Assembly: GCF_000217795.1 (NCBI RefSeq)
Contig: NC_015681.1
Span: 1,727,244-1,791,243, forward strand
Reading direction: 5' to 3'
From: Thermodesulfatator indicus DSM 15286
Lineage (GTDB): Bacteria; Desulfobacterota; Thermodesulfobacteria; Thermodesulfobacteriales; Thermodesulfatatoraceae
Length of the DNA stretch: 64,000 nt
A model generated the notes under the pieces. That model was not told the origin of the DNA. It ran no database searches and saw nothing but the letters and a program-made list of their open reading frames with translations. Below are positions 1 through 64,000 of this stretch, piece after piece (the first letter of the stretch is position 1; each line of letters starts with the position of its first letter). Made by a program: the position numbers and the translations under genes.

Positions 1-72
1 CTATCTTTTTGCCAAACATGTTAGTTCCTCTACATTATTAACCTGAGCGTTTTTAGGTAACAAAGAGTTATT

Positions 73-190
73 GCTGACATAATCGCCAAGGCGAAGTAAC
101 CCTCGTTGCCACGGCGAGGCCACGTTAGAGGTCGAAGCAGTCTCAGGGATTGCTTCGCTTCGCTCGCAATGACTTAATTGTCGCCTATTT
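73..190. repeat. REP-type composite repeat, copy 1 (118 bp)
   Basis: This intergenic palindromic repeat lies downstream of the chemoreceptor gene. It runs from GCTGACATAATCGC to AATTGTCGCCTATTT and is nearly identical to 21978-22095. Its core holds the inverted pair GAAGCA...TGCTTC around TCTCAGGGAT, followed by TTCGCTTCGCTCGCAATGA. The open frame across it (1-234, minus strand) has no ribosome site and follows the repeat, so I do not call a gene here. Confidence 0.85.
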
Positions 191-214
191 AGTGACCTCA
201 TTAATAATAACCCA

Positions 215-1366
215 TTAATAAATCTTATAATCATTGGTCATTTCTCTTAGATGCAAGGCCAGTTTATTCATGTCTTCAGCGGCCTGTTTTATACCCACAA
301 TAGAGCTTTCCGCTTCTTCGGTTCTACTTTTAAGGTTGTTATTCATATTCATGATATTTGATAGTTCTCCAGCAATACTGCCTGTATTGTGTATTATTTC
401 TTGAGTAACGGCAGTTTGTTCTTCAATGGCTGAGGCGATACTTCCTGCTCTTTCAACGGTTTTTTCCATAGTGTTTAATAAAGTCTGGCTGGTTTCGCGC
501 AATTTCATGCCTTTTTCCACCAGGTTTTCCACCCAGGCCCTGATTTGGTCTGTCGATTGGGCCGTTTGTCTTGATAGTTCTTTGATCTCACTGGCTACCA
601 CGGCAAAGCCCTTACCAGCCTCCCTCGCTCGAGCCGCTTCTATGGTGGCGTTTAAAGCTAAGAGATTAGTCTGGTCAGCAATATCTTGGATTATATCAGC
701 TGCGTGTTTGATGTGTTCAATTTCTTTTAGAAGGCTTTCCATCAGTTCACTATTGAGAGAGGCCTGGTCACTGGTGCTCTGGCTCTCTTCAGCAGTGGTG
801 GCTGTATTTTGAGAAATTTCTGAAATAGCGGCACTCAATTCCTGAACGCTGCGGTTAGCCAAATCTAGTTGTTCGCTAATCTGTTCCGTAAAAGAGGCTA
901 GCTTTTTGACTTCCTTAAAGGTTTCTTTAGAATGCTGGGTAACCTGTTCAGCAATGGCTGAGAATTCTTCAGAGCCTGAGGCAATTTGTTCAATGCCTTC
1001 TTTGACTTCTTTTAAGATTTGATTGCTATTTTCTATAGTTTGATTAAAGTACTTGGCCAGGATATGAATTTCATTTTGGCTATTAGGTATTTCTTTAGCG
1101 CTTTCTGTAAAATCTTTTTGGCTTATCTTTTTCATTACCGAGATAAGTGCCTGGGCTTCTTCTTCAAGTTTTTTGCCAATGTAAAGACATAACCCCAACC
1201 CTATAAAAAAAGATATTATAAAAATACCTAATTCTGTCAAGACAACTTCTTTTTCCTTGTTTAATAAGAAAAATTGAATGCCAATGCTTATACTCCATAG
1301 GGTAAACACTAAACCCATAATAATTAGTAGTATGTTTTTGGTTTTGAGTGTCATTAATCTAGTCAC
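215..1366 (-). CDS. methyl-accepting chemotaxis protein without a periplasmic sensor domain
   Basis: This is a chemoreceptor that would control a CheA kinase from the inner membrane. Two hydrophobic segments (about residues 10-34 and 45-64) are separated by only about ten residues, so no ligand-binding domain lies between them. A HAMP-like linker follows, then a long cytoplasmic coiled coil. The MCP hairpin tip is clear at about 231-268 ([15 protein letters not shown], then [15 protein letters not shown]). The start is a GTG placed five bases after GGGAGGGG; an ATG five codons later is the alternative. No che operon adjoins it. The signal is probably membrane-borne or cytoplasmic, or arrives from a partner protein. 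Confidence 0.93.
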
Positions 1367-1486
1367 TTGCCCCTCCCGCTTTTTTTCATTATTTTTGATT
1401 CACTTTTGATTGTTTTTTTAACGGTTTTTAGATTTTTATCGTCGGATAGAGATAATAGTTTAATACTTTTTGTATTTTTTGGTTGT

Positions 1487-1729
1487 CATCATATTTAATG
1501 AACCCTAAATATTTATGGTTAGTTTATTTGTATAAATTTTGTCAAATATAATAGGATTAAGTTTTTGTTTTAGCATCATACTTGATGAACTAGTTATTTT
1601 AATGTTTTCTTAACTACTTTTACCAAAATACTACTTGACTAACATAAAAAATATGCTACGGCAGTAAATATCCAAATAAAAATTGTAAACTTTTTGTAAC
1701 TCTGTCTAGGTTCATTGTAAATGATGAAC
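1487..1729. promoter_or_regulatory. three related 17-bp sites (possible operators) in an AT-rich gap
   Basis: The 433-base gap 1367-1799 holds no gene. It carries three related sites: CATCATATTTAATGAAC at 1487-1503, CATCATACTTGATGAAC at 1574-1590, and CATTGTAAATGATGAAC at 1713-1729. The last sits inside the inverted repeat GTTCAT-N8-ATGAAC (1710-1729). They lie between the divergent chemoreceptor and toxin-antitoxin genes. Ribbon-helix-helix antitoxins commonly bind short repeated palindromes upstream of their own operon, so autoregulation is the simplest reading, but this is inference. Confidence 0.4.
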
Positions 1730-1799
1730 TATTGTATAAATTTAAGAATTTTTCTAAACTACCGAAAAGGGGTGAAATTATTGTTTTTAAGGAGGGGAT

Positions 1800-2045
1800 A
1801 TGCCTACAAAACAACCTCGGCTTTGTATTGTGCTTGAAGAAGAAGTTTATCAGCGGATTAGAAAGCTTTCTCAGGTGAAAGGAAAATCTATGTCTGCGGT
1901 GGTAGCCGAGCTTATTAATAAGGCCCTTGACCTTGAGGAAGATTTACTGTTATTAGACTATTTGTCTCAAAGAGATGAAAAAGATATAATACAGGAAGAT
2001 CAGGAAGGAGTTTTACCGATTGAACATGAGACAAAAAAACTATGA
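1800..2045 (+). CDS. ribbon-helix-helix antitoxin-like protein
   Basis: This 81-residue protein has the CopG/Arc-type pattern: an N-terminal beta strand (PRLCIVLEEEVYQRI), then two helices with a turn (KGKSMSAVVAELINKAL). An acidic tail follows, typical of the segment that wraps a toxin. AAGGAGGGG stands a few bases before the ATG. It overlaps the next gene, a RelE-family toxin candidate, by 26 bases, which is the usual antitoxin-toxin order. It should neutralise the toxin and repress the operon. The family call rests on short-motif resemblance and context. Confidence 0.8.
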   Translation: MPTKQPRLCIVLEEEVYQRIRKLSQVKGKSMSAVVAELINKALDLEEDLLLLDYLSQRDEKDIIQEDQEGVLPIEHETKKL

Positions 2046-2313
2046 GTTAAGGTTTCATCCCGAGGTACTTAAAAGAGATCTGGAAGACTTAAGCCCGCCT
2101 TTTAAAAATGCACTAACTAAGTTTTTAAAGGAAAAGTTTATTAAAAGGCCATTTTTTTATGGCAAACCTATTCGTGGAGAAAGCCTAAATTATTGGAAAA
2201 TTCGGCTGAGTAACTATCTGATCGGTTTTAAAATAATCGATAATCAAATTATAATTTTAGGTGTAGTATCTTTTCATCAGCTCTTTGAGCAAAAGCACGA
2301 GAGGTTTAGTTGA
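2020..2313 (+). CDS. RelE/ParE-family toxin-like protein
   Basis: This 97-residue basic protein ends in the strand pattern typical of RelE-fold toxins (YWKIRLSNYLIGFKI, then IIILGVVSFHQLFEQ). RelE-type members cleave mRNA on the ribosome and ParE-type members poison gyrase; the sequence does not separate the two. The usual Arg/Tyr set of RelE nucleases is incomplete. The start is either TTG at 2020, nine bases after AAGGAG, or ATG at 2026. Its stop overlaps the next start (TGATG), so the downstream gene is probably co-translated. Confidence 0.78.
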   Translation: MNMRQKNYELRFHPEVLKRDLEDLSPPFKNALTKFLKEKFIKRPFFYGKPIRGESLNYWKIRLSNYLIGFKIIDNQIIILGVVSFHQLFEQKHERFS

Positions 2314-2870
2314 TGTACACTTATTTTGAAAAGGCAGGGCGAGTTAACACCGAGGCGGCCTTAAAAATAGCCTTTAAGGCTTTTAAAGAACGGGGCCTAA
2401 AACATATAGTAATAGCTTCTACTTTCGGAGATACCGGCCTCAAGGCAGCTGAACTCTTTGCCGGTAAAGAGGCCAATCTGGTGGTAGTTACTCACAATGT
2501 GGGCTTCAGAGAGCCAGGCAAGATCGAGATTACTCAAGAGATGCGGGCCAAAATAGAATCTCTGGGAGCCAAGGTTTACACTGGCACCATGGTTTTACGC
2601 AATATTGGTACGGCTATTCGGGAACTCCAGCAATATTCCCAGCAAGACCTTATTGCCAACACCCTGCGACTTTTTGGCCAGGGCATAAAAGTCTGTGTTG
2701 AAATAGCCCTTATGGCCTGTGATGCAGGGCTTGTGCCTCCAGAAGACGTTATCACTGTGGCTGGTACTGCTCGCGGGGCTGATACCGTAGCCATTATAAA
2801 AGCTATGCCTTCTAATAAGCTTTTCAACCTTAAAGTGCGCGAGATCCTTGCCAAACCAAGAGACTGGTAG
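2313..2870 (+). CDS. stand-alone pyruvate kinase C-terminal-like (alpha/beta) domain protein
   Basis: About 185 residues resemble only the C-terminal allosteric alpha/beta domain of pyruvate kinase, as in a family of small uncharacterised bacterial and archaeal proteins. Visible elements are IVIASTFGDTGLKAAELF near the N-terminus, VVVTHNVGFREPG, and TVAGTARGADTVAII near the end. The catalytic barrel is absent, so it is not a pyruvate kinase; ligand sensing is plausible but unproven. GAGAGG lies eight bases before the ATG, which overlaps the toxin stop codon. A TTG one codon earlier is possible. It converges with the next gene with no spacer. Confidence 0.8.
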   Translation: MYTYFEKAGRVNTEAALKIAFKAFKERGLKHIVIASTFGDTGLKAAELFAGKEANLVVVTHNVGFREPGKIEITQEMRAKIESLGAKVYTGTMVLRNIGTAIRELQQYSQQDLIANTLRLFGQGIKVCVEIALMACDAGLVPPEDVITVAGTARGADTVAIIKAMPSNKLFNLKVREILAKPRDW

Positions 2871-4139
2871 TTAGGCTGCTTTTTGAAATTGTTCCAAATA
2901 TGTTTTTTCAGCCAGTTTTTGGTATTTTTTCACACGGGCTTCTATGTCTTCATAATTTTCTGTAACAATTTTTACTATACGCTTGTCAAGAAGGCCTTTT
3001 TTAACTTGATTAGTCAATATTTCTAAAACTTCCTTTTTGGTCATAGGGTTCCGATAAGGGCGTTCTTCTATAAGGGCGGTAAAGATATCGGCCACAGCCA
3101 TAATTCGGGCTCCAAGGCTTAATCGGTCACCGGTAAGCCCAAAAGGATATCCAGAGCCGTCAAGTTTTTCATGATGAAAAGCGGCCCACTCGGCAATAGT
3201 CTCAAAACCTTCAACGGAAGAAAGAATCATATAAGTATAATAAGTATGTTGTTTAATAATGTTAAATTCTTCAGGAGTGAGACGGCCTGGTTTTTCAAGA
3301 ATAAAATTTGGTATAGCCAACTTTCCAAGGTCGTGTAAGCTTGCGGCTACTTTCATATGAAGAATTTCCAGCTCAGTAAAACCACAAAGATGAGAAAGCA
3401 TGGTGGCACAGGCCACCACGCCGCTTGAATGCGTAGAAGTAAATTGGCTCTTAAAGTCAATTATTTTACTGAAAAAACCGGCAAGCTGAGCTATTTCTTC
3501 AATGCCTATATGTACAGACTCAAGGGGCCCATATTTCAAAAGAATTGAATAAAGCCTGTGGTTTGTCAGATCAAACCAAAAGCATTCTTGTTTGCTTAAC
3601 TCCAGAAAAGCATTTACCACTTCAGGATGGAATTCTTTTTTAGAGAGAGAAAGAATTTTTTTATTAATAATTACTCTCTGTTCTAATATAAATTCTTTGC
3701 GTCTAACTAGACGTTCTACTGTATCAGCCAGGTTTAGTATCTGGCTTTCCAGGACGTAAGGACTATTTAAACTAAAGCCTTCTTCTTGCCAGAGGTGCCA
3801 GGGTTTGTGGTGAAAACGTATCAGAGGAGCTATTGGAGCAAGAAACTTGAGAGATTTAAAAAGCTCTTCTCCTTTAATACAGTGTAAATCTAGATTTTTT
3901 TCTATCGAGGAGTGTAGGCGTAATTTATCTTGAGGGGTTAAGGCGCCTACATCATGGAAAAGAGCCGCTATGTAAAGCTGATTAGTTTTTTCAGAAGACA
4001 AACGAAAAAGTTTCCCCATACGCCATGAAATATAGGCTACCTTAATTTGGTGGGCAGAAATATGGGGGTTAGCAAGGTCTATGGCATCAGATACCGAAAG
4101 AAAAAAATTATTCAAGTTTATGAGAAGTTCTCTTACCAT
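2871..4139 (-). CDS. HD-GYP domain protein with a second N-terminal HD-like domain (cyclic-di-GMP phosphodiesterase candidate)
   Basis: The protein has 422 residues. The N-terminal half carries one HD-like motif (AALFHDVGALTPQDK, about 58-72). The C-terminal half is a full HD-GYP domain: HSSGVV, SLHDLGKLAIP (about 267-277), the QH of the middle helix, then HHEKLDGSGYP (about 322-332) and RIMAVADIFTAL. Characterised HD-GYP proteins hydrolyse cyclic di-GMP using a di- or tri-iron site. No receiver or membrane segment is present, so how it is controlled is unclear. Duplicated HD-type domains suggest one half is regulatory. Confidence 0.9.
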   Translation of the reverse strand: MVRELLINLNNFFLSVSDAIDLANPHISAHQIKVAYISWRMGKLFRLSSEKTNQLYIAALFHDVGALTPQDKLRLHSSIEKNLDLHCIKGEELFKSLKFLAPIAPLIRFHHKPWHLWQEEGFSLNSPYVLESQILNLADTVERLVRRKEFILEQRVIINKKILSLSKKEFHPEVVNAFLELSKQECFWFDLTNHRLYSILLKYGPLESVHIGIEEIAQLAGFFSKIIDFKSQFTSTHSSGVVACATMLSHLCGFTELEILHMKVAASLHDLGKLAIPNFILEKPGRLTPEEFNIIKQHTYYTYMILSSVEGFETIAEWAAFHHEKLDGSGYPFGLTGDRLSLGARIMAVADIFTALIEERPYRNPMTKKEVLEILTNQVKKGLLDKRIVKIVTENYEDIEARVKKYQKLAEKTYLEQFQKAA

Positions 4140-4211
4140 ATCATCAAACTTTTTCGGCTAAGTGTTGATAGGGCTTTAATGAAAAAGTGTTGAACTTTTG
4201 ATTCTGACTAT

Positions 4212-4246
4212 GTCACTGCGAGGAGCACTAAGGCACGAAGCAGTCT
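4212..4246. repeat. single REP unit
   Basis: GTCACTGCGAGGAGC...CACGAAGCAGTCT is one imperfect palindromic unit of the dispersed family. It sits in the 133-base gap between two same-strand genes. Confidence 0.7.
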
Positions 4247-4272
4247 TTTAACGAAAGCTATCTTTTGGTGAA

Positions 4273-5445
4273 CTAATCCAATAGGGAAATTATCTTTCGG
4301 GGGAAAAGAGTGAGCCTTTCTGGACCGTTTGCAGTGATATGATAAGTATCTTCAAGGCCAATAACTCCTATTTCTGGCACGTGACATTTGGGCTCGAGGG
4401 CTATGACCATGTTTTCTTCAAGGGTTATGTCCAGAGAAGCAATAGGTGGCCATTCGTCAATTTCAAGCCCAACCCCGTGGCCTACAAAAGGTACTTTTTC
4501 TGGCCCATGAGCCATAAAGTATTCGCTTATTCCTAGCTCCTCAGCTTTTAAAACAGCCCTTTCATATAGTTTTTGGACACTTATCCCGGGACGCAGCAGT
4601 TGTTCTAAATCTTCGAGTAAAGCGAGCACTTTATCATAGATTGCCAATGTTTTTTGGGGGATATTCCCAAAATAAAAAAGGCGGCTCTGGTCAACCATGT
4701 AGCCCTCATGCCAGCCAGCATAGTCAATTAGAATAAGTTCATTTGGTTGAATTTTCTTTTCCGATGGCCCTTGAGGGAAACCGTAAATTCCTTGGCCGCC
4801 CTGGCCAGTGGTTACAAAAGCAGGTATCACACCAGACTTGCCTGAAAGGAGGTGACCGTAGGCAAGCTCCTGCCCAAAACCATAGGTGCGTGTAAAAGCC
4901 GGATGCCCTCTTTTCCGGAGTTCGGCTTCAAGTAAACCTGCGGCTTCAAGTTCACTAAAACCCGGTTTAAGTTTGGGCAAAAAGCTATAAATGGCGTCTG
5001 AAAGTATCTCTGCCGCTTTTTTTAGACAATCTATTTCGTAACGGCTTTTAATAGCCCGTAAATTTCTGACAATTTCACTGATATCCCCAAGGTCAAAAGC
5101 TGCCAGAAGTTTTTGATACCGTCGATATAGGTTTATAGGAAGGCGGTCTTCTTCAAGGCCTAAAGTTTTTATGCTAAGGTCAGCTAAAAAAACAGGAAGT
5201 TTTTTTAAGGAACGAAAAGGAATAACTTCAGCCACGGGGTTAAAATCAGGCCTGCCTAAAGTGCGGTAAACTAGCAGAAAAACTTCTGCTCTTTTAGTTA
5301 TAACCAGATGACCATCAACAAAAGCACCTGTGAAATAAAAAATATTTAGAGGATAGCGAATAAGAGCTGCATCAAAGCCTTTTTGTGATAGCCTTTCAGC
5401 TAAAAGGGCTATACGACGGGTAAATTCTTCTCTATCCGCTGGCAT
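4273..5445 (-). CDS. M24B-family metallopeptidase (Xaa-Pro aminopeptidase-like)
   Basis: This 390-residue cytoplasmic peptidase has an N-terminal creatinase-like domain (about 1-140) and a pita-bread catalytic domain. Metal ligands are visible in order: Asp in LILIDYAGW, Asp in MVDQSRLF, His in VGHGVGLEIDEWPP, Glu in ALEPKCH and Glu in GLEDTYH. Family members release an N-terminal residue preceding proline. It overlaps the upstream lytic transglycosylase by 14 bases and is probably in one operon with it and the response regulator. Confidence 0.93.
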   Translation of the reverse strand: MPADREEFTRRIALLAERLSQKGFDAALIRYPLNIFYFTGAFVDGHLVITKRAEVFLLVYRTLGRPDFNPVAEVIPFRSLKKLPVFLADLSIKTLGLEEDRLPINLYRRYQKLLAAFDLGDISEIVRNLRAIKSRYEIDCLKKAAEILSDAIYSFLPKLKPGFSELEAAGLLEAELRKRGHPAFTRTYGFGQELAYGHLLSGKSGVIPAFVTTGQGGQGIYGFPQGPSEKKIQPNELILIDYAGWHEGYMVDQSRLFYFGNIPQKTLAIYDKVLALLEDLEQLLRPGISVQKLYERAVLKAEELGISEYFMAHGPEKVPFVGHGVGLEIDEWPPIASLDITLEENMVIALEPKCHVPEIGVIGLEDTYHITANGPERLTLFPRKIISLLD

Positions 5446-6388
5446 CTTTTAGTTTTTTAGCAAGACTTAATACTGTTTCCGCATAAGGCCGGCTTTTGTT
5501 GTAAGTCATAATTACTTTTAGTTGGGCCTGATAGTCTTTGGCCTTACCCCAGCCATGACGAGCTAAGTAGTTGGCTATAGAGGCTAAGGCGTCTTCCAAA
5601 TTGAATAGATCTATCTTTCCGTCTTTGTTCCAATCGTAGCCGTAGAAAAGGAGACTTGAAGGTACAAACTGGGGTAGGCCAAATGCTCCAAAAACCGAGC
5701 CCTTTATGGAAAGGGGATCAACATTATGGTTAGAACTATAACGCAAAAGGGCTACCAGTTCTTTGTAAGCCCATTTGGACCGCCGTTTCATAAAAGCTTT
5801 TAGCCTTTTCTCTTCCTCGGGAGAAAGATTTTCAGGTAAAAAAGATTTTACCTCCTCCCAATCAGATGCGATGGCCATGCTGGCCAGCACATTAAAAGTC
5901 TCATATTTGCCGGTGTAACGTCCGAGATCGGTCTCAACTAAAAATATGGCTACAATTACTTCTTTGGGTACACCAAAATGTTTTTCAAGAGAAGACAAAA
6001 GCTCATAGTTTGCTTTCAAAAACTTTTGGGCCCGAGCCACTCTTTCAGGTTCTAAAAACTGGGCGTAGTTCAGTTTGTATTCATCATGAAGCAGTTTACG
6101 GGGCATTATCTGGGGTAAAAATTTTACCTCAGGACGAGAAAAAATTTCTTCTACATACGTAGGTGATAAACCGTCAGCTATTAGCCTTTGTTTTAAACTT
6201 TCAAAATTTACGGCCCAAGCAGAACCGGCTGTAAAAAAAACAGACAATACGAGCCAAAAATAACATATCATGAGATATTTGCTTCGAAGCTTCGTTCCAA
6301 ATGAAACTACAAAGTTAGCCTTTTGTAATGAATTCAAAATATGAATACGAAAAAATATGTTAGATCTGTTAGTTGGCAAAAGTTTCAT
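5432..6388 (-). CDS. lytic murein transglycosylase, MltB/SltB type
   Basis: This enzyme cleaves peptidoglycan glycan strands in the periplasm, leaving 1,6-anhydro ends. The catalytic Glu is in AIFLVETDLGRYTGKYETF; the family segments FGLPQFVPSSLLFYGYDWNKDGKIDL and ANYLARHGW follow. A hydrophobic secretion segment (MICYFWLVLSVFFTAGSAWA) begins at residue 40 rather than residue 1. The first ATG has a clear AGGAGT and overlaps the regulator's stop (TAATG), so it is favoured, giving an unusually long n-region. Starting at Met40 gives a normal signal peptide but has no ribosome site. Confidence 0.92.
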   Translation of the reverse strand: MKLLPTNRSNIFFRIHILNSLQKANFVVSFGTKLRSKYLMICYFWLVLSVFFTAGSAWAVNFESLKQRLIADGLSPTYVEEIFSRPEVKFLPQIMPRKLLHDEYKLNYAQFLEPERVARAQKFLKANYELLSSLEKHFGVPKEVIVAIFLVETDLGRYTGKYETFNVLASMAIASDWEEVKSFLPENLSPEEEKRLKAFMKRRSKWAYKELVALLRYSSNHNVDPLSIKGSVFGAFGLPQFVPSSLLFYGYDWNKDGKIDLFNLEDALASIANYLARHGWGKAKDYQAQLKVIMTYNKSRPYAETVLSLAKKLKDASG

Positions 6389-6753
6389 TAAATGACTCCT
6401 GCTTTATTTAAAACTTCTTTGAGCATTTCAAAAGTGACAGGTTTTCTCAAGTAGTAAGAATTATTTACTTTTCTTGCTTGAGATTCTGTGTGGTTATTAA
6501 TAAGGCCGGTGAGAAAAATAATGGGATTGTTAGATTTGTTTCTAATATGATGAGCTAGTTCTAGCCCATCAACCTGTGGGAGCTTAATATCAAGGAGATA
6601 GAGATAAAAAAGTTCTTTTTCTATAAGATTTAGAGCTTCTTTGCTGCTACCGGCCAGAGAAACTTCAAAACCGAGCATACTAAAAAATTCCGCCAGCACT
6701 TCGCGAACTCCTGCATCATCTTCTACAATTAATACTTTTTTCATCTCGCCCAC
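6388..6753 (-). CDS. single-domain response regulator (CheY-like receiver)
   Basis: This 121-residue receiver domain has no output domain. It has the acidic pair in VLIVEDDAG, the phospho-acceptor Asp in YLLDIKLPQVDG, Thr in IFLTG and Lys in YLRKPV. It would signal by protein-protein contact. The annotated start is GTG; an ATG three codons later (6744) gives the more usual MKKVLIVEDD. It is first in an apparent three-gene operon with the transglycosylase and peptidase. No histidine kinase is nearby. Confidence 0.92.
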   Translation of the reverse strand: MGEMKKVLIVEDDAGVREVLAEFFSMLGFEVSLAGSSKEALNLIEKELFYLYLLDIKLPQVDGLELAHHIRNKSNNPIIFLTGLINNHTESQARKVNNSYYLRKPVTFEMLKEVLNKAGVI

Positions 6754-6931
6754 CCTAAAATTATAACAAATTATAAACGAGTTTTTAATTTTTTAATAGT
6801 TTTTATTTAAGATTTATCACAAGTTTACTGGGAATTTTTAACATAAAATCTAAAAAATTCACAGTGCTATTGTTTGGGGGACAGGCGCGAGATTGATTTC
6901 GGCCGATCTCCAAAAAATTTTTGGAAAAACT

Positions 6932-6959
6932 TTCAGAAAACCGAAAAGATTTATATAAT
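6932..6959 (+). promoter_or_regulatory. candidate sigma-70-type promoter for the APS kinase gene
   Basis: TTCAGA at 6932-6937 and a perfect TATAAT at 6954-6959 are separated by 16 bases. They lie about 45 bases before the AAAGGAGG-led start at 7005. The rest of the 251-base divergent gap holds a GGGGGACAGGCG motif at 6876-6887 (see findings) and a CCAAAAAATTTTTGG near-palindrome at 6910-6924. Confidence 0.45.
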
Positions 6960-7004
6960 CCCGATTAAGTTTCAAAGGGGTTGGGTATTCAAAAGGAGGC
7001 TTAA

Positions 7005-7625
7005 ATGGACGCATTTACTATTTGGTTTACTGGTCTTTCTGGTTCAGGCAAGTCTACCCTATCCAGAAGAACATACCTGGAAATAAAAAAGCGAGGCCTT
7101 AAGGCTGAATTGCTAGACGGTGATATTATCCGTACCAATTTTAGTCAGGAGCTTGGTTTTACCAAGCGAGAACGAGATATTAACGTCAAGCGTATCGGTT
7201 TTCTTTCCTGGCTATTAAATAAACACGGCATTATTAGCGTGGTAGCCGCTATTGCTCCCTATGAAGAAACTCGCCAGTTAAACCGTAAACTTATTCCCAA
7301 TTATATTGAAGTTTTTTGTAATTGTCCCCTTGAAGTGGTAGAAAAACGCGATGTAAAAGGCTTATACGCTAAGGCTCGTCGCGGCGAAATTCCTAATTTT
7401 ACCGGTATTTCTGATCCTTACGAACCACCTCGAAATCCCGAAATAGAAGTTTTTACTGATAAAGAAACCGTTGCAGAAAGTATGCAGAAAATAATTTCTT
7501 ATCTTGAAAAAAAAGGCTTTCTACCGGCTACGGAAAACAATATAGATCCCACAGTCATAGAAGAAGAGGAACGTCTTTTGCGAGAACATTTACGTCAGTT
7601 AGGTTTTGCCCGAAAAAGCTGGTAA
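7005..7625 (+). CDS. cysC: adenylylsulfate (APS) kinase
   Basis: It phosphorylates APS to PAPS in sulfate activation for sulfonation or assimilation. The P-loop is GLSGSGKST at about residues 10-18. DGDIIRTNFSQELGFTKRERDIN and the lid signature FTGISDPYEPPRNPEI follow. At 206 residues it is slightly longer than most stand-alone CysC proteins, with an acidic C-terminal extension. AAAGGAGG gives a clear start. A glycosyltransferase follows within nine bases, so a role in sulfating a polysaccharide is possible but inferred. No ATP sulfurylase is in the window. Confidence 0.95.
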   Translation: MDAFTIWFTGLSGSGKSTLSRRTYLEIKKRGLKAELLDGDIIRTNFSQELGFTKRERDINVKRIGFLSWLLNKHGIISVVAAIAPYEETRQLNRKLIPNYIEVFCNCPLEVVEKRDVKGLYAKARRGEIPNFTGISDPYEPPRNPEIEVFTDKETVAESMQKIISYLEKKGFLPATENNIDPTVIEEEERLLREHLRQLGFARKSW

Positions 7626-7633
7626 TTTTGGCC

Positions 7634-8782
7634 ATGTCTTCTGAACAAATTTCATTTCTGGTTTTTGCTGACGATTGGGGTGAACACCCATCAAGTTGCC
7701 AGCATATTTTTAGACACATTGTTAAAGATTACCCCGTCGTTTGGGTAAATACTGTTGGTATGCGTTTACCCCGCCTTTGTAAAGCAGACCTGGCCAAAGG
7801 TTTTCGTAAACTGAAAAAAATGCTTATGACTACCAATCAAAAAGTTCCCCAACAGGCGCTACCAGAAAATCTTTCGGTAATTCAGCCTCCTATGATCCCT
7901 TATAACAAAGGCTTATTTCGACAAATTAATCGCAACTCGGTTATAAAAGCTGTTAAACAAGAGCTAGAACGTCGAGGTCTAAACAGTCCCATATTAGTTA
8001 CCACTGTTCCCAATGCCTGTGATTATATAGGTGCTTTTGGAGAAAAAAGAGTAGTCTATTATTGTGTTGACGATTTTGCCAACTGGCCAGGACACGAAAA
8101 AGATCTTATTTTGCAAATGGAGAAGGAACTAATAAGAAAAACAGATGTCTTGATAGTGGTATCAGATATCTTAGCCCAAAGAATTAAAAAAATTGCGAAA
8201 TCTCAAAAATTTTTTCTATTAACCCATGGTGTAGATATTTTTCGCTTTGCAAACCCTTTTAGTATTAGACATGAAATCGTTAAAATCCCCAGACCTAGAA
8301 TTGGTTATACCGGTCTTATTTGGGAACGTTTGAATTTTCAGCTAATTGAACATATAATAAATAAACACTCTGATTACTCTTTTGTTTTTGTAGGAAAGGA
8401 AGATATTTCCGTAGATTTTCTCAAAAAATATAAAAATTTTTATTATTTTGAGCCTGTATCTTTTGATAAAGTTCCGGCCTTATTAAAAGAATTTGACGTC
8501 TTAATAATGCCCTATCAGTTAGACAAAGGGACTCAGTCTGCCAACCCTTTAAAACTTAAAGAATATCTAGCTTCCGGGAAACCAGTAATAGGGGTTCCGT
8601 TAAAAGAAATAAAAAAGTTTGAGCCTTACGTAGTCGTAGCGGAAACCCCTGAAGAATGGGTAAAGGCCATACAAGACATTATTAGCGGGAAGCTATGCCC
8701 ACCAAAAATTCCTCATGAAGAATTGGTCAAAGAAGACTGGTCCTATAAGGCCAAGGAGTTTTTATCTTTTTGTCTCTCATGA
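7634..8782 (+). CDS. glycosyltransferase, GT-B fold (group 1/GT4-like)
   Basis: About 382 residues with a two-domain GT-B pattern. VVYYCVDDFANWPGH and LIVVSDILAQRI lie in the N-terminal half. PRIGYTGLIWERLNF opens the C-terminal Rossmann domain. The donor-site segment is DVLIMPYQLDKGTQSANPLKLKEYLASGKPVI. This family typically acts on cell-surface polysaccharides; donor and acceptor cannot be read. ATG at 7634 is chosen; a TTG two codons earlier is the alternative, and neither has a strong ribosome site. It directly follows cysC, so the two are probably co-transcribed. Confidence 0.85.
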   Translation: MSSEQISFLVFADDWGEHPSSCQHIFRHIVKDYPVVWVNTVGMRLPRLCKADLAKGFRKLKKMLMTTNQKVPQQALPENLSVIQPPMIPYNKGLFRQINRNSVIKAVKQELERRGLNSPILVTTVPNACDYIGAFGEKRVVYYCVDDFANWPGHEKDLILQMEKELIRKTDVLIVVSDILAQRIKKIAKSQKFFLLTHGVDIFRFANPFSIRHEIVKIPRPRIGYTGLIWERLNFQLIEHIINKHSDYSFVFVGKEDISVDFLKKYKNFYYFEPVSFDKVPALLKEFDVLIMPYQLDKGTQSANPLKLKEYLASGKPVIGVPLKEIKKFEPYVVVAETPEEWVKAIQDIISGKLCPPKIPHEELVKEDWSYKAKEFLSFCLS

Positions 8783-8915
8783 ATCTATATTTTTGCTTTA
8801 TCGGGAATATAGGAAATTAATTTGGGTTCTCGACGTTTAGTGTTGATCCGATATAATAAAGAAAAGGGTAGGAAAAATTTGAACCAAGGCGGTTCGATAG
8901 TGAAGGGGAATAAGT

Positions 8916-9196
8916 TTGAAACTTATATCTTCATCACCTGATCCCTTTAGTTCATTTTATAAATCCGCCTCAAAAAATATTAATAATTTCCTATAGATAC
9001 TTCTGAAGAAAAAGATCCAGAGGCTACTATTAAGAAAATGGAACTGGTGAGAGCAGCGGCTCTTGCTCCTGTAGATCCTTCTCTTCAAGATATTCAGGTA
9101 GCCCAAATGGCGTTGATGAAAGAAATGAGAGCTAGAGAAGAACTTTTAAAAACACAAGAAAAGTCCCACAGTTATAAAATTAACGAGATAGTCTAA
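8916..9196 (+). pseudogene. decayed SprA-like putative metalloprotease gene (N- and C-terminal remnants)
   Basis: No intact gene fills 8783-9199. From 8987 a frame without a start codon encodes [18 protein letters not shown], then [19 protein letters not shown] and an acidic helix, ending at 9196. This matches the C-terminus of the SprA-related putative metalloprotease family as I recall it. A second frame from TTG 8916, after AAGGGG, gives 26 residues ending at a stop at 8996, exactly at the junction, and may be its N-terminus. The central HExxH part is gone, which suggests an internal deletion. The stretch 8783-8915 shows nothing recognisable. Confidence 0.6.
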
Positions 9197-9199
9197 ATT

Positions 9200-10099
9200 C
9201 TAACTTTGTTTTGTTTCCTTCGGATAGACTGTTTTAGAAGTTTTAACTTTAGAAGTAATTTTAGCGAGTTTTTTCTCAGCCCTTACAAATCTTAAAGGGT
9301 TAAGACTTCTTCCCCAGCGCCTGATTTCATAGTGTACATGGGGCCCCGTACTTCGGCCAGTATTTCCTACGTAGCCAATTATTTCACCCTTTTGGACCCG
9401 CTCACCCCTTTTGACAACATATTTGCGCAGATGCCCATAAACGGTCATAAAACCGTGGGCGTGTCTAATCTTTACATAACGACCAAGAGCTCTGGTATAA
9501 CCTACGCGATAGACTACTCCATCGGCTGTGGCTCTAACTGGGGCTCCGTAACGCGCTACTATGTCTATCCCCGAATGAAAGGCACGTTTTTTAGTGAAAG
9601 GATCTCGACGATAGCCGTAATAAGAAGAAATATAACCTCGAACCGGCTTTCCTATGGGTATTTTGTCAAATTTAAGAAGGTAAGTACTTATTTGGTTGAT
9701 TAAAATTTCATATTCTTTTTTAGGAGGAAGATAGGGACCACCAACGGCCTTGTTTGATGAGACCTTAAAATGGTGTGAAAGCCCAAGCTGGCGCACCACC
9801 TTTTTAACATAGCGGTCATATTGTCGTAGAGCTCCTACTGCCTGGTTGAGTAGTTCTTCTTTTTCTTTTTCAAGCTCGTCAATCTGGGTTTCGAGTTCTT
9901 TCTCCCTTAACCTTAAAGAAACAATTTCTGTTTCTAAAGAGGCAACTTTTCCTCTTAGTTCTTTAACTTCAATTCTTAATCTAATATTTTGGTAAAAAAG
10001 AATGGCAGAAAGCAGGAGCAAACAGATGATAATCAGCGGACATAAATTTCCTTTAAGCCAACTAGGGCTGTTTTTATCATCGATATTTTTTTGTGGCAT
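9200..10099 (-). CDS. M23-family (LytM) peptidase with membrane anchor and coiled coil
   Basis: This 299-residue protein has one N-terminal membrane segment (about 17-37), a coiled coil (about 40-100) and a C-terminal LytM domain. Zinc-site motifs are HSGIDI, MTVYGHL and HVHYE, with GYRRDPFT and NTGRSTGP beside them. It would sit in the periplasm and cut peptidoglycan cross-links or activate amidases. The layout resembles EnvC/MepM-type division and wall enzymes. It is divergent from prmA across 60 bases. Confidence 0.92.
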   Translation of the reverse strand: MPQKNIDDKNSPSWLKGNLCPLIIICLLLLSAILFYQNIRLRIEVKELRGKVASLETEIVSLRLREKELETQIDELEKEKEELLNQAVGALRQYDRYVKKVVRQLGLSHHFKVSSNKAVGGPYLPPKKEYEILINQISTYLLKFDKIPIGKPVRGYISSYYGYRRDPFTKKRAFHSGIDIVARYGAPVRATADGVVYRVGYTRALGRYVKIRHAHGFMTVYGHLRKYVVKRGERVQKGEIIGYVGNTGRSTGPHVHYEIRRWGRSLNPLRFVRAEKKLAKITSKVKTSKTVYPKETKQS

Positions 10100-10159
10100 A
10101 GGAAGATGATGCCAAAAAATTCTTTGAAAGGCAAGACCTTTGTGTTTAGTATTTGAAAC

Positions 10160-11074
10160 ATGAGTAGTCCAAAAGAACGAATCTGGCTCGAAATATCGGT
10201 AGTAGTACCATCAGAACTCAGTGATGCTGTAGCCAACTTTTTTGTGGAAACCACTGGCCATGGGGTAAAGTGTGAGGATATAGAACCCCACCCTGAAGGA
10301 ACCCTTCTAGTAAAAATTACCGGGTATCTTGCCCCTGAACAGGCAGAAACAGGCCTTATTAAAAAAATTTACGCCTATCTTGCTTCTCTTGAAGAACTCT
10401 ATCCTGAATACCGGTTTAAATTGGAACACCGTCCTTTACCGGAAGAGGAATGGGAAACCGCATGGCAAGTCTATTTCAAGCCAATAAAGGTTGGTAAACG
10501 CCTGATTATAAAACCATCTTGGGAAGTTTACATACCAGAGCCAAAAGAAATTGTAATTGAAATAGATCCGGGAAGGGCTTTTGGTACTGGGCATCATCCT
10601 TCTACATATTTAATCCTTGAAACCTTAGAAGAACTTTTTGAAAAAGAACTTGCAAGTCCTACAGTGCTTGATGTGGGGACAGGCACGGGAATTTTGGCCA
10701 TAGCAGCGGCCAAGTTAGGGGCCAAGGAAGTGATCGCTATTGATATAGACCCTGAAGCCACCGAAGTGGCTAGGGAAAATATTCTTCGCAATCATTTGCA
10801 TGACAAAGTTTTCGTTTCTACCACTCCTATTTGGGAAATTTTTTCAGGTTTTGATTTGATTTGTGCCAATATTTCGGCATATGAATTAGAACTTATGGCT
10901 GAAAAGCTTACAGAGCTCTTAAACACCAAAGGTTTTCTTCTTTTATCGGGTTTTTTAAAAGAAGAGGCCCACAAACTTAAAGAAAAATATCTGTCATCAG
11001 GTCTTAAATTATATCAGGAAAAAACTGACCGGGAATTTCAGGAATGGACCATGCTTGCCTTTCAAAAGGATTAG
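10160..11074 (+). CDS. prmA: ribosomal protein L11 methyltransferase
   Basis: It methylates L11 using SAM. The N-terminal third is the substrate-recognition domain. The linker FGTGHHPST (about 139-147) is typical of PrmA. SAM motif I is VLDVGTGTGILAIAAAKLGA, followed by IAIDIDPEA; LICANISAYE is the catalytic-loop region, a variant of the usual NPPY-like motif. The length of 304 residues is normal. No ribosome site precedes the ATG. It overlaps the next gene by 31 bases. Confidence 0.93.
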   Translation: MSSPKERIWLEISVVVPSELSDAVANFFVETTGHGVKCEDIEPHPEGTLLVKITGYLAPEQAETGLIKKIYAYLASLEELYPEYRFKLEHRPLPEEEWETAWQVYFKPIKVGKRLIIKPSWEVYIPEPKEIVIEIDPGRAFGTGHHPSTYLILETLEELFEKELASPTVLDVGTGTGILAIAAAKLGAKEVIAIDIDPEATEVARENILRNHLHDKVFVSTTPIWEIFSGFDLICANISAYELELMAEKLTELLNTKGFLLLSGFLKEEAHKLKEKYLSSGLKLYQEKTDREFQEWTMLAFQKD

Positions 11075-11814
11075 CCCGCTTTTTGGCTGAAGGAATCAAC
11101 CTCGGAACCACTTATCTGCTTGATCCTGAAGAAAGTCATCATCTTAAAAATGTTTTGCGTCTTAAAGAAGGTGAAAAAATAATCCTTCTTGACCTGGCTG
11201 GTAAAGAATATCTCGGGAAAATTGTAAAACTAGACAAAAAAGGGGTTTTAGTTAAGGCTCAAAGACTTTTGCGCCAAGAAAAACCTTTAAAACCAGAATT
11301 AATTTTTCTCCTCCCTTTGTTGAAAAAAGATTGGCTAGCGTTTTTGGTGGAAAAAGCGGTAGAACTCGGTGTTTCACAGGTAATCCCTGTTATTACCGAA
11401 AGAACTGTAGTCAAACCAGGAGCCAATTTTACGGCCAAACTTGAAAAAAGGGCCAGGCAAAGTTTAAAACAATGCCGCCGTCTATGGCCTTTAAAAATCC
11501 AAAAGCCTTTTTCTTTAAGCCAGGCAGCCAAAAATATCGTGGCAGATTTAAAGATTTTTGCCTACGAGAATGAAAAAGAAAGGACGCTCGTCGATGTATT
11601 AGATGTTAACTCAAAAGTAGAAAAAGTAGTCTTTACTTCTGGACCAGAAGGTGGATTTTCTCCAAAAGAGGCAAAAATTCTCAAAGAATGCGGTTTTGAA
11701 TCAATCGGGTTGGGTTCATTTATTTTGAGAGCTGAAACTGCGGCTCTCTATTTGATGAGTGTAGCTCACTTTACTTTTTTTGCTTCAAAAATCTTGAAAA
11801 AAAGAAGTTATTAG
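11044..11814 (+). CDS. rsmE: 16S rRNA (uracil-1498-N3)-methyltransferase
   Basis: This is a SPOUT methyltransferase acting on 16S rRNA. The N-terminal PUA-like domain includes SHHLKNVLRLKEGE. The C-terminal knotted SAM site shows FTSGPEGGFSPKEAKIL and IGLGSFILRAETAALYLM. At 256 residues it is of typical size. The start is uncertain: ATG at 11044 or 11050, both inside prmA. PrmA-RsmE adjacency is common in bacteria. Confidence 0.93.
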   Translation: MDHACLSKGLARFLAEGINLGTTYLLDPEESHHLKNVLRLKEGEKIILLDLAGKEYLGKIVKLDKKGVLVKAQRLLRQEKPLKPELIFLLPLLKKDWLAFLVEKAVELGVSQVIPVITERTVVKPGANFTAKLEKRARQSLKQCRRLWPLKIQKPFSLSQAAKNIVADLKIFAYENEKERTLVDVLDVNSKVEKVVFTSGPEGGFSPKEAKILKECGFESIGLGSFILRAETAALYLMSVAHFTFFASKILKKRSY

Positions 11815-11849
11815 ATTAATTTTTTTAATAAAAATCCAGGAGGTAGGCC

Positions 11850-12719
11850 GTGTATAACACGCTTAAAACATTTATCCTACTCGCTGCTTTGACCGCACTA
11901 TTTGTTATTTGTGGTCAATTATTAGGGGGTAAAACTGGAGCTGTAATTGCGCTTGTTTTGGCGGGGGTTATGAACTTTTTTGCCTACTGGTACTCTGATA
12001 AGTTTGTCCTGAAAATGACTGGAGCGAGAGAAGTGTCACCTGCTGAAGCCCCTGAACTGCACAATATAGTGGCTAAGCTTGCGGCTCAAGCGGGTATTCC
12101 TAAACCCAGAGTTTTTATCATGGATACTGACACCCCTAATGCTTTTGCCACTGGAAGAAATCCGGAAAAGGGTGTGGTAGCTGTTACCAGAGGGATTATG
12201 CAAATTCTTAACAGAGATGAGCTTGAAGGGGTCTTGGCTCACGAAATTGCTCACATTAAAAACCGGGATATTTTAATTTCCTCTATTGCGGCGGTAATTG
12301 CAGGAGCTATTGCTTATTTGGCTGATATGGCCTCATGGTCTTTACTTTTTGGTGGTCTTTATGGAGATGATGAAGATAATGGTGTTTTAGGTTATGTGGG
12401 CATTTTTCTTATGATATTTCTTGCGCCTCTTGCGGCCATGATTATTCAGATGGCCGTTAGCCGTAGCCGCGAGTATCTCGCTGACGCCACAGGGGCAAAA
12501 ATTTGTCGTTGCCCGATGTCCCTGGCCAGAGCTCTTGAAAAGCTTGATGCCTGGAACCGCCAGGTTCCTATGCAGGTAAATCCGGCTCAGGCCCAGATGT
12601 TTATCGTCAATCCTTTAGCAGGTGGTAGCTTTTACAAGCTCTTTTCTACACATCCTCCGATAGAGGATCGTATAGCTAAACTAGTAGAAATGGCAAGGCG
12701 CGAAGGCCTGGCTGCTTAA
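11850..12719 (+). CDS. htpX: HtpX-family membrane zinc metalloprotease
   Basis: This is an inner-membrane quality-control protease with its active site in the cytoplasm. Two N-terminal membrane segments (about 5-25 and 28-48) precede the zinc site HEIAHIKNRD (about 130-139). Two further hydrophobic stretches and the third ligand in SRSREYLADATGA follow. The start is GTG after AGGAGG. 289 residues is the family length. A hairpin follows the stop. Confidence 0.94.
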   Translation: MYNTLKTFILLAALTALFVICGQLLGGKTGAVIALVLAGVMNFFAYWYSDKFVLKMTGAREVSPAEAPELHNIVAKLAAQAGIPKPRVFIMDTDTPNAFATGRNPEKGVVAVTRGIMQILNRDELEGVLAHEIAHIKNRDILISSIAAVIAGAIAYLADMASWSLLFGGLYGDDEDNGVLGYVGIFLMIFLAPLAAMIIQMAVSRSREYLADATGAKICRCPMSLARALEKLDAWNRQVPMQVNPAQAQMFIVNPLAGGSFYKLFSTHPPIEDRIAKLVEMARREGLAA

Positions 12720-12737
12720 GTTTTGGGGCCTCTCACG

Positions 12738-12776
12738 GCCCTTCCTCTCCTTTATTAGAGGGGAATTCGGGCTTTT
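12738..12776 (+). terminator. candidate terminator after htpX
   Basis: GCCC (12738-12741) pairs with GGGC (12769-12772), enclosing CCTCT/AGAGG (12744-12748 with 12757-12761), followed by TTTT. A smaller hairpin, GGGCC/GGCCC, overlaps upstream at 12726-12741. Confidence 0.45.
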
Positions 12777-12884
12777 CATTGTAACCCCATGCCTTATTTT
12801 CTTAGAGAGCGAAGCAATTTCGTAAAATTGTCGCAGGACACTACATTACTTTACAAAAAGCTGGTTAATAACCGGACTTAAAGT

Positions 12885-13748
12885 TCAAAATAAATATATT
12901 TCGCTACTAGAAATTATTTTTTCTTTCTTTTTAGAAAATTTTTTCTTTAATACTTCTAGATGGTTTAATACTTCTAGATGGTAAATAAATTGTTTTGAAC
13001 CAATGATAAGACTTTCCGTGAAGTAGCGCGATCGATACGTAAATTCCTTGGCTTTGTTAAATTTTTTTGATTCACCGAGCCCACCTTTTCTGTAAACAAA
13101 CTCTCGGTACAGCCTGAAACGCTCTTTTTCTGATTTGTTGGCATAAGAGGGAAGCCCTAAATTAAGGGTCATAAAATTTTCGCCTGTCCCCAATCTTGCC
13201 CGGTAGCCTAGTGAGCACCAGCGGTAATCCTCTGGCTTATCCACAATTCCTACCCGCACAGGATTTAGCTCAATATAGGCCAAGCAATTCAAAAGGGCCT
13301 CGCCAGTCTCAATGATTACGGACTTAAAGCGGTCACTCCAGAAATAGCCTTTGCGTTCGTACCTGCGGTTATACCAGCGTGAGAAGCGCTGCTTCAGATC
13401 TTGGATATAACGGGAAAGGCTGGCCAGTCTAGATCGCCATTTGGTTATTAGTTCTTCGTAGACAAAGACCTTGCGCTTTCCCTGGTAATAGAGCTTTATG
13501 CGGCGTACTACTTCTTCGTCGGAGAACTGATTCTCTGGTAGCATGCGGCATAACAGGTGAAAGTGGTTACCCATGATAGCGAAGCCATAGACTTCTACGA
13601 AATAAACTTGTGAGAGCCAGCGAATAAGATTGAGCAAATAGTCTTTTTCTTCGTCACCAAGGACGTCATGGCCTGGTAAGGCCGTACGCGAGATGACATG
13701 ATAAGCCGCTTTTGGATGATTGGTAAGTAAGCGAGGGATTCTTGGCAT
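12885..13748 (-). CDS. REP-associated tyrosine transposase (RAYT, Y1/IS200-like fold)
   Basis: This is a single-strand DNA transposase-like protein of the kind thought to mobilise REP palindromes. The HUH motif is MGNHFHLLCRM. The helix with the likely nucleophile Tyr is around FSRWYNRRYERKGYFWSDRFKSVI, followed by LAYIELNPVRVGIVDKPEDYRWCS, typical of RAYTs. ATG follows AGGAGG by seven bases. The last 40 residues hold a six-residue duplication from an exact 18-bp tandem repeat. Many REP units lie in the same window, so this enzyme is their natural candidate partner. It is not flanked by IS-type ends. Confidence 0.92.
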   Translation of the reverse strand: MPRIPRLLTNHPKAAYHVISRTALPGHDVLGDEEKDYLLNLIRWLSQVYFVEVYGFAIMGNHFHLLCRMLPENQFSDEEVVRRIKLYYQGKRKVFVYEELITKWRSRLASLSRYIQDLKQRFSRWYNRRYERKGYFWSDRFKSVIIETGEALLNCLAYIELNPVRVGIVDKPEDYRWCSLGYRARLGTGENFMTLNLGLPSYANKSEKERFRLYREFVYRKGGLGESKKFNKAKEFTYRSRYFTESLIIGSKQFIYHLEVLNHLEVLKKKFSKKKEKIISSSEIYLF

Positions 13749-13770
13749 GCTCAAACCTCCTGAAAAAATC

Positions 13771-13828
13771 TTCGCCTGTCCCTCTTATCGGAAGAAGTTT
13801 TGCGGAGCTTGAAAATTTCGCCTGTCCC
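13771..13828. repeat. two direct copies of a TTCGCCTGTCCC motif upstream of the RAYT gene
   Basis: TTCGCCTGTCCC occurs at 13771-13782 and, one base longer, at 13816-13828, within 80 bases upstream of the transposase start. A third copy (TTTTCGCCTGTCCCC) is inside the transposase gene at 13177-13191. Further intergenic copies are listed in the findings. Confidence 0.7.
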
Positions 13829-13860
13829 TACCTTAATTTTCGAGTTCTTAAAAAGGTATT

Positions 13861-14934
13861 ATGTTTATGCTGATGACCCTTGAAAAATTTTGGCAAAAAT
13901 TTGCCTCTTTTCTTTGGCCTTTCGGAAAGGCCTATTCGCTTTTGATGCAAACAAGGCACGTTGCTTACGCCAAAGGGGTACTCAAAAGCCACCAGGTTCC
14001 GGCCAAAGTAATAAGTGTGGGTAACCTCTCCCTAGGTGGTGAAGGAAAGACTCCACTAGTTATATGGCTCGCCAGATTTTTTGAAACTCAAGGTGTCAAA
14101 GCCGCCATTGTAACAAGAGGTTATCGCGGCCGTCTAAAAGGGCCCATCATAGTCGGAGACCAGGGCAAAGTATTCTATCCCTCAAAAGATATAGGCGATG
14201 AAGCCGTGCTACTGAGCTTGAAAACAGAAGTTCCCGTTATTGTAGCCAGAGATAGAGTTGCTGGCGCAAGGCTTGCCATCCAAAAAAGGGGAGTTCAAGT
14301 TGTCATCCTTGATGACGGCTTTCAGCACTTGCCTCTTAAGAGAGATTTAGACTTAGTTCTTATGTCCCCAGGTCGCGATCCCTTTAAAGAAAAAGTATTC
14401 CCAGCTGGTTATCTGCGTGAGTCCTGGCCGGCCCTTAATCGGGCTCACGCCTTTATAATTACGAAAAGCAAACCAGAAGACCAAAAGGCCCAAAAACTTG
14501 TCGAAAAACTTAAATGCTTTGCTAAGCCCATTTTTTATGCCCCTTTTAACCTTAAAAATCCATATAAATTAGAAGACCTATGGCAGAGAGGAAAAAAGCC
14601 AATTCAAACAAAACAAGAAAAAGTAATAGCCTTTTGTGGTTTGGCGAGACCCGAGCCTTTCTTTAAAGCGGCAAGCCATTTCTTCTCATTAGCCCAAAAA
14701 GTAGCTTTTGAAGACCATGTTTATTATGACCAAGCCCAAATTGATTATCTTTTAGCCCAAAAAGAGAAGTATTCGGCCACAGGTTTCGTCACTACCGAAA
14801 AAGACGCTGTTAAATTAAAAAAGTTTGTTCAAGAACTTGAGCCGTGCTACCTTTTGCCGATAGAAGCAAAACCGGAGGAGGGCCTTGGAGATTTCATCCT
14901 CAAACACCTTGAAAATAATGGAACTCCCTGCTGA
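13861..14934 (+). CDS. lpxK: tetraacyldisaccharide 4'-kinase (lipid A synthesis)
   Basis: LpxK adds the 4'-phosphate to the lipid A precursor at the inner membrane. The P-loop variant is SVGNLSLGGEGKTPLVIW (about 52-69). RGYRG, ARDRVAGARLA and VILDDGFQHLPLKRDLDLV follow. 357 residues is normal. Three in-frame ATG codons (13861, 13867, 13873) compete without a clear ribosome site. Its presence shows the host makes lipopolysaccharide. The next gene overlaps it. Confidence 0.95.
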   Translation: MFMLMTLEKFWQKFASFLWPFGKAYSLLMQTRHVAYAKGVLKSHQVPAKVISVGNLSLGGEGKTPLVIWLARFFETQGVKAAIVTRGYRGRLKGPIIVGDQGKVFYPSKDIGDEAVLLSLKTEVPVIVARDRVAGARLAIQKRGVQVVILDDGFQHLPLKRDLDLVLMSPGRDPFKEKVFPAGYLRESWPALNRAHAFIITKSKPEDQKAQKLVEKLKCFAKPIFYAPFNLKNPYKLEDLWQRGKKPIQTKQEKVIAFCGLARPEPFFKAASHFFSLAQKVAFEDHVYYDQAQIDYLLAQKEKYSATGFVTTEKDAVKLKKFVQELEPCYLLPIEAKPEEGLGDFILKHLENNGTPC

Positions 14935-15610
14935 CGAAGAAGGCATGTTTCTTGAACGCCCAAATCGCTTTTTAGGTAAAGTAGCACTAAACGGAAAAAT
15001 CGTGCTGGTTCATGTACATGACCCTGGCCGTCTTCCGGATCTTCTCCTGCCAGGAACGCCTGTGCTTTTAAAACGTGCAGAAAGCCCTAAAAGGAAAACG
15101 GCTTTTAGCCTCCTTGCCGCCCGTAAAGATAGTTTCTGGGTATTTGTCAATTCCGGCTATCATCGGCGTTTAACAGGAGCCTTATTAGAAAAACTTGGCG
15201 AAAAATTATTCCCCGGCCTTAGAGGGTTTCAGGCTGAACCCAAGTTTGACGGTGGAAGGCTTGATTATCTTTTGAAACTCGAATCACAAGAAGAAATTCT
15301 TTTGGAGGTGAAGGGGTGCACCTGGGCCAAAGGTGAGATAGCCCTTTTCCCTGATGCTCCCACTACCCGTGGGCAAAAACACCTCCGCCATCTCTTAGAA
15401 CTTAGGCGAAGAGGCCTTAAAGCTTGCCTCTGGATACTCGTTTTTAGACCTGAGGCTACCTGTTTTTGCCCTGCTGTTGAGATCGACCCGGTATTTGCCG
15501 AACTTTTTAATGAAGCCTTAAAACAAGGGGTAATTTTGAAAATGCACCGCATTTTATACGATGGAAAAAATCTTTCTTTTGGAGGAGAACTTCCTCTATG
15601 CCCAAGTTGA
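14885..15610 (+). CDS. sfsA: SfsA-family nucleic-acid-binding/nuclease-like protein
   Basis: SfsA was named for sugar-fermentation stimulation. Visible signatures are FLERPNRFLGKV, HVHDPGRL, LDYLLKL with EILLEVKGCTW, and FPDAPTTRGQKHLRHLLEL; the last two resemble a PD-(D/E)XK nuclease core. The TTG at 14885 follows GGAGGAGG. ATG at 14918 fits the family's N-terminus but lacks a ribosome site. It overlaps lpxK by 50 bases with the TTG start and by 17 with the ATG. Confidence 0.9.
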   Translation: MEISSSNTLKIMELPADEEGMFLERPNRFLGKVALNGKIVLVHVHDPGRLPDLLLPGTPVLLKRAESPKRKTAFSLLAARKDSFWVFVNSGYHRRLTGALLEKLGEKLFPGLRGFQAEPKFDGGRLDYLLKLESQEEILLEVKGCTWAKGEIALFPDAPTTRGQKHLRHLLELRRRGLKACLWILVFRPEATCFCPAVEIDPVFAELFNEALKQGVILKMHRILYDGKNLSFGGELPLCPS

Positions 15611-17313
15611 AAATCTGGCTCGTAATTTTTTTTCTCATAATATCTGTTCCTCGAGTTTTTGCCCTTAAAACCCACCTAACCCCTGAACGCATTCTGGTAG
15701 TAGTAAACACCAAAAGCCCAAAATCAAAGAGAGTAGCTGCTTTTTATCAAAAGGCTCGTCAGATACCTGCCGAAAACATGCTTTATCTACCTATGCCAAC
15801 GCGTGAAGAAATAACTCGCCCTTTTTATCTAAAGTTCATTGAAACCCCGATACGCAAGTTTTTGGAAAAAAAAGCATGGCAGGACAAGATTCTTGTAATC
15901 CTTTTAATGCCTGACGTGCCGCACAAAATTGCTGGAAAAGTAGCCAAAAATGGAGATGCCGCTTCGGTTGACTCTGAGCTTACCTTACTTTACCGCAAGA
16001 TGTTATTTGGCCCTTACCGTAAAGATGGCTGGTTACCAAACCCTTATTTTCAAAGTCCGATTGACGAACCCTTTGAACATGACCGCTACGACATTTACTT
16101 AGTAACCCGCATAGATGGTTATACGGAAAAAGACTCTCTTGCTCTTATAAAAAGGGCCACCGCTGCTAAAAAAACTCATCCTCCATATACGCTTGTTTTA
16201 GATGCCAAAGATGGGCCGGCAAGACCGGGTGATAATTGGCTACACGCTGCCTATTTGCTTCTTAAAGATTTTCCCGGCCTAAAAATCGAAGCCTCTTTTA
16301 ACCGGGCTTTTTTAGTTTCAGGAGAAAGGGTGATTGGCTATGCCTCTTGGGGCTCAAATGACCCTAATTATCCAAAAGACCGTAAGCTTTACTTTAAATT
16401 TTTGCCAGGAGCCATTGGTGTCACTTTTGTTAGCACTAGCGCCCGTACTTTTATAGAACCGCCGAGACACTGGCAGGTAAATCGAGGCCGAAAATATTTT
16501 TTCCAGGGTTCTCCACAGTCCCTAATTGGTGATCTGGTGCGCCTAGGCATAACGGGTATCTCTGGAAATGCTTATGAACCCTATCTTTCAGCTTGTGCTA
16601 GGCCCCATTTGCTATTTCCTGCCTATATTAAAGGTAAAACCTTGGCAGAGGCTTATTATCGTTCTTTGGCTTACCTTAGCTGGCAAACTGTTGTTTTAGG
16701 AGATCCTCTGGCCAGTATCGGACCAAGAGAAGTGGAGAGGCCTCCTTTAGAAAATTGGTTTGTTAAAAGAAAAGAGGCCTACCAAGAAGCTAAAAAATCT
16801 AAAGATTACCTTCTGTTAGCTAAAATTGAGATGCATCTCGGCTGGCCAGAGAAGGCACTCAAGTATCTCAAAAAACTCAAAGAAGAAAAAGAAACCCTGC
16901 CGCCTCAAGCATACTATCTTCTTTTGGCTATGGCTCGTCAAAAAGATTTTGAGAGACGGGTAATCGATTTTTTGAAGTATGACTCCAATGAAAACGCAAA
17001 AATTGTAGAGGCCTTTATCTATATCAAGCACAAAAGGTATGCCTGGGCGGAAAAAGTGCTTTTAGAAACACCTCTTAAAACCCCTGACGCCCTCTTTTTG
17101 CTTGGCAAAGTAAAACTTGCCCTCAAAGACTGCGAAAGTGCTGTAAATCTCATAGAAAAAGCTATCGCTTTAAAACCTAATGCCTGGGGTTTTTATCCAG
17201 ACCTTTACAGGGCTTTAAAGGCTTGCGGGCAAAAAGAGCGTGCCGAAAAGATAAAGACCAAACTCTTGCAAATGCCTTCTTTAGCTGAGCTGTGGCCAGA
17301 GTTAAAAAACTAA
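15598..17313 (+). CDS. TIGR03790-like exported protein with C-terminal TPR repeats
   Basis: This 571-residue protein has a signal peptide (about 1-22). The body resembles the uncharacterised TIGR03790 family: ILVVVNTKSPKSKRVAAFY, then RQIPAENMLYL, GYASWGSNDPNY, and PGAIGVTFVSTSARTF. From about 390 on the sequence is TPR-like (EMHLGWPEKALKYLKKL; FLLGKVKLALKDCESAV). GGAGGAG precedes the start, which overlaps sfsA. The function is unknown; it is probably periplasmic. Confidence 0.75.
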   Translation: MPKLKIWLVIFFLIISVPRVFALKTHLTPERILVVVNTKSPKSKRVAAFYQKARQIPAENMLYLPMPTREEITRPFYLKFIETPIRKFLEKKAWQDKILVILLMPDVPHKIAGKVAKNGDAASVDSELTLLYRKMLFGPYRKDGWLPNPYFQSPIDEPFEHDRYDIYLVTRIDGYTEKDSLALIKRATAAKKTHPPYTLVLDAKDGPARPGDNWLHAAYLLLKDFPGLKIEASFNRAFLVSGERVIGYASWGSNDPNYPKDRKLYFKFLPGAIGVTFVSTSARTFIEPPRHWQVNRGRKYFFQGSPQSLIGDLVRLGITGISGNAYEPYLSACARPHLLFPAYIKGKTLAEAYYRSLAYLSWQTVVLGDPLASIGPREVERPPLENWFVKRKEAYQEAKKSKDYLLLAKIEMHLGWPEKALKYLKKLKEEKETLPPQAYYLLLAMARQKDFERRVIDFLKYDSNENAKIVEAFIYIKHKRYAWAEKVLLETPLKTPDALFLLGKVKLALKDCESAVNLIEKAIALKPNAWGFYPDLYRALKACGQKERAEKIKTKLLQMPSLAELWPELKN

Positions 17314-18290
17314 TAGCGTCGGTTAAGCTCCCATTGCCAGGCGGTTTCTATGATGCGGGTCAAGTCATCGAACTTAGGTAAAAACCCTAAAAATTTTTTG
17401 ACATTCTCGCTTTTAGCTACGAGTATCGGTGGGTCTCCTGGCCGCCTTTCTTTTATTTCATAAGGAATGTCCCTTTTGGTTATCCGTTTAGCTTCTTCTA
17501 AAACTTCCTTTACCGAATAACCGTGGCCATAGCCACAATTCAAGGTAAGACTTTCTCCCTTGTTAAGCAGGTGTTCAAGGGCAAGGATATGGACTTCTGC
17601 CAAGTCGTTTACATGAATAAAGTCGCGAATACAGGTACCATCTGATGTGGGATAATCTGTGCCGAATAAGTAAAATTTTTCGCGCTTCCCGATGGCTGTT
17701 TGCAATAAAAGGGGGATTAGGTGAGTTTCTGGATTATGGGCTTCGCCTATAAGGCCTGAAGGGTCAGCTCCGGCAGCATTAAAATAGCGCAGAGAAACAT
17801 AGGGAAGACCGTAGGCATTATGGCAATCAGTGAGCATATTTTCTACCATGGCCTTGCTAGTCCCGTAAGGATTAATGGGCGAAACAGGATGTTCTTCAGG
17901 AATGGGGACTTCTTTAGGTACACCGTAAACCGCGGCACTTGAAGAAAAAATAAAGGCCGAGACTTTGTTTTCCACTGAAGCTTGTAATAGATTAACCGTG
18001 GCTGAGAGGTTATTTTCGTAGTATTTCAAAGGGTCAGTCACGCTTTCTGGTACCACGATATAAGCAGCAAAGTGCATTACGGCTATCGGCTTTTCCGCTT
18101 CAAAAAAACTTTTTAAAAAGGCCTTGTCTCTTAAGTCGCCCTTTACTAGCCGCGCGCCTAAGACTGCCTCACGGTGGCCAGCAGAAAGGTTGTCTAACAC
18201 AATCGGCTCATAACCTTTTTCTAAAAGAAGTTTCACCACGTGAGAGCCTATATAGCCAGCGCCCCCGGTTACTAGAATTTTTCGGGACAT
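17310..18290 (-). CDS. galE: UDP-glucose 4-epimerase
   Basis: This extended SDR enzyme interconverts UDP-glucose and UDP-galactose for polysaccharide synthesis. NAD-binding VTGGAGYIGSHV is at the N-terminus. IFSSSAAVYG and NPYGTSKAMVENML supply the catalytic Ser and the YxxxK pair. SLRYFNAAGADPSGLIGEAHNPETHLIP and CIRDFIHVNDLA are typical GalE segments. 326 residues is normal. It converges with the preceding gene, overlapping it by four bases. Confidence 0.95.
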   Translation of the reverse strand: MSRKILVTGGAGYIGSHVVKLLLEKGYEPIVLDNLSAGHREAVLGARLVKGDLRDKAFLKSFFEAEKPIAVMHFAAYIVVPESVTDPLKYYENNLSATVNLLQASVENKVSAFIFSSSAAVYGVPKEVPIPEEHPVSPINPYGTSKAMVENMLTDCHNAYGLPYVSLRYFNAAGADPSGLIGEAHNPETHLIPLLLQTAIGKREKFYLFGTDYPTSDGTCIRDFIHVNDLAEVHILALEHLLNKGESLTLNCGYGHGYSVKEVLEEAKRITKRDIPYEIKERRPGDPPILVAKSENVKKFLGFLPKFDDLTRIIETAWQWELNRRY

Positions 18291-18456
18291 AGGAAAACCT
18301 CTAAAAAGAATTTAGGCCAAGATATCATGGCTCTAGCGAGTGAAAAAGTCTCTTATCTGAGCAATTTTTAACTTCTCACCTATGCTTGCGAGCGAGCCAT
18401 AGGCGAGCAAAGCAATCTCGCCGCCGTAATCGTAGAGGTAGTGGCCTTCAGCTAAA

Positions 18457-18476
18457 GGGCACGGGTAGCCGTGCCC
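18457..18476 (-). terminator. hairpin terminator after hemB
   Basis: GGGCACGG (18457-18464) and CCGTGCCC (18469-18476) form a perfect 8-bp stem with a four-base loop, seven bases past the hemB stop. In the transcript it is followed by UUUAGC, a short U run. The rest of the 192-base gap up to galE holds a degenerate REP-like stretch at about 18382-18420. Confidence 0.65.
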
Positions 18477-18482
18477 ATAAGT

Positions 18483-19457
18483 TCACTTTGCCAGTTTTTT
18501 AGCTATTTCTTTTGCAAAATAAGTAAGTATTATGTCGGCGCCTGCACGACGAATAGAGATAAGGCTTTCCATCATAGCACGTTCTTCGTCAAGCCAACCA
18601 AGCTTTCCAGCAGCTTTAATCATAGCGTATTCCCCGCTTACCTGATAAGCAGCAATTGGATGGTTGAACTCTTCGCGTAGTCGCGTAATCACGTCAAGAT
18701 AGGGCATGGCAGGCTTTACCATCAAGATATCAGCACCCTCTTCTACGTCTAGGGTGGCTTCGCGCAGGGCTTCTCTGACGTTAGCTGGGTCCATCTGGTA
18801 GCTTCGCCTGTCCCCAAATTGAGGGGCTGATTCAGCCGCGTCTCTAAAAGGGCCGTAAAAGCTTGAGCAATATTTTACTGCGTAACTCATGATGGGAATA
18901 TGTGAAAAGCCTGCCTCATCAAGGGCTTCACGAATTCTGGCCACTCGGCCGTCCATCATGTCTGAAGGGGCTACCATGTCGGCTCCAGCTTTGGCGTGAG
19001 AGACGGCTACTCTGGCAAGCTGTTCAAGCGTAAGGTCATTATCCACCTCGCTGCCTTTAATAATTCCACAGTGACCGTGGCTGGTATACTCACAAAGGCA
19101 GACATCTGTGATTACTAGAAGTTCTGGCGCTATTTTCTTTATGGCCGAAATCGCCCGCTGAACAACTCCTTTTTTGGCGTAGGCCTCTGAGCCGATTTCG
19201 TCTTTTTGGGCCGGGATACCGAAGAGAATAACAGCTGGTAGGCCAAGGTCTATAATTTCTTTGATTTCTTCTTTCAAAAGATCTACTGAAAAGCGAAAAA
19301 CTCCGGGCATAGAGGGTACTTCTTCTTTAATACCGTGCCCTTCAACCACAAAAAGAGGATAAATAAGATGATTTAAAGAAAGTTCGGTTTCACGTACGAG
19401 GGATCGCAGGGTCTCATTTCGGCGGAGACGACGGGGCCTGTATTCAGGAAAGAACAT
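18483..19457 (-). CDS. hemB: porphobilinogen synthase (delta-aminolevulinate dehydratase)
   Basis: It condenses two 5-aminolevulinate molecules to porphobilinogen in tetrapyrrole synthesis. The zinc Cys triad is present in [15 protein letters not shown] (about 118-132). Schiff-base lysines lie in [19 protein letters not shown] and [13 protein letters not shown]. The phosphate/allosteric region is [16 protein letters not shown] at 19457 follows AAGGAGG by five bases; the longer frame to 19478 would begin upstream of that site. It supplies heme for the cytochromes and siroheme. Confidence 0.96.
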
Positions 19458-19516
19458 AATGGCCTCCTTTTTTGTCAAAGGATTTTAAATGAAAAAGAAA
19501 AAAAGGCAAAATTTAT

Positions 19517-19534
19517 ACTTTCTAAATAGAAAGT
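19517..19534. promoter_or_regulatory. palindromic operator-like site between hemB and the MFS gene
   Basis: ACTTTCTAAATAGAAAGT has perfect 8-base arms with a two-base centre. It sits 22 bases before the MFS start and 60 before hemB, in an otherwise AT-rich gap. Such sites often bind dimeric repressors; the regulator is unknown. Confidence 0.4.
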
Positions 19535-19555
19535 TTCTGTTAAAAGTTTCCCACC

Positions 19556-20713
19556 ATGGATTCTCCAAAATCTAAATTTAAAACTCTGGAGATTTTTTTA
19601 CTTTCTCTGGCCCATTTTGTCCACGATGTTTACACGGCTTTTTTATCACCACTTCTTCCTCTTTTAATGGATAAATTATCTCTTTCTTTGACACGAGGAG
19701 GTTCTCTGGCCGCAGTAATGCAACTTCCTTCGTTGATAAATCCTCTTTTAGGACTTTTAGCAGACAGAGTGAACCTTAAATATTTTGTAGTATTTGCCCC
19801 GGCCTTTACCGCTATATTCATGAGCCTTATAGGTCTTGCGCCAAATTATCTAATTTTGCTTTTTATGCTTTTTATGGCCGGTATAAGTGTAGCGGTGTTC
19901 CACGTACCTGCTCCAGTGCTTATTGCCAGGATGGCTGGCTCACGAAAAGGCCTGGCCATGAGCTTTTTTATGGTTGGGGGAGAGCTTGCTCGAACTGTAG
20001 GGCCAATTATAGCTGTAACTCTTGTGGCCATGAGAGGTCTGGACGGATTTTGGCCAATCATGTTTGCCGGTATTGCCACGTCTGGAATACTCTTTTGGCG
20101 TCTTAGAAATGTCGATCTCTCTATTCATAAGTCAACAAAGAATTTAGCCCTTTCTCGAACTTTTATAAACCTTAAGCATATATTCTTGCCGCTTGCTGGA
20201 ATTATAGCTGCCAGAAGTTTTATGCACGGGGTTTTAACTACTTTTTTACCAACCTATATCAAGACCCAAAGCGGAAATTTATGGCTGGCCGGATTAGCCC
20301 TAAGTGTTCTTGAAGCTGCTGGTGTTGTTGGTGTGTTAATTGCCGGGCCGTTGAGTGATTTTCTAGGCCGCCAAAAGACACTGGCTATTTCTTTAATAGG
20401 TGCTCCAGTTTTTATTCTATTGTTTTTAGAAAGTAGCGGAATATGGCAGTTTCTGGCTTTGATTGGCTGTGGAGCTACTTTACTTTCTACTACACCGGTT
20501 ATGCTAGCCCTAGTTCAAGAACATGCTAAAGAAAGTCCTGCTACAGCCAACGGCATTTTTATGATGTTATCATTTGTATTTAGGTCTTCTATAGTAATAT
20601 TTATAGGGTTCCTTGCAGATAGATTAGGCCTCCATACTACTTATTTTATTAGTGCCTTGGTAGGAATGCTTGGTATCCCCTTTCTTTTCTTTTTGCCCAA
20701 AAAGTCAAATTAA
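19556..20713 (+). CDS. major facilitator superfamily transporter, fosmidomycin-resistance (Fsr)-like
   Basis: The 385 residues form about twelve membrane helices. The N-terminal signature LAHFVHDVYTAFLSPLLPLL resembles Fsr-type MFS carriers, and GLLADR fills the loop 2-3 motif position. GPLSDFLGRQKTLAISLIG opens the second half's equivalent loop. The substrate cannot be read; Fsr relatives export drugs or organic anions. No strong ribosome site precedes the ATG. A palindrome just upstream suggests its own regulation. Confidence 0.85.
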   Translation: MDSPKSKFKTLEIFLLSLAHFVHDVYTAFLSPLLPLLMDKLSLSLTRGGSLAAVMQLPSLINPLLGLLADRVNLKYFVVFAPAFTAIFMSLIGLAPNYLILLFMLFMAGISVAVFHVPAPVLIARMAGSRKGLAMSFFMVGGELARTVGPIIAVTLVAMRGLDGFWPIMFAGIATSGILFWRLRNVDLSIHKSTKNLALSRTFINLKHIFLPLAGIIAARSFMHGVLTTFLPTYIKTQSGNLWLAGLALSVLEAAGVVGVLIAGPLSDFLGRQKTLAISLIGAPVFILLFLESSGIWQFLALIGCGATLLSTTPVMLALVQEHAKESPATANGIFMMLSFVFRSSIVIFIGFLADRLGLHTTYFISALVGMLGIPFLFFLPKKSN

Positions 20714-20842
20714 TAACCAACGTTTTTTCTCAGTCGATACCAATTGGTTACTGCGAGGCCAGGTGAAGACCGAAGTAGTAGAAACGCAAATTTTGTTCCA
20801 AGATGGGACGTTCTGAAAGCATTGTTTTTTGGGTATTTTGAA

Positions 20843-20937
20843 GGTAAAAATTTTTTATTTTGGTTTTTTGACGGAAAAAATTTTCCCCTTCTAGTGGAAA
20901 AATTTTCTACTTTTTTAAAAGGGAAAATTTTTTCCAC
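20843..20937. repeat. cluster of GG-A5-T4 repeats ending in a long inverted repeat
   Basis: Four related A-tract units begin at 20843, 20873, 20896 and 20921 (GGTAAAAATTTT, GGAAAAAATTTT, GGAAAAATTTT, GGGAAAATTTT). The last two form the inverted arms GTGGAAAAATTTTC (20894-20907) and GAAAATTTTTTCCAC (20923-20937), differing by one base. A TTTGCCTGTCCCC motif follows at 20946. The weak frame through it codes a repeat-derived peptide and is not called a gene. Confidence 0.6.
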
Positions 20938-21005
20938 TTAATTTATTTGCCTGTCCCCAAAAAGCAGGGTTAAATTTTAACAATTTATGGGAGGGACTTT
21001 GTATT

Positions 21006-21401
21006 ATGATTAAAACCATCACGGTTAAAACCAATCGTCAGACAGAACTGGTTGATATCACTGATCAGGTGGCCCCTTTGGTGGCAGGGGTGGAAAGCGG
21101 CATTTGTTTTCTTTATTGTCCGCATACCACTGCTGGCATCATTATAAACGAAGGGGCTGATCCGGCGGTAGCTGACGATGTAATTTCAGTTTTAAACCAC
21201 TTTGTGCCCTGGAAGTTTTCCTATAAACACCTGGAGGGCAACTCACCGGCTCACGTAAAGGCGGTTTTAACCGGCCCGGGCACCTTTGTTTTTATAGAAA
21301 ACGGAAAACTTAAGCTTGGCACCTGGCAGCGTATATTTTTTGCCGAATACGACGGGCCGCGTACCCGCAAAATTTATGTTAAAGTTATGGCCGACAAATA
21401 A
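21006..21401 (+). CDS. YjbQ/UPF0047 family protein
   Basis: This 131-residue protein is a conserved single-domain trimer-former whose members show weak thiamine-phosphate synthase activity. Family signatures include CPHTTAGIIINEGADP (the probable catalytic His/Thr region), HLEGNSPAHVKAVLTGP and LGTWQRIFFAEYDGPRTRKI. GGGAGGG lies about ten bases before the ATG. ssb follows after 15 bases. Confidence 0.92.
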   Translation: MIKTITVKTNRQTELVDITDQVAPLVAGVESGICFLYCPHTTAGIIINEGADPAVADDVISVLNHFVPWKFSYKHLEGNSPAHVKAVLTGPGTFVFIENGKLKLGTWQRIFFAEYDGPRTRKIYVKVMADK

Positions 21402-21416
21402 TCCGAGGAGAATTTT

Positions 21417-21830
21417 ATGAGTGTGAATAAAGTTATTCTCATAGGGCGCCTTGGAGCCGACCCTGAAATTCGTTACACCGCTGATGGCCAGCCGGTGGCC
21501 ACTTTTAGGCTGGCTACCTCTGAGCGATGGACGGACAAGAACGGCCAGCGCCAGGAAAGAACAGAGTGGCACCGTGTAGTGGCTTTTGGCAAATTAGCTG
21601 AAATTTGCGGGGAATATTTGTCTAAAGGCCGCCAGGTTTATATAGAAGGGCGCCTTCAGACCCGTTCTTACGAAGACCGCGACGGCATAAAACGTTACGT
21701 GACAGAAATCGTCGCTCAGAATATGCAAATGCTTGGCCGCCGTGACGAAGTCTCAGCTGGCCCAGCTCCCAGTGCTGGGACTAGCGATTTTGTTGATGAG
21801 CCACCCCCAGACGAAGACTTGCCTTTTTAG
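21417..21830 (+). CDS. ssb: single-stranded DNA-binding protein
   Basis: The OB-fold domain spans about residues 1-105, with [22 protein letters not shown] and [17 protein letters not shown]. The linker is short, and the acidic tip [11 protein letters not shown] is the conserved protein-docking tail. At 137 residues it is a compact bacterial SSB. CGAGGAG precedes the start. It lies outside the rpsF-rpsR operon, where many bacteria keep it. Confidence 0.96.
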
Positions 21831-21977
21831 CAGGCGGTAAAAGACTTTACTTCGTTCTCTAGAAGAAATCGGCAAGTGTGGGTGATGAGCTGGTTTAATT
21901 ACTTTTTAGCATTCTCTTCAGGCACTATAAGCCTGAGATTATTAATCCGAGTATTTTTTATACGACAAAGTATAGCC

Positions 21978-22095
21978 GCTGACATAATCGCTAAAGCAAA
22001 GTAACCTTAGCTGTCACGGCGAGGTCTCGTTAGAGGTCGAAGCAGTCTCAGGGATTGCTTCGCTTCGCTCGCAATAGCTCAATTGTCGCCTATTT
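21978..22095. repeat. REP-type composite repeat, copy 2 (118 bp)
   Basis: This is a near-identical second copy of 73-190, in the same orientation, with the same boundaries and length. It lies in the 460-base gap between ssb and smc, where I see no other feature. Confidence 0.85.
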
Positions 22096-22290
22096 GGCTC
22101 TCCCCTTAGTAGAGAAATAAATTTTATCTTTTGTTATCTCTGGTAAGGAGAATGTATCCACAAACGGCCGCGTGGGCTCCAATTATCTTGCTCCTTCGGG
22201 ACAAGGCAAAGCAATCTAACAGGAAAAGTATCAAGTAGGGCATGGGAAAAACTTGCCGACTGTTAGTTTTTCGTTAAATTTTTCCGGGAA

Positions 22291-25200
22291 ATGAGAATCA
22301 AGCGTCTAGAAATTTTTGGTTTCAAATCCTTCCCTAAAAAGGTAAACATAGTTTTCCCTTCAGGGATTTCAGCCATAGTAGGGCCTAACGGTTGTGGCAA
22401 AAGTAACCTGGTAGATGCCCTTCGCTGGATCCTGGGGGAGCAAAACCCGCGTTTTTTACGCGTAAGAGAAATGACTGACCTCATTTATGCCGGCGAAAAT
22501 GGCCATCGTCCGGATTTTGCTGAGGTGAAGCTAATTTTAGATAACGATAAAAAAGAAGGCCCTAAAGACCTGGCGCAACTTAATGAAATCTCTGTGGCCA
22601 GACGCCTTTATCGCGACGGCGAAAGCGAGTTTTATCTCAATAATCGTCCCTGCCGTTTAAAAGATATTGTTTATCTCTTTCTTGATACAGGGGTCCATGC
22701 CAGGGGCTACGGCATTATTGATCAGGGAAGGGTTTCTCAATTTTTAGAGTTAAGCCCTAAGGAAAGACGTCGCTTTTTGGAAGAGCTGGCCGGCATTGCC
22801 CGCTTTAAAGTAAAAAAAGAAGAAACCGAAAGGCAGCTTTCCAGGACAAAAGAAAATTTAAACCGTATAAAAGATATCTTAACTGAAGTAGAATCTCGCT
22901 TAACAGAACTAAAAGAACAGGCCAAAAAAGCAGAGGAATATCTTAAACTTCAAGAAGAAATAAGAGATTTAAGTCTTAAAAAGTTTGATTATCTATTTAG
23001 GCAAGCTAGAGATAAACAGCAAGAAGTTTCTGAAAAAATAGCTTCTTTAAAAGAAGAAGTAAAAAATATTTCATTACAAATAAATCAACTTGAGCCCCAA
23101 AAAGACGAAAAAGAAGCTCTTATTTTACTTTTAAAACAGGAAATTGAAAAAATAAAAGCTGATTTTAATGAAGTAGATAAAAAGTTAAAAAATAAAGAAA
23201 AAGTCTTCCATGAATTACTTAAAGAAGAGAGTAATATTGGTCAAAAAACCGTTAGAATAAAAGAAAAAATTGCCGGAAAAAAAGAAAGAATAGAAGCTAT
23301 TAAAAAGAGAATTTTAGAAATAAAAAGCGAAAAAGAATTAGTTAATGAAAAAATTGTTAATAGCCAGGATGAGCTTAAAAATTTGCACAGAGATAGACAA
23401 GAACTTTTTAAAGAAAAAGACGCTTTGGAAAAGAATATCAAAAATATAAAAGAAAGTCTTTTTAAAATAAAATACGAGATAGACGAAAAAAGGAAGTTAA
23501 AACAAAAAAATAATCAAATTCTTGAAACTAAATTAAAAGAATTACAAAAAATTGATCAAGAAATCAAAACTCTTGAGAAGAGATATAAAAAAAGTTTAGA
23601 GAAACAGAAAGAGCTTGAAATTAAAAAAGAAAATTTAGATAAAAGACAAAAAGAACTCTCAAAAAAAATAGAAAATCTTGAATTAAAAATTGAAGAGAAA
23701 AAAATAATTCTTGAACGAGAAAGAGAAAAAATATCTGATCTACGTTTAAAAATAAAAGAAGTAACTTCAGAAATAGAATGGTTAAAGCAAATAATAAAAG
23801 ACAGAAAATCAGAGGCTGAAAAACTCTTAAAAAATAAAGGTTTTGACGTTCTTAGTGTTTTTGAAACTATAGAATTAGCACCTGAAGAAGAAAAAATAGC
23901 TGAACTGGCCTTCCCAGAACTCTTAGAGGCTATTTATTTTAAAGATAAAGAGACCTGCCAAAAAGCTATCAATGTCCTTAAAAAAGAAAAAATTCAGGCT
24001 TTAATTGTCTATAATAAAAATCCAAGCCTTTTAATAAAGGCAAAAATAAAAAACATATCATTAAAAGACGAGATTGACTTAACTGAAAAACAGGCTGTTG
24101 TTACTCTTCAAGGGGAATTATGGGATCCAGATGGCATATTTCGTTTAAAGGGTAAAGTCTCTTCATTATTGACTCATAAAAAAATGCTTGATGAAAAAAT
24201 CAAATTTCTTCCCAAAACAAAAGAAGAACTACTTGAAAAAGAAAAAAATTTTAAAGAAATAAATAAAATTTTAGAAAATCTAAAAAGAGAATATACTGAA
24301 AATATAAAATTTAAAAAGCAGCTGAATAACGAACTACAAAGTATAGAATCTAGTCTTAAAAAGATTGCTCTTGATACTGAAAAAGCAATTCAAAGAAAAG
24401 AATTATTAGAAAAGCAAAAGCAACAAATTAATAAAGAAATAGTAAGCTTGAAAGAGGTTATTAGTCAAATAGAATTAGATAATTTACTAAAGGAAAAAGA
24501 TAATTTACAGTCAGAACTGCATAAGCTTGAAGAACAATTTAAACTGAAAAATAAACAGCTCAAAGCTGTTTTGGCCAAAATAAGAGCAATAGAATTAGAA
24601 ATTACAGCTAACAAGGAAAAATTTAATCAACTTATAAAAGAAGAAAAAAGAATACTTCAAGAGGAAACTAGCTTAGCTAGAGACATTGAAAAGCTCCATG
24701 AAGAAAAATTTATCTATGAAGAGAAGTTAAATGATCTAAAAAAAGAAATTGCTAATATTAAAAAAGACATAGATTCCCTTTTAGAAAAAAGAGAACAATT
24801 ACAAAATGAAATAAATGCTAAGCAAAAGGATTATCAACAAATTGATGAGTTTTTAAAAGAACTAACAAAATCTTTAGAAGTCTTGAAAAATGAGAAACAG
24901 CAAAAAGAAAAGAAACTCCATCGTCTGGAAATAGATCTAGCGGAAATAGAGCTTACTTTAAGCCATTTAAGAGAGCAGGCAAAAGAACAATTTAATATCG
25001 ACCTCCCCTTAGAACAAAATACTTCAGATCTTTCTTTAGCTCAGATAGAAAAAATCTTAAAGGAGAAAAAAGAAGAGTTTAATTCTTTTGGTCCTGTCAA
25101 TCTGCAAGCTATTGAAGAACTTCAAAAGACAGAAGAAAGAAGGGCTTTTCTTTTGGAACAAAAGGCAGACCTTGAGAAGGCAATTGACGATTTAATTTCT

Positions 25201-25680
25201 GCGGTTAAGCAGATTGATCGCACCTGTCGTGAAAAGTTAAAAGAGGCCCTTAAGGCGGCTAATTTAAAACTTGCCGAAATTTTTCCGTTGCTTTTTGAGG
25301 GAGGCCAAGCCGAGCTTCAGTTTACCGAAAACGATGATCCTCTTGAGGCCGGGCTTGATTTGGTTATCAAGTTGCCTGGTAAACCCATAAGGCATCTTTC
25401 CATGCTTTCGGGAGGAGAAAAGGCCCTTACGGCTCTGGCGGTGCTCTGTGCCTTTTACCTGGTCAAACCCGGGCCATTCTGTATCCTTGACGAAGTTGAC
25501 GCTCCACTTGACGAAGCCAATACCGAAAAATTCATTCGTTTGTTACAGGAGCTTTCCAAATATTCACAGATAATTCTGGTAACACACAATAAACGGGTTA
25601 TGGAACACGCCGATCTCCTGATTGGTGTAACCATGGAGGAAAAAGGTATTTCTAAGATAGTCAGCGTTTCTCTTTCCTAG
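22291..25680 (+). CDS. smc: chromosome segregation ATPase SMC
   Basis: This condensin subunit folds and segregates the chromosome. The N-terminal Walker A is VGPNGCGKSNLVDALRWILGEQ. Two long coiled coils flank a hinge at about residues 515-640. The C-terminal head has the LSGGEKALTALAVLCAFYL signature and CILDEVDAPLDEANTEKF Walker B. 1129 residues is typical. The coil-coding DNA (about 22,940-25,060) is far more A-rich than the head segments, matching its Lys/Glu/Ile composition rather than foreign origin. No strong ribosome site precedes the ATG. ScpA/ScpB are not in the window. Confidence 0.96.
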   Translation: MRIKRLEIFGFKSFPKKVNIVFPSGISAIVGPNGCGKSNLVDALRWILGEQNPRFLRVREMTDLIYAGENGHRPDFAEVKLILDNDKKEGPKDLAQLNEISVARRLYRDGESEFYLNNRPCRLKDIVYLFLDTGVHARGYGIIDQGRVSQFLELSPKERRRFLEELAGIARFKVKKEETERQLSRTKENLNRIKDILTEVESRLTELKEQAKKAEEYLKLQEEIRDLSLKKFDYLFRQARDKQQEVSEKIASLKEEVKNISLQINQLEPQKDEKEALILLLKQEIEKIKADFNEVDKKLKNKEKVFHELLKEESNIGQKTVRIKEKIAGKKERIEAIKKRILEIKSEKELVNEKIVNSQDELKNLHRDRQELFKEKDALEKNIKNIKESLFKIKYEIDEKRKLKQKNNQILETKLKELQKIDQEIKTLEKRYKKSLEKQKELEIKKENLDKRQKELSKKIENLELKIEEKKIILEREREKISDLRLKIKEVTSEIEWLKQIIKDRKSEAEKLLKNKGFDVLSVFETIELAPEEEKIAELAFPELLEAIYFKDKETCQKAINVLKKEKIQALIVYNKNPSLLIKAKIKNISLKDEIDLTEKQAVVTLQGELWDPDGIFRLKGKVSSLLTHKKMLDEKIKFLPKTKEELLEKEKNFKEINKILENLKREYTENIKFKKQLNNELQSIESSLKKIALDTEKAIQRKELLEKQKQQINKEIVSLKEVISQIELDNLLKEKDNLQSELHKLEEQFKLKNKQLKAVLAKIRAIELEITANKEKFNQLIKEEKRILQEETSLARDIEKLHEEKFIYEEKLNDLKKEIANIKKDIDSLLEKREQLQNEINAKQKDYQQIDEFLKELTKSLEVLKNEKQQKEKKLHRLEIDLAEIELTLSHLREQAKEQFNIDLPLEQNTSDLSLAQIEKILKEKKEEFNSFGPVNLQAIEELQKTEERRAFLLEQKADLEKAIDDLISAVKQIDRTCREKLKEALKAANLKLAEIFPLLFEGGQAELQFTENDDPLEAGLDLVIKLPGKPIRHLSMLSGGEKALTALAVLCAFYLVKPGPFCILDEVDAPLDEANTEKFIRLLQELSKYSQIILVTHNKRVMEHADLLIGVTMEEKGISKIVSVSLS

Positions 25681-25690
25681 AAGAGGAGGG

Positions 25691-25714
25691 AAGAGGGGCC
25701 CTTGCGCCCCTCTT
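25691..25714. terminator. bidirectional terminator between smc and rplI
   Basis: AAGAGGGGC (25691-25699) and GCCCCTCTT (25706-25714) form a perfect 9-bp stem with a six-base loop, between two convergent genes. U runs are short on both sides. Confidence 0.7.
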
Positions 25715-25715
25715 G

Positions 25716-26162
25716 TTAGCTCAAAGGAACAACTTTTACTTTGATGTGAGCGGTAACATCAGCTGAAAGCTTTATAGGGACGACATATTCACCCAGTTTT
25801 TTGATGGGTTCTTCAAGAAGGACCTGTTTTTTAGCGATTTCAAAGCCCTTTTCTTTTAAGGCGTTGACGATTTCCGTAGCAGACACGGAACCATAAAGGC
25901 GGTCTTCTTCTACCACACGCTGAGGGATTTCAAGTTCAACTTCGTTAAGACGTTCAGCTTCAGACATGAGCTTGCGGCGAATGCGTTCGGCCTTGGCCAG
26001 GATTATCTGGCGTTCTCTTTCAATGGCCTTAAGGCTTTTTTTGCTGGCCGGGATAGCCAAGCCTTTTGGGATTAAATAATTACGGGCGTAACCCGGTTTA
26101 ACGGTAACTACATCTCCAGGGGCGCCTAAATTGGGAACATATTCTTTAAGGATAACCTGCAT
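25716..26162 (-). CDS. rplI: 50S ribosomal protein L9
   Basis: 148 residues in two domains. The N-terminal rRNA-binding domain begins MQVILKEYVPNLGAPGDVV and has GYARNYLIPKGLA. A long helix joins it to the C-terminal domain (LYGSVSATEIVNAL). It is last in the rpsF-rpsR-rplI operon, 10 bases after rpsR, with a ribosome site before the ATG. Confidence 0.97.
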   Translation of the reverse strand: MQVILKEYVPNLGAPGDVVTVKPGYARNYLIPKGLAIPASKKSLKAIERERQIILAKAERIRRKLMSEAERLNEVELEIPQRVVEEDRLYGSVSATEIVNALKEKGFEIAKKQVLLEEPIKKLGEYVVPIKLSADVTAHIKVKVVPLS

Positions 26163-26172
26163 GGGTAACCTC

Positions 26173-26448
26173 CTATCTCACGAACTCTGCGTCTTCAATG
26201 TCAGCAATAAAAGGCAAGAGGGCCATAATGCGAGCCCGTTTAATAGCTGTGGTTAGCTGACGCTGATGTTTAGCACAAGTGCCAGTCTGCCGACGGGGAA
26301 TAATTTTGCCTCTTTCGGTGATAAAGGCCTTGAGTATTTCGGGTTCTTTATAGTCAATCTTCAAATTGGGATCAGCGCAAAAACGACATATTTTTTTACG
26401 CGGATAAAACCGACGACGTCTTACTGTGCTTTGGGTATCGTTGGCCAT
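26173..26448 (-). CDS. rpsR: 30S ribosomal protein S18 (zinc-ribbon form)
   Basis: The 91 residues include the S18 core [25 protein letters not shown] and [20 protein letters not shown]. Cysteines in [10 protein letters not shown] and GTCAKHQ make this the Cys-containing form of S18, which can bind a metal. GGAGGAAATC precedes the start. It follows rpsF by 11 bases. Confidence 0.97.
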
Positions 26449-26459
26449 GATTTCCTCCT

Positions 26460-26783
26460 TTACGCAGCTAGAGTTTCTGGTTCGTATTTTTCGTCAAGCT
26501 TGACCACGATAAACCGCATAATTCTTTCGTCTATACGGAAAGTCTGTTCAAGCTTAGGCGGAGTTTGGGCCGGCGCCGCAAACTCCATGAGGTAATAGTA
26601 ACCCTGACGCTTTTTCTCAATGGGATAGGCAAGTTTTCGCATGCCCCAATCGTCTTGCTTGAGGACTTCGCCACCGTCTTGCTGGATAATTTGCGAGATT
26701 TTCTCTACGATTTCGTCTTTGGCGTCAGTATGATCCGGGTGGATCACAAAAAGGGTTTCGTACTTACGTAACTTCTCTGCCAT
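26460..26783 (-). CDS. rpsF: 30S ribosomal protein S6
   Basis: The 107-residue ferredoxin-like protein binds S18 in the 30S platform. [12 protein letters not shown] opens it; [25 protein letters not shown] is the family core. AAAGGAGG precedes the start. First gene of rpsF-rpsR-rplI; rpsF usually autoregulates such operons, but I did not identify the RNA element. Confidence 0.97.
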
Positions 26784-26857
26784 ACTTTCCTCCTTTTGGA
26801 CTTATTTTAGGCCCCTTGCGGAGCAAGGAGGTGCCTTCTCTAATTTAATAAAAATTT

Positions 26858-26932
26858 TGGTGGGCGGTGCTGGATTCGAACCAGCGACTTCCACCGTGTG
26901 AGGATGACGCTCTACCACTGAGCTAACCGCCC
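26858..26932 (-). tRNA. tRNA-Val, anticodon CAC
   Basis: 75 bases form a full cloverleaf. The acceptor GGGCGGT pairs with ACCGCCC. The D arm is GCTC/GAGC. The anticodon stem TCATC/GGTGG has two G-U pairs with loop CTCACAC, so the anticodon is CAC. The T arm is GCTGG-TTCGAAT-CCAGC. The terminal CCA is encoded. Confidence 0.95.
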
Positions 26933-26993
26933 ACCTTCGTTCAAATATAAATTAGTTAAACATATTTGCAAGAGCCGAGAAAATCTATAACCC

Positions 26994-27605
26994 CTATTCA
27001 ATTTCTTCAAGAAAAGAAGAAAGTTTGGCCTTGACTTCAGCCAGGGCTTTGCCCCGGTGGCTTAGCTTGTTTTTTTCGTCAAGGGGAAGTTCAGCTGCGG
27101 TTTTGCCAAGCTCTGGTACTAAAAATATAGGGTCATAACCAAAGCCTTTATCTCCCCGGGGTTCAAGGGAAATTAAGCCTTCCCAAATGCCTTCAGCGGA
27201 AAACCACTTGCCGCTAGGGTGATACACCACCATTACGCATTTAAACCTGGCCGTGCGTTTTTCTGGGGGCACACCTTCAAGCTCTTTGAGTAGTTTTTCT
27301 ATGTTTTTCCGGTCATCGCCGTGGACACCTGCGTATCTGGCGGAGTAAACCCCTGGTGCGCCGCCTAACGCATCTACTTCAATACCAGAGTCGTCAGCCA
27401 GAGCCATCTGGCCAGTGGCCTCGGCTATCTCTTTGGCTTTTTTAAAAGCATTTTCAAAAAAAGTTTTCCCCGTTTCCTCCACCTCTGGAACTTCAGGAAA
27501 CTCATCTAGACCTTTGACCTCAACCGGCAGGCCTTCAAGAGAAGCTTTAATTTCTCTCACTTTTCCGGGGTTTCTTGTGGCGAGGACAAGTATTTTTTTA
27601 GGCAT
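26994..27605 (-). CDS. rdgB: RdgB/HAM1 (d)ITP/XTP pyrophosphatase
   Basis: It removes non-canonical purine nucleoside triphosphates. [13 protein letters not shown] is the phosphate-binding start, [24 protein letters not shown] the catalytic/base-recognition region, and GFGYDPIF the conserved C-terminal motif. ATG at 27605 follows AGGTG by seven bases and overlaps rph; the longer frame lacks support. The RNase PH-RdgB pairing is a common conserved operon. Confidence 0.95.
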
Positions 27606-28314
27606 TTTCAAGCACCTTTTGTTGGATTTGGGCAAGTTCATTTATGCCCTTTAAGGCCAGGTCTTTCATTTTTTCAAAGGTTTCCCAGGAGAAGGGTTCT
27701 TTTTCCGCGGTGGTCTGGATTTCTACGATGTGGCCTTCAGCCGTCATAACGAAGTTAGCGTCTATTTCGGCCAGCGAGTCTTCTTCGTAGTTTAAGTCAA
27801 GAAGTACTTCACCGGTCACTTGCCCACAGCTTATGGCTGCCAGCTGATGTTTCATCGGGTCCTGGGTCAAAACTTCTTCTTTTAAGAGCTTTTTGAAGGC
27901 AAGTGCCAGGGCCACCCAGGCTCCGGTAATGGAAGCGGTCCGCGTGCCGCCATCGGCCTGCATGACGTCGCAATCAACCCAGAAAGTCCTTTCGCCAAGA
28001 AGGGTGAGGTCAACCACGGCCCGGAGGGAGCGGCCGATGAGGCGCTGAATTTCGTAGGAGCGACCTTTTTTGCCTGTAGCACTTTCGCGCGGAGTGCGCT
28101 GGTGCGTTGAGCGAGGAAGCATGGCGTATTCTGCCGTTATCCAGCCCATACCGGTGTCTTTTAAAAACGGAGGCACTTTTTCTTCCACCGAGACGCTGCA
28201 AATAACTTTGGTTTCACCAAGCTCCATGAGCACCGAGCCTTCGGCGTACTTTAAGTAATGAGGTGTTATTTTTACCGGCCTTATTTCGTCAGGTCTTCGT
28301 CCGTCCTTGCGCAT
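27598..28314 (-). CDS. rph: ribonuclease PH
   Basis: This phosphorolytic 3'-5' exonuclease trims tRNA 3' ends. [15 protein letters not shown] begins the protein. [13 protein letters not shown] and [20 protein letters not shown] are core RNase PH segments. [23 protein letters not shown] contains the catalytic acidic residues. 238 residues is standard. It overlaps rdgB by eight bases. Confidence 0.97.
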
Positions 28315-28344
28315 AGCTTTAAACCTTTGCCAAATATCTTATTT

Positions 28345-28700
28345 AAGAGACTGCTTCGCCCTGCGGGCTCGCAGTGACAAATGTAGCCAGGGCTCGCAGT
28401 GACAAATGAAGTAAAGACTTGCCGTGACAGGATGGGAAAGGCTCGCTGTGACAAGGAAGAGAAAAAATTCGCAGTGACAACCCAACAATCATGCGAGCCA
28501 CGCCCTTCTGTTTTGTCATTGCGAGCCACGTCCCTCTATCTCGTCATTGCGAGCCACGTCCCTCTATCTCGTCATTGCGAGCCACGAAGTGGCGAAGCAA
28601 TCCCTGTCCCGAGCGCTAGCGAAGGGATCTCTGTCGCCAGGCACCAGCAGCAAATTAATCCCTATTGTAAAGCGCTGGTGGCGCGCGGCGATCTACCTCA
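28345..28700. repeat. REP cluster, including a 28-bp tandem repeat and a second repeat family
   Basis: The 410-base gap 28315-28724 is almost all repeat and holds no gene. It has several half-palindromes of CGCAGTGACA type (28369-28480) and a 28-bp unit repeated 2.6 times (28515-28542, 28543-28570, then 28571-28586). Next comes the segment GCAATCCCTGTCCCGAGCGC (28598) through TCGCCAGGC, which recurs at 50554 and inverted at about 47281-47330. Confidence 0.85.
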
Positions 28701-28724
28701 TATTTTTTTGAATTTTGAAAGATC

Positions 28725-29618
28725 TTATATCTTTTTTTTACCAATACTTTTACGAGAGTCAAATCTTTCGGTGAGGATTAGAGAAAATTCAAGTTCTATG
28801 ACTTTGGCAGGGCAGCCTTTTAGGCAATTCAAGCAACGGATACATTCAACGCTATTTAATTCTTCGGGAATTTTTAGGCCCATGGGGCAAACCTTTTCAC
28901 AAATATCACAGTCAAGGCAGGCCTTCTCGTGCCACTTAAGTTTGAATAAGCCGACCTTGTTGAAAAGGCCGTAAATAAGGCCGAGAGGGCACAAAACCTT
29001 GCAAAAAAAGCGAAAATAGAACACGCAAAGCGTGAGAATGGTTAGTAAGAGGGCTACCTTCCAGTAGAACAGGCTTTTTACCAGGGCGGCCAGCTCGGGC
29101 CTTAAGGCCAGGTTTAAAAGGCCGGCTTCAAAGGTGCCTGCCGGGCAGATCAGACGGCAAAACCACACTTTGCCGTAGCCAGTTTTACTAACCAAAAGTG
29201 CCGGCAAAAGGATTACAAAAAAGACGAGTAAGAAGTACTTTACGGCGAAAAGTACGCGGGGACAGGCAAATTTTTGGGTTTTGATTTTGTAAAGCAGTTC
29301 CTGGAGGAGGCCAAAAGGGCATATCCAGCCGCATACGATTCTTCCGAGAAAAAGTCCAAAAAGAACGAGGCTTCCGGCTACGTAAGCCAGAGCAGCTACA
29401 GCCTGAGAGCCAAGGAGTCTTAAGCTTGCTAAGGCTTGCTGCAGCGTCCCAAGGGGACAGGCAAAAGAAGCCGCTGGGCAGGAATAACAATTGAGGCCAG
29501 GGAAGCAAATGCCTTTAAATGGCCCACGGTAAAGGGCCTTTTGCCATAAAAAACCGATATTGGCATTGGCTAAAAGGGCAAAAAACAGCTGAATGAACTT
29601 GCGTTTGGGAAGTTTCAT
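28725..29618 (-). CDS. polytopic membrane 4Fe-4S protein (NapH/CcoG-like)
   Basis: The 297 residues have about five or six membrane helices carrying Cys-Pro motifs (CYSCPAASFACPLGTLQQA, GWICPFGLLQ, RLICPAGTFE, VLCPLGLIY). Two 4Fe-4S ferredoxin motifs sit near the C-terminus: CLDCDICEKVCP and CIRCLNCLKGCP. This is the layout of electron-transfer proteins related to NapH, NosR and CcoG. The partner oxidoreductase is not visible. Its ATG overlaps the stop of a 43-residue CXXC protein (ATGA), so the two are translationally coupled. Confidence 0.88.
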   Translation of the reverse strand: MKLPKRKFIQLFFALLANANIGFLWQKALYRGPFKGICFPGLNCYSCPAASFACPLGTLQQALASLRLLGSQAVAALAYVAGSLVLFGLFLGRIVCGWICPFGLLQELLYKIKTQKFACPRVLFAVKYFLLVFFVILLPALLVSKTGYGKVWFCRLICPAGTFEAGLLNLALRPELAALVKSLFYWKVALLLTILTLCVFYFRFFCKVLCPLGLIYGLFNKVGLFKLKWHEKACLDCDICEKVCPMGLKIPEELNSVECIRCLNCLKGCPAKVIELEFSLILTERFDSRKSIGKKKI

Positions 29619-29746
29619 TCAAGCCCCATGCAGGAAAGGCAAAGAGAGACCGCTCTTGACCACACAAAGCCAAAACCACCAGTGAGGAGGCCGTAAGCCA
29701 AAAGGCCCCCTCCTACCAATAAGAGAAACTTAGGTAAATGCTTCAT
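29615..29746 (-). CDS. 43-residue CXXC membrane microprotein (CD1871A-like)
   Basis: This is a short gene easily missed. After a basic start (MKHLPKF) comes one glycine-rich hydrophobic helix (about 7-29), then VWSRAVSLCLSCMGLE with CXXC at the C-terminus. This matches, from memory, the small CD1871A family of CXXC-motif proteins. It overlaps the gene upstream by 17 bases and the Fe-S membrane gene downstream by four (ATGA), and has no ribosome site of its own. A role in assembling or docking to the neighbouring Fe-S protein is inference. Confidence 0.72.
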   Translation of the reverse strand: MKHLPKFLLLVGGGLLAYGLLTGGFGFVWSRAVSLCLSCMGLE

Positions 29747-30041
29747 TTAGATGTTTTTTAACGTGTTCTACCTTATCGCCAAGATGGACTTCTTTGTCCC
29801 GACGGTCGTCTATCTTAATAGCTGTATAGACCCTTTTGGCTCCAGCCTTGAATGGAATTTCGTGCACTTCACGGGCTATTTTTAAAAGTTCTTCTACATC
29901 GCCTTCAATGATGGTGCCCATGTCAGTGAGTTTATGAGGAATGTTTTTTTCTGAAAGATACTTTTCAATATCAGCCACGTAGCGGCCAAGGCTTGTTGAG
30001 CCTGTTCCGAGAGGTATTACGCTAATTTCCATGATAGCCAT
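29730..30041 (-). CDS. MTH1187-family thiamine-binding protein (UPF0045/YkoF-like)
   Basis: This 103-residue ferredoxin-fold protein is of the family known from MTH1187. ISVIPLGTGSTSLGRYVADIEKYL, then KLTDMGTIIEGDVEELL and RVYTAIKIDDRRDKE, are its signatures. Members bind thiamine; the cellular role is unresolved. AAGGAGG precedes the ATG. It leads the operon with the CXXC microprotein and the Fe-S membrane protein. Confidence 0.9.
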   Translation of the reverse strand: MAIMEISVIPLGTGSTSLGRYVADIEKYLSEKNIPHKLTDMGTIIEGDVEELLKIAREVHEIPFKAGAKRVYTAIKIDDRRDKEVHLGDKVEHVKKHLNEAFT

Positions 30042-30114
30042 GGCTACCTCCTTTCATTACAATAGGCCATTTATTATACTCCATACATGTTTTTGTCTCT
30101 ATAAGAAGCCGAAC

Positions 30115-30560
30115 GTCCCCTCACGGCGAGGCCTCGGCCACCATCCTGTCACCGCGAGGTCTTGTTAGAGGCCGAAGCAGTCTCATACGCCCGCTGTCAG
30201 CCATTTGTCCTTATCCTTTTGCCCTTATCTATCAGCTCTTAGCCAGCTTGTCACTGCGAGGAGCCCCCCATTGTCACTGCGAGCGAAGCGAAGCAGTCTC
30301 TGAGATTACTTCGTCGGCCCTTTGGGCCCATTCGTAATGACCCGGTTGGGCCACTTCGTCGGCTCTGCGGGGCCCCTCGTGAGTATAAGTGAGAAGTGAA
30401 AAGTGAGAGCCTTCTACCATCAGCCATCTGCCATACCGTCACTGCGAGGAGCCGGAGGCGCCGCAGCAGTCCCTAACATATTACCAATTGCCATAAGCCA
30501 TCGGCCATCCACCATGTAGTCACTGCGAGCCCGTAAGGGCGAAGCAGTCTCTTAAATAAA
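30115..30560. repeat. REP cluster with a 130-bp composite copy
   Basis: The 539-base gap 30042-30580 is nearly filled by REP units and has no gene. Segment 30273-30402 (GTCACTGCGAGCGAAGCG through AGTGAGAAGTGAAAA) is almost identical to 47365-47494. Degenerate AGCCAT-type micro-repeats fill 30203-30240, 30408-30436 and 30481-30517. Single REP units stand at about 30118, 30250, 30440 and 30520. Confidence 0.88.
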
Positions 30561-30580
30561 GCTTTTGTAAAGGTCTCAAC

Positions 30581-31216
30581 TCAATCTAAATAAAGTTTAT
30601 GTAAAGCAATGAATTCTCTTACAGATTCAGGCACTAAAAATTGAATGGACTTTCGGGTTTTAACAGCTTCTCGTATCATGGTGGAAGAGATATCAAGACG
30701 TGTTACCGGAAGGAATCTCAGGCTTTTCCCTTTAGGCAGGTGAAAAATCCCTTCCTTTTCTTGGGCTTGAGGGAAAATTTTTCTAGTTTTTTCAAAAAAT
30801 TCTTTTTGCCCACCAGGCCCTCTATTTATTACCACCACATGGGCGAGTTCTGGAATACGCTGATATTGATACCATATGTCGAACTCAAGATAGGCATCAA
30901 GCCCTAAAATAAAAAAGAATTCATATTTAGAGACGGTCTTAAGTTCTTCAAGAGTCAATACCGAATACGAAGGACCTTGGCGCCGGCCTTCAATGTCTGA
31001 AACTTCGAAGTAAGGGGTATCTTTTATGGCCAGTTTGGTCATTTCGTAGCGCAGAGAAAAGGGGCTTAAAGGCCTTCTTTTTTTGTGAGGAGGGGTTCCT
31101 GCGGGGATAAAAACGAGTTTGCTCAAAGCGAGCTTTTCATAAACCTCAAGCCCGGCGCGCAAATGCCCTAGATGAATAGGGTCAAAAGTCCCTCCAAGAA
31201 GACCAACTCTTTCCAT
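30581..31216 (-). CDS. nadD: nicotinate mononucleotide adenylyltransferase
   Basis: It adenylates nicotinate mononucleotide to deamido-NAD. GLLGGTFDPIHLGHLRAG is the nucleotidyltransferase HxGH region, FILGLDAYLEF the mid motif, and DISSTMIREAVKTR the ISSTxIR motif. 211 residues is normal. Its ATG overlaps the proA stop (TAATG). Confidence 0.96.
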   Translation of the reverse strand: MERVGLLGGTFDPIHLGHLRAGLEVYEKLALSKLVFIPAGTPPHKKRRPLSPFSLRYEMTKLAIKDTPYFEVSDIEGRRQGPSYSVLTLEELKTVSKYEFFFILGLDAYLEFDIWYQYQRIPELAHVVVINRGPGGQKEFFEKTRKIFPQAQEKEGIFHLPKGKSLRFLPVTRLDISSTMIREAVKTRKSIQFLVPESVREFIALHKLYLD

Positions 31217-32472
31217 TACTCTCTGATTTGCCCTTCACCGAAAACAATAAATTTGAGGGTGGTAAGCTCTTCCAGGGCCATAGGGCCGTAAGCGTGAATT
31301 TTGGTGGTGGAAATACCTATCTCTGCTCCCAACCCCAGCTGGCCACCGTCGTTAAAACGGGTAGAAGCATTCACCATTACCACCGAGGCATCTACCTCCC
31401 GTAAGAAGCGTAAACCACGATGATAATCTTCAGTAACTATGCTTTCTGTATGATTTGAACCGTAACGGGCAATGTGGGCCAAGGCGTCGTCAAAGGTGTC
31501 AACTATTTTTACAGCAAGGACAAGGTCAAGGAACTCCTCTCCCCAGTCTTCTGGGGTAGCCTCTTTTACCCAGGGAACGATTTCTTTAGTTTTAGGGCAT
31601 CCCCTTATTTCTACCCCTGCTGCTCGGAATTCTTCACACATGTCAGGTAAAAATGCTTTGGCTACGGCCTTATGTACCAGCATGGTTTCCATGGCGTTAC
31701 AAACCCCAGGCCGCTGGACTTTGGCGTTAAAGCAAATACGGCGAGCCATTTCAAGATTAGCGAAACGGTCCACATACACATGACAAACACCCTTATAGTG
31801 TTTGAGTACAGGGATTCGTGAGTTTTCACTAACAAAGCGAATTAAACCTTCACCACCGCGAGGGATAATAAGGTCAACGTATTCTTCTAACTTCAATAAT
31901 TCGTTAACTGCGGCCCGGTCAGTTATGGGAATAACCTGGACACTTGCTTCTGGAGCTCCCGCCGCTTTGAGGGCATCCTGAAAAAGCCGAGCCAGAGCCA
32001 GATTGGAATAAATGGCCTCAGACCCACCCCTCAATATAACCGCGTTTCCACTCTTAAAACAAAGCCCGGCAGCATCAATGGTAACATTAGGCCGACTTTC
32101 GTAAATCATACCTATTACGCCCAAAGGAATACGCATGCGCCCTACCCAGAGACCATTGGGCCGACGCCACATTTTCACTACCTCGCCAACCGGATCTGGA
32201 AGAGAGGCGACTTCCTCAAGCCCCTGAGCCATGCCTTCAATAACTTTATCTGAAAGGGTCAATCGGTCTATTAACGCCGCTGATAAACCCTTTTCGCGGG
32301 CTGATTCCAAATCTTTGCGATTTTCTTCCTGTAAAAATACGCGCTCTTCGCGAAGGCGAACCGCTACGTCCCTCAATACTTTGTTTTTTATATCAGTAGA
32401 AAGATAGGTTAAAACCCTTGCCGCTTCCTTGGCCTTGCGTCCTACTTCGGTGACAAGCTCTTTTACTTCCAT
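31216..32472 (-). CDS. proA: gamma-glutamyl phosphate reductase
   Basis: This is the second step of proline synthesis. The 418-residue aldehyde-dehydrogenase-fold protein carries the catalytic Cys in [14 protein letters not shown], the [15 protein letters not shown] cofactor region, and [13 protein letters not shown]. The acidic lysine-rich N-terminus matches ProA. proB is not adjacent; proA-nadD is a frequent bacterial pairing. Confidence 0.97.
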
Positions 32473-32482
32473 GAGGCCTCCT

Positions 32483-33244
32483 CTATATTTCTTTGGTTAC
32501 ATAATTTTTGAGTTTGCCAACACCGGTAATTTCTATATCAATAACATCGCCTGGAGAAAGAGGGCCAATCCCTGGCGGGGTGCCAGTGGCAATAACGTCT
32601 CCAGGATAAAGGGTCATAATTTGTGAAACAAAACTTACAACTTGTGGTACAGGGAATACCAACTCTTTAAGAGAAGAATCTTGACGTAGTTCTCCGTTTA
32701 AATAAGCACGTACTCTTACCTTTTCTAAATCAAGCTCAGTTTCAACCCAGGGCCCTATGGGAGCAAAGGTGTCAAAACTTTTGGCCCGTGTCCACTGAGC
32801 GTCTTTTTGTTGGAGGTCTCTAGCGGTTACGTCGTTAAAACAGGTAAAACCAAGTATTACCTTCATGGCCTCTTCGGGTGATATTCGTCTGGCCTTCTTG
32901 CCAATCACCACTGCCAGCTCTGCCTCGTAGTCCACCCTTTTACTTTCAGGGGGAAGGAGAATGTTTTCCTCAGGGCCGATCACCGCAGAAGGAGGTTTCA
33001 TAAAAATGAGTGGCTCTTCAGGTAAAGGAAGATTGAGTTCTCGGGCATGATCACGATAATTAAGCCCTAAGGCAATAATTTTGCTTGGCGTGACTGGAGG
33101 AAGAATTTTAACCTCTAAAAGGGATATTCCCTTACCGTTAACTTTTGGTTCATCGAAAATAGAACCTACCAGAGGATAGACTTTATCTTCAGAAAAGAGT
33201 ACGGATAAAACTTTTCTCTGATATAAAACCCTCCCTAAACGCAT
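32483..33244 (-). CDS. fumarylacetoacetate hydrolase family protein
   Basis: The 253 residues have the FAH fold and metal-site signatures: [12 protein letters not shown], then [33 protein letters not shown] and [15 protein letters not shown], then [11 protein letters not shown]. Members include oxaloacetate decarboxylases/tautomerases, acylpyruvases and hydratases, so the substrate is undetermined. A 10-base gap to proA suggests one transcript. Confidence 0.9.
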
Positions 33245-33269
33245 GCTTCCTATTTAGCATAAGCTTGTC

Positions 33270-34577
33270 TTAACGGCCAGTTTTTTTAGGCCTTAAAGGA
33301 CGCCGTGGCCGTTTAAGTTTTTGGGAAGTCGGCTTTTTGGACAAAGGTTTATACTTCTTGGCAATCTTTTCTCTGGCGATTACAGGAGAAAGGAACCATT
33401 CTTCTTCAGGCTCTGGCCAGGAAACAGGAATTTTAAAACCCAGTTCTTTTTCAATAAATTCCAGAAAAAAGGCCCCTTCTTCATCACAAAAGGAAATAAT
33501 AGTCCCACCTTCTTTAACTTTTAAGGCACGCTGGCGAAATTCTTCGGCCGTTTCAGGAAGATCAAAGTTTATTAGAAGAGGGACCCCATCTTGTTGGATA
33601 AACCGGCAACCAGCATCAGTGGCTATCAAGATGTCGGCCTCTTTTCCGGCAAACTGTTTAAGAAATCGCAAACGATATTCTGGCCCCAGGTCAGGTTTAA
33701 GGAAAACAGCTTTGGCCCCTAGTTTTTTGAGTTCATCACAGAGTTTTTGTGCTTCTAACTTGTTGTTCACAAAAATAATGGTCTTAGGCCAATGATGTTT
33801 ATCAAGAACACCTAAAAGAAGCATAAATTTTTCTTCAGAAGATACGTGGAAAAGAGAAAGATTAAGATTGGAAAAGTCCACTCGTCCAATTTCTATATAT
33901 ATTTCATCAGGTTCTTTAAGAAATTTATAGGCGAGTTCCAGGGCCTCATAACGAATATTTTCCATAAAAGCAAGCCCTTGACGTTCACCAGGTAGAGGAA
34001 GATTAGAAAGAACAGATTCTAGAAGAGTACGGTTTTCAAGGGCCATTTGGTCAAATTCGTCAAGAACCAAAATTTTTAGATTCTGAGGGTGAATAATTTT
34101 CCATTTGAGAAGACGGCTAAGCCAGTAAGGAGTGGTGAATATCAAATTTGGCCCGCGTTCAACAGCTTTTAGTTGTTCCTCTGGGATTTTTTCTTTAGCG
34201 GCAAAGGCTGTAAGACTGAAAGAAAAAGGCTTAGCTAGCTCCCTAGTAAGAGACAAAAGCTCAATAGCCCTTTCAGGATTAGTCACCAGGACAATGGCTT
34301 CGTTCTTTTGGGGTGGCTTGCGCAAAAATCTATCTAAAATGGTGACAATATAAGCTAAGGCTTTACCACTTCCACGTCTGGCTTTAACAATGACATCATG
34401 CCCTCTAAGGGCTTGAGGTAAGAAAAGATCTTGGATAATGGTGGTTTTTGTAAAGCCTTTCTCTTCAAGAATGCCTAAAAGATCAGGATGCAGAGGAAAA
34501 GCCCGAAAAGGGCGACCATGTAAAGGCACGGTGAGAGGCCGAATTTCTTTTTGAATATCAGCTGCCACTTCTGCCAT
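33270..34577 (-). CDS. degenerate DEAD-box helicase-like protein
   Basis: The 435 residues span both RecA-like domains, but several catalytic motifs have decayed. The Q motif region (GFTKTTIIQ) is kept. Walker A is ARRGSGKA instead of AQTGSGKT, motif II is DEFD, and motif III SAT is replaced by FMEN. The motif V region is ATDAGCRFIQQDG, and the HRxGRxxR of motif VI reads RQRALKVKEGG. A basic tail (about 405-435, KKYKPLSKKPTSQKLKR) could bind RNA. ATG at 34577 follows GAGGAG by seven bases; a longer frame to 34637 has a poorer site. An RNA-binding scaffold without helicase activity is likely. Confidence 0.82.
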   Translation of the reverse strand: MAEVAADIQKEIRPLTVPLHGRPFRAFPLHPDLLGILEEKGFTKTTIIQDLFLPQALRGHDVIVKARRGSGKALAYIVTILDRFLRKPPQKNEAIVLVTNPERAIELLSLTRELAKPFSFSLTAFAAKEKIPEEQLKAVERGPNLIFTTPYWLSRLLKWKIIHPQNLKILVLDEFDQMALENRTLLESVLSNLPLPGERQGLAFMENIRYEALELAYKFLKEPDEIYIEIGRVDFSNLNLSLFHVSSEEKFMLLLGVLDKHHWPKTIIFVNNKLEAQKLCDELKKLGAKAVFLKPDLGPEYRLRFLKQFAGKEADILIATDAGCRFIQQDGVPLLINFDLPETAEEFRQRALKVKEGGTIISFCDEEGAFFLEFIEKELGFKIPVSWPEPEEEWFLSPVIAREKIAKKYKPLSKKPTSQKLKRPRRPLRPKKTGR

Positions 34578-34829
34578 ACCGTTTCTCCTCTGTTTTAAAG
34601 CTTTATCAAAGATGACTTCAAAAGCGATATTAAGCATTTTCTCCCGCTCTTCAAGATTAATGAGTATCTAAAATGGCGAGACTGCCTAACGCCAAATGGT
34701 CTTAGGGGATCGGTCTGTTTAAAAGTATTTCGCAATGTAAGGGTTGATAAAAATTTTTCTTTGAAAAGATTTATGTTTTTTTCTGGGCTTCCGATATAAA
34801 CATAAGCAACCCTTAATAGAGGGATAAAG

Positions 34830-35306
34830 GTGATTATAGAAAAAGGGCAATTTCAAATAACTAACGCAAAAGGTGAGATTATTGAAACGGAATCTCTGGG
34901 ATCTTGTGTGGCCCTTGTGGCCAGAGACCCTGAGGCCAGGGTTTATGGCCTTTGGGTGTTTGTTTTACCGGCAGAGAGGATTCTTCCCAGAAGAGTCCCT
35001 GGGACTACTCCGGAATTTTTTGCCAGCGAAGGTATAGATAAATTTTTAGAAGCTTTAGAAGAGGCAGGAGCTTTGCGGGAAAGGCTTGAATTTTTCGCTG
35101 CAGGAGGGGCCAGGTTTCTTGAAGCGCCAACTATTTTTGACTTGGGAGGGGTAAACTCCTCTATGATTCGCAAATTACTTAAAGACCGAAATTTATCCCT
35201 TAAAGCTGAGCGTTGTGGGCTTCCTTTCCCCTGTCGTGTAAAGATTGATCCCAAAAATGACGAAATTATTTATAAAATTTCAGGAGAAGAGGAAGAAAAG
35301 TGGTAA
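34830..35306 (+). CDS. CheD-like protein lacking the catalytic histidine
   Basis: The 158 residues match the CheD fold: ETESLGSCVALVARDPE holds the conserved Thr and the catalytic Cys (residue 26), and FFAAGGARFLEAPTIFDLGGVNSSMIRKLL matches the GGA/IGxxN region. CheD deamidates glutamines of chemoreceptors with a Cys-His pair. Here the segment normally reading GGMxHxxLP is YGLWVFVLP, so the His is lost. The start is GTG after AGAGGG. It overlaps the HDOD gene by seven bases. No CheC is nearby. It is probably binding rather than enzymatic. Confidence 0.75.
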   Translation: MIIEKGQFQITNAKGEIIETESLGSCVALVARDPEARVYGLWVFVLPAERILPRRVPGTTPEFFASEGIDKFLEALEEAGALRERLEFFAAGGARFLEAPTIFDLGGVNSSMIRKLLKDRNLSLKAERCGLPFPCRVKIDPKNDEIIYKISGEEEEKW

Positions 35307-36157
35307 AGATACTTGAACATATATTTGAAGAGCTCAATACCGTTCCCAATTTTCCTGATACAGCTTTAAAGGCCCTTCAAATGCTTGAAGATGAAGACAT
35401 TAATTTTGAAGATCTGGCCAAAGTTATTAGATACGATGCTTCTATCACGGCCAATTTTTTAAAACTGGTAAATTCAGCTTATATAGGCCTGAGGCGCAAA
35501 GTAGAATCTTTAACCCAGGCCTTTGCCCTCTTGGGTATTAATCAAATTCGTTTTTTCTTAGTAGCCGCCTGTGCCGGGCAATATTTAAAACGCACTTTGC
35601 ACGGCTATAATTTGTCTCCCTACGAGGTCTGGTTGCATTCTTTGGGAAGCGGGGTTTTTGCCGAATTAATAGCCGAAAAAGTCAAGGCCAAGCATCCTGA
35701 CTACATATTCACCGCAGCTCTTTTACACGATATTGGCAAACTGGTATTAGATTTATTCGTTGGTGGTGAGCTTGAAGTAATAAAAGACTTAGTTAAAGAC
35801 GAAGGCCTTACCTTTATGGAGGCCGAGATAATGGTCTTGGGAACCGACCACGCTGTGGTAGGTGCTGAGCTTTTAAGGCGTTGGGGTTTCCCAAAAGAAG
35901 TTATTTTTGCGGTACGTGCCCATCACGATGAGGACTGGATGGTCCAGAATCAGACTGCGGCTGTTGTGGCTCTTTCCAATATGCTTACTAATCTTTTGGG
36001 CATAGGGATGGGTTCAGACGGGCTTTCCTACCGGGTACCTCAGAAATTGCTCAAAGTAGCTGGCATTAAAGACCGCGAACTTTTTTCTCTTATCGCTGAG
36101 GGTTACCAGAGGTTTCAAAATATCAAAAATAATCTTTTGGCTAACTCTGCTCATTAA
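35300..36157 (+). CDS. HDOD domain signalling protein
   Basis: This 285-residue HDOD protein shows NFPDTALKALQMLEDEDINFEDLAKVIRYDASITANFLKLVNSAY, typical of the domain start, then AALLHDIGKL and RAHHDEDW in the HD-like half. HDOD proteins act in signal transduction, often without phosphodiesterase activity. It is translationally coupled to the CheD-like gene, so the two probably work together. It converges with the FlhB-tail gene, overlapping by 17 bases. Confidence 0.9.
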   Translation: MVKILEHIFEELNTVPNFPDTALKALQMLEDEDINFEDLAKVIRYDASITANFLKLVNSAYIGLRRKVESLTQAFALLGINQIRFFLVAACAGQYLKRTLHGYNLSPYEVWLHSLGSGVFAELIAEKVKAKHPDYIFTAALLHDIGKLVLDLFVGGELEVIKDLVKDEGLTFMEAEIMVLGTDHAVVGAELLRRWGFPKEVIFAVRAHHDEDWMVQNQTAAVVALSNMLTNLLGIGMGSDGLSYRVPQKLLKVAGIKDRELFSLIAEGYQRFQNIKNNLLANSAH

Positions 36158-36395
36158 GGCGCCAGGCCCAGGCTAGCACTATGGCTACGGCTTCGTAAAG
36201 GTCTGGCGGGATTTCTTGATGTACTTCTAGCTTCATTAAAGCTTCAATAAGCTTATCATCTTTTTTAACAGGGATTCCATGTTCTTTAGCTAGAGCAAGT
36301 ATTCGTTCAGCAAGTAACCCCTCACCTTTGGCTACTACTTTAGGTGCCTGGTCTTTGTTAAAGTCATATTTTAGGGCTACCGCTTTTTTCTCCAT
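36141..36395 (-). CDS. stand-alone FlhB C-terminal-like domain (EscU/YscU/HrcU tail)
   Basis: The 84 residues resemble only the cytoplasmic tail of the flagellar/type III export switch protein FlhB: KKAVALKYDFNKDQAPKVVAKG, then ILALAKEHGIPVKKDDKLIEALMKLEVHQEIPPDLYEAVAIVLAWAW. The NPTH autocleavage site and membrane part are absent. Similar lone tails exist in other bacteria and can sometimes replace the FlhB tail. It overlaps the RNase E/G gene by 32 bases. No flagellar operon is in this window. Confidence 0.85.
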   Translation of the reverse strand: MEKKAVALKYDFNKDQAPKVVAKGEGLLAERILALAKEHGIPVKKDDKLIEALMKLEVHQEIPPDLYEAVAIVLAWAWRLNEQS

Positions 36396-38025
36396 TTTTC
36401 TTTTGGCGACTTCTATTAGAACGGGCCTTTTTCTCTTCTTGGCCCTGATGACATTTTAAATTTTTACTTTCTTCTTTTATCGCTATTTTGTCTGGTTGAG
36501 CTTTAATGTCTGAGGAATTCTTTTTCTTTTCTTCGAAAATAGTTTCTTCGGGAGTTAAATAGATGTCAGGTTCAATGATAACAGTAGCGTTGTAATAGTC
36601 TTCTAAAGCCGCTAAGTCCTTTCTTTTTTGATTCAAAAGATAAGAAGCAAGTTCAGGAGATACTTTTACTTTTAGTTGGCATATATTCCTGGTAGCCAGT
36701 TTGCTTTTTATTCGTCTTAAAAGAGCGGTGGCCGAGACTTCTACGGTTCTTATCTGGCCTGCTCCGCGGCAACAGGGACAGGGACGATAACTTCCCCATT
36801 GCAATGGAGCCTGAAGCTTCTGACGAGCCAGTTCTATTAGCCCTAGCTTACTGAATTTAGTTACTGTTATTTTGGCTTTGTCTTTTTTGAGGGCTTCTTT
36901 TAGACATTTTTCTACCTGGTAGCGATGCTTGGTTTGCTTCATGGTGATGAAATCAATGACTACCAAGCCCCCAAGGTCTCTTAAACGAAGTTGACGGGCA
37001 ATTTCTTCAGCGGCTTCAAGATTAGTTTTAAAAGAAGTTTCTTCCAGATCTTTTTCGCGCACGCATTTGCCGGAATTTACATCTATAGCTACCAGGGCCT
37101 CTGTCGGTTCAATATAAAGTGTTCCTCCAGAGGGTAAGGGCACTACGGGTTTGAAAACATTTTCAATTTGTTCTTCTAGATTGAAAAGGGAAAAAATAGG
37201 TCTTTCTTCTTTAAATAATTTAGCTAGACGTACCTGACGCGGAGCCACTAATCTCAAGAACCCTTTTATTTTTTCTAAAGCTTCTGGGGTGTCAACTAAA
37301 ATTTCTTTCACGTCAGAGGCCAGGTGTTCACGTAAAAATCTAACGATGACGTCTTGATCACGGTAAAGCAGGGCAGGGGCTTTTTTTTGGGCAGCCTGTT
37401 TCTTGATTTCCTGCCAGAGGCGCAAAAGATATCTTAGGTCTGCCAGGATATTTTTTTTGGCGGCATCAGCCGCGGCCGTGCGCATTATAACGCCCACGCC
37501 TTCCTGCAGTTTTAGACCAAGAAGGATATCTTTTAGCCTTTTTCGCTTGTTTTCATCTTCTACCTTTTTGGAAACTCCCTGGGTGGGATTCCCTGGCATC
37601 AAAACTACGTAACGACCTGGTAAGCTGAGGTAGGTAGTAAGGCTTGCCCCTTTAGTGGGAGTTTCCTCTTTAACGATTTGTACTAAAAGCTCCTGCCCTA
37701 CTTCAAGAAGTTCTGGCAAACGGGACTTACCAGAAGAATCTACCGCTTCGGCATAACCATAATACTCAGGATGAATTTCTTTGAAAGGCAGATATCCATT
37801 TCGCGAAAGGCCTATATCTACGAACACAGCCTGAAGGCTAGGTTCAATATTTACCACCCGGCCTTTGTAAATGTTGCCTTTAGTATGTTCGCGAACGACA
37901 GTTTCTATATCAAAGGCCTCCAGGCGTCCGTTTTCAACTAGTGCTACCCGGACTTCTTCTGGCTGGTCAGCATTAATCAGGATAATTTTATTTTTTTTAG
38001 TGGTCTTTTCCTTTTGTTTGGCCAT
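36364..38025 (-). CDS. ribonuclease E/G family endoribonuclease
   Basis: The 553 residues fit an RNase G-like enzyme with a short tail. An S1 RNA-binding domain lies near 50-130 (GNIYKGRVVNIEPSLQAVFVDIG). The catalytic Asp pair lies in VAIDVNSGK and LVVIDFITM (the usual second motif is DFIDM; the metal-binding Asp is kept). The zinc link is in RPCPCCRGAG. The C-terminal 50 residues are Lys/Glu-rich and disordered. It processes rRNA and turns over mRNA. Confidence 0.93.
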   Translation of the reverse strand: MAKQKEKTTKKNKIILINADQPEEVRVALVENGRLEAFDIETVVREHTKGNIYKGRVVNIEPSLQAVFVDIGLSRNGYLPFKEIHPEYYGYAEAVDSSGKSRLPELLEVGQELLVQIVKEETPTKGASLTTYLSLPGRYVVLMPGNPTQGVSKKVEDENKRKRLKDILLGLKLQEGVGVIMRTAAADAAKKNILADLRYLLRLWQEIKKQAAQKKAPALLYRDQDVIVRFLREHLASDVKEILVDTPEALEKIKGFLRLVAPRQVRLAKLFKEERPIFSLFNLEEQIENVFKPVVPLPSGGTLYIEPTEALVAIDVNSGKCVREKDLEETSFKTNLEAAEEIARQLRLRDLGGLVVIDFITMKQTKHRYQVEKCLKEALKKDKAKITVTKFSKLGLIELARQKLQAPLQWGSYRPCPCCRGAGQIRTVEVSATALLRRIKSKLATRNICQLKVKVSPELASYLLNQKRKDLAALEDYYNATVIIEPDIYLTPEETIFEEKKKNSSDIKAQPDKIAIKEESKNLKCHQGQEEKKARSNRSRQKKNGEKSGSPKI

Positions 38026-38026
38026 G

Positions 38027-38413
38027 TTATGCGGGTATTTCCTCTTTATATGTAACCGATTCTTTTATCTGGTTTAGTACGTTAGTGAGGGAGTTTATTA
38101 CATTATCTCGAAAATCTCCAGCTCCCACTAAACGCATAACATAGTCTCCTACCTTTAATTCTCCTTCCCTGACAAAAGCCCTTACTTCGAAGATCCCCGG
38201 CAGCTTTTGAGCTTCTTCTATAATCTCTGCCAGTTTATCTCTATCGACTTTAATCCTAACCCCTTTTACCTTGGTACCATTACGGCTATACTCTCGTACA
38301 ATACCAGTATAGGAAAATACTAGACCGATTTTCCCCTGAGCCTTTTCGTTAATCTCCTGTATTAAAGAATCAAGAGACGGCATTTCCTCTGCAGATGAAA
38401 TAACTTTAAACAT
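38027..38413 (-). CDS. MoaE-like (molybdopterin synthase large subunit-related) protein
   Basis: The 128 residues follow the MoaE pattern: VFSYTGIVREYSRNGTKVKGV, a helical middle, then VRAFVREGELKVGDYVMRLVGAGDFRDNVINSLTNVLNQIKESVTYKEE. The catalytic HR of typical MoaE (vHRvG) reads VREG here and the terminal KKE reads YKEE, so it may not be a working synthase. Its RNase E/G neighbour gives no functional clue; no MoaD or molybdopterin cluster is visible. A ribosome site precedes the start. Confidence 0.68.
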   Translation of the reverse strand: MFKVISSAEEMPSLDSLIQEINEKAQGKIGLVFSYTGIVREYSRNGTKVKGVRIKVDRDKLAEIIEEAQKLPGIFEVRAFVREGELKVGDYVMRLVGAGDFRDNVINSLTNVLNQIKESVTYKEEIPA

Positions 38414-38449
38414 TTTAGCCTCCTTATTTTATAGCTTTAAATTATATAG

Positions 38450-38815
38450 TTAAATTGTAGCCAAAATATGATAAAAAACTACACCCAAATAAATCAAAGT
38501 TACCAACAGGAGGCCTAAAAGGGCCTTTTTTGATTTTTGGCGAATACATAAAAGAAAGAGTATTCCACCAAAAAAACCTACTAGAGAACTTTTAAGTAAT
38601 AAAAAGAAGACTGGAGAAATTTTGAAACTCCAGTTCATAAGAGGATTTAGTTCTAGGCATCTGTCTTCATAAAGGCACTCAAGTGTTAAAAAAGCGTCTA
38701 TCTTTGAAAGCATGAGAAGAAACACGTAGGCGCAAAGGGCTAGCGCAAAAATAAAAGAAAGCTCTATCGGGCGCTTGAGTTCTTCCCACAATATTGACGC
38801 TTTTTTAAAGGGCAT
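38450..38815 (-). CDS. small membrane protein, DUF5658-like
   Basis: The 121 residues contain three or four membrane helices. The segment LSKIDAFLTLECLYEDRCLELNPLM matches the pattern of DUF5658 membrane proteins (a helix ending in Asp-Ala and then ELNP). The function is unknown. It starts two bases past the stop of the TPR gene and is likely co-transcribed with it. Confidence 0.65.
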   Translation of the reverse strand: MPFKKASILWEELKRPIELSFIFALALCAYVFLLMLSKIDAFLTLECLYEDRCLELNPLMNWSFKISPVFFLLLKSSLVGFFGGILFLLCIRQKSKKALLGLLLVTLIYLGVVFYHILATI

Positions 38816-38817
38816 AT

Positions 38818-39261
38818 TTAAAAATCAACAATTTTTTTGGCTTGGGCTGTAGCCCTTTGGACAGATACAGCCTTATCTAGATCCAAATCAGCTAACTCCT
38901 CTTCTCCCATATCACGGTAAACTTGACTTCTCGCCATAAAAGCGGCGGCGTATAAAGGTTCCAGGTTGATAGCGGTATTAAAACTTTCTAGGGCCTTTTC
39001 TAGTTCTTTTTTCCGATAATATACCTGTCCTAAACGATAATGAAGTCTCGGATTTTCCGGTTCTTCCTCTAAGGCCTTTAATAAATCTCTTTCCGCTTCG
39101 TCTAAGCGGTCAAACTTTAAAAAAATGGCTGCCCTGGCGTGCAGAGCCTTTACAAAGTTTGGTTCCAGTTCAAGGGCTTTGTTTAAATATTCTAGAGCCT
39201 CTTCAAATTGTTGTTTAAAAAGTAAAAAAGCACCTTCTTCATAAAATTCTTCAGCAGTCAT
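38818..39261 (-). CDS. TPR repeat protein
   Basis: About 147 residues make up three and a half tetratricopeptide repeats (FEEALEYLNKALELEPNFVKALHARA; LDEAERDLLKALEEEPENPRLHYRLG; LEKALESFNTAINLEPLYAAAFMARS). ATG at 39261 follows AAGGAGG by six bases; the longer frame begins beyond that site. It is cytoplasmic by lack of a signal and probably acts as a protein-binding adaptor. Confidence 0.88.
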   Translation of the reverse strand: MTAEEFYEEGAFLLFKQQFEEALEYLNKALELEPNFVKALHARAAIFLKFDRLDEAERDLLKALEEEPENPRLHYRLGQVYYRKKELEKALESFNTAINLEPLYAAAFMARSQVYRDMGEEELADLDLDKAVSVQRATAQAKKIVDF

Positions 39262-39321
39262 GATGTCCTCCTTCTTGTTTTTTCTCAGATTTTGTTTAAT
39301 AGTTATTTTTAGTAAAGACAA

Positions 39322-39412
39322 GGAGGGGTGCCCGAGCGGCCGAAGGGGGCGGCCTTGAAAGCCGCTGAGGGCCTAGTGCCCTCCGGGGGTTCGAATCCCT
39401 CCCCCTCCGCCA
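39322..39412 (+). tRNA. tRNA-Ser, anticodon TGA
   Basis: A 91-base class II tRNA with a long variable arm. Acceptor GGAGGGG pairs with CCCCTCC. The anticodon stem GCGGC/GCCGC holds loop CTTGAAA, giving TGA. The variable arm GAGGGCCTAGTGCCCTC is a perfect hairpin. CCA is encoded. Confidence 0.96.
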
Positions 39413-39495
39413 AAATAGTGATATTTTGTTTTACGGGAAAGCTTTATTAGCGCTTGCAGGAAAGGAAATATTTCGTTAGTTTATAAATAACTCTC

Positions 39496-39588
39496 GGAGG
39501 GGTGACCGAGAGGCCGAAGGTGCTCGCCTGCTAAGCGAGTGTGCCCCCAAAAGGGGCACCGTGGGTTCGAATCCCACCCCCTCCGCCA
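39496..39588 (+). tRNA. tRNA-Ser, anticodon GCT
   Basis: A 93-base class II tRNA with the same acceptor as the gene 84 bases upstream. The anticodon stem CTCGC/GCGAG holds loop CTGCTAA, giving GCT. The variable arm GTGCCCCCAAAAGGGGCAC is a clean hairpin. CCA is encoded. The open frame across it on the other strand is spurious. Confidence 0.96.
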
Positions 39589-39656
39589 CACCTCAACTTC
39601 AACTCTCTTTTCTGTGTTTTTAATTTTGCCATTTTGCCGACAAAATAGTTTCACTG

Positions 39657-39672
39657 CCGACGTTTTTGTCGG
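39657..39672 (+). terminator. small hairpin after the tRNA-Ser pair
   Basis: CCGAC (39657-39661) pairs with GTCGG (39668-39672) across GTTTTT, followed by ATATTTTA. It may end the tRNA-Ser transcript, though the stem is short. Confidence 0.35.
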
Positions 39673-39820
39673 ATATTTTATAGTTATTCCCAATTAATTT
39701 TCGCCTGGCCCCACCTGCGCTGCAAAGAGAATAGCTGTCTATACAGAATTAGGTTGACTAGATTGGTTATATTTTGCCCTATAGTATCTCAGCTAAAAAT
39801 TTTAACTAAAAATTCTAAAA

Positions 39821-39837
39821 TGGCATCGATATTGCAC
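39821..39837 (+). promoter_or_regulatory. sigma-54 promoter for the cytochrome c3-like gene
   Basis: TGGCAT-CGATA-TTGCAC is a near-perfect -24/-12 element (consensus TGGCAC-N5-TTGCW), with GG and GC twelve bases apart. It lies 36 bases before the start at 39873, itself preceded by AAGGAGG. Sigma-54 promoters need an AAA+ activator; none is encoded in this window. Confidence 0.8.
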
Positions 39838-39872
39838 TTTTAAAAATCAAAGCAGCAATTAAGGAGGCTAAA

Positions 39873-40341
39873 ATGAAAAAACTTTTATTTATATTAGCGG
39901 TCTTAATTTTAATCGGTTCTATAAATGCTTTAGCTGAAAGAGATACTAATAATGTTTCAAAAAAAAATAGTTTTACCTTTGGTAAAGGAGTATCAAGTTA
40001 AAATTGGTAAGGCCTCATTCCCTCACGCCAAGCATTTTATGGATGCAGGCTACTCTTGTGGAACTTGTCATCACGAAAAAAAGGTCGAAGTAAACGGCAA
40101 AATGCAATCCGTTCCTTTAACAACAGAGAAAGTTAAAGCCATGATGGCTGAAGGTAAAAATCCTTTTCAGTGTAAAAGTTGCCATGGCGATCTAAGCCGC
40201 AAGCAATATAAAAAGCTCTTTCATAAAAATTGTTTGAGTTGCCACAAGACCCTTAAAAAAGAAGGTAAAAATGTCCCTACCAAATGTAAAGAGTGCCATA
40301 TAAAGCCTAAGAGACGTAAGGCCGTTTTGGAAGGTTGTTAG
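39873..40341 (+). pseudogene. tetraheme cytochrome c3-like gene split by a one-base frameshift at an A9 run
   Basis: From ATG 39873, after AAGGAGG, a 42-codon frame encodes a signal peptide (MKKLLFILAVLILIG, then SINALA) and stops at 39999. The cytochrome frame is open from 39952 and is +1 to it. It encodes four CXXCH sites (CGTCH, CKSCH, CLSCH, CKECH) plus an axial-type FPHAKHF. The frames meet in the nine-A run 39959-39967; eight As would give one continuous 155-residue periplasmic cytochrome. Without the signal peptide heme cannot be attached. It could be a sequencing error, a real mutation, phase variation or slippage. Confidence 0.85.
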
Positions 40342-40353
40342 CTATAATTTTTG

Positions 40354-40404
40354 GGGAGAGGTCTTATATTCCCCCCTCCCTCCCAATTAGGAATGACCTC
40401 TCCC
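40354..40404 (+). terminator. inverted repeat after the cytochrome gene
   Basis: GGGAGAGGTC (40354-40363) and GACCTCTCCC (40395-40404) are perfect 10-base arms. An inner ATTCC/GGAAT pair closes a C-rich loop. It may end the cytochrome transcript; no long U run follows. Confidence 0.5.
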
Positions 40405-40463
40405 TCTTCATTAAATTGATTTTCATTAAATTGAAACTTTTTTTCCAGTAAAAAAGCAATATA

Positions 40464-41849
40464 ATGAGCTTCATGGCCAGGATAGTATATTTTTTGTTCT
40501 GTCTTTCTCTGTTGATTACGGGATGTTCGGCTAATCGTCCTGCCCTTACTCAAAATATTAAACCTCCTGAAAAATATCTTTTGGCTTCAAGTGATAGGCA
40601 GTCTCAAGTAAGCCTCGATCATTGGTGGGAAAGCTTAGGAGACAAAGAACTAAATAACCTTGTTCAGGAACTTCTTTCTTCAAATTTTCGTTTGCAGGAA
40701 GCCGCCGCCAAAATAAAAGCGGCTGAGGCTTTTTTAAAGGAAACCAGGGCCGCTCGGTTTCCGAGGTTAGATTTTTCTTTTTCCGCTAAACGTGAGCGAC
40801 AGCCTGTTTATTCCCTTCCGGTTAAGCCTTCTGTTACGGGTAGTTTTTCCGGAAGCCTTATGGCTTCATACGAAGTAGATGTTTGGCAGAGGCTTAGCCA
40901 CGCCAAGAAGGCATCTTATTATCAACTTATGGCTAGCCAAGAAAACCGTAGAGCTCTGGTTCAGAGCCTTATAGCCCAACTAGTAAGTGAATACGTATCA
41001 GGGGCCTATTTTTCATGTGAAAAAGCTATCCTAGAAGAACAGCTGGAAATACAACGACGCTATCTTGGAGCCCTGCGTAAACGTTATCGATTAGGGCTAG
41101 TAGAGCCTTTTATTCTTGAGCAGGAAGAACGGCTGCTTGCTAGTCTTGAAGAAGAGAAAGAGAGGCTTGAAGGAGAAATTATAACTGCCAGACAAAAAAT
41201 ATCTCTTCTTCTTGGAAAGTATCCCAAACCCTGGCCTATTTCCGCTAATGTTTGTCGCCTGGAAATCCCTCCTCCACCGGCAGGTTTGCCCTCAGAGCTT
41301 TTAGAGCGCAGGCCCGATGTTCTGGCGGCAAGAGCGCGTCTCCTTTCGGCAAGTGAACAGGTAGCCAGTGAAAAGGCAGCTCTATTTCCTAAAATAACCC
41401 TTACGGCCCAGGAAGGCCGAGTTTCTAATGCCCTTGTCTCTTTACTTAACAACGAAAATAGGTTTTGGGAGTTGGCTTTATCTCTTACCCAACCTATTTT
41501 TGACGCCGGAGCACGTAAGGCCAGGGTAAAAGAAGCTCAAGCCCGTTTTAAAGAGGCTCAAGCTGTTTATGCGCAAACAGTTCTTCAAGCCTTCTTTGAA
41601 GTAGAAAACGCCCTCATGCTAGAAAATAACTGGCGTAAACGTCTTGAACTATCTGAAAGACAGGAAAAAGCCGCCTGTAATGAAGAAAAGTTAAAGTCTT
41701 TACAAGCAAAGCTTGGAACAATTTCTATTTTAGATTATTTAAAAATTAAACACTTGTGTCTTGAGAGAAAGAGAAAGACACTTTCAACAAAGAAAAACCT
41801 GTTATTGGCAAGAATTTCTCTTTTCAGGGCCTTAGGAGGTGGTTTTTAA
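40464..41849 (+). CDS. RND efflux outer-membrane lipoprotein (NodT/TolC family)
   Basis: The 461 residues begin with a lipoprotein signal ending in LLITGC. Then come SLDHWWESLGDKELNNLVQELL, ELLERRPDVLAARARL and LTQPIFDAGARKARVKEAQA, the two-repeat pattern of this family. It forms the trimeric outer-membrane duct of a tripartite pump. The start is ATG 40464 or 40473; no ribosome site is evident. The adaptor and pump genes follow directly. Confidence 0.93.
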   Translation: MSFMARIVYFLFCLSLLITGCSANRPALTQNIKPPEKYLLASSDRQSQVSLDHWWESLGDKELNNLVQELLSSNFRLQEAAAKIKAAEAFLKETRAARFPRLDFSFSAKRERQPVYSLPVKPSVTGSFSGSLMASYEVDVWQRLSHAKKASYYQLMASQENRRALVQSLIAQLVSEYVSGAYFSCEKAILEEQLEIQRRYLGALRKRYRLGLVEPFILEQEERLLASLEEEKERLEGEIITARQKISLLLGKYPKPWPISANVCRLEIPPPPAGLPSELLERRPDVLAARARLLSASEQVASEKAALFPKITLTAQEGRVSNALVSLLNNENRFWELALSLTQPIFDAGARKARVKEAQARFKEAQAVYAQTVLQAFFEVENALMLENNWRKRLELSERQEKAACNEEKLKSLQAKLGTISILDYLKIKHLCLERKRKTLSTKKNLLLARISLFRALGGGF

Positions 41850-41851
41850 CA

Positions 41852-43009
41852 TTGCTTACCGCTATCAGACGTAAAACCGTTATTCAGATAGTTCTGGTAT
41901 TATTCGTATTAGCCATAGGTTTAGGCATTGCTCATCACTTTATATCTACCAAGCCCAAGGTCCCGCGACGAAAAGTAAAGCCTCATATCCCTGTGGTCCA
42001 AGTAGAAACTATTAAACCTCAAAATTTTCTCGTAACTATTGAAAGTTTCGGTACGGTTAAAGCACTGAGAACAGGAAGCATTGTTTCTGAAACAAGTGGC
42101 CGTGTAATATATATTTCTCCTAATTTGCTCCCAGGAGGGCGATTCAAAAAGGGAGAAGTTTTAGTCCGTCTTGATTCCAGTGATTATAAGGCGGCCTTGG
42201 CCATGGCCAAAGCTGAACTAGAAGAAGCGAAAAGGGCCTATGAAGAGATTAAAGCTCAGGCCGAAGCGGCCAGGCAGGAATGGGAAGACGTCCTTAAGGA
42301 AAAGACACCTCCCCCGCCTTTAGTGGTTAAACAACCGCAAATAGCTGCAGCTAAAGCGAGGATAAAGGCGGCTCAAGCCAAATATGAAAAGGCTCGCTTA
42401 GATCTTGAACGTACCGTTATCAGGGCTCCTTTTGATGGCCTGGTAACAGAGAGCAAAATAGAGCTTGGCCAATACCTTGGGAAAGGCAGCCTTGTTGCTA
42501 AAGCTTATGAAGTAAGGGCCGTAGAAATAGCCGTGCCCCTTTCGTTAGAAGAGATAAAATGGATACAGGTTCCAGGGTTCAATGCAAAGAAGGGCTCAAA
42601 GGCCAAAGTTTCCTTAGAAACCTTAAATGCCACCTGGTCTGGCAGGGTGGTAAGGTCTGCGGCCAAGGCCAATGAAAAGACCCGCCTGATAGATATCTAT
42701 GTAAGGGTAAAGAATCCTTTAAAGGCTAAAGTGGCCCTAGTCCCTGGACTTTTTGTAAAAGTAGAACTAACTGGTCGTACTTTAAAAAACGTCTTTATAT
42801 TGCCTAGAAATGCTCTTTATTTTCAGGAAGGCAAATGGCTGGTTTATACCGTAAAAAACGGCCGTTTAATTCAAAAAGATATAAAAGTTGTCCTTTTTGA
42901 CCAACGTGACAGGGCTATAGTACGAGAAGGGCTTAAACCGGGTGATCAGTTAATCCTTACCAGACTTTCAAAGCCAGTCCCTGGAATGAAGGTGCACATA
43001 AAGCCATGA
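41852..43009 (+). CDS. RND efflux periplasmic adaptor (membrane fusion protein)
   Basis: The 385 residues have one N-terminal membrane segment (about 10-30), a split lipoyl domain (ETSGRVIYISP ... LDLERTVIRAPFDGLV), an alpha-hairpin (about 105-185) and a beta-barrel. It links the pump to the outer-membrane duct. The start is TTG, with GGAGG about 12 bases before. Its stop overlaps the pump gene's start (ATGA). Confidence 0.93.
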   Translation: MLTAIRRKTVIQIVLVLFVLAIGLGIAHHFISTKPKVPRRKVKPHIPVVQVETIKPQNFLVTIESFGTVKALRTGSIVSETSGRVIYISPNLLPGGRFKKGEVLVRLDSSDYKAALAMAKAELEEAKRAYEEIKAQAEAARQEWEDVLKEKTPPPPLVVKQPQIAAAKARIKAAQAKYEKARLDLERTVIRAPFDGLVTESKIELGQYLGKGSLVAKAYEVRAVEIAVPLSLEEIKWIQVPGFNAKKGSKAKVSLETLNATWSGRVVRSAAKANEKTRLIDIYVRVKNPLKAKVALVPGLFVKVELTGRTLKNVFILPRNALYFQEGKWLVYTVKNGRLIQKDIKVVLFDQRDRAIVREGLKPGDQLILTRLSKPVPGMKVHIKP

Positions 43010-46000
43010 AAAATATAATTTCTTGGTTTGCTGAAAATCACGTTGCCGCCAATTTACTAATGGTGTTTCTGCTGGCGGCTGGGCTTTATAGCATTTTCAA
43101 TATCAAGGTAGAAATATTTCCAGATATTACCCTCAACGCTGTTCAAATAAGTGTGGAATACCGAGGAGCCTCCCCTGAAGAAATAGAAAGGGCCATTATT
43201 CGGCCTATAGAAGAGCGCATAATGGGGCTTTCCGGAATAGAAAGAGTTTATTCTAAGGCCACCGAAGGTCGGGGGCAAATTACCGTTGAGGCCACTCGAG
43301 GGTGGGACATAAATAAACTCTATGATGACATAAAAGTGGAGATTGATGGCCTTACCACCTTACCAAAAGAAGCAGAAAGGCCTATTGTCAGGCGAGTTTC
43401 AAGGCTTTTCCCGGTAATAAGTATAGCGGTTTATGGAGACGTTTCGGAAAAGATACTTAAAAAGTGGGCGGAACAGATTAAAACAGAGTTGCTTACTTTG
43501 CCTGAAGTAACAGAAGTATCTTACTTTGCCGTTCGGCCAGAAGAAATTCACATAGAAGTTCCCGAGAAAAACTTACGTAAATACAACCTTAGTCTCTCAG
43601 AAATAGCTCAGAAGATAAATCAGGAAAGCATAGATTTACCCGCCGGGCGTATTATCGAAAAAAGCCGAGAAATACTTTTAAGAGCGGAAGGGAAGCGCTA
43701 TTACGGAGAAGAATTCTTAAATATTCCTATAGTAACCGGGCCAGAAGGAGCGGAAATAACACTTGGTCAAATAGCCCAAATAAAGGATTCTTTTAGGGAT
43801 CTAAATGAAATTTCGGCCTATTTTCAGGACAAGCGCGCCGTAGTAGTTCAAGTATTTCGCTTGGGGAATCAAAATGTTCTTACTATTTCTAAAGCTGTAA
43901 ACAAGTACTTCCAGTCTCTTAAAGATAGGCTTCCTGATGGCATTCACGTTAAACTCTTTGAAGACTCTTCGCAGATATTAAAAGCCCGGCTTTTTCTTTT
44001 AGTCAAGAATCTCAGCATGGGCATGATATTGGTATTCGTAGTTTTAGGGCTCTTTCTTCACCCTAAGCTGGCTTTCTGGATAATGTTGGGTATTCCTATT
44101 GCCTTTGCTACTGCTCTAGGGCTTATTCCTCACTTTGGTGTCTCTATTAATATGGTTTCTTTATTTGCCTTTATTCTGGTGCTTGGCATTGTGGTGGACG
44201 ATGCCATCGTTGTGGGAGAAAACGTCTTTCATTTACGCCAAAAAGGGCTACCTCCTCTTGAAGCCGCTATCAAAGGAACCATTGAAGTAAGCGGGCCAGT
44301 TATTTTTTCGGTTTTGACTACTATGGCTGCTTTTGCCCCCCTGCTGTTTGCCTCAGGTGTTATGGGAAAGTTTATCTTTGTTATTCCAGTAGTGGTAATA
44401 GCGGTGCTTTTTGGTTCTCTTGTTGAGTCCCTTTTTGTTTTACCAGCTCATCTAGCGGCTACCAAAGGAAATATTTCCCCTGAAGGGATTAACTTTGTAG
44501 CTCGTGCTTTACAACGTTTTATATATGGACCATATAAAAGAGCTCTCGTTTTTTGTTTGCGCTGGCGTTATCTCACTTTAGCCGCGGCTATGGCTCTACT
44601 GATAGTAGTTTTTTCTTTATGGCTTGGAGGACGTATAAAATTTACGTTTTTCCCGAAAGTGGAAGGGGATGACATGAATTGTTATATCACCATGCCCGCT
44701 GGAACTCCGGCCAACGTAAGCCTTGCTATAGCCAAAGAAATAGAAAAGAAGGGCCTTGAGGTTGTAAAAGAATACGAGAAAAAATATGGTAAGCATCTGC
44801 TCAAATACTCCATGATAATGATAGGTGTGCACCAGGTCCGCCACGGTCCTAAGGCCGGTAAACCTGATATAGGTTCTAATCTTGCTCAGGTTACCCTCCA
44901 GCTTGTTCCAGAAGAAGAAAGGCCAGGAATTAGCAGTGCTCAATTGATACGAGAGTGGCGTAAAAAAGTCGGTGAGGTGCCGGGAGTTGAGGGTCTCTTA
45001 TTTCAAAGTGAGTTGTTTGGTTTAGGTAAGGCCGTAGACTTGGCTGTATCTTTAAAAGATGAAAAGGATTTACTTAGGGTAATCACCGAAATTAAAAATG
45101 AATTAAAGAAGATACCAGGGGTGCATGACGTTGAAGATAGCTTTTTACCAGGAAAAGAAGAAATAAAGCTTGTTCTCAAACCCGGGGCAGAAACTTTAGG
45201 AATAACCCTTGAAAGCGTAGCCAGGCAAGTGAGACATGCTTTTTATGGAGCAGAAGCTCTAAGAGTCCAGCGGGGAGAAGATGAAGTTCAGGTCTTGGTA
45301 CGCTATCCAGCCGAGGAACGTACAACTATAGCTTCTTTAGAGAATATGAGACTCCATCTCCCTGATGGGCGAGAGATCCCTCTGCTAGAGGTAGTGAATT
45401 TGAAATGGGGCCATAGTTATGTTTCTTTGGATAGACTTGATGGTCGAAGGGTAATTCATGTTCTGGCTGAAGTTGACGAAAAAATAGCCAGTGCCTCAGA
45501 GATAAGAAGATATCTGGCCACCCAATTTCTTCCAAAACTGAAAGAGCAATATCCGGACTTGACTTATTCCTTTGAAGGTGAAGGGCGACGTCAACAGGAG
45601 TCTATGAAAGATGTGATGAGGGCTTTTCTTTTTGCCCAGCTAATAATTTATAGCCTGCTGGCCATTCCTTTACGTTCTTATACTCAACCCTTGATTATTA
45701 TGTTTGCCGTGCCCTTTGGTATTATTGGTGCTTTTCTTGGTCACAAACTCATGGGGTATCACCTGAATATATTAAGTTTCTTTGGTATTGTGGGGCTTTC
45801 TGGCGTGGTGGTAAATGACTCGCTCATTCTTACAGACATCATAAACCGGCTGAGAGATAAGGCTAAAAATATGATGGAAGCGGTGGTTGAAGGAGCTTGC
45901 CGTCGCTTTAGGCCAATTTTACTGACCACTATTACCACGTTTGCCGGGCTTACACCGATGATACTTGAAAAAAGCCTTCAGGCAAGGGTGCTTATTCCTA

Positions 46001-46110
46001 TGGCTATAAGCCTTGGTTTTGGCGTCCTTTTTGCCACTTTTATCACCCTTATTATTATTCCTTGTGCCTATCTGGTACTTGAGGATATAAAAAAGGTCTT
46101 TAAGAGTTGA
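43006..46110 (+). CDS. RND-family inner-membrane efflux pump (AcrB/HAE-like)
   Basis: The 1034 residues show the two-fold repeat of twelve membrane helices and two large periplasmic loops. GIVVDDAIVVGENV (helix 4) has the proton-relay Asp pair. VNDSLILTDIINRLR is the helix-10 region and FRPILLTTITTFAGLTPMI helix 11. The substrate cannot be read; the subgroup with large first-loop charge resembles HAE1-like pumps. It is last in the efflux operon, with a strong terminator after. Confidence 0.94.
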   Translation: MKNIISWFAENHVAANLLMVFLLAAGLYSIFNIKVEIFPDITLNAVQISVEYRGASPEEIERAIIRPIEERIMGLSGIERVYSKATEGRGQITVEATRGWDINKLYDDIKVEIDGLTTLPKEAERPIVRRVSRLFPVISIAVYGDVSEKILKKWAEQIKTELLTLPEVTEVSYFAVRPEEIHIEVPEKNLRKYNLSLSEIAQKINQESIDLPAGRIIEKSREILLRAEGKRYYGEEFLNIPIVTGPEGAEITLGQIAQIKDSFRDLNEISAYFQDKRAVVVQVFRLGNQNVLTISKAVNKYFQSLKDRLPDGIHVKLFEDSSQILKARLFLLVKNLSMGMILVFVVLGLFLHPKLAFWIMLGIPIAFATALGLIPHFGVSINMVSLFAFILVLGIVVDDAIVVGENVFHLRQKGLPPLEAAIKGTIEVSGPVIFSVLTTMAAFAPLLFASGVMGKFIFVIPVVVIAVLFGSLVESLFVLPAHLAATKGNISPEGINFVARALQRFIYGPYKRALVFCLRWRYLTLAAAMALLIVVFSLWLGGRIKFTFFPKVEGDDMNCYITMPAGTPANVSLAIAKEIEKKGLEVVKEYEKKYGKHLLKYSMIMIGVHQVRHGPKAGKPDIGSNLAQVTLQLVPEEERPGISSAQLIREWRKKVGEVPGVEGLLFQSELFGLGKAVDLAVSLKDEKDLLRVITEIKNELKKIPGVHDVEDSFLPGKEEIKLVLKPGAETLGITLESVARQVRHAFYGAEALRVQRGEDEVQVLVRYPAEERTTIASLENMRLHLPDGREIPLLEVVNLKWGHSYVSLDRLDGRRVIHVLAEVDEKIASASEIRRYLATQFLPKLKEQYPDLTYSFEGEGRRQQESMKDVMRAFLFAQLIIYSLLAIPLRSYTQPLIIMFAVPFGIIGAFLGHKLMGYHLNILSFFGIVGLSGVVVNDSLILTDIINRLRDKAKNMMEAVVEGACRRFRPILLTTITTFAGLTPMILEKSLQARVLIPMAISLGFGVLFATFITLIIIPCAYLVLEDIKKVFKS

Positions 46111-46119
46111 TTGGGTTTG

Positions 46120-46149
46120 GGGAGGCCTTACTTATTGGCCTCCCTTTTT
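46120..46149 (+). terminator. rho-independent terminator after the efflux operon
   Basis: GGGAGGCC (46120-46127) pairs perfectly with GGCCTCCC (46137-46144) across a nine-base loop and is followed by TTTTTATTA. It is also positioned to serve the convergent gene at 46151. Confidence 0.85.
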
Positions 46150-46150
46150 A

Positions 46151-47110
46151 TTAGTTTTCAGCGAATAGCTTTACGGCCTGGTTACCTTTCTGAATCTGTA
46201 TATTTTCAGGCCCTTCCCAATTAATTAAAGTATTGTCAAGCAAATGAATTGTTACACGATGGAATTGATTCTTTACTTCAAAAGAATATTCACTTTGTAC
46301 TCGAAATCTGAATTGTTTGGTTTTGTCAAAAATTTCCAGACCAAACGAATTTTGCCGTACTATTTGAAATCGTCCCGTATCCACTACCTGAGGGCTCAAA
46401 AGACGAAGTTGTGAGCCCTGCTTTTCTGTTTGAGTGCTATTTTTTGGACTTATTGTTTCTTCCGGGGCTTGGGTAGTTTGGGTGGCGCTAAGTTCATCAC
46501 TATCTATTTTATTGTCTGTAGCCTCTTCAGCCGGTGCTTCAATTTCTGAAACAGGTGTAGTTTCTGTAGGCTCTAAGGAGCTATTGTCATCTGCACTTAA
46601 GGTTTCAGAGGGTACTTGTTCTATATTTAATTCTAGATGAAAATCAACTTGGACTACCTGTCCGCGGAAGCGAGTTACTCCCTGGTAATCAAGCTCAAAG
46701 TTAAGGCTAAATTCGTCCGCTGAGGTAATTTTTAGGCCTCCTGGCTTCCATAATCCTTCAAGGAAACTGTTAAATTTTTTTAAAACAGCGTGAACATCTC
46801 CATTAGCCAGATCTTTCCAGACTTGATGAACAAGGCCTTTTAAGCGCCCAAGAGATAAGACAGGTACGTCTTCTTGCGGTAGTTTGCCCTCGGCGTTGTA
46901 AAAGTTTACTTTTTCGGGATACTCAATACCTACCTGAGATTTGATTTGACTTCTTACCTGCTCCTGAATTTGTTCCTGAGGCCGCACCTGATTTTTTACC
47001 TGAACCTGAGCTTCTACCTGATTCTTTACCTGAGTTTGATTTTTGATAGGTTCTCCAAAAGAAAAGTTTTCCCTGACTGGAGTTGGGGTAGAGTTGATGA
47101 GTCCGTTCAT
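46151..47110 (-). CDS. uncharacterised protein with Gln/Val-rich N-terminal repeats
   Basis: I do not recognise the family. The 319-residue protein has no signal peptide. Residues about 22-60 are low-complexity QV/KNQV/QEQ repeats. Residues about 82-165 form a helical then beta-rich domain (GRLKGLVHQVWKDLANGDVHAVL; EFSLNFELDYQGVTRFRG). A long Ser/Thr/Glu-rich linker (about 165-235) is followed by a beta-rich C-terminal domain (GRFQIVRQNSFGLEIFDK). The modular, linker-rich layout recalls flagellar hook-length or surface-structure proteins, but nothing confirms that. A ribosome site (GGAGGG) precedes the ATG. Confidence 0.75.
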   Translation of the reverse strand: MNGLINSTPTPVRENFSFGEPIKNQTQVKNQVEAQVQVKNQVRPQEQIQEQVRSQIKSQVGIEYPEKVNFYNAEGKLPQEDVPVLSLGRLKGLVHQVWKDLANGDVHAVLKKFNSFLEGLWKPGGLKITSADEFSLNFELDYQGVTRFRGQVVQVDFHLELNIEQVPSETLSADDNSSLEPTETTPVSEIEAPAEEATDNKIDSDELSATQTTQAPEETISPKNSTQTEKQGSQLRLLSPQVVDTGRFQIVRQNSFGLEIFDKTKQFRFRVQSEYSFEVKNQFHRVTIHLLDNTLINWEGPENIQIQKGNQAVKLFAEN

Positions 47111-47260
47111 CTTTTTACCCTCCTTGGCTTATTTTTGAATAAATAATCGGAAACAAATGAATTGAACTGAAATAAAAAATGAGGAGGGTTTATATTTAGA
47201 CCTTTAACTTACAAAATTCAGAAAATATAGATTGATCGCTACAGTTAGACTTTCGCCTCG

Positions 47261-47575
47261 AGAGAGTTGCTTCGGCTGCTGTCGCCTGGTGACAGAGATC
47301 CCTTCGCTAGCGCTCGGGACAGTGATTGCTTCGCCACTTTGTGGCTCGTAATGACCCTCTATCTGTCACTGCGAGCGAAGCGAAGCAGTCTCTTAGATTA
47401 CTTCGTCGGTCCTTTGGGCCTCCTCGTAATGACCCGGTTGGGCCACTTCGTCGGCCCTGCGGGGCCCCTCGTAAGTATAAGTGAGAAGTGAAAATTATTT
47501 ACCACCAGCCATCTACCATCAGCCCTTAGCCATTTAGTTACGGCGAGCTCGTATGGGCGAAGCAGTCTCTTAAAA
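47261..47575. repeat. REP cluster with second 130-bp composite copy
   Basis: The 478-base gap 47111-47588 has no gene. It carries the inverted GCTAGCGCTCGGGACAG repeat (about 47281-47355, matching 28571-28650 reversed), then 47365-47494, nearly identical to 30273-30402. AGCCAT-type micro-repeats (47499-47535) and one more REP unit (to 47575) follow. Confidence 0.88.
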
Positions 47576-47588
47576 AGGTCTTTAAAGG

Positions 47589-49910
47589 TTAGATTCTCTC
47601 AATCAAAGGCAAATATTTTTCAAACAGCCTGGCAAATGGGCCTTTTTGTTTGAGCCAGGTCTCAGGTGTTCCTGAAAAGGCTATTTCTCCTTGTTTTATT
47701 TCCCAGATCTCGTCAGCGAGAAGGGCAAAAGCCGGGTGGTTATCCGCTACCACCAGGGTATAGCCCTGGTCAAGCAGCCGCTCAAAGAGGGCCAGCAGCT
47801 TGTTTATATCTTCAAAATGTAGGCCGATGCTTGGTACATCGAATAACAATATCTGGGCTTTTTCTCCTTTGAGAAGTAGCCGGGAGAGCCTCAGGCGCTG
47901 ACGTTCTCCGCCAGAAAGAGAGTTTATTTCTTGACCGAGAGTCAAATAACCCAGGCCAACTTCCGCTAAAAGGGTGAGTTTCTCGCAAAGTTTAGGGACT
48001 CTCGCCAAAAGAGAAAGGGCTTCTTCTACGGTGAGATTTAATAATTCATGGATGTTTAGCCCACGAAATTTTACCTCTAATACGTCTCGTCTAAACTTAG
48101 TTCCCAGGCATTCTTCACATACCGCCCATAAAGAAGAAAGATGTGGAATTTTTATCTCATAGCGGCCAAGGCCCTTACATACCGGGCAGCGCCCTTCTTT
48201 GGTAAAAAAGCTAAAGTGCGCCGGTTTAAAACCGCGTGCCCGGGCTTCTTTAGTAGAGGCCAAAAGTTCGCGTAAAATTTTTAACCCTTCAATGTAGCTT
48301 ATAACTATACTTTCGCGCCCTTTGGGCGTGGCGGGTGTGATGAGTTTGGCCTGCTCGTATTCAGCCAGTTCTTTAAGCAACGAAGTTTTGCCTGTCCCCG
48401 AAGGGCCCACTAAACAAAGCAAGACTTGTTTGGGTATGGTAAAGCGGCCAACTTTAAGTGTCTCTTTAGTCTGTCTTAGGCGGCGAAAAAGTCGCCTTTT
48501 GCCGGAAAGAAAGGCCCCGGTAGGGGTATCTTCTCGGGAAATGAGCTCTTCAGGGCTTCCCACAAAAAGAATCTTTCCACCGTGCCGCCCGGCCCCTGGC
48601 CCCATTTCCACCACTACCTGCGAAGCAGTGATAAAAAAGGGGTCATGCTCAACTATGATAACGGTGTTGCCCTGGGCAATGAGGCCCTGCAAGAGAAAGA
48701 GAAGGCGTTCTTTTTCCATAGGTGAGAGACCAACCCCAGGCTCATCAAATATGTAGAGACAGCCTGAAAGCTTCTCTCCAAAGAAGGCCGCAAGCCGCAA
48801 GCGCTGTAGTTCCCCTAAAGAAAGTTTGTTACAAGGACGAAAAAGATTTAAATCATCAAGTCCAAGGTCAATGAGGGCACTTGTGCGGGTTTTAATTTCA
48901 CTAAAAAGTCCTTCAAATATGCGGGCTTTTAAGCCTTCAAACTTAAGAGAAGAAAGTTTTTCCATCAACTCTTTGAGAGGGCTTTGAGCCAGATCAGCAA
49001 AATTGAAGGAGCCGAGAAAAACTTTCAGGGCTTCTGCTTTTAATCGTTTCCCTTTACACTCGGGGCAAAGGCCTTCAGCCGTTTCTCCTGTGCCCTGGCA
49101 ATGAGGACAAGCTCCCAAGGAATGATTGAAAGAAAAAAATTCAGCTCTTATTTCCGGTAATGGAGTTCCACAATGTGGACAACATTCACCCCGGGTAAAA
49201 CGAAGCTCTGACTGGTTCTTATCAAGGGGTTTAATCCATACCACTCCGCGGGTTAGGGAAAGGGCTAGTCGCACGGCCTCTTCCAGTCGGCTTTCAACCC
49301 CTTCTTTCATTATCAGGCGGTCAACCAAAATGGCACAACTTGAAAATTTTTGAGGGGGATTTTCTTCAGTGAGGTCAATTACTTTCCCGTCTATTAAGAG
49401 TCGCTGAAAGCCTTCAGCCTGCAAAAAACGCAAACCCTCTGGGTTAATTTGCCATAAAGGGGCCAGGACATAAAACTTGGTTTTAAGGGGCAGAGTATTT
49501 TGGATTTCGTCAAGTATTTCGGTAAGTGTTTGGGAGATAACAGGATTTTTACAGCTTTTACACTCAATGCTTCCGAGTTCGGTAAAAAGGACACGAAGAT
49601 AATCAAGTATGCCGGTTAAAGTGCCAACAGTTGAACGGGGTGAGGCCTGAGGGACTTTTTGTTCAAGCCCCACACTTGGTGGAAGACCTCCCGCCGCTTC
49701 AAGATAAGGATTTTCTGTGGCCCTTCTTTCTGTTTGGCCTAAGTTGAGGACAGCCAGATAGCGTCTTCTCGCCTCCTGACAGATGGTATCAAAAGCTAAG
49801 CTTGATTTACCCGAACCAGAAGGCCCGGTGATACAGATTAGGACTCCTTTGGGAAGCTCAAGAGAGACACTTTTTAAGTTGTGAATTTTAGCGCCGGTAA
49901 TGCGTATCAC
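47589..49910 (-). CDS. shortened UvrA-like ABC ATPase with one degenerate composite site
   Basis: The 773 residues compare with about 940 in UvrA. ITGPSGSGKSSLAFDT is Walker A of the first ATPase. ASPRSTVGTLTGI and zinc cysteines (CPHCGTPLPEIRAEFFSFNH, ACPHCQGTG; then CPVCKGLG, CEECLGTKF) follow. The first signature reads LSLGE, not LSGGE. The second Walker A is VGPSGTGKTSLL and the second signature LSGGERQRLRL is intact, but its Walker B reads LLFDVPSIGL, with Val for the catalytic Glu. It looks like a UvrA paralogue for DNA-damage sensing or drug protection, not main excision repair. Confidence 0.85.
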   Translation of the reverse strand: MIRITGAKIHNLKSVSLELPKGVLICITGPSGSGKSSLAFDTICQEARRRYLAVLNLGQTERRATENPYLEAAGGLPPSVGLEQKVPQASPRSTVGTLTGILDYLRVLFTELGSIECKSCKNPVISQTLTEILDEIQNTLPLKTKFYVLAPLWQINPEGLRFLQAEGFQRLLIDGKVIDLTEENPPQKFSSCAILVDRLIMKEGVESRLEEAVRLALSLTRGVVWIKPLDKNQSELRFTRGECCPHCGTPLPEIRAEFFSFNHSLGACPHCQGTGETAEGLCPECKGKRLKAEALKVFLGSFNFADLAQSPLKELMEKLSSLKFEGLKARIFEGLFSEIKTRTSALIDLGLDDLNLFRPCNKLSLGELQRLRLAAFFGEKLSGCLYIFDEPGVGLSPMEKERLLFLLQGLIAQGNTVIIVEHDPFFITASQVVVEMGPGAGRHGGKILFVGSPEELISREDTPTGAFLSGKRRLFRRLRQTKETLKVGRFTIPKQVLLCLVGPSGTGKTSLLKELAEYEQAKLITPATPKGRESIVISYIEGLKILRELLASTKEARARGFKPAHFSFFTKEGRCPVCKGLGRYEIKIPHLSSLWAVCEECLGTKFRRDVLEVKFRGLNIHELLNLTVEEALSLLARVPKLCEKLTLLAEVGLGYLTLGQEINSLSGGERQRLRLSRLLLKGEKAQILLFDVPSIGLHFEDINKLLALFERLLDQGYTLVVADNHPAFALLADEIWEIKQGEIAFSGTPETWLKQKGPFARLFEKYLPLIERI

Positions 49911-49928
49911 GGAATTTTGTTGCTCTAT

Positions 49929-50444
49929 TTATTCGCCTATCACGCGTTTTTCCAAGTAGCGCAGGCGGTCTAACACGTCAGCCATGACCTTTTCTTCACG
50001 CTTCAGGCGTTCTAATTCCTGGGCCACTTTGCCAACTTGGAAAGTAAGCTGGTCAATGCGGTGGTTGGTGCTGTCTATACGGGAAGTAAGATCCGACTTC
50101 ACTTCGTCAATTTTACCACTAAGCTCACATCGCACTTCGTCAATTCTTCCAGTAAGCTCGGTACGAACTTCGTCAATTTTTGTGGTAAGCTCAGACCGCA
50201 CTTCGTCAATACGCTTGTTGGTCTCATCAATACGCTTGTTGGTCTCGTCAATTCTGGCGGAAAGTTCAGAGCGTACTTCGTCAATACGGCGGCTCTGGTC
50301 GGCCAGGTGGATATTTACATCATCAAGGCGTCTGCTGATCAGCTCAATGGCGGTTCTTATTTCCCTTTGCTCCTGTTTAATGCCCTCAAGTTCAGGAAGC
50401 ATAAACTCTTTGAAAACACTTCTTACAGCCTCTTTGATGTCCAT
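49929..50444 (-). CDS. coiled-coil repeat protein (mixed heptads and hendecads)
   Basis: The 171 residues are almost entirely alpha-helical coiled coil. Residues about 54-128 are tandem units starting (R/K)ID: 11-residue units such as RIDEVRSELTT and KIDEVRTELTG, and 7-residue units RIDETNK, RIDETNK and RIDSTNH. The pattern predicts a parallel, slightly right-handed then left-handed bundle. There is no signal or membrane segment. It lies 18 bases upstream of the UvrA-like gene on the same strand, so the two may be co-transcribed. Function unknown. Confidence 0.8.
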   Translation of the reverse strand: MDIKEAVRSVFKEFMLPELEGIKQEQREIRTAIELISRRLDDVNIHLADQSRRIDEVRSELSARIDETNKRIDETNKRIDEVRSELTTKIDEVRTELTGRIDEVRCELSGKIDEVKSDLTSRIDSTNHRIDQLTFQVGKVAQELERLKREEKVMADVLDRLRYLEKRVIGE

Positions 50445-50479
50445 AATTTTCTCCAGAAGTATTTTTGATTAATATGTTT

Positions 50480-50640
50480 ACTTAGAGACTGCTTCGCCCA
50501 TACGGGCTCGCAGTGACAACGGGCGAAAGTCATGCGAGGCTGCCTCGGCAGCCGAAGCAATCCCTGTCCCGAGCGCTAGCGATGGTATCCCTCTCGCCAG
50601 GCGCCGGTGGCGCCATGGCGATCTACTCTTTGTTTTTTGG
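50480..50640. repeat. REP cluster before the HemW-like gene
   Basis: The 263-base gap has a REP unit (about 50487-50520), GAGGCTGCCTCGGCAGCCGAAGC (about 50537) and the GCAATCCCTGTCCCGAGCGC repeat shared with 28598. The shared part runs through CGATCTAC (about 50618). Confidence 0.85.
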
Positions 50641-50707
50641 ATTTTGCAAAGTCTCTTTACTTAATTATCGTTCCAAAAAGCCAATTTGAAAAGAGTTAAA
50701 TGCACCA

Positions 50708-51847
50708 CTATACCAGCTCCCGGAAAACTAAGTTTGATAATAAAAGTCCTTTTCGGCTAAGACGCAGTCTATCCTTTTCTAAAATTAAAAGTCCATTTCT
50801 TACCAACTTTTCAATAATTTCTCCATAGTAATCAAGCACATCAAAATCGAAGCGCCTTTTAAATTCCGACAAACTTATGCCTTTAAGTAACCTTAAACTG
50901 AGGATCACTGCTTCGCGAAACCTGGCCTCGGCGTCTAAAGTTTCTTCATCACGAGGAGGGAAATGTTCCTGCCTCAAGGCCTCAAGATACCCAACAAGAT
51001 TTTCCTGATTTTTAAAGCGCTTGTTTTCTAAAAAGGAAGCGCCTCCCGGGCCTAAGCCTAGATATGGGCGCGCCTGCCAGTAAAAAAGGTTGTGCTTACA
51101 CTGATACCCGGGTTTGGCGTAGTTGGATATTTCGTAATGCTCAAAACCTTTATCTTCTAAAAAGTCGTGAATAAGCCAGAAAAATTCGATTATTTGTTCT
51201 TCAGGCAAAAGGGTAATCTTTTTCCGCTTTATAGCCTGCCATAGCGGGGTGTCTGGTTCAGGGGTCAGTTCATAACAGGATACGTGTTGCGGTTCAAACG
51301 AAAATAAAAGTTCCAATTCGTGTTCTAGCTCTTTTAAAGTTTCGCCCGGCCAGGCATAAATCATGTCCAGAGAAAGATTACTAAAGCCTGCTTTTCTGGC
51401 AAGGGAAATGGCTTTTTGGGTATCGTCAACCGAATGCCTGCGGCCAAGGGCCTTTAATCCTTTTTCCGTAAAACTTTGGGCGCCAATGCTTATACGGTTA
51501 AAGATTTTTCGGTAGTCTGATAAGGCCTCAAAAGTTAAGCCCTCGGGGTTTACTTCTATAGTGGCTTCTTCTGGCCTGAAGTTTAAACTGGCCTTTAAAA
51601 ACGCAAAAAGTTCTTGATAAAAAGCAGGCGGGATAAGCGAAGGTGTGCCGCCACCCACGTAAAAGGTTACAAATTCGTAAGTTTCAACCAGCGGCTGCCA
51701 AAGACTAATTTCTTTTTTCAGGGCGTGAAGAAATTCTTTGACTGGAATTTTTTCTGGATCAGGGAAGGGCAGGGAATAAAAATCACAATAAGGGCATTTG
51801 GTACGGCAAAAGGGGATGTGCACGTAAAGAGCAGCTTCTATCCCCAA
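50708..51847 (-). CDS. HemW-like radical SAM protein (annotated as coproporphyrinogen III oxidase-like)
   Basis: The 379-residue protein has the radical SAM cluster motif in ALYVHIPFCRTKCPYCDFYSLPF at residues about 6-28. The 'FYVGGGTPSLIP', 'SIGAQSF', 'SLDMIYAWPGET' and 'ISNYAKPGYQCKHNLFYW' segments are of the HemN/HemW family. The extra C-terminal cysteine ligand pattern of true HemN is not evident, so heme-chaperone HemW is favoured. It overlaps the hydantoinase gene by 10 bases. Confidence 0.88.
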   Translation of the reverse strand: MGIEAALYVHIPFCRTKCPYCDFYSLPFPDPEKIPVKEFLHALKKEISLWQPLVETYEFVTFYVGGGTPSLIPPAFYQELFAFLKASLNFRPEEATIEVNPEGLTFEALSDYRKIFNRISIGAQSFTEKGLKALGRRHSVDDTQKAISLARKAGFSNLSLDMIYAWPGETLKELEHELELLFSFEPQHVSCYELTPEPDTPLWQAIKRKKITLLPEEQIIEFFWLIHDFLEDKGFEHYEISNYAKPGYQCKHNLFYWQARPYLGLGPGGASFLENKRFKNQENLVGYLEALRQEHFPPRDEETLDAEARFREAVILSLRLLKGISLSEFKRRFDFDVLDYYGEIIEKLVRNGLLILEKDRLRLSRKGLLLSNLVFRELV

Positions 51848-53370
51848 CCGCCTCCTCCAGGGGTGCGTATCTCTATTACGTCACCAGGAGCAACTTTAAG
51901 GGTTACTTTTCCAGGAAGCTTACGTTTGCGACCTTCTTTTTCTAAGATGTTCTGACCACGGCGGCCGGGCTTCCCTCCGTAAAGTCCATAAGGGGCCAGG
52001 CGTCGCCTTTCCGAAAGAATAGTCACGGTTAATGGCTTTAGAAAACGAAAGCGCCTTATAAGGCCATCGCCGCCTCGAAATTTGCCTGTCCCCCCGGAGC
52101 GAGCACGCAGGCCATATCTTTCTACCAGCACGGGGAATTCCCTTTCAAGGGCTTCAATAGGGGTATTTAAGGTGTTGGTCATGTGGGTGTGCACGCCAGA
52201 AAGCCCTGGCTTCCCGGGCCTTGCGCCCATGCCTCCCCCTATGGTCTCGTAATAAGAAAAGTCTTCAGTACCAAAGGCAAAGTTGTTCATGCTACCACAG
52301 GAAGCCGCGGGTATTTCTTCAGGTATGGCCTGGGCTAAGGCCCCTAAAATAGTATCTACGATTCGCTGTGAAGTTTCTACGTTTCCAGCAGCTACTGGAG
52401 CAGGGTAGCGGGCGTCAACCACGGTTTCTGGCTCGGTAATAACCTCTAACGGTTCAAAAGCCCCCTGGTTTTGCGGAATATTTCCCCGCGCCAGGGCAAA
52501 AAATACGTAGTAAACTGCAGCACAGGTAACCGCATAAACAGCGTTTAGTCCCGTGGCCACCTGGTGGGCGCTGCCTTTAAAATCAATAATGGCCTTCTCT
52601 CCTTTGATGTTTACCCGCACTTTAATGGGAATGGGTTCTTTATTGAGTCCGTCATCATCTAAAAAATCTTCAAAATAATAAGAACCATCAGGAATTTCTT
52701 GAATTAGGGTTCGCATGTAAATCTCACTGTGATTGAGAAGCATGGCCAGCCGTTCTTTAAGAAAAGAAAGGCCGTACCTGGAAATAAGTTCTTTTAGACG
52801 CAGCTCCCCGCGGTGGAGGGCCGCGATCTGGGCCCTTAAATCGCCCTCACGTTCAGCCGGGTTTCTCACTTTCCTCAAGAAATCGCGAAAGAAAGTTTCA
52901 TTTAGTTCTCCGGTTTTGATGAGTTTTTGCGGGCGAATGAGAACACCTTCTTCTTCAATGTGAGTGGCAAGCGGCATAGAGCCTGGGGCCTTTCCGCCTA
53001 CATCGGCGTGATGGGCCCTGACCGTAAGATAGAAGGCTATTTCTTCTCCGTGGTAAACCGGTTTTATCAGGGTGATGTCTGGCAGATGGGTGCCGCCAGC
53101 GTAAGGGTCGTTGGTAATAGCCACATCTCCTGGATTCAAAGTAAGTGTCTCCCGCACCGCGGCTAGGGTGTGAGGCATGGCCCCAAGGTGCACGGGTATA
53201 TGAGCGGCCTGGGCGATAAGACGGCCTTTTCCATCAAAAATGGCACAGGAAAAGTCCCGCCGCTCTTTGATATTGGCCGAGAAAGACGACTTTTGCAGCA
53301 CTATGCCCATCTCTTCAGCAATGGCTGAAAGCAAGGAATTGAATATAGTGATTTCTATTTCTTCACGCAT
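51838..53370 (-). CDS. hydantoinase B/oxoprolinase-like protein
   Basis: The 510-residue protein resembles the HyuB subunit: SSFSANIKERRDFSCAIFD, then HIPVHLGAMPHTLAAVRE, NDPYAGGTHLPDITLI, NVETSQRIVDTILGALAQA, and SGGTGKFRGGDGLIR. HyuB works with HyuA to hydrolyse cyclic amides using ATP. No HyuA is adjacent, so it may act alone or the partner is elsewhere. It continues into HemW on the same strand. Confidence 0.9.
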   Translation of the reverse strand: MREEIEITIFNSLLSAIAEEMGIVLQKSSFSANIKERRDFSCAIFDGKGRLIAQAAHIPVHLGAMPHTLAAVRETLTLNPGDVAITNDPYAGGTHLPDITLIKPVYHGEEIAFYLTVRAHHADVGGKAPGSMPLATHIEEEGVLIRPQKLIKTGELNETFFRDFLRKVRNPAEREGDLRAQIAALHRGELRLKELISRYGLSFLKERLAMLLNHSEIYMRTLIQEIPDGSYYFEDFLDDDGLNKEPIPIKVRVNIKGEKAIIDFKGSAHQVATGLNAVYAVTCAAVYYVFFALARGNIPQNQGAFEPLEVITEPETVVDARYPAPVAAGNVETSQRIVDTILGALAQAIPEEIPAASCGSMNNFAFGTEDFSYYETIGGGMGARPGKPGLSGVHTHMTNTLNTPIEALEREFPVLVERYGLRARSGGTGKFRGGDGLIRRFRFLKPLTVTILSERRRLAPYGLYGGKPGRRGQNILEKEGRKRKLPGKVTLKVAPGDVIEIRTPGGGGWG

Positions 53371-54024
53371 TTAAAGCTCTCCGGCTACTTCTTTATGAAG
53401 ACGCTCAAAAAATTTTTCCATAAAACGGTAGCGTTCTTCGGCCAGACGACGGCCTTCTTCAGTAAGCAAGTGGTCTTTAATTCTAGAAAGCTTGAGTTTG
53501 AATTCCCGCCAGGCCGTATCTTCTCGGGAATAAGATTCGGTCTTAGAAAGATCAACTTCGGGGTTATGGAGCCTTGCTCCCACTTCCCCGGCAAAGAGAA
53601 AGGCCCGGCCAATGCCTACGGCCCCCAGGGCATCAAGTTTATCCGCATCAAAAAGGACTTTGGCTTCAAGGGTTTTAGGCCGCACTTTGCTCCGAAAACG
53701 ATGGGTGGCTATGGCCTCAGCTACCTTTTCAATGAAATCAGCCGGCAATTTGTAACGGGCAAGTATTTTCTTTACCTGTTCAGCCCCGTAAGCGGCGTGG
53801 CACACTTGGCCTTTGGTGCGCTTTTCTTCAGCCCGGCCTATATCGTGAAAAAGCGCGGCTACTTTAACCACGTCAAGGTCTGCTCCTTCTGCCTTGGCCA
53901 GGTGTTCAGCCAGGCGTAAAACGCGCATTACGTGGTCAAACCGATGGCTTCCGCCGTTTGCCTCGTAAAGGCGTTCAGCTTCCTTTAGCAAATTTTTCCA
54001 GAGTTTTTCGTTTACGATTCCCAC
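53371..54024 (-). CDS. HD domain phosphohydrolase (YedJ-like)
   Basis: The HD superfamily motif is VAALFHDIGRAEE with paired residues SHRFDHVMRVLRLAEHLA and AIATHRFRSK, then LFDADKLDALGAVGIGRAF, typical of YedJ-like hydrolases. The GTG at 54024 is chosen; the frame continues to 54084, but that extension is antisense to the polA start. No clear ribosome site. Substrate unknown, probably a nucleotide-like phosphate. Confidence 0.85.
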   Translation of the reverse strand: MGIVNEKLWKNLLKEAERLYEANGGSHRFDHVMRVLRLAEHLAKAEGADLDVVKVAALFHDIGRAEEKRTKGQVCHAAYGAEQVKKILARYKLPADFIEKVAEAIATHRFRSKVRPKTLEAKVLFDADKLDALGAVGIGRAFLFAGEVGARLHNPEVDLSKTESYSREDTAWREFKLKLSRIKDHLLTEEGRRLAEERYRFMEKFFERLHKEVAGEL

Positions 54025-54075
54025 TAAAAAGATTAGTAACAAGAGAGAACAAATTTGCAAATGGGTAGGAAGTTT

Positions 54076-56787
54076 ATGGCTCAAAAAAGTTTGTTTCCTA
54101 AAAAATTACCATTTAAAGATGATAAAGACCCCATCTTCGTTATTGACGGGAGTTCTTTTGTTTACCGGGCTTACTATGCCATAAGAGGGCATCTATCAAA
54201 CCGCAAAGGGCTCCCAACCAAGGCGGTCTTTGGGTTTACCCAGATGCTTTTAAAGCTTTTGCGTGAGATGAACCCTGAGTATGTGGTGGTGTGCTTTGAC
54301 GCCAAAGGGCCTACTTTTCGCCACGAGATGTACAAAGAATACAAAGCCAACCGCCCACCCATGCCAGATGATCTTTCCGTCCAGATTCCCTATATCAAAG
54401 AGGTAACCAGGGCCTTTGGAGTCCCTATTCTTGAAATAGAAGGCTTTGAAGCTGACGATCTCATCGCCGCTATTGCCACTCGTATGGAAAGACCAATTGT
54501 CATCGTTGGTGGAGATAAAGATTTGTTCCCCCTTATTTCAGAGAAAGTTGTCATGTGGGACCCCATGAAAGACGAACTGATTGACGAAAGCTGGATAAAG
54601 AAACGTTTTGGCATTGAACCTAAAAAGCTCCTTGATGTAAGGGCCCTTGCCGGCGATAGCATTGATAACGTGCCAGGGGTTCCGGGTATTGGTGAAAAAA
54701 CGGCCCTAAGGCTCATAAAAGAATACGGTTCCCTTGAAGAAGTCCTTAACCATGCCGAAGAAATAAAACAAAAGCGCTTGCGTGAAAACCTCATCAAACA
54801 CGCCGGAGACGCCCTTATTTCCAAAAAACTGGTTGAGCTTGAGGCCAAAGCCCCAATCCCCCTTGAGCCTGATTTTTACCGCAAACGGCCATTAAATGCC
54901 CTAAAACTAAGGGAACTCTTCCTTGAGCTTGAATTTAAAAAGCTCTTAAAGGAACTTCCAGCTACTAAAACCCTTTCGTATGACCAGTACGAGCTGGTTC
55001 TTGACCCGGATAAAGTAAAAGAAATTGTAGAAAAGGCCAAAGGGGCCGAAGTGGTGGCTATTGACCTTGAAAGTGATACGAAAGACCCCATGCGTGGGAA
55101 AATAGTAGGGGTCTCGCTTTGTTTTAACCCGCCCAAAGCCTATTATTTCCCTTTTAGACATGAAGGCCTTGAGGCCCAAAAGCAGCTTCCCTGGGAGGCC
55201 TTTACTCATCTGGCCAGCCTCATTGAAGACCCCTCAGTTAAAAAGATAGGCCACAATATCAAGTATGACTTGATTATTCTTGCTCGCTACGGCGTAACTT
55301 TAAAGGGCCTTGAAGGGGATACCATGCTGGCTTCGTATCTCCTTGATCCAACACGTCGTACCCACGGCCTTGATGAGCTGGCCGAAGAGGTCCTGGGGCA
55401 TACCATGATTTCTTACAAGGAAGTGACTAAAGAACTGGCCAAAGGAGAGAGCTTTGCCAGGGTCCCTCTTGAAAAGGCAAAAGTTTACGCCTGTGAAGAC
55501 GCCCACGTTACCTATCTGCTTTATCAATATTTCTGGCCCAAACTCAAAGAGGAAAGCCTCTGGAAGGTCTTTACGGAAATTGATCGACCTTTAATAGAAG
55601 TTTTGGCCCACATGGAAATGGTAGGTATTAAGATTGACACCGCCTATCTTAGAGGACTTTCGCGAGAAATGGCTGAAAAGTTAAAGGAGCTTGAAGAAAA
55701 AATTTACACCCTGGCTGGTGAAAAATTTAATATCAATTCCAGCAAACAACTGGGCCAGATTTTATTTGAAAAGCTAAAACTCCCTACGGTTAAAAAGACC
55801 CCAAAAAAAACGGCCTATTCAACGGATAACGAAGTATTAGAGGAACTTTCTGCGGTCCACGAACTTCCGCGTCTGATACTTGAGTATAGAACTCTGGCTA
55901 AACTCAAATCTACTTATGTTGATGCCCTCCCGAAGATGGTTAATCCTGAAACTGGTCGTCTTCATACTTCCTTTAACCAGACGGTTACGGCCACTGGAAG
56001 ACTTTCAAGCAGTGACCCTAATCTTCAAAATATTCCTGTGCGTGGTGAAGAGGGGCTTAAGATTCGCCAGGCCTTTGTGCCGGAGGAGGGCTTTCTTTTT
56101 CTCTCAGCTGACTATTCTCAGATTGATCTGCGAGTTTTAGCCCATTACTCGGGAGATGAAACCTTGATTAAGGCCTTCTGGCAGGGGGAAGACATTCACC
56201 GGCGCACGGCTGCAGAAATTTTTGGTATCCCGCCAGAAGAAGTAACTCCTGAGATGCGGCGTATGGCCAAGACTATAAACTTTGGCATTGTTTACGGCAT
56301 GAGTCCTTACGGTCTGGCGAAAGAACTCAAAATTGGCCGCCGTGAGGCCAAGGCCTTTATTGAGCGCTATTTTGAACGCTACCCAGGTGTGAAACGCTAT
56401 ATGGAACAAATCGTGGCTGAAGCCCGAGAAAAGGGCTACGTGGAGACCCTTTTCGGACGCAAAAGGCCTCTTCCTGACATCAATAGCCCTAATCGTACGG
56501 CGCGCGAGTTTGCCGAGCGCACGGCTATAAACACTCCTATTCAGGGGACAGCCGCTGATATTATCAAGCTCGCCATGATAAAAATTCACCGGATTTTTAA
56601 AGAAAAAGGCTTTGGGACAAGGATGCTTCTTCAGGTGCACGACGAACTTCTTTTTGAAGTGCCTGAAAAAGAGATTGAAGAAATCCAGCCAATTGTCCGA
56701 CAAATCATGGAAGGAGTGGTTGAATTGAAGGTTCCTCTAAAAGTAAACCTGGCAATAGGGAAAAATTGGGCAGAGGCAAAGGCATGA
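54076..56787 (+). CDS. polA: DNA polymerase I
   Basis: About 903 residues with all three domains. The 5' nuclease begins PIFVIDGSSFVYRAYYAIRGH and has VGGDKDLFPLI and GIGEKTALRLIKEYG. The 3'-5' proofreading domain looks intact: VVAIDLESD, then GHNIKYDLIIL, and YACEDAHVTYLLY. The polymerase domain shows LSADYSQIDLRVLAHYSG, RRMAKTINFGIVYGMSPYGLA and LQVHDELLFEVP. ATG 54076 follows AGGA by five bases; frames from 54055 or 54061 are possible. It acts in repair and Okazaki processing. Confidence 0.97.
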   Translation: MAQKSLFPKKLPFKDDKDPIFVIDGSSFVYRAYYAIRGHLSNRKGLPTKAVFGFTQMLLKLLREMNPEYVVVCFDAKGPTFRHEMYKEYKANRPPMPDDLSVQIPYIKEVTRAFGVPILEIEGFEADDLIAAIATRMERPIVIVGGDKDLFPLISEKVVMWDPMKDELIDESWIKKRFGIEPKKLLDVRALAGDSIDNVPGVPGIGEKTALRLIKEYGSLEEVLNHAEEIKQKRLRENLIKHAGDALISKKLVELEAKAPIPLEPDFYRKRPLNALKLRELFLELEFKKLLKELPATKTLSYDQYELVLDPDKVKEIVEKAKGAEVVAIDLESDTKDPMRGKIVGVSLCFNPPKAYYFPFRHEGLEAQKQLPWEAFTHLASLIEDPSVKKIGHNIKYDLIILARYGVTLKGLEGDTMLASYLLDPTRRTHGLDELAEEVLGHTMISYKEVTKELAKGESFARVPLEKAKVYACEDAHVTYLLYQYFWPKLKEESLWKVFTEIDRPLIEVLAHMEMVGIKIDTAYLRGLSREMAEKLKELEEKIYTLAGEKFNINSSKQLGQILFEKLKLPTVKKTPKKTAYSTDNEVLEELSAVHELPRLILEYRTLAKLKSTYVDALPKMVNPETGRLHTSFNQTVTATGRLSSSDPNLQNIPVRGEEGLKIRQAFVPEEGFLFLSADYSQIDLRVLAHYSGDETLIKAFWQGEDIHRRTAAEIFGIPPEEVTPEMRRMAKTINFGIVYGMSPYGLAKELKIGRREAKAFIERYFERYPGVKRYMEQIVAEAREKGYVETLFGRKRPLPDINSPNRTAREFAERTAINTPIQGTAADIIKLAMIKIHRIFKEKGFGTRMLLQVHDELLFEVPEKEIEEIQPIVRQIMEGVVELKVPLKVNLAIGKNWAEAKA

Positions 56788-57473
56788 GCTGGCAGTATTT
56801 TGACCAGGGCTACGAACGCACTACAGACAAAAGAATTATAGAGATTTTGCTAAAAGATTTGAAAGAAAACGCCTACTGGGTGCAGTTTGCCACGGCGGGT
56901 TTCCGTTCTGGGCCGACTATTTTGGTTAAAGTTAACAAAAATAGACTCTTTTTTGACTTGCCTCGCCCCTGGCGCGATGACTTAAAAATAGCCAGGATTA
57001 TCTATCAAGACGGCGATAAGATTCATCATTCCTTCAAAGTTAGGATATTGGGTACTGATTATGAAGAGAATCTGGTCATCACTGATGTTCCTAAAGAATA
57101 CTTCCGTCTGGAGAGGCGCCGCTTTTATCGGGTAAGCACCCCTGACGGTTCTAAAGCTACTTTTGAATACAAAGGGAAGGAATATACCGGAGACGTGGTT
57201 GATATAAGTGCCTGTGGCACGGCCATTGTTCTTCCTAAGAAGGAAACCCTTGCTGTAGGTGATTTGATTGAAAATCTGGTTTTAAATTTGAACCTTTCGG
57301 CCAATAAGCCTTATGACCAGGAGCTACGGGTGGCCAAGGCCAGGATTGCCCGTGAAGTGCCTCGCGGACCTAAAAAACTTTACGGCATTGAATTTCTTTT
57401 TGAAAACGAAAGGGAAAGAGAACCCTTTTTGCGTTACACCATCCGCCGCGAAATAGAACTGAGAAAGCCCTAA
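56784..57473 (+). CDS. PilZ-domain protein (YcgR-like)
   Basis: About 229 residues. An N-terminal YcgR-like flagellar-brake domain (about 1-110) is followed by a PilZ domain starting RRRFYRVSTP (the RxxxR c-di-GMP motif) and VVDISACGTAI (the D/NxSxxG motif). It should bind cyclic di-GMP and modulate motility or adhesion, so it pairs logically with the HD-GYP protein at 2.9 kb. ATG overlaps the polA stop (ATGA) after GAGG. Confidence 0.9.
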   Translation: MSWQYFDQGYERTTDKRIIEILLKDLKENAYWVQFATAGFRSGPTILVKVNKNRLFFDLPRPWRDDLKIARIIYQDGDKIHHSFKVRILGTDYEENLVITDVPKEYFRLERRRFYRVSTPDGSKATFEYKGKEYTGDVVDISACGTAIVLPKKETLAVGDLIENLVLNLNLSANKPYDQELRVAKARIAREVPRGPKKLYGIEFLFENEREREPFLRYTIRREIELRKP

Positions 57474-57548
57474 ATTTTTGCATAGCTAATATTCTACCTG
57501 TGGTGAGAGGAGAGGCCCTAGGTGTCAATGGTCAAAAAATTTTGGGTA

Positions 57549-57764
57549 ACAGCCATTTATCCTTAGCCCTTAGCCATAAGTCCTTAGCCATTCCGTCACT
57601 GCGAGGAGCGAATGAGCGACGAAGCAGACCCTGAGATTGCTTCGCCTCTGATGGGGCTCGCAATGACACCCCTCATTGTCACTGCGAGGAGCACCCTCTT
57701 CTGTCACTGCGAGGAGCACTCCCACCCGTCACTGCGAGCGTAGCGAAGCAGTCTCTAACGGTTA
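57549..57764. repeat. REP cluster after the PilZ gene
   Basis: The 317-base gap 57474-57790 has no gene. An AGCCAT micro-repeat block (57549-57596) precedes at least five GTCACTGCGAGGAGC-type units at about 57595, 57677, 57707 and 57728, some paired with CGAAGCAGTCTC. Confidence 0.85.
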
Positions 57765-57790
57765 TGCGTAGTATAGCTTCACTTTGGCTC

Positions 57791-58552
57791 TCACGATGTC
57801 TTTTTATCTTTTTCGCGTAAATGCCAGAGTAGGTTGCGGCAAAAACCCTGAATAATACGCACTTCCTGCGAAGTTAATTCTAAACGCGAAAGAAACCGCC
57901 TTATAGTAGTCATCCAGAGGGTAACGTTATCATGGGGCACGTAATCAATGGCCTCAAGGGTTTCTTTCAAAAGGCGATACATGGGTTCAAGCTCAGCCGA
58001 GGTAGCAAGCTTTGGCTTTTTAAAAGGAACTTCTACTTCCTGATTAAAAAGCTCATAAAGGATAATGACCACGGCTTGGGCTACATTTAAAGAAGCCGCT
58101 TCAGTAGTAGGAATGGTTACCACCCGGTGGCAATGGTAAAGGTCTTCATTGGTAAGACCCCAGCGTTCGTTGCCGAAAAGTATAGCGATTTTATTGTTTT
58201 GAGAAAGAGTAACCAGGTCAGGAGCTGCTTCTCTTATGGTTTCAAAAACCTTGCGCTGGCGGCCAAGGCGAGCGGTAGTACCTACAACGTAGTTAAAGGG
58301 AGCCAGGGCTTCTTCCAGATTTTCAAAAATTTTTATGTTTTCAAGAACAGGTAAGCCACTTTTGGTGGCCATGGCTTGCATCTTTTCCCGGTCCAGACTT
58401 TTAGGCTTTACCACTATGAGGTCTTTTACCCCAAAATTAGCACAGGCCCTGGCGGCTGAGCCTATGTTTTCAGGATATAAGGTCTCTACCAAAACTACCG
58501 CTATGTTTTCCATTTTAGCGGTAGTTCTTTGTGCTCGTGGGCGAATTTGCAT
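57791..58552 (-). CDS. SpoU-family tRNA/rRNA methyltransferase, TrmJ-like
   Basis: The 253-residue SPOUT enzyme matches TrmJ-like 2'-O-methyltransferases: IAVVLVETLYPENIGSAARACANFG (motif 1), ILFGNERWGLTNEDL (motif 2) and IPTTEAASLNVAQAVVIILYEL (motif 3). The start follows the fabH stop by two bases; Met14 (58513) fits the family N-terminus but lacks a ribosome site. E. coli TrmJ modifies residue 32 of tRNAs; the substrate here is inferred. Confidence 0.9.
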   Translation of the reverse strand: MQIRPRAQRTTAKMENIAVVLVETLYPENIGSAARACANFGVKDLIVVKPKSLDREKMQAMATKSGLPVLENIKIFENLEEALAPFNYVVGTTARLGRQRKVFETIREAAPDLVTLSQNNKIAILFGNERWGLTNEDLYHCHRVVTIPTTEAASLNVAQAVVIILYELFNQEVEVPFKKPKLATSAELEPMYRLLKETLEAIDYVPHDNVTLWMTTIRRFLSRLELTSQEVRIIQGFCRNLLWHLREKDKKTS

Positions 58553-58554
58553 AC

Positions 58555-59538
58555 TTACCAGCGGATAAGGGCGCTCGCCCAGGTGAAGCCACCACCAAAG
58601 GCCACCAAAAGAACCAAGTTTCCTGGTTTAAGCCGGCCTTCTTCTTCGGCTTCAGCTAGGGCTAAGGGGATACTTGCCGCTGAGGTGTTGCCGTACTTGT
58701 GAACATTTACATAGACCTTTTCCCGCGGAAGTCCGAGTCTCTCACGCAGGGCTTCAATTATTCTGATATTGGCTTGATGAGGCACTACCAATGCCAAGTC
58801 ATCTGGTGAACAATTGTTCTTTTGAAGGGCCTCAAGGGCTACTTCTTCCATGGCCCTTACCGCGTGTTTAAAAACTTCTCTTCCTTGCATGCGGATGAAG
58901 TATTCTTCTCGTGGTAAATCATCACTGCAAGGGGGATAAAGAGAGCCACAGCCTTTTATGGTCAAAAGATGCCAGAGGCTTCCGTCAGCGTGGAGGTGAG
59001 TGGACAAAACCCCTCGGTTATCTTCTGGCCCAGTCAAAACCGCGGCCCCTGCACCATCACCAAAAAGTACACAGGTGGTGCGGTCTTCCCAGTTGACTTT
59101 GTGGGAGAGCACTTCGCTACCGATAACCAGGATTTTTTTACTAGGGTCAACTCTTATGAATTGGTCAGCGATGGAAACACCGTAGATGAACCCAGAACAA
59201 GTGGCTGCTACATCAAAGGCGCCGGCATTTTTAGCACCAAGCTGGTCCTGTACCAATACGGCCACTGAGGGCATGAGATAGTCAGGCGTCAAGGTAGCCA
59301 CAATGATTAAATCCAGTTCTTCAGGGGCAATCTCTGCCTTGGCCAGGGCCTTTTTAGCCGCTTCTACGGCCAGTTTGCTATTTGACTCCCCAGGCCCTAC
59401 GATATGTCTTTCTTTTATGCCTGTGCGCTGGGTAATCCATTCGTCACTGGTGTCAACCATTTTTTCAAGGTCCTGGTTAGTCAAAACTCGTGACGGAAGA
59501 GCCACCCCCAACCCTTTGAACATAGCACCAGTTTTCAT
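58555..59538 (-). CDS. fabH: 3-oxoacyl-ACP synthase III
   Basis: It starts fatty acid synthesis by condensing acyl-CoA with malonyl-ACP. The catalytic triad is Cys in VAATCSGFIYG (about 112), His in VPHQANIRI (about 240) and Asn in KYGNTSAASIP (about 270). 327 residues is standard. It overlaps plsX by four bases. Confidence 0.96.
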   Translation of the reverse strand: MKTGAMFKGLGVALPSRVLTNQDLEKMVDTSDEWITQRTGIKERHIVGPGESNSKLAVEAAKKALAKAEIAPEELDLIIVATLTPDYLMPSVAVLVQDQLGAKNAGAFDVAATCSGFIYGVSIADQFIRVDPSKKILVIGSEVLSHKVNWEDRTTCVLFGDGAGAAVLTGPEDNRGVLSTHLHADGSLWHLLTIKGCGSLYPPCSDDLPREEYFIRMQGREVFKHAVRAMEEVALEALQKNNCSPDDLALVVPHQANIRIIEALRERLGLPREKVYVNVHKYGNTSAASIPLALAEAEEEGRLKPGNLVLLVAFGGGFTWASALIRW

Positions 59539-60563
59539 TTTTCACTAACCTGCTCTAAATTTTTAGATTGAGATTCAGCCTCTAGGGCTTCTTTAATTTT
59601 ATCGGTAATATTTTGTTTAACAAAACCAAGGGCCGTGCGCAGGGCATTTTTAATGGCCTTGGCGTCTGAACGGCCGTGGGTAATTATCACCTCTCCATTA
59701 ACACCTAAAAGTGGAGCGCCGCCTCTCTCACGCCAGTCAATAAATTTTTTGAATTTTTTAAGGGCAGGTCTGGCCAGCGTAAAACCAAGGACGGCTAATT
59801 TGTGTTTCTTGATTTCTTTGGCCATCATGGTCATCAAAGTTTCAGCTAGACCTTCAGAGAGTTTTAAGCACACGTTTCCCACAAAGCCGTCACAAACAAT
59901 GACTTCTACGTCTCCGCGGAAAAAATCACGCCCTTCAATATTGCCAGCGTAGTTAAGCCTGCTCTTTTTTAAGAGGTCATGAGTTTGTTTAACTAAAGTG
60001 TTGCCCTTGCCGCTTTCTTCACCAATGGAGAGAAGACCAATTCTAGGGGATTTGTAACCGAGGATCCTTTCGGCAAAGACGTTTCCCATGTAAGCAAATT
60101 GCAAAAGATGACGTGGTTTACAATCCACATTAGCCCCAGAATCAATGAGTACAGCGTAGCCTTTTATGGTAGGGAGCACGGTGGCAATGGCTGGTCTTGA
60201 AACGCCTTTTAATCGTCCCAGTACAAAAAGGGCGGTTACCAGTACGGCTCCGGAATTCCCCGCGCTTACTACAGCTTTGGCCTCTTGCTCTTTTACCAGT
60301 TCAAAGGCCTTTCTAATAGAAGAATCGGGCTTGTTGCGGAGGGCCTCTATAGGAGACTCATCCATGCCAACTATTTGGCTGGCAGGGACTATTTTTAGAC
60401 GCTTATGGGATTTTTTTTTGAGAAGAGGGGTTAAAACCTCGGGTTTACCTACCAGATAAACCCCTAATTCGGAAAATTCTTTAACTGCCCAGAGCGCTCC
60501 TTCTATCGTGGCCTGGGGGGCAAAATCACCCCCCATAGCGTCTAAGGCTACCCAAATAGCCAC
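59535..60563 (-). CDS. plsX: phosphate acyltransferase
   Basis: PlsX converts acyl-ACP to acyl-phosphate for phosphatidate synthesis at the membrane. VALDAMGGDFAPQATIEGA opens it. VSAGNSGAVLVTALFVLGRLKGVSRPAIATVLP and LIDSGANVDCKPRHLLQFA are core motifs. 342 residues is normal. It sits between rpmF and fabH in the widely conserved cluster. Confidence 0.97.
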   Translation of the reverse strand: MAIWVALDAMGGDFAPQATIEGALWAVKEFSELGVYLVGKPEVLTPLLKKKSHKRLKIVPASQIVGMDESPIEALRNKPDSSIRKAFELVKEQEAKAVVSAGNSGAVLVTALFVLGRLKGVSRPAIATVLPTIKGYAVLIDSGANVDCKPRHLLQFAYMGNVFAERILGYKSPRIGLLSIGEESGKGNTLVKQTHDLLKKSRLNYAGNIEGRDFFRGDVEVIVCDGFVGNVCLKLSEGLAETLMTMMAKEIKKHKLAVLGFTLARPALKKFKKFIDWRERGGAPLLGVNGEVIITHGRSDAKAIKNALRTALGFVKQNITDKIKEALEAESQSKNLEQVSEK

Positions 60564-60566
60564 CTT

Positions 60567-60755
60567 CTAAAGCTCCTCTTCCTCCATGCTCAAGAATACT
60601 TTACCCCGATAAGTGCCACATGAAGGGCAAACACGATGAGGAAGTTTGGGTGACTTACACTTGGGGCACACGCTTACCGCTGGCGCTTTAAGACTTTTGT
60701 GAGCCCGACGCATACCACGACGAGAACGAGAAGATTTTCTCTTAGGTACTGCCAT
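60567..60755 (-). CDS. rpmF: 50S ribosomal protein L32 (zinc-ribbon form)
   Basis: The 62-residue protein begins [19 protein letters not shown] and has the zinc-binding pairs CPKCKSPK and CPSCGTYRG. It lies four bases upstream of plsX. An AGGAGG-type site precedes the ATG. Confidence 0.97.
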
Positions 60756-60783
60756 TTTTGCCGAACCTCCTTTCTTCCAAAAA

Positions 60784-61320
60784 CTAGCCAGATGAGGCCA
60801 TAAGCTTCTTTAGAACTGCAAAGGGGGATTCTCGCACGTCTCTTTTACATTGGCAAGCCCCTTCGTTCAAATCTTTACCACAAATAGGGCAAAGACCTTT
60901 ACATTTCTCATGACAGAGCTTACGCATGGGAATGGCTAAAAGTATCTCTTCACGGACCACTTCATCAACCTCTATGGTGTGACCATCAAAAAAGATGACG
61001 TCAAGGTCATCTTTAGTAAGTCTCAACTCTTCCTTCATGCGGGAAAGTACTGCCCGCGGTTCAAGGAGTACGTCGATTCTTCCCTTGATAGGGAAGGAAA
61101 ATTCTTTGAGACAGCGGTCACACGGAAGGGCTACTTCGGTCTCTACCTGCCCGGTAACTTTTACATCAATTCCCCAGCGCTGAAGGTGAACACTGGCCCG
61201 GATAGGCTTTAAAATGGGGTAGCAGTCTTTTATCAGGTCACCCCGTTTGTCTTCAAAGGCTATGTCTAACCCTTCAGGGGGAATATCTTCAAATTTAATT
61301 TTTAATTCGTCTCTATTCAT
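60784..61320 (-). CDS. DUF177/YceD-like protein
   Basis: About 178 residues. Family YceD lies beside rpmF in most bacteria and is implicated in 23S rRNA accumulation. [15 protein letters not shown] is the central motif. A C-terminal metal-like cluster reads [27 protein letters not shown] 61320 fits the family; a GTG six codons earlier (61338) is an alternative, and neither has a strong ribosome site. Confidence 0.88.
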
Positions 61321-61503
61321 AGCTTTAACTTTTGTCACAGAACAAATTGAATTCCTTTAGAAGCTTCTAAGAGGAATGATTCTATTTTACTGCAATTTTA
61401 CTCGAAATAAACCCCTGTAACTTTTTTGTCACGGATGGTTAGGATACCTTTTCGGCAGATTAAGTGATATTTGTGAGGGTTTTGTAAATGTTTCTGTGGA
61501 GAA

Positions 61504-61518
61504 GCCCCGTAAAGGGGC
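61504..61518 (-). terminator. hairpin after the FadL-type gene
   Basis: GCCCC (61504-61508) and GGGGC (61514-61518) form a 5-bp stem with a five-base loop, just past the porin stop. In the transcript UUCUCC follows, so the U run is weak. Confidence 0.45.
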
Positions 61519-61524
61519 CTCTCG

Positions 61525-62796
61525 CTAGAATTTATATCTTACATCTACGCTGAATATGTGTGTGTCGCCATCATATTGACCATCTAGATTTCCGTATTCA
61601 TTTCCAGGCGAGCCTGCCGGTGGCGTAGATGTCTCTTCCATTATGAGATAAGTATAGGCGGCGTCTAATTCCAAGTTGCCCTTCAGGTATCCCACACCGA
61701 TGTTAAATAGATGGCGATCGCTAGTGGGGAGTTCGGGACCGCGGGTGTAATCATCTATGGGTGAAGGGTCATAAACGTAGCCAAAGCGTAGCTTCCATTG
61801 AGGCTTAAGGGCATACTCAGCTCCTAAACGTATGGCCCAGCGATCATGCCAATTTTTTTCATCTACTTTGGTGCCCTCTATTCCAAGGTATGGTAAATAT
61901 TCGAATTTGTAAGTTAGCTTTTCATACGCAGACCAGCCACTCCAGAGGAGATCAGCACTCAATATCCAGCGGGGAACTATAGTAGTGGCCACGCCAAAAG
62001 AAAAAGTGGCCGGTAAAGTGAGAAGTACCTCTCCTTTACCGTTTATGAATTGAGCAGGTAATAGCGTGCTATTATATAAAAATTGAGGATTGGGAGGTAC
62101 ATTTTGATAGGTTACCTTTCCATCTAAATCCAGATCTATTTTGGAACGATAAATAAGGCCAAAAGTGGTATGCTTCCAGGGTTTAAAGGTAAGGGCAGCC
62201 AGCCAGCCACTGGCATAATCATCTCCTTCAAGTTTTGATCTAACGTCTCCTGTTGTGGTTAAGAGAGCTTTCTCCATTTCGGCATCGGCGTAAACTAGCT
62301 GGGCTCCAACGGCTATTGAAAGCTTGTCATTCAATTTAAAAGAAATACTCGGTACCCAGAAAAAAGTCTTAAGGCTGGTATAATCAGCGTCGTATCTACC
62401 TGGCCAATCATTAGGCCAATCAGTTGCAAGCCCATACGGAAGGTTAAAAGAAAAAGAAAGAGAAACTCTATTATTTACCGGAAAAATTCCATAAAAAAAT
62501 GGCAGAGGATGCACGTGTTTTACCATTTCGTATTCTTCGCCAGATTTATCCTTATAAGTAAAAGAAGGTTTTACCAGCGCCATTCCGGCCAGCATCTCTG
62601 GCCCAGAAAAGAAAGCTGCGGCTGAAGGGTTGTACCAGGCAGATTCCACCATGTCGCTTCTGGCAGTAACCGCCGCTCCAAGACCCATTACCCGAGCAGA
62701 ACCTTCATTAAAAAGCTGAAACCCTGCTCCCCAAGTACAAGTATTGCCCACAGATAACAATAAAATAGCCAAAAACAAACCTAAACTCTTTTTCAT
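61525..62796 (-). CDS. FadL/OmpP1/TodX-family outer-membrane channel
   Basis: The 423-residue protein has a signal peptide (MKKSLGLFLAILLLSVG, cut before GAGFQLFNEG). AGFQLFNEGSARVMGLGAAV and ESAWYNPSAAAF are family hallmarks, and the C-terminus VDVRYKF ends in Phe as outer-membrane barrels do. FadL-type channels take up hydrophobic compounds; hydrocarbon or fatty-acid uptake is plausible. TAGGAGGGG precedes the start. Its expression is probably monocistronic. Confidence 0.93.
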   Translation of the reverse strand: MKKSLGLFLAILLLSVGNTCTWGAGFQLFNEGSARVMGLGAAVTARSDMVESAWYNPSAAAFFSGPEMLAGMALVKPSFTYKDKSGEEYEMVKHVHPLPFFYGIFPVNNRVSLSFSFNLPYGLATDWPNDWPGRYDADYTSLKTFFWVPSISFKLNDKLSIAVGAQLVYADAEMEKALLTTTGDVRSKLEGDDYASGWLAALTFKPWKHTTFGLIYRSKIDLDLDGKVTYQNVPPNPQFLYNSTLLPAQFINGKGEVLLTLPATFSFGVATTIVPRWILSADLLWSGWSAYEKLTYKFEYLPYLGIEGTKVDEKNWHDRWAIRLGAEYALKPQWKLRFGYVYDPSPIDDYTRGPELPTSDRHLFNIGVGYLKGNLELDAAYTYLIMEETSTPPAGSPGNEYGNLDGQYDGDTHIFSVDVRYKF

Positions 62797-62881
62797 AGCC
62801 CCTCCTAATTAGGTTTTAGGACTTTTTAAAAGCAAAAATAAAGGCTTTGTCAATAAACCCGATTAGACTTTTGTAATTTAA

Positions 62882-62895
62882 TTTTGCCTGTCCCC
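62882..62895. repeat. TTTTGCCTGTCCCC motif copy in the porin-HU gap
   Basis: One copy of the RAYT-associated motif, preceded by TTTAATTTT, lies in the 263-base divergent gap. A TTGACC hexamer at 62973, suitable as a -35 for the HU gene, is nearby but its -10 partner is weak. Confidence 0.6.
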
Positions 62896-63059
62896 CGAAA
62901 ACCCTAGAAGTTTACTAAAGATTAGATATTAAAAATTTTTTTGAAAGAATTAATTTTTAAGATATTTTTGGGTTGACCTGAGCGTATTTTTACCATAAGA
63001 AACTAGAAAGATTCTTAGTCTTCCAAACCAAGAAGATATTATTGTAAAGGAGGGTGTTT

Positions 63060-63332
63060 ATGAACAAGGCCGAATTGGTCAATCGCATGGCTGAAATTGC
63101 GGATTTGCCCAAGGTTACAGCTGAAAAGGCTTTAAATGCTTTTATGGAAGCGGTGACCGAAGCCCTTAAAAATGGAGACAAGGTTACCCTAGTAGGTTTT
63201 GGCACTTTCACCGTAGTAGAAAGGGCTGAAAGGATGGGCCGTAACCCCCGCACAGGTGAGCAGATTAAGATTCCTGCTCGCAAAGTCGTCAAGTTTAAGC
63301 CTGGTAGCAAATTAGAAGAAGCCGTAGGTTAA
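63060..63332 (+). CDS. HU-family DNA-binding protein
   Basis: The 90-residue histone-like protein begins [28 protein letters not shown] and has [28 protein letters not shown] and [10 protein letters not shown]. The RNPxTGE arm is canonical HU/IHF. The ATG at 63060 follows AAAGGAGGG; a GTG two codons earlier is less likely. It is a nucleoid protein, useful in DNA bending for replication and transcription. Confidence 0.96.
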
Positions 63333-63349
63333 TTCAAAACTTTTAGTAG

Positions 63350-63373
63350 GCGAGGGGAATCAAAGCCCCTCGC
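63350..63373. terminator. bidirectional hairpin terminator after HU
   Basis: GCGAGGGG (63350-63357) pairs perfectly with CCCCTCGC (63366-63373) across eight bases, between the HU gene and a convergent unknown gene. TTTGCTT follows. Confidence 0.75.
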
Positions 63374-63378
63374 TTTGC

Positions 63379-63720
63379 TTATCCTCGGTGAAAATGGACC
63401 CCAGCTAAAGCAAAGATTTCTTTGGCTTTTTCAATGAGAAAAAGCTTCTGGGCTGGAGTAGCTGGAGCAATACACTCGCAGCGCATACTCTTGAAATTGC
63501 GTACTAAAAATTCAAAGCTAATAAAGTCCTCTCCTATTTCTACGGCAAAGTAGTGCGGCCCACATTCTTTATGTTTAATCTGGATAGGAGCTAAAATGTT
63601 TTCAGGTATTTCTATCCAGTAGAGCCCGCCTATTGGCGAAGGTTTTGTTTTCTCTTGAAGGACTTTTTCCAGTTTAGCCACTTCTTCCTGATTTAGGTTA
63701 TCTACCACGAAGTTTTGCAT
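63379..63720 (-). CDS. uncharacterised protein
   Basis: I do not recognise this 113-residue protein. It has no signal or membrane segment. Notable are the central LYWIEIPENILAPIQIKHKECGPHYFAVEIGEDFISFEFLV (mixed strands) and the Cys/His-bearing parts MRCECIAP and GVHFHRG. Codon use matches its neighbours. The ATG has a weak AGGAG-like stretch before it. It converges with the HU gene. Confidence 0.7.
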   Translation of the reverse strand: MQNFVVDNLNQEEVAKLEKVLQEKTKPSPIGGLYWIEIPENILAPIQIKHKECGPHYFAVEIGEDFISFEFLVRNFKSMRCECIAPATPAQKLFLIEKAKEIFALAGVHFHRG

Positions 63721-63814
63721 CTTCTACTCCTATTTGTGAATTTCCAAGTTTTCAAGTTGTTTCAAGCCTTGTTACCTGCGCCTACCAGAATATTAGATTT
63801 CTTGTCAATTAGGG

Positions 63815-63990
63815 ACACCACGAGGGGCTCGAAAGTCCTGACGAAGTGCCCCCTAAGACTGCTTCGCTACGCTCGCAGTGACAATGAGAAAATGTCATTA
63901 CGAGGAGTGAGAATGCGCGACGAAGTGACCCAGCCGGGTCATTACGAGGAGGCCCGTAGGGCCGACGAAGTAATCTCACAGGCTGAGATC
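63815..63990. repeat. REP cluster at the window edge
   Basis: Read in reverse, this edge region repeats the composite arrangement of 30273-30360 and 47365-47450: GTCACTGCGAGCGTAGCGAAGCAGT, TCATTACGAGGAG and GATTACTTCGTCGGCCCTACGGGCC. It may continue beyond the window. The 280-base stretch 63721-64000 has no gene. Confidence 0.8.
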
Positions 63991-64000
63991 GCCGCGACGC

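Follow-up and report, generated by a model that had tools for sequence, protein, structure and literature searches.

The analysis of a 64-kb window (the whole stretch of Thermodesulfatator indicus DSM 15286 DNA that was analysed, to which all positions refer) showed that a tetraheme cytochrome c3-like gene on the forward strand is divided between two reading frames. The frames overlap and meet at a run of exactly nine A's (A9) at 39959–39967. The export signal is out of frame with the heme domain in T. indicus, whereas all eight orthologues from the genus and family (genomes G001 and G003–G009) encode the signal peptide and four hemes in a single frame. Our preferred explanation, held with about even confidence, is that the locus is the T. 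indicus copy of a conserved, exported cytochrome gene that was functional until very recently and was broken by a slip in the run. Considering all readings, the split most probably reflects either a mutation that arose very recently or a sequencing error, and not a new kind of gene switch.

The signal-peptide frame (42 codons, 39873–40001) starts at ATG 39873 and stops at 39999–40001. A Shine-Dalgarno-like AAGGAGG (39861–39867) lies 5 nt 5′ of this ATG, and in the alignment the same motif also precedes the intact orthologues L004 and L006. The frame translates as MKKLLFILAVLILIGSINALA followed by ERDTNNVSKK... and ends in the out-of-frame tail NSFTFGKGVSS. The cleavage site was assigned by eye between ALA and E, that is, after MKKLLFILAVLILIGSINALA and before ERD. 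This frame aligns to the N-termini of the intact orthologues. The heme frame opens at 39934, extends to the stop codon at 40339–40341 and encodes 129 aa from ATG 39952. At the A9 run, whose length is taken from one assembly, it is offset by +1 from the signal-peptide frame. Since the register difference is +1, a run shortened by one A or lengthened by two would fuse the frames, and the predicted junction-spanning sequence is DTNNVSKKIVLPLVK. A sequence-only reading had described this layout, with AAGGAGG, ATG, signal peptide, four CXXCH motifs one base off and the A9 run, and had stated that eight A's would complete the gene; all of these elements were found, and two further A's would serve as well.

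The heme frame carries four heme-binding motifs, with residues counted from ATG 39952. These are CGTCH (40057–40071, residue 36), which is followed by the conserved His41, CKSCH (40171–40185, residue 74), CLSCH (40231–40245, residue 94) and CKECH (40285–40299, residue 112). It scored 35.6 bits with Pfam Cytochrom_CIII (PF02085, cut-off 22.9) and 36 bits with Cytochrome_C7 (PF14522, cut-off 24.8). The orthologues in the eight related genomes are 56–87% identical to it. The heme frame is therefore not a chance open frame. All eight Cys of the CXXCH motifs are invariant in the nine sequences, as are eight His, four of which (His 25, 28, 41 and 91) lie outside the motifs. By their count and position only, these four are the putative distal ligands of bis-histidine ligation. 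Four heme motifs, four further His and a profile score above the curated cut-off are the features of a class III tetraheme cytochrome c3, and the gene belongs to a tetraheme cytochrome c3-like family that is conserved in Thermodesulfatator and close genera. Every NCBIfam equivalog cut-off lies far above the score of the family (e.g., TmcA, 29 of 114 bits). The EGC terminus is present in all nine orthologues, with an invariant Cys outside the heme motifs (residue 129, 40336–40338). This Cys may serve in a disulfide, in attachment or in metal binding. More distant c3-type relatives lack it, their sequences stopping at the fourth heme or just beyond.

The neighbourhood of the gene is also conserved. 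Two tRNA-Ser genes lie upstream on the forward strand (UGA, 39322–39412; GCU, 39496–39588); they were confirmed in all three relatives scanned and support orthology. An upstream TPR-protein gene on the opposite strand is present in seven genus members. Downstream on the forward strand, profiles identified genes for a NodT-type outer-membrane protein, an HlyD-type membrane-fusion protein and an RND permease (40464–46110). The NodT-type efflux gene is downstream in seven of the eight relatives (the exception is L011), and the membrane-fusion gene comes next in the relatives whose locus extends far enough. The position of the cytochrome between the tRNA-Ser pair and this efflux set (39322–46110) recurs in relatives, which suggests a functional or operon link between the periplasmic cytochrome and the efflux pump.

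The A run itself was absent from the relatives that could be aligned across the junction. The linker after the signal peptide differs in length among relatives. At the same site, Thermodesulfatator autotrophicus S606 reads ACC AAA GAA CTA GTT, and T. indicus reads TCA A9 TAGTT. Judged from these sequences, the simplest path is apparently that two substitutions produced eight A's and one A was then gained. In this path the linker AAA GAA CTA would have become AAA AAA ATA in T. indicus. A loss of two from eleven A's would also fit, and it aligns less well. In Listeria inlA, poly-A tracts near gene starts mutate approximately 1,000 times faster than average (PMC2831843).

The heme frame has been under strong purifying selection. 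Against T. autotrophicus, its dN was approximately 0.09 and its dN/dS 0.05–0.06, inside the range of 0.02–0.19 covered by the neighbouring genes (0.02–0.18) and the short signal peptide (0.19); these ratios are rough because dS is high to saturated, and saturation affects the low end of the neighbours' range. Under free drift along the T. indicus lineage, approximately 17–20 stop-creating changes would be expected in the heme frame, and none was observed. The absence of stops caps the unconstrained share of the lineage at roughly 15–18%, and the replacement counts put it at approximately 10% or less, both being rough values under saturated dS. The relative-rate test counted 9 replacements in the T. 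indicus lineage against 3, a difference that is not significant (p = 0.15). This selection, together with the retention of the four CXXCH motifs and the four further His, indicates that the break is either recent or not real. A decayed pseudogene is ruled out by the dN/dS, the lack of any stop and the complete set of heme ligands. The view that the retained motifs argue against long-standing decay, taken earlier from the sequence, is borne out by the same values.

In the preferred reading, a recent break by slippage would have proceeded as follows. Substitutions would have converted the linker codons behind the signal peptide to an A run, and a replication slip would then have lengthened the run, so that the heme domain lost its register in the sequenced clone. 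Translation initiated at 39873 would yield an exported stub of 42 residues. Covalent attachment of c-type heme requires export, and little or no holocytochrome would be expected from a heme domain that has no export signal. A minor share of transcripts with an altered A count may still yield some full-length protein; such leakage would be incidental and would not reflect an evolved mechanism. Elsewhere the genome carries many multiheme genes, among them an intact canonical tetraheme cytochrome c3 (G000:C1:1313692, 57.5 bits), so the loss of the split cytochrome need not be lethal.

Homopolymer runs were counted on both strands of the genome, which is a single contig of 2,322,224 bases. There were 369 A8 runs, 24 A9 runs, one A10 run and one A11 run. 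Twenty of the 24 A9 runs, this one included, lie inside ORFs of at least 120 aa, and only the run at 39959–39967 visibly splits a gene with intact relatives; the other A9 runs were assessed from the span of their ORFs, not individually by homology. In two samples of A8 runs, 26 of 30 and 65 of 72 were inside ORFs of at least 120 aa (approximately 91 in total, with a few T8 runs counted in the second sample). No break was found among the approximately 90 A8 runs surveyed in long ORFs, which makes gross homopolymer miscalling unlikely. Five adjacent ORF pairs near A8 runs were tested as possible breaks. A frameshift reading was rejected for four of them, which Pfam showed to be distinct genes (for instance LeuA beside a response regulator, or an integrase beside a proteasome-type subunit), and the fifth (L123) had no hits. 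The A9 runs were about one third as common as expected from the A7:A8 decay (approximately 1,920 A7 runs, extrapolated from the window, 369 A8 and 24 A9), which is compatible with selection against runs of nine.

These counts bear on the possibility of a sequencing or assembly error, in which the true run would be A8 and the gene intact and ordinary. We give this reading a substantial probability, well short of even. It agrees with the intact state of all relatives and with a gene that is otherwise free of signs of decay. Wrong homopolymer lengths are a common class of error, and a survey of prokaryotic frameshifts, covering approximately 25,000 lone cases validated by homology, expected most of them to be sequencing errors and fewer to be true indels (PMC3711429). 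However, approximately 19 other A9 runs and 91 A8 runs inside ORFs of at least 120 aa show no visible break, so miscalls are not frequent. Miscalls in a few per cent of the runs, which would amount to a handful across the genome, are possible. In either case the locus is a clean example of how a well-conserved gene can appear broken through one A in a homopolymer. A real ninth A would provide a natural frameshift in a thermophile, dated and testable, in which slippage rescue could be measured. A false one would call for a correction of the database entry, because annotation would label the cytochrome a pseudogene.

We consider it improbable that the gene is functional through slippage correction, with RNA polymerase slipping at the A9 run and a useful fraction of the mRNA carrying 8 or 11 A's. 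A run of nine A's is long enough for bacterial RNA polymerases to slip, and in Thermus thermophilus dnaX slippage at nine A's makes approximately half of the product the shorter form (PMC1088944). Blochmannia genes frameshifted in A/T runs do not evolve faster (PMC3017870). The strong constraint on the downstream heme frame would be consistent with such rescue, but recency explains it equally well. The scarcity of A9 runs against the A7:A8 decay fits a cost of slippage, but it also fits mutability. Against this reading, the change needed here is a deletion (−1) or a +2 insertion, which is the disfavoured direction. In A/T runs of E. coli and Buchnera, insertions dominate over the rare single-base deletions, and the survey that showed this saw no reading frame restored (PMC5574713). 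Programmed transcriptional slippage is recognised by a conserved slippery run, and none of the relatives aligned across the junction has the run, while all of them are intact. The downstream mRNA structure was not unusual (z = −0.05). The stronger proposal, that slippage is frequent enough to supply full-length holocytochrome so that a nearly neutral A9 allele persists in nature, is somewhat less probable again. Programmed −1 frameshifting was rejected on two grounds: joining the frames takes a shift of +1 (or −2), and the downstream mRNA shows no structure (z = −0.05).

Phase variation, in which the run would be kept as a switch that is on at A8 and off at A9, is very unlikely. The position of an A run near the 5′-end of a gene for an exported protein would suit a switch, and such runs are hypermutable (PMC2831843). 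Hypermutable tracts near gene starts nevertheless support a recent slip as much as a switch. The run is private to the T. indicus genome among the aligned relatives, all relatives are in the on state without it, and the product is a periplasmic electron carrier and not a surface antigen or a modification enzyme. Since the run is not common to relatives, an evolved switch is unsupported; with eight of eight orthologues intact and the aligned ones free of an A run, no run appears to have been kept by selection. The sequence-only reading was thus right in seeing a real cytochrome gene split at A9, and its suggestion of a phase-variable or slippage-corrected gene is not supported, given the intact orthologues, the missing run in those aligned and the less common deletion or +2 change that slippage correction needs. 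Two separate functional genes, with an internal start at 39952 giving a cytoplasmic heme-domain protein of independent function, are also very unlikely: ATG 39952 is preceded by a weak GAGA and not by a convincing ribosome-binding site, covalent c-type heme attachment requires export, and each orthologue is one exported protein, an architecture on which we rejected this reading.

The preferred reading, a conserved gene recently broken by a slip, can be compared with known systems. The closest intact counterpart is the T. autotrophicus S606 orthologue (NZ_LSFI01000019.1, L033 2908–3384), which is 86–87% identical over the heme domain and has the same signal-peptide layout, the same tRNA-Ser and efflux neighbours and all heme ligands. 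It differs in being a single frame with a linker that has no A run. The family shares with the class III cytochromes c3 and cytochromes c7 (PF02085, PF14522) the four CXXCH motifs, the four further conserved His and scores above the curated cut-offs, whereas it is set apart by a long, lineage-specific insert that separates heme 1 from heme 2 and by the invariant C-terminal EGC. The poly-A frameshifted genes of Blochmannia and Buchnera (PMC3017870) likewise have a single indel in an A tract while the remaining gene is constrained. However, their genomes are extremely AT-rich, with more than 100 coding tracts of A9 or longer, and some of their frameshifts are shared between species, whereas T. 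indicus has 43% G+C and its break is private to one genome. Thermus thermophilus dnaX (PMC1088944) also has nine A's in a thermophile gene, but the unslipped transcript gives the long product there and would give the stub in T. indicus.
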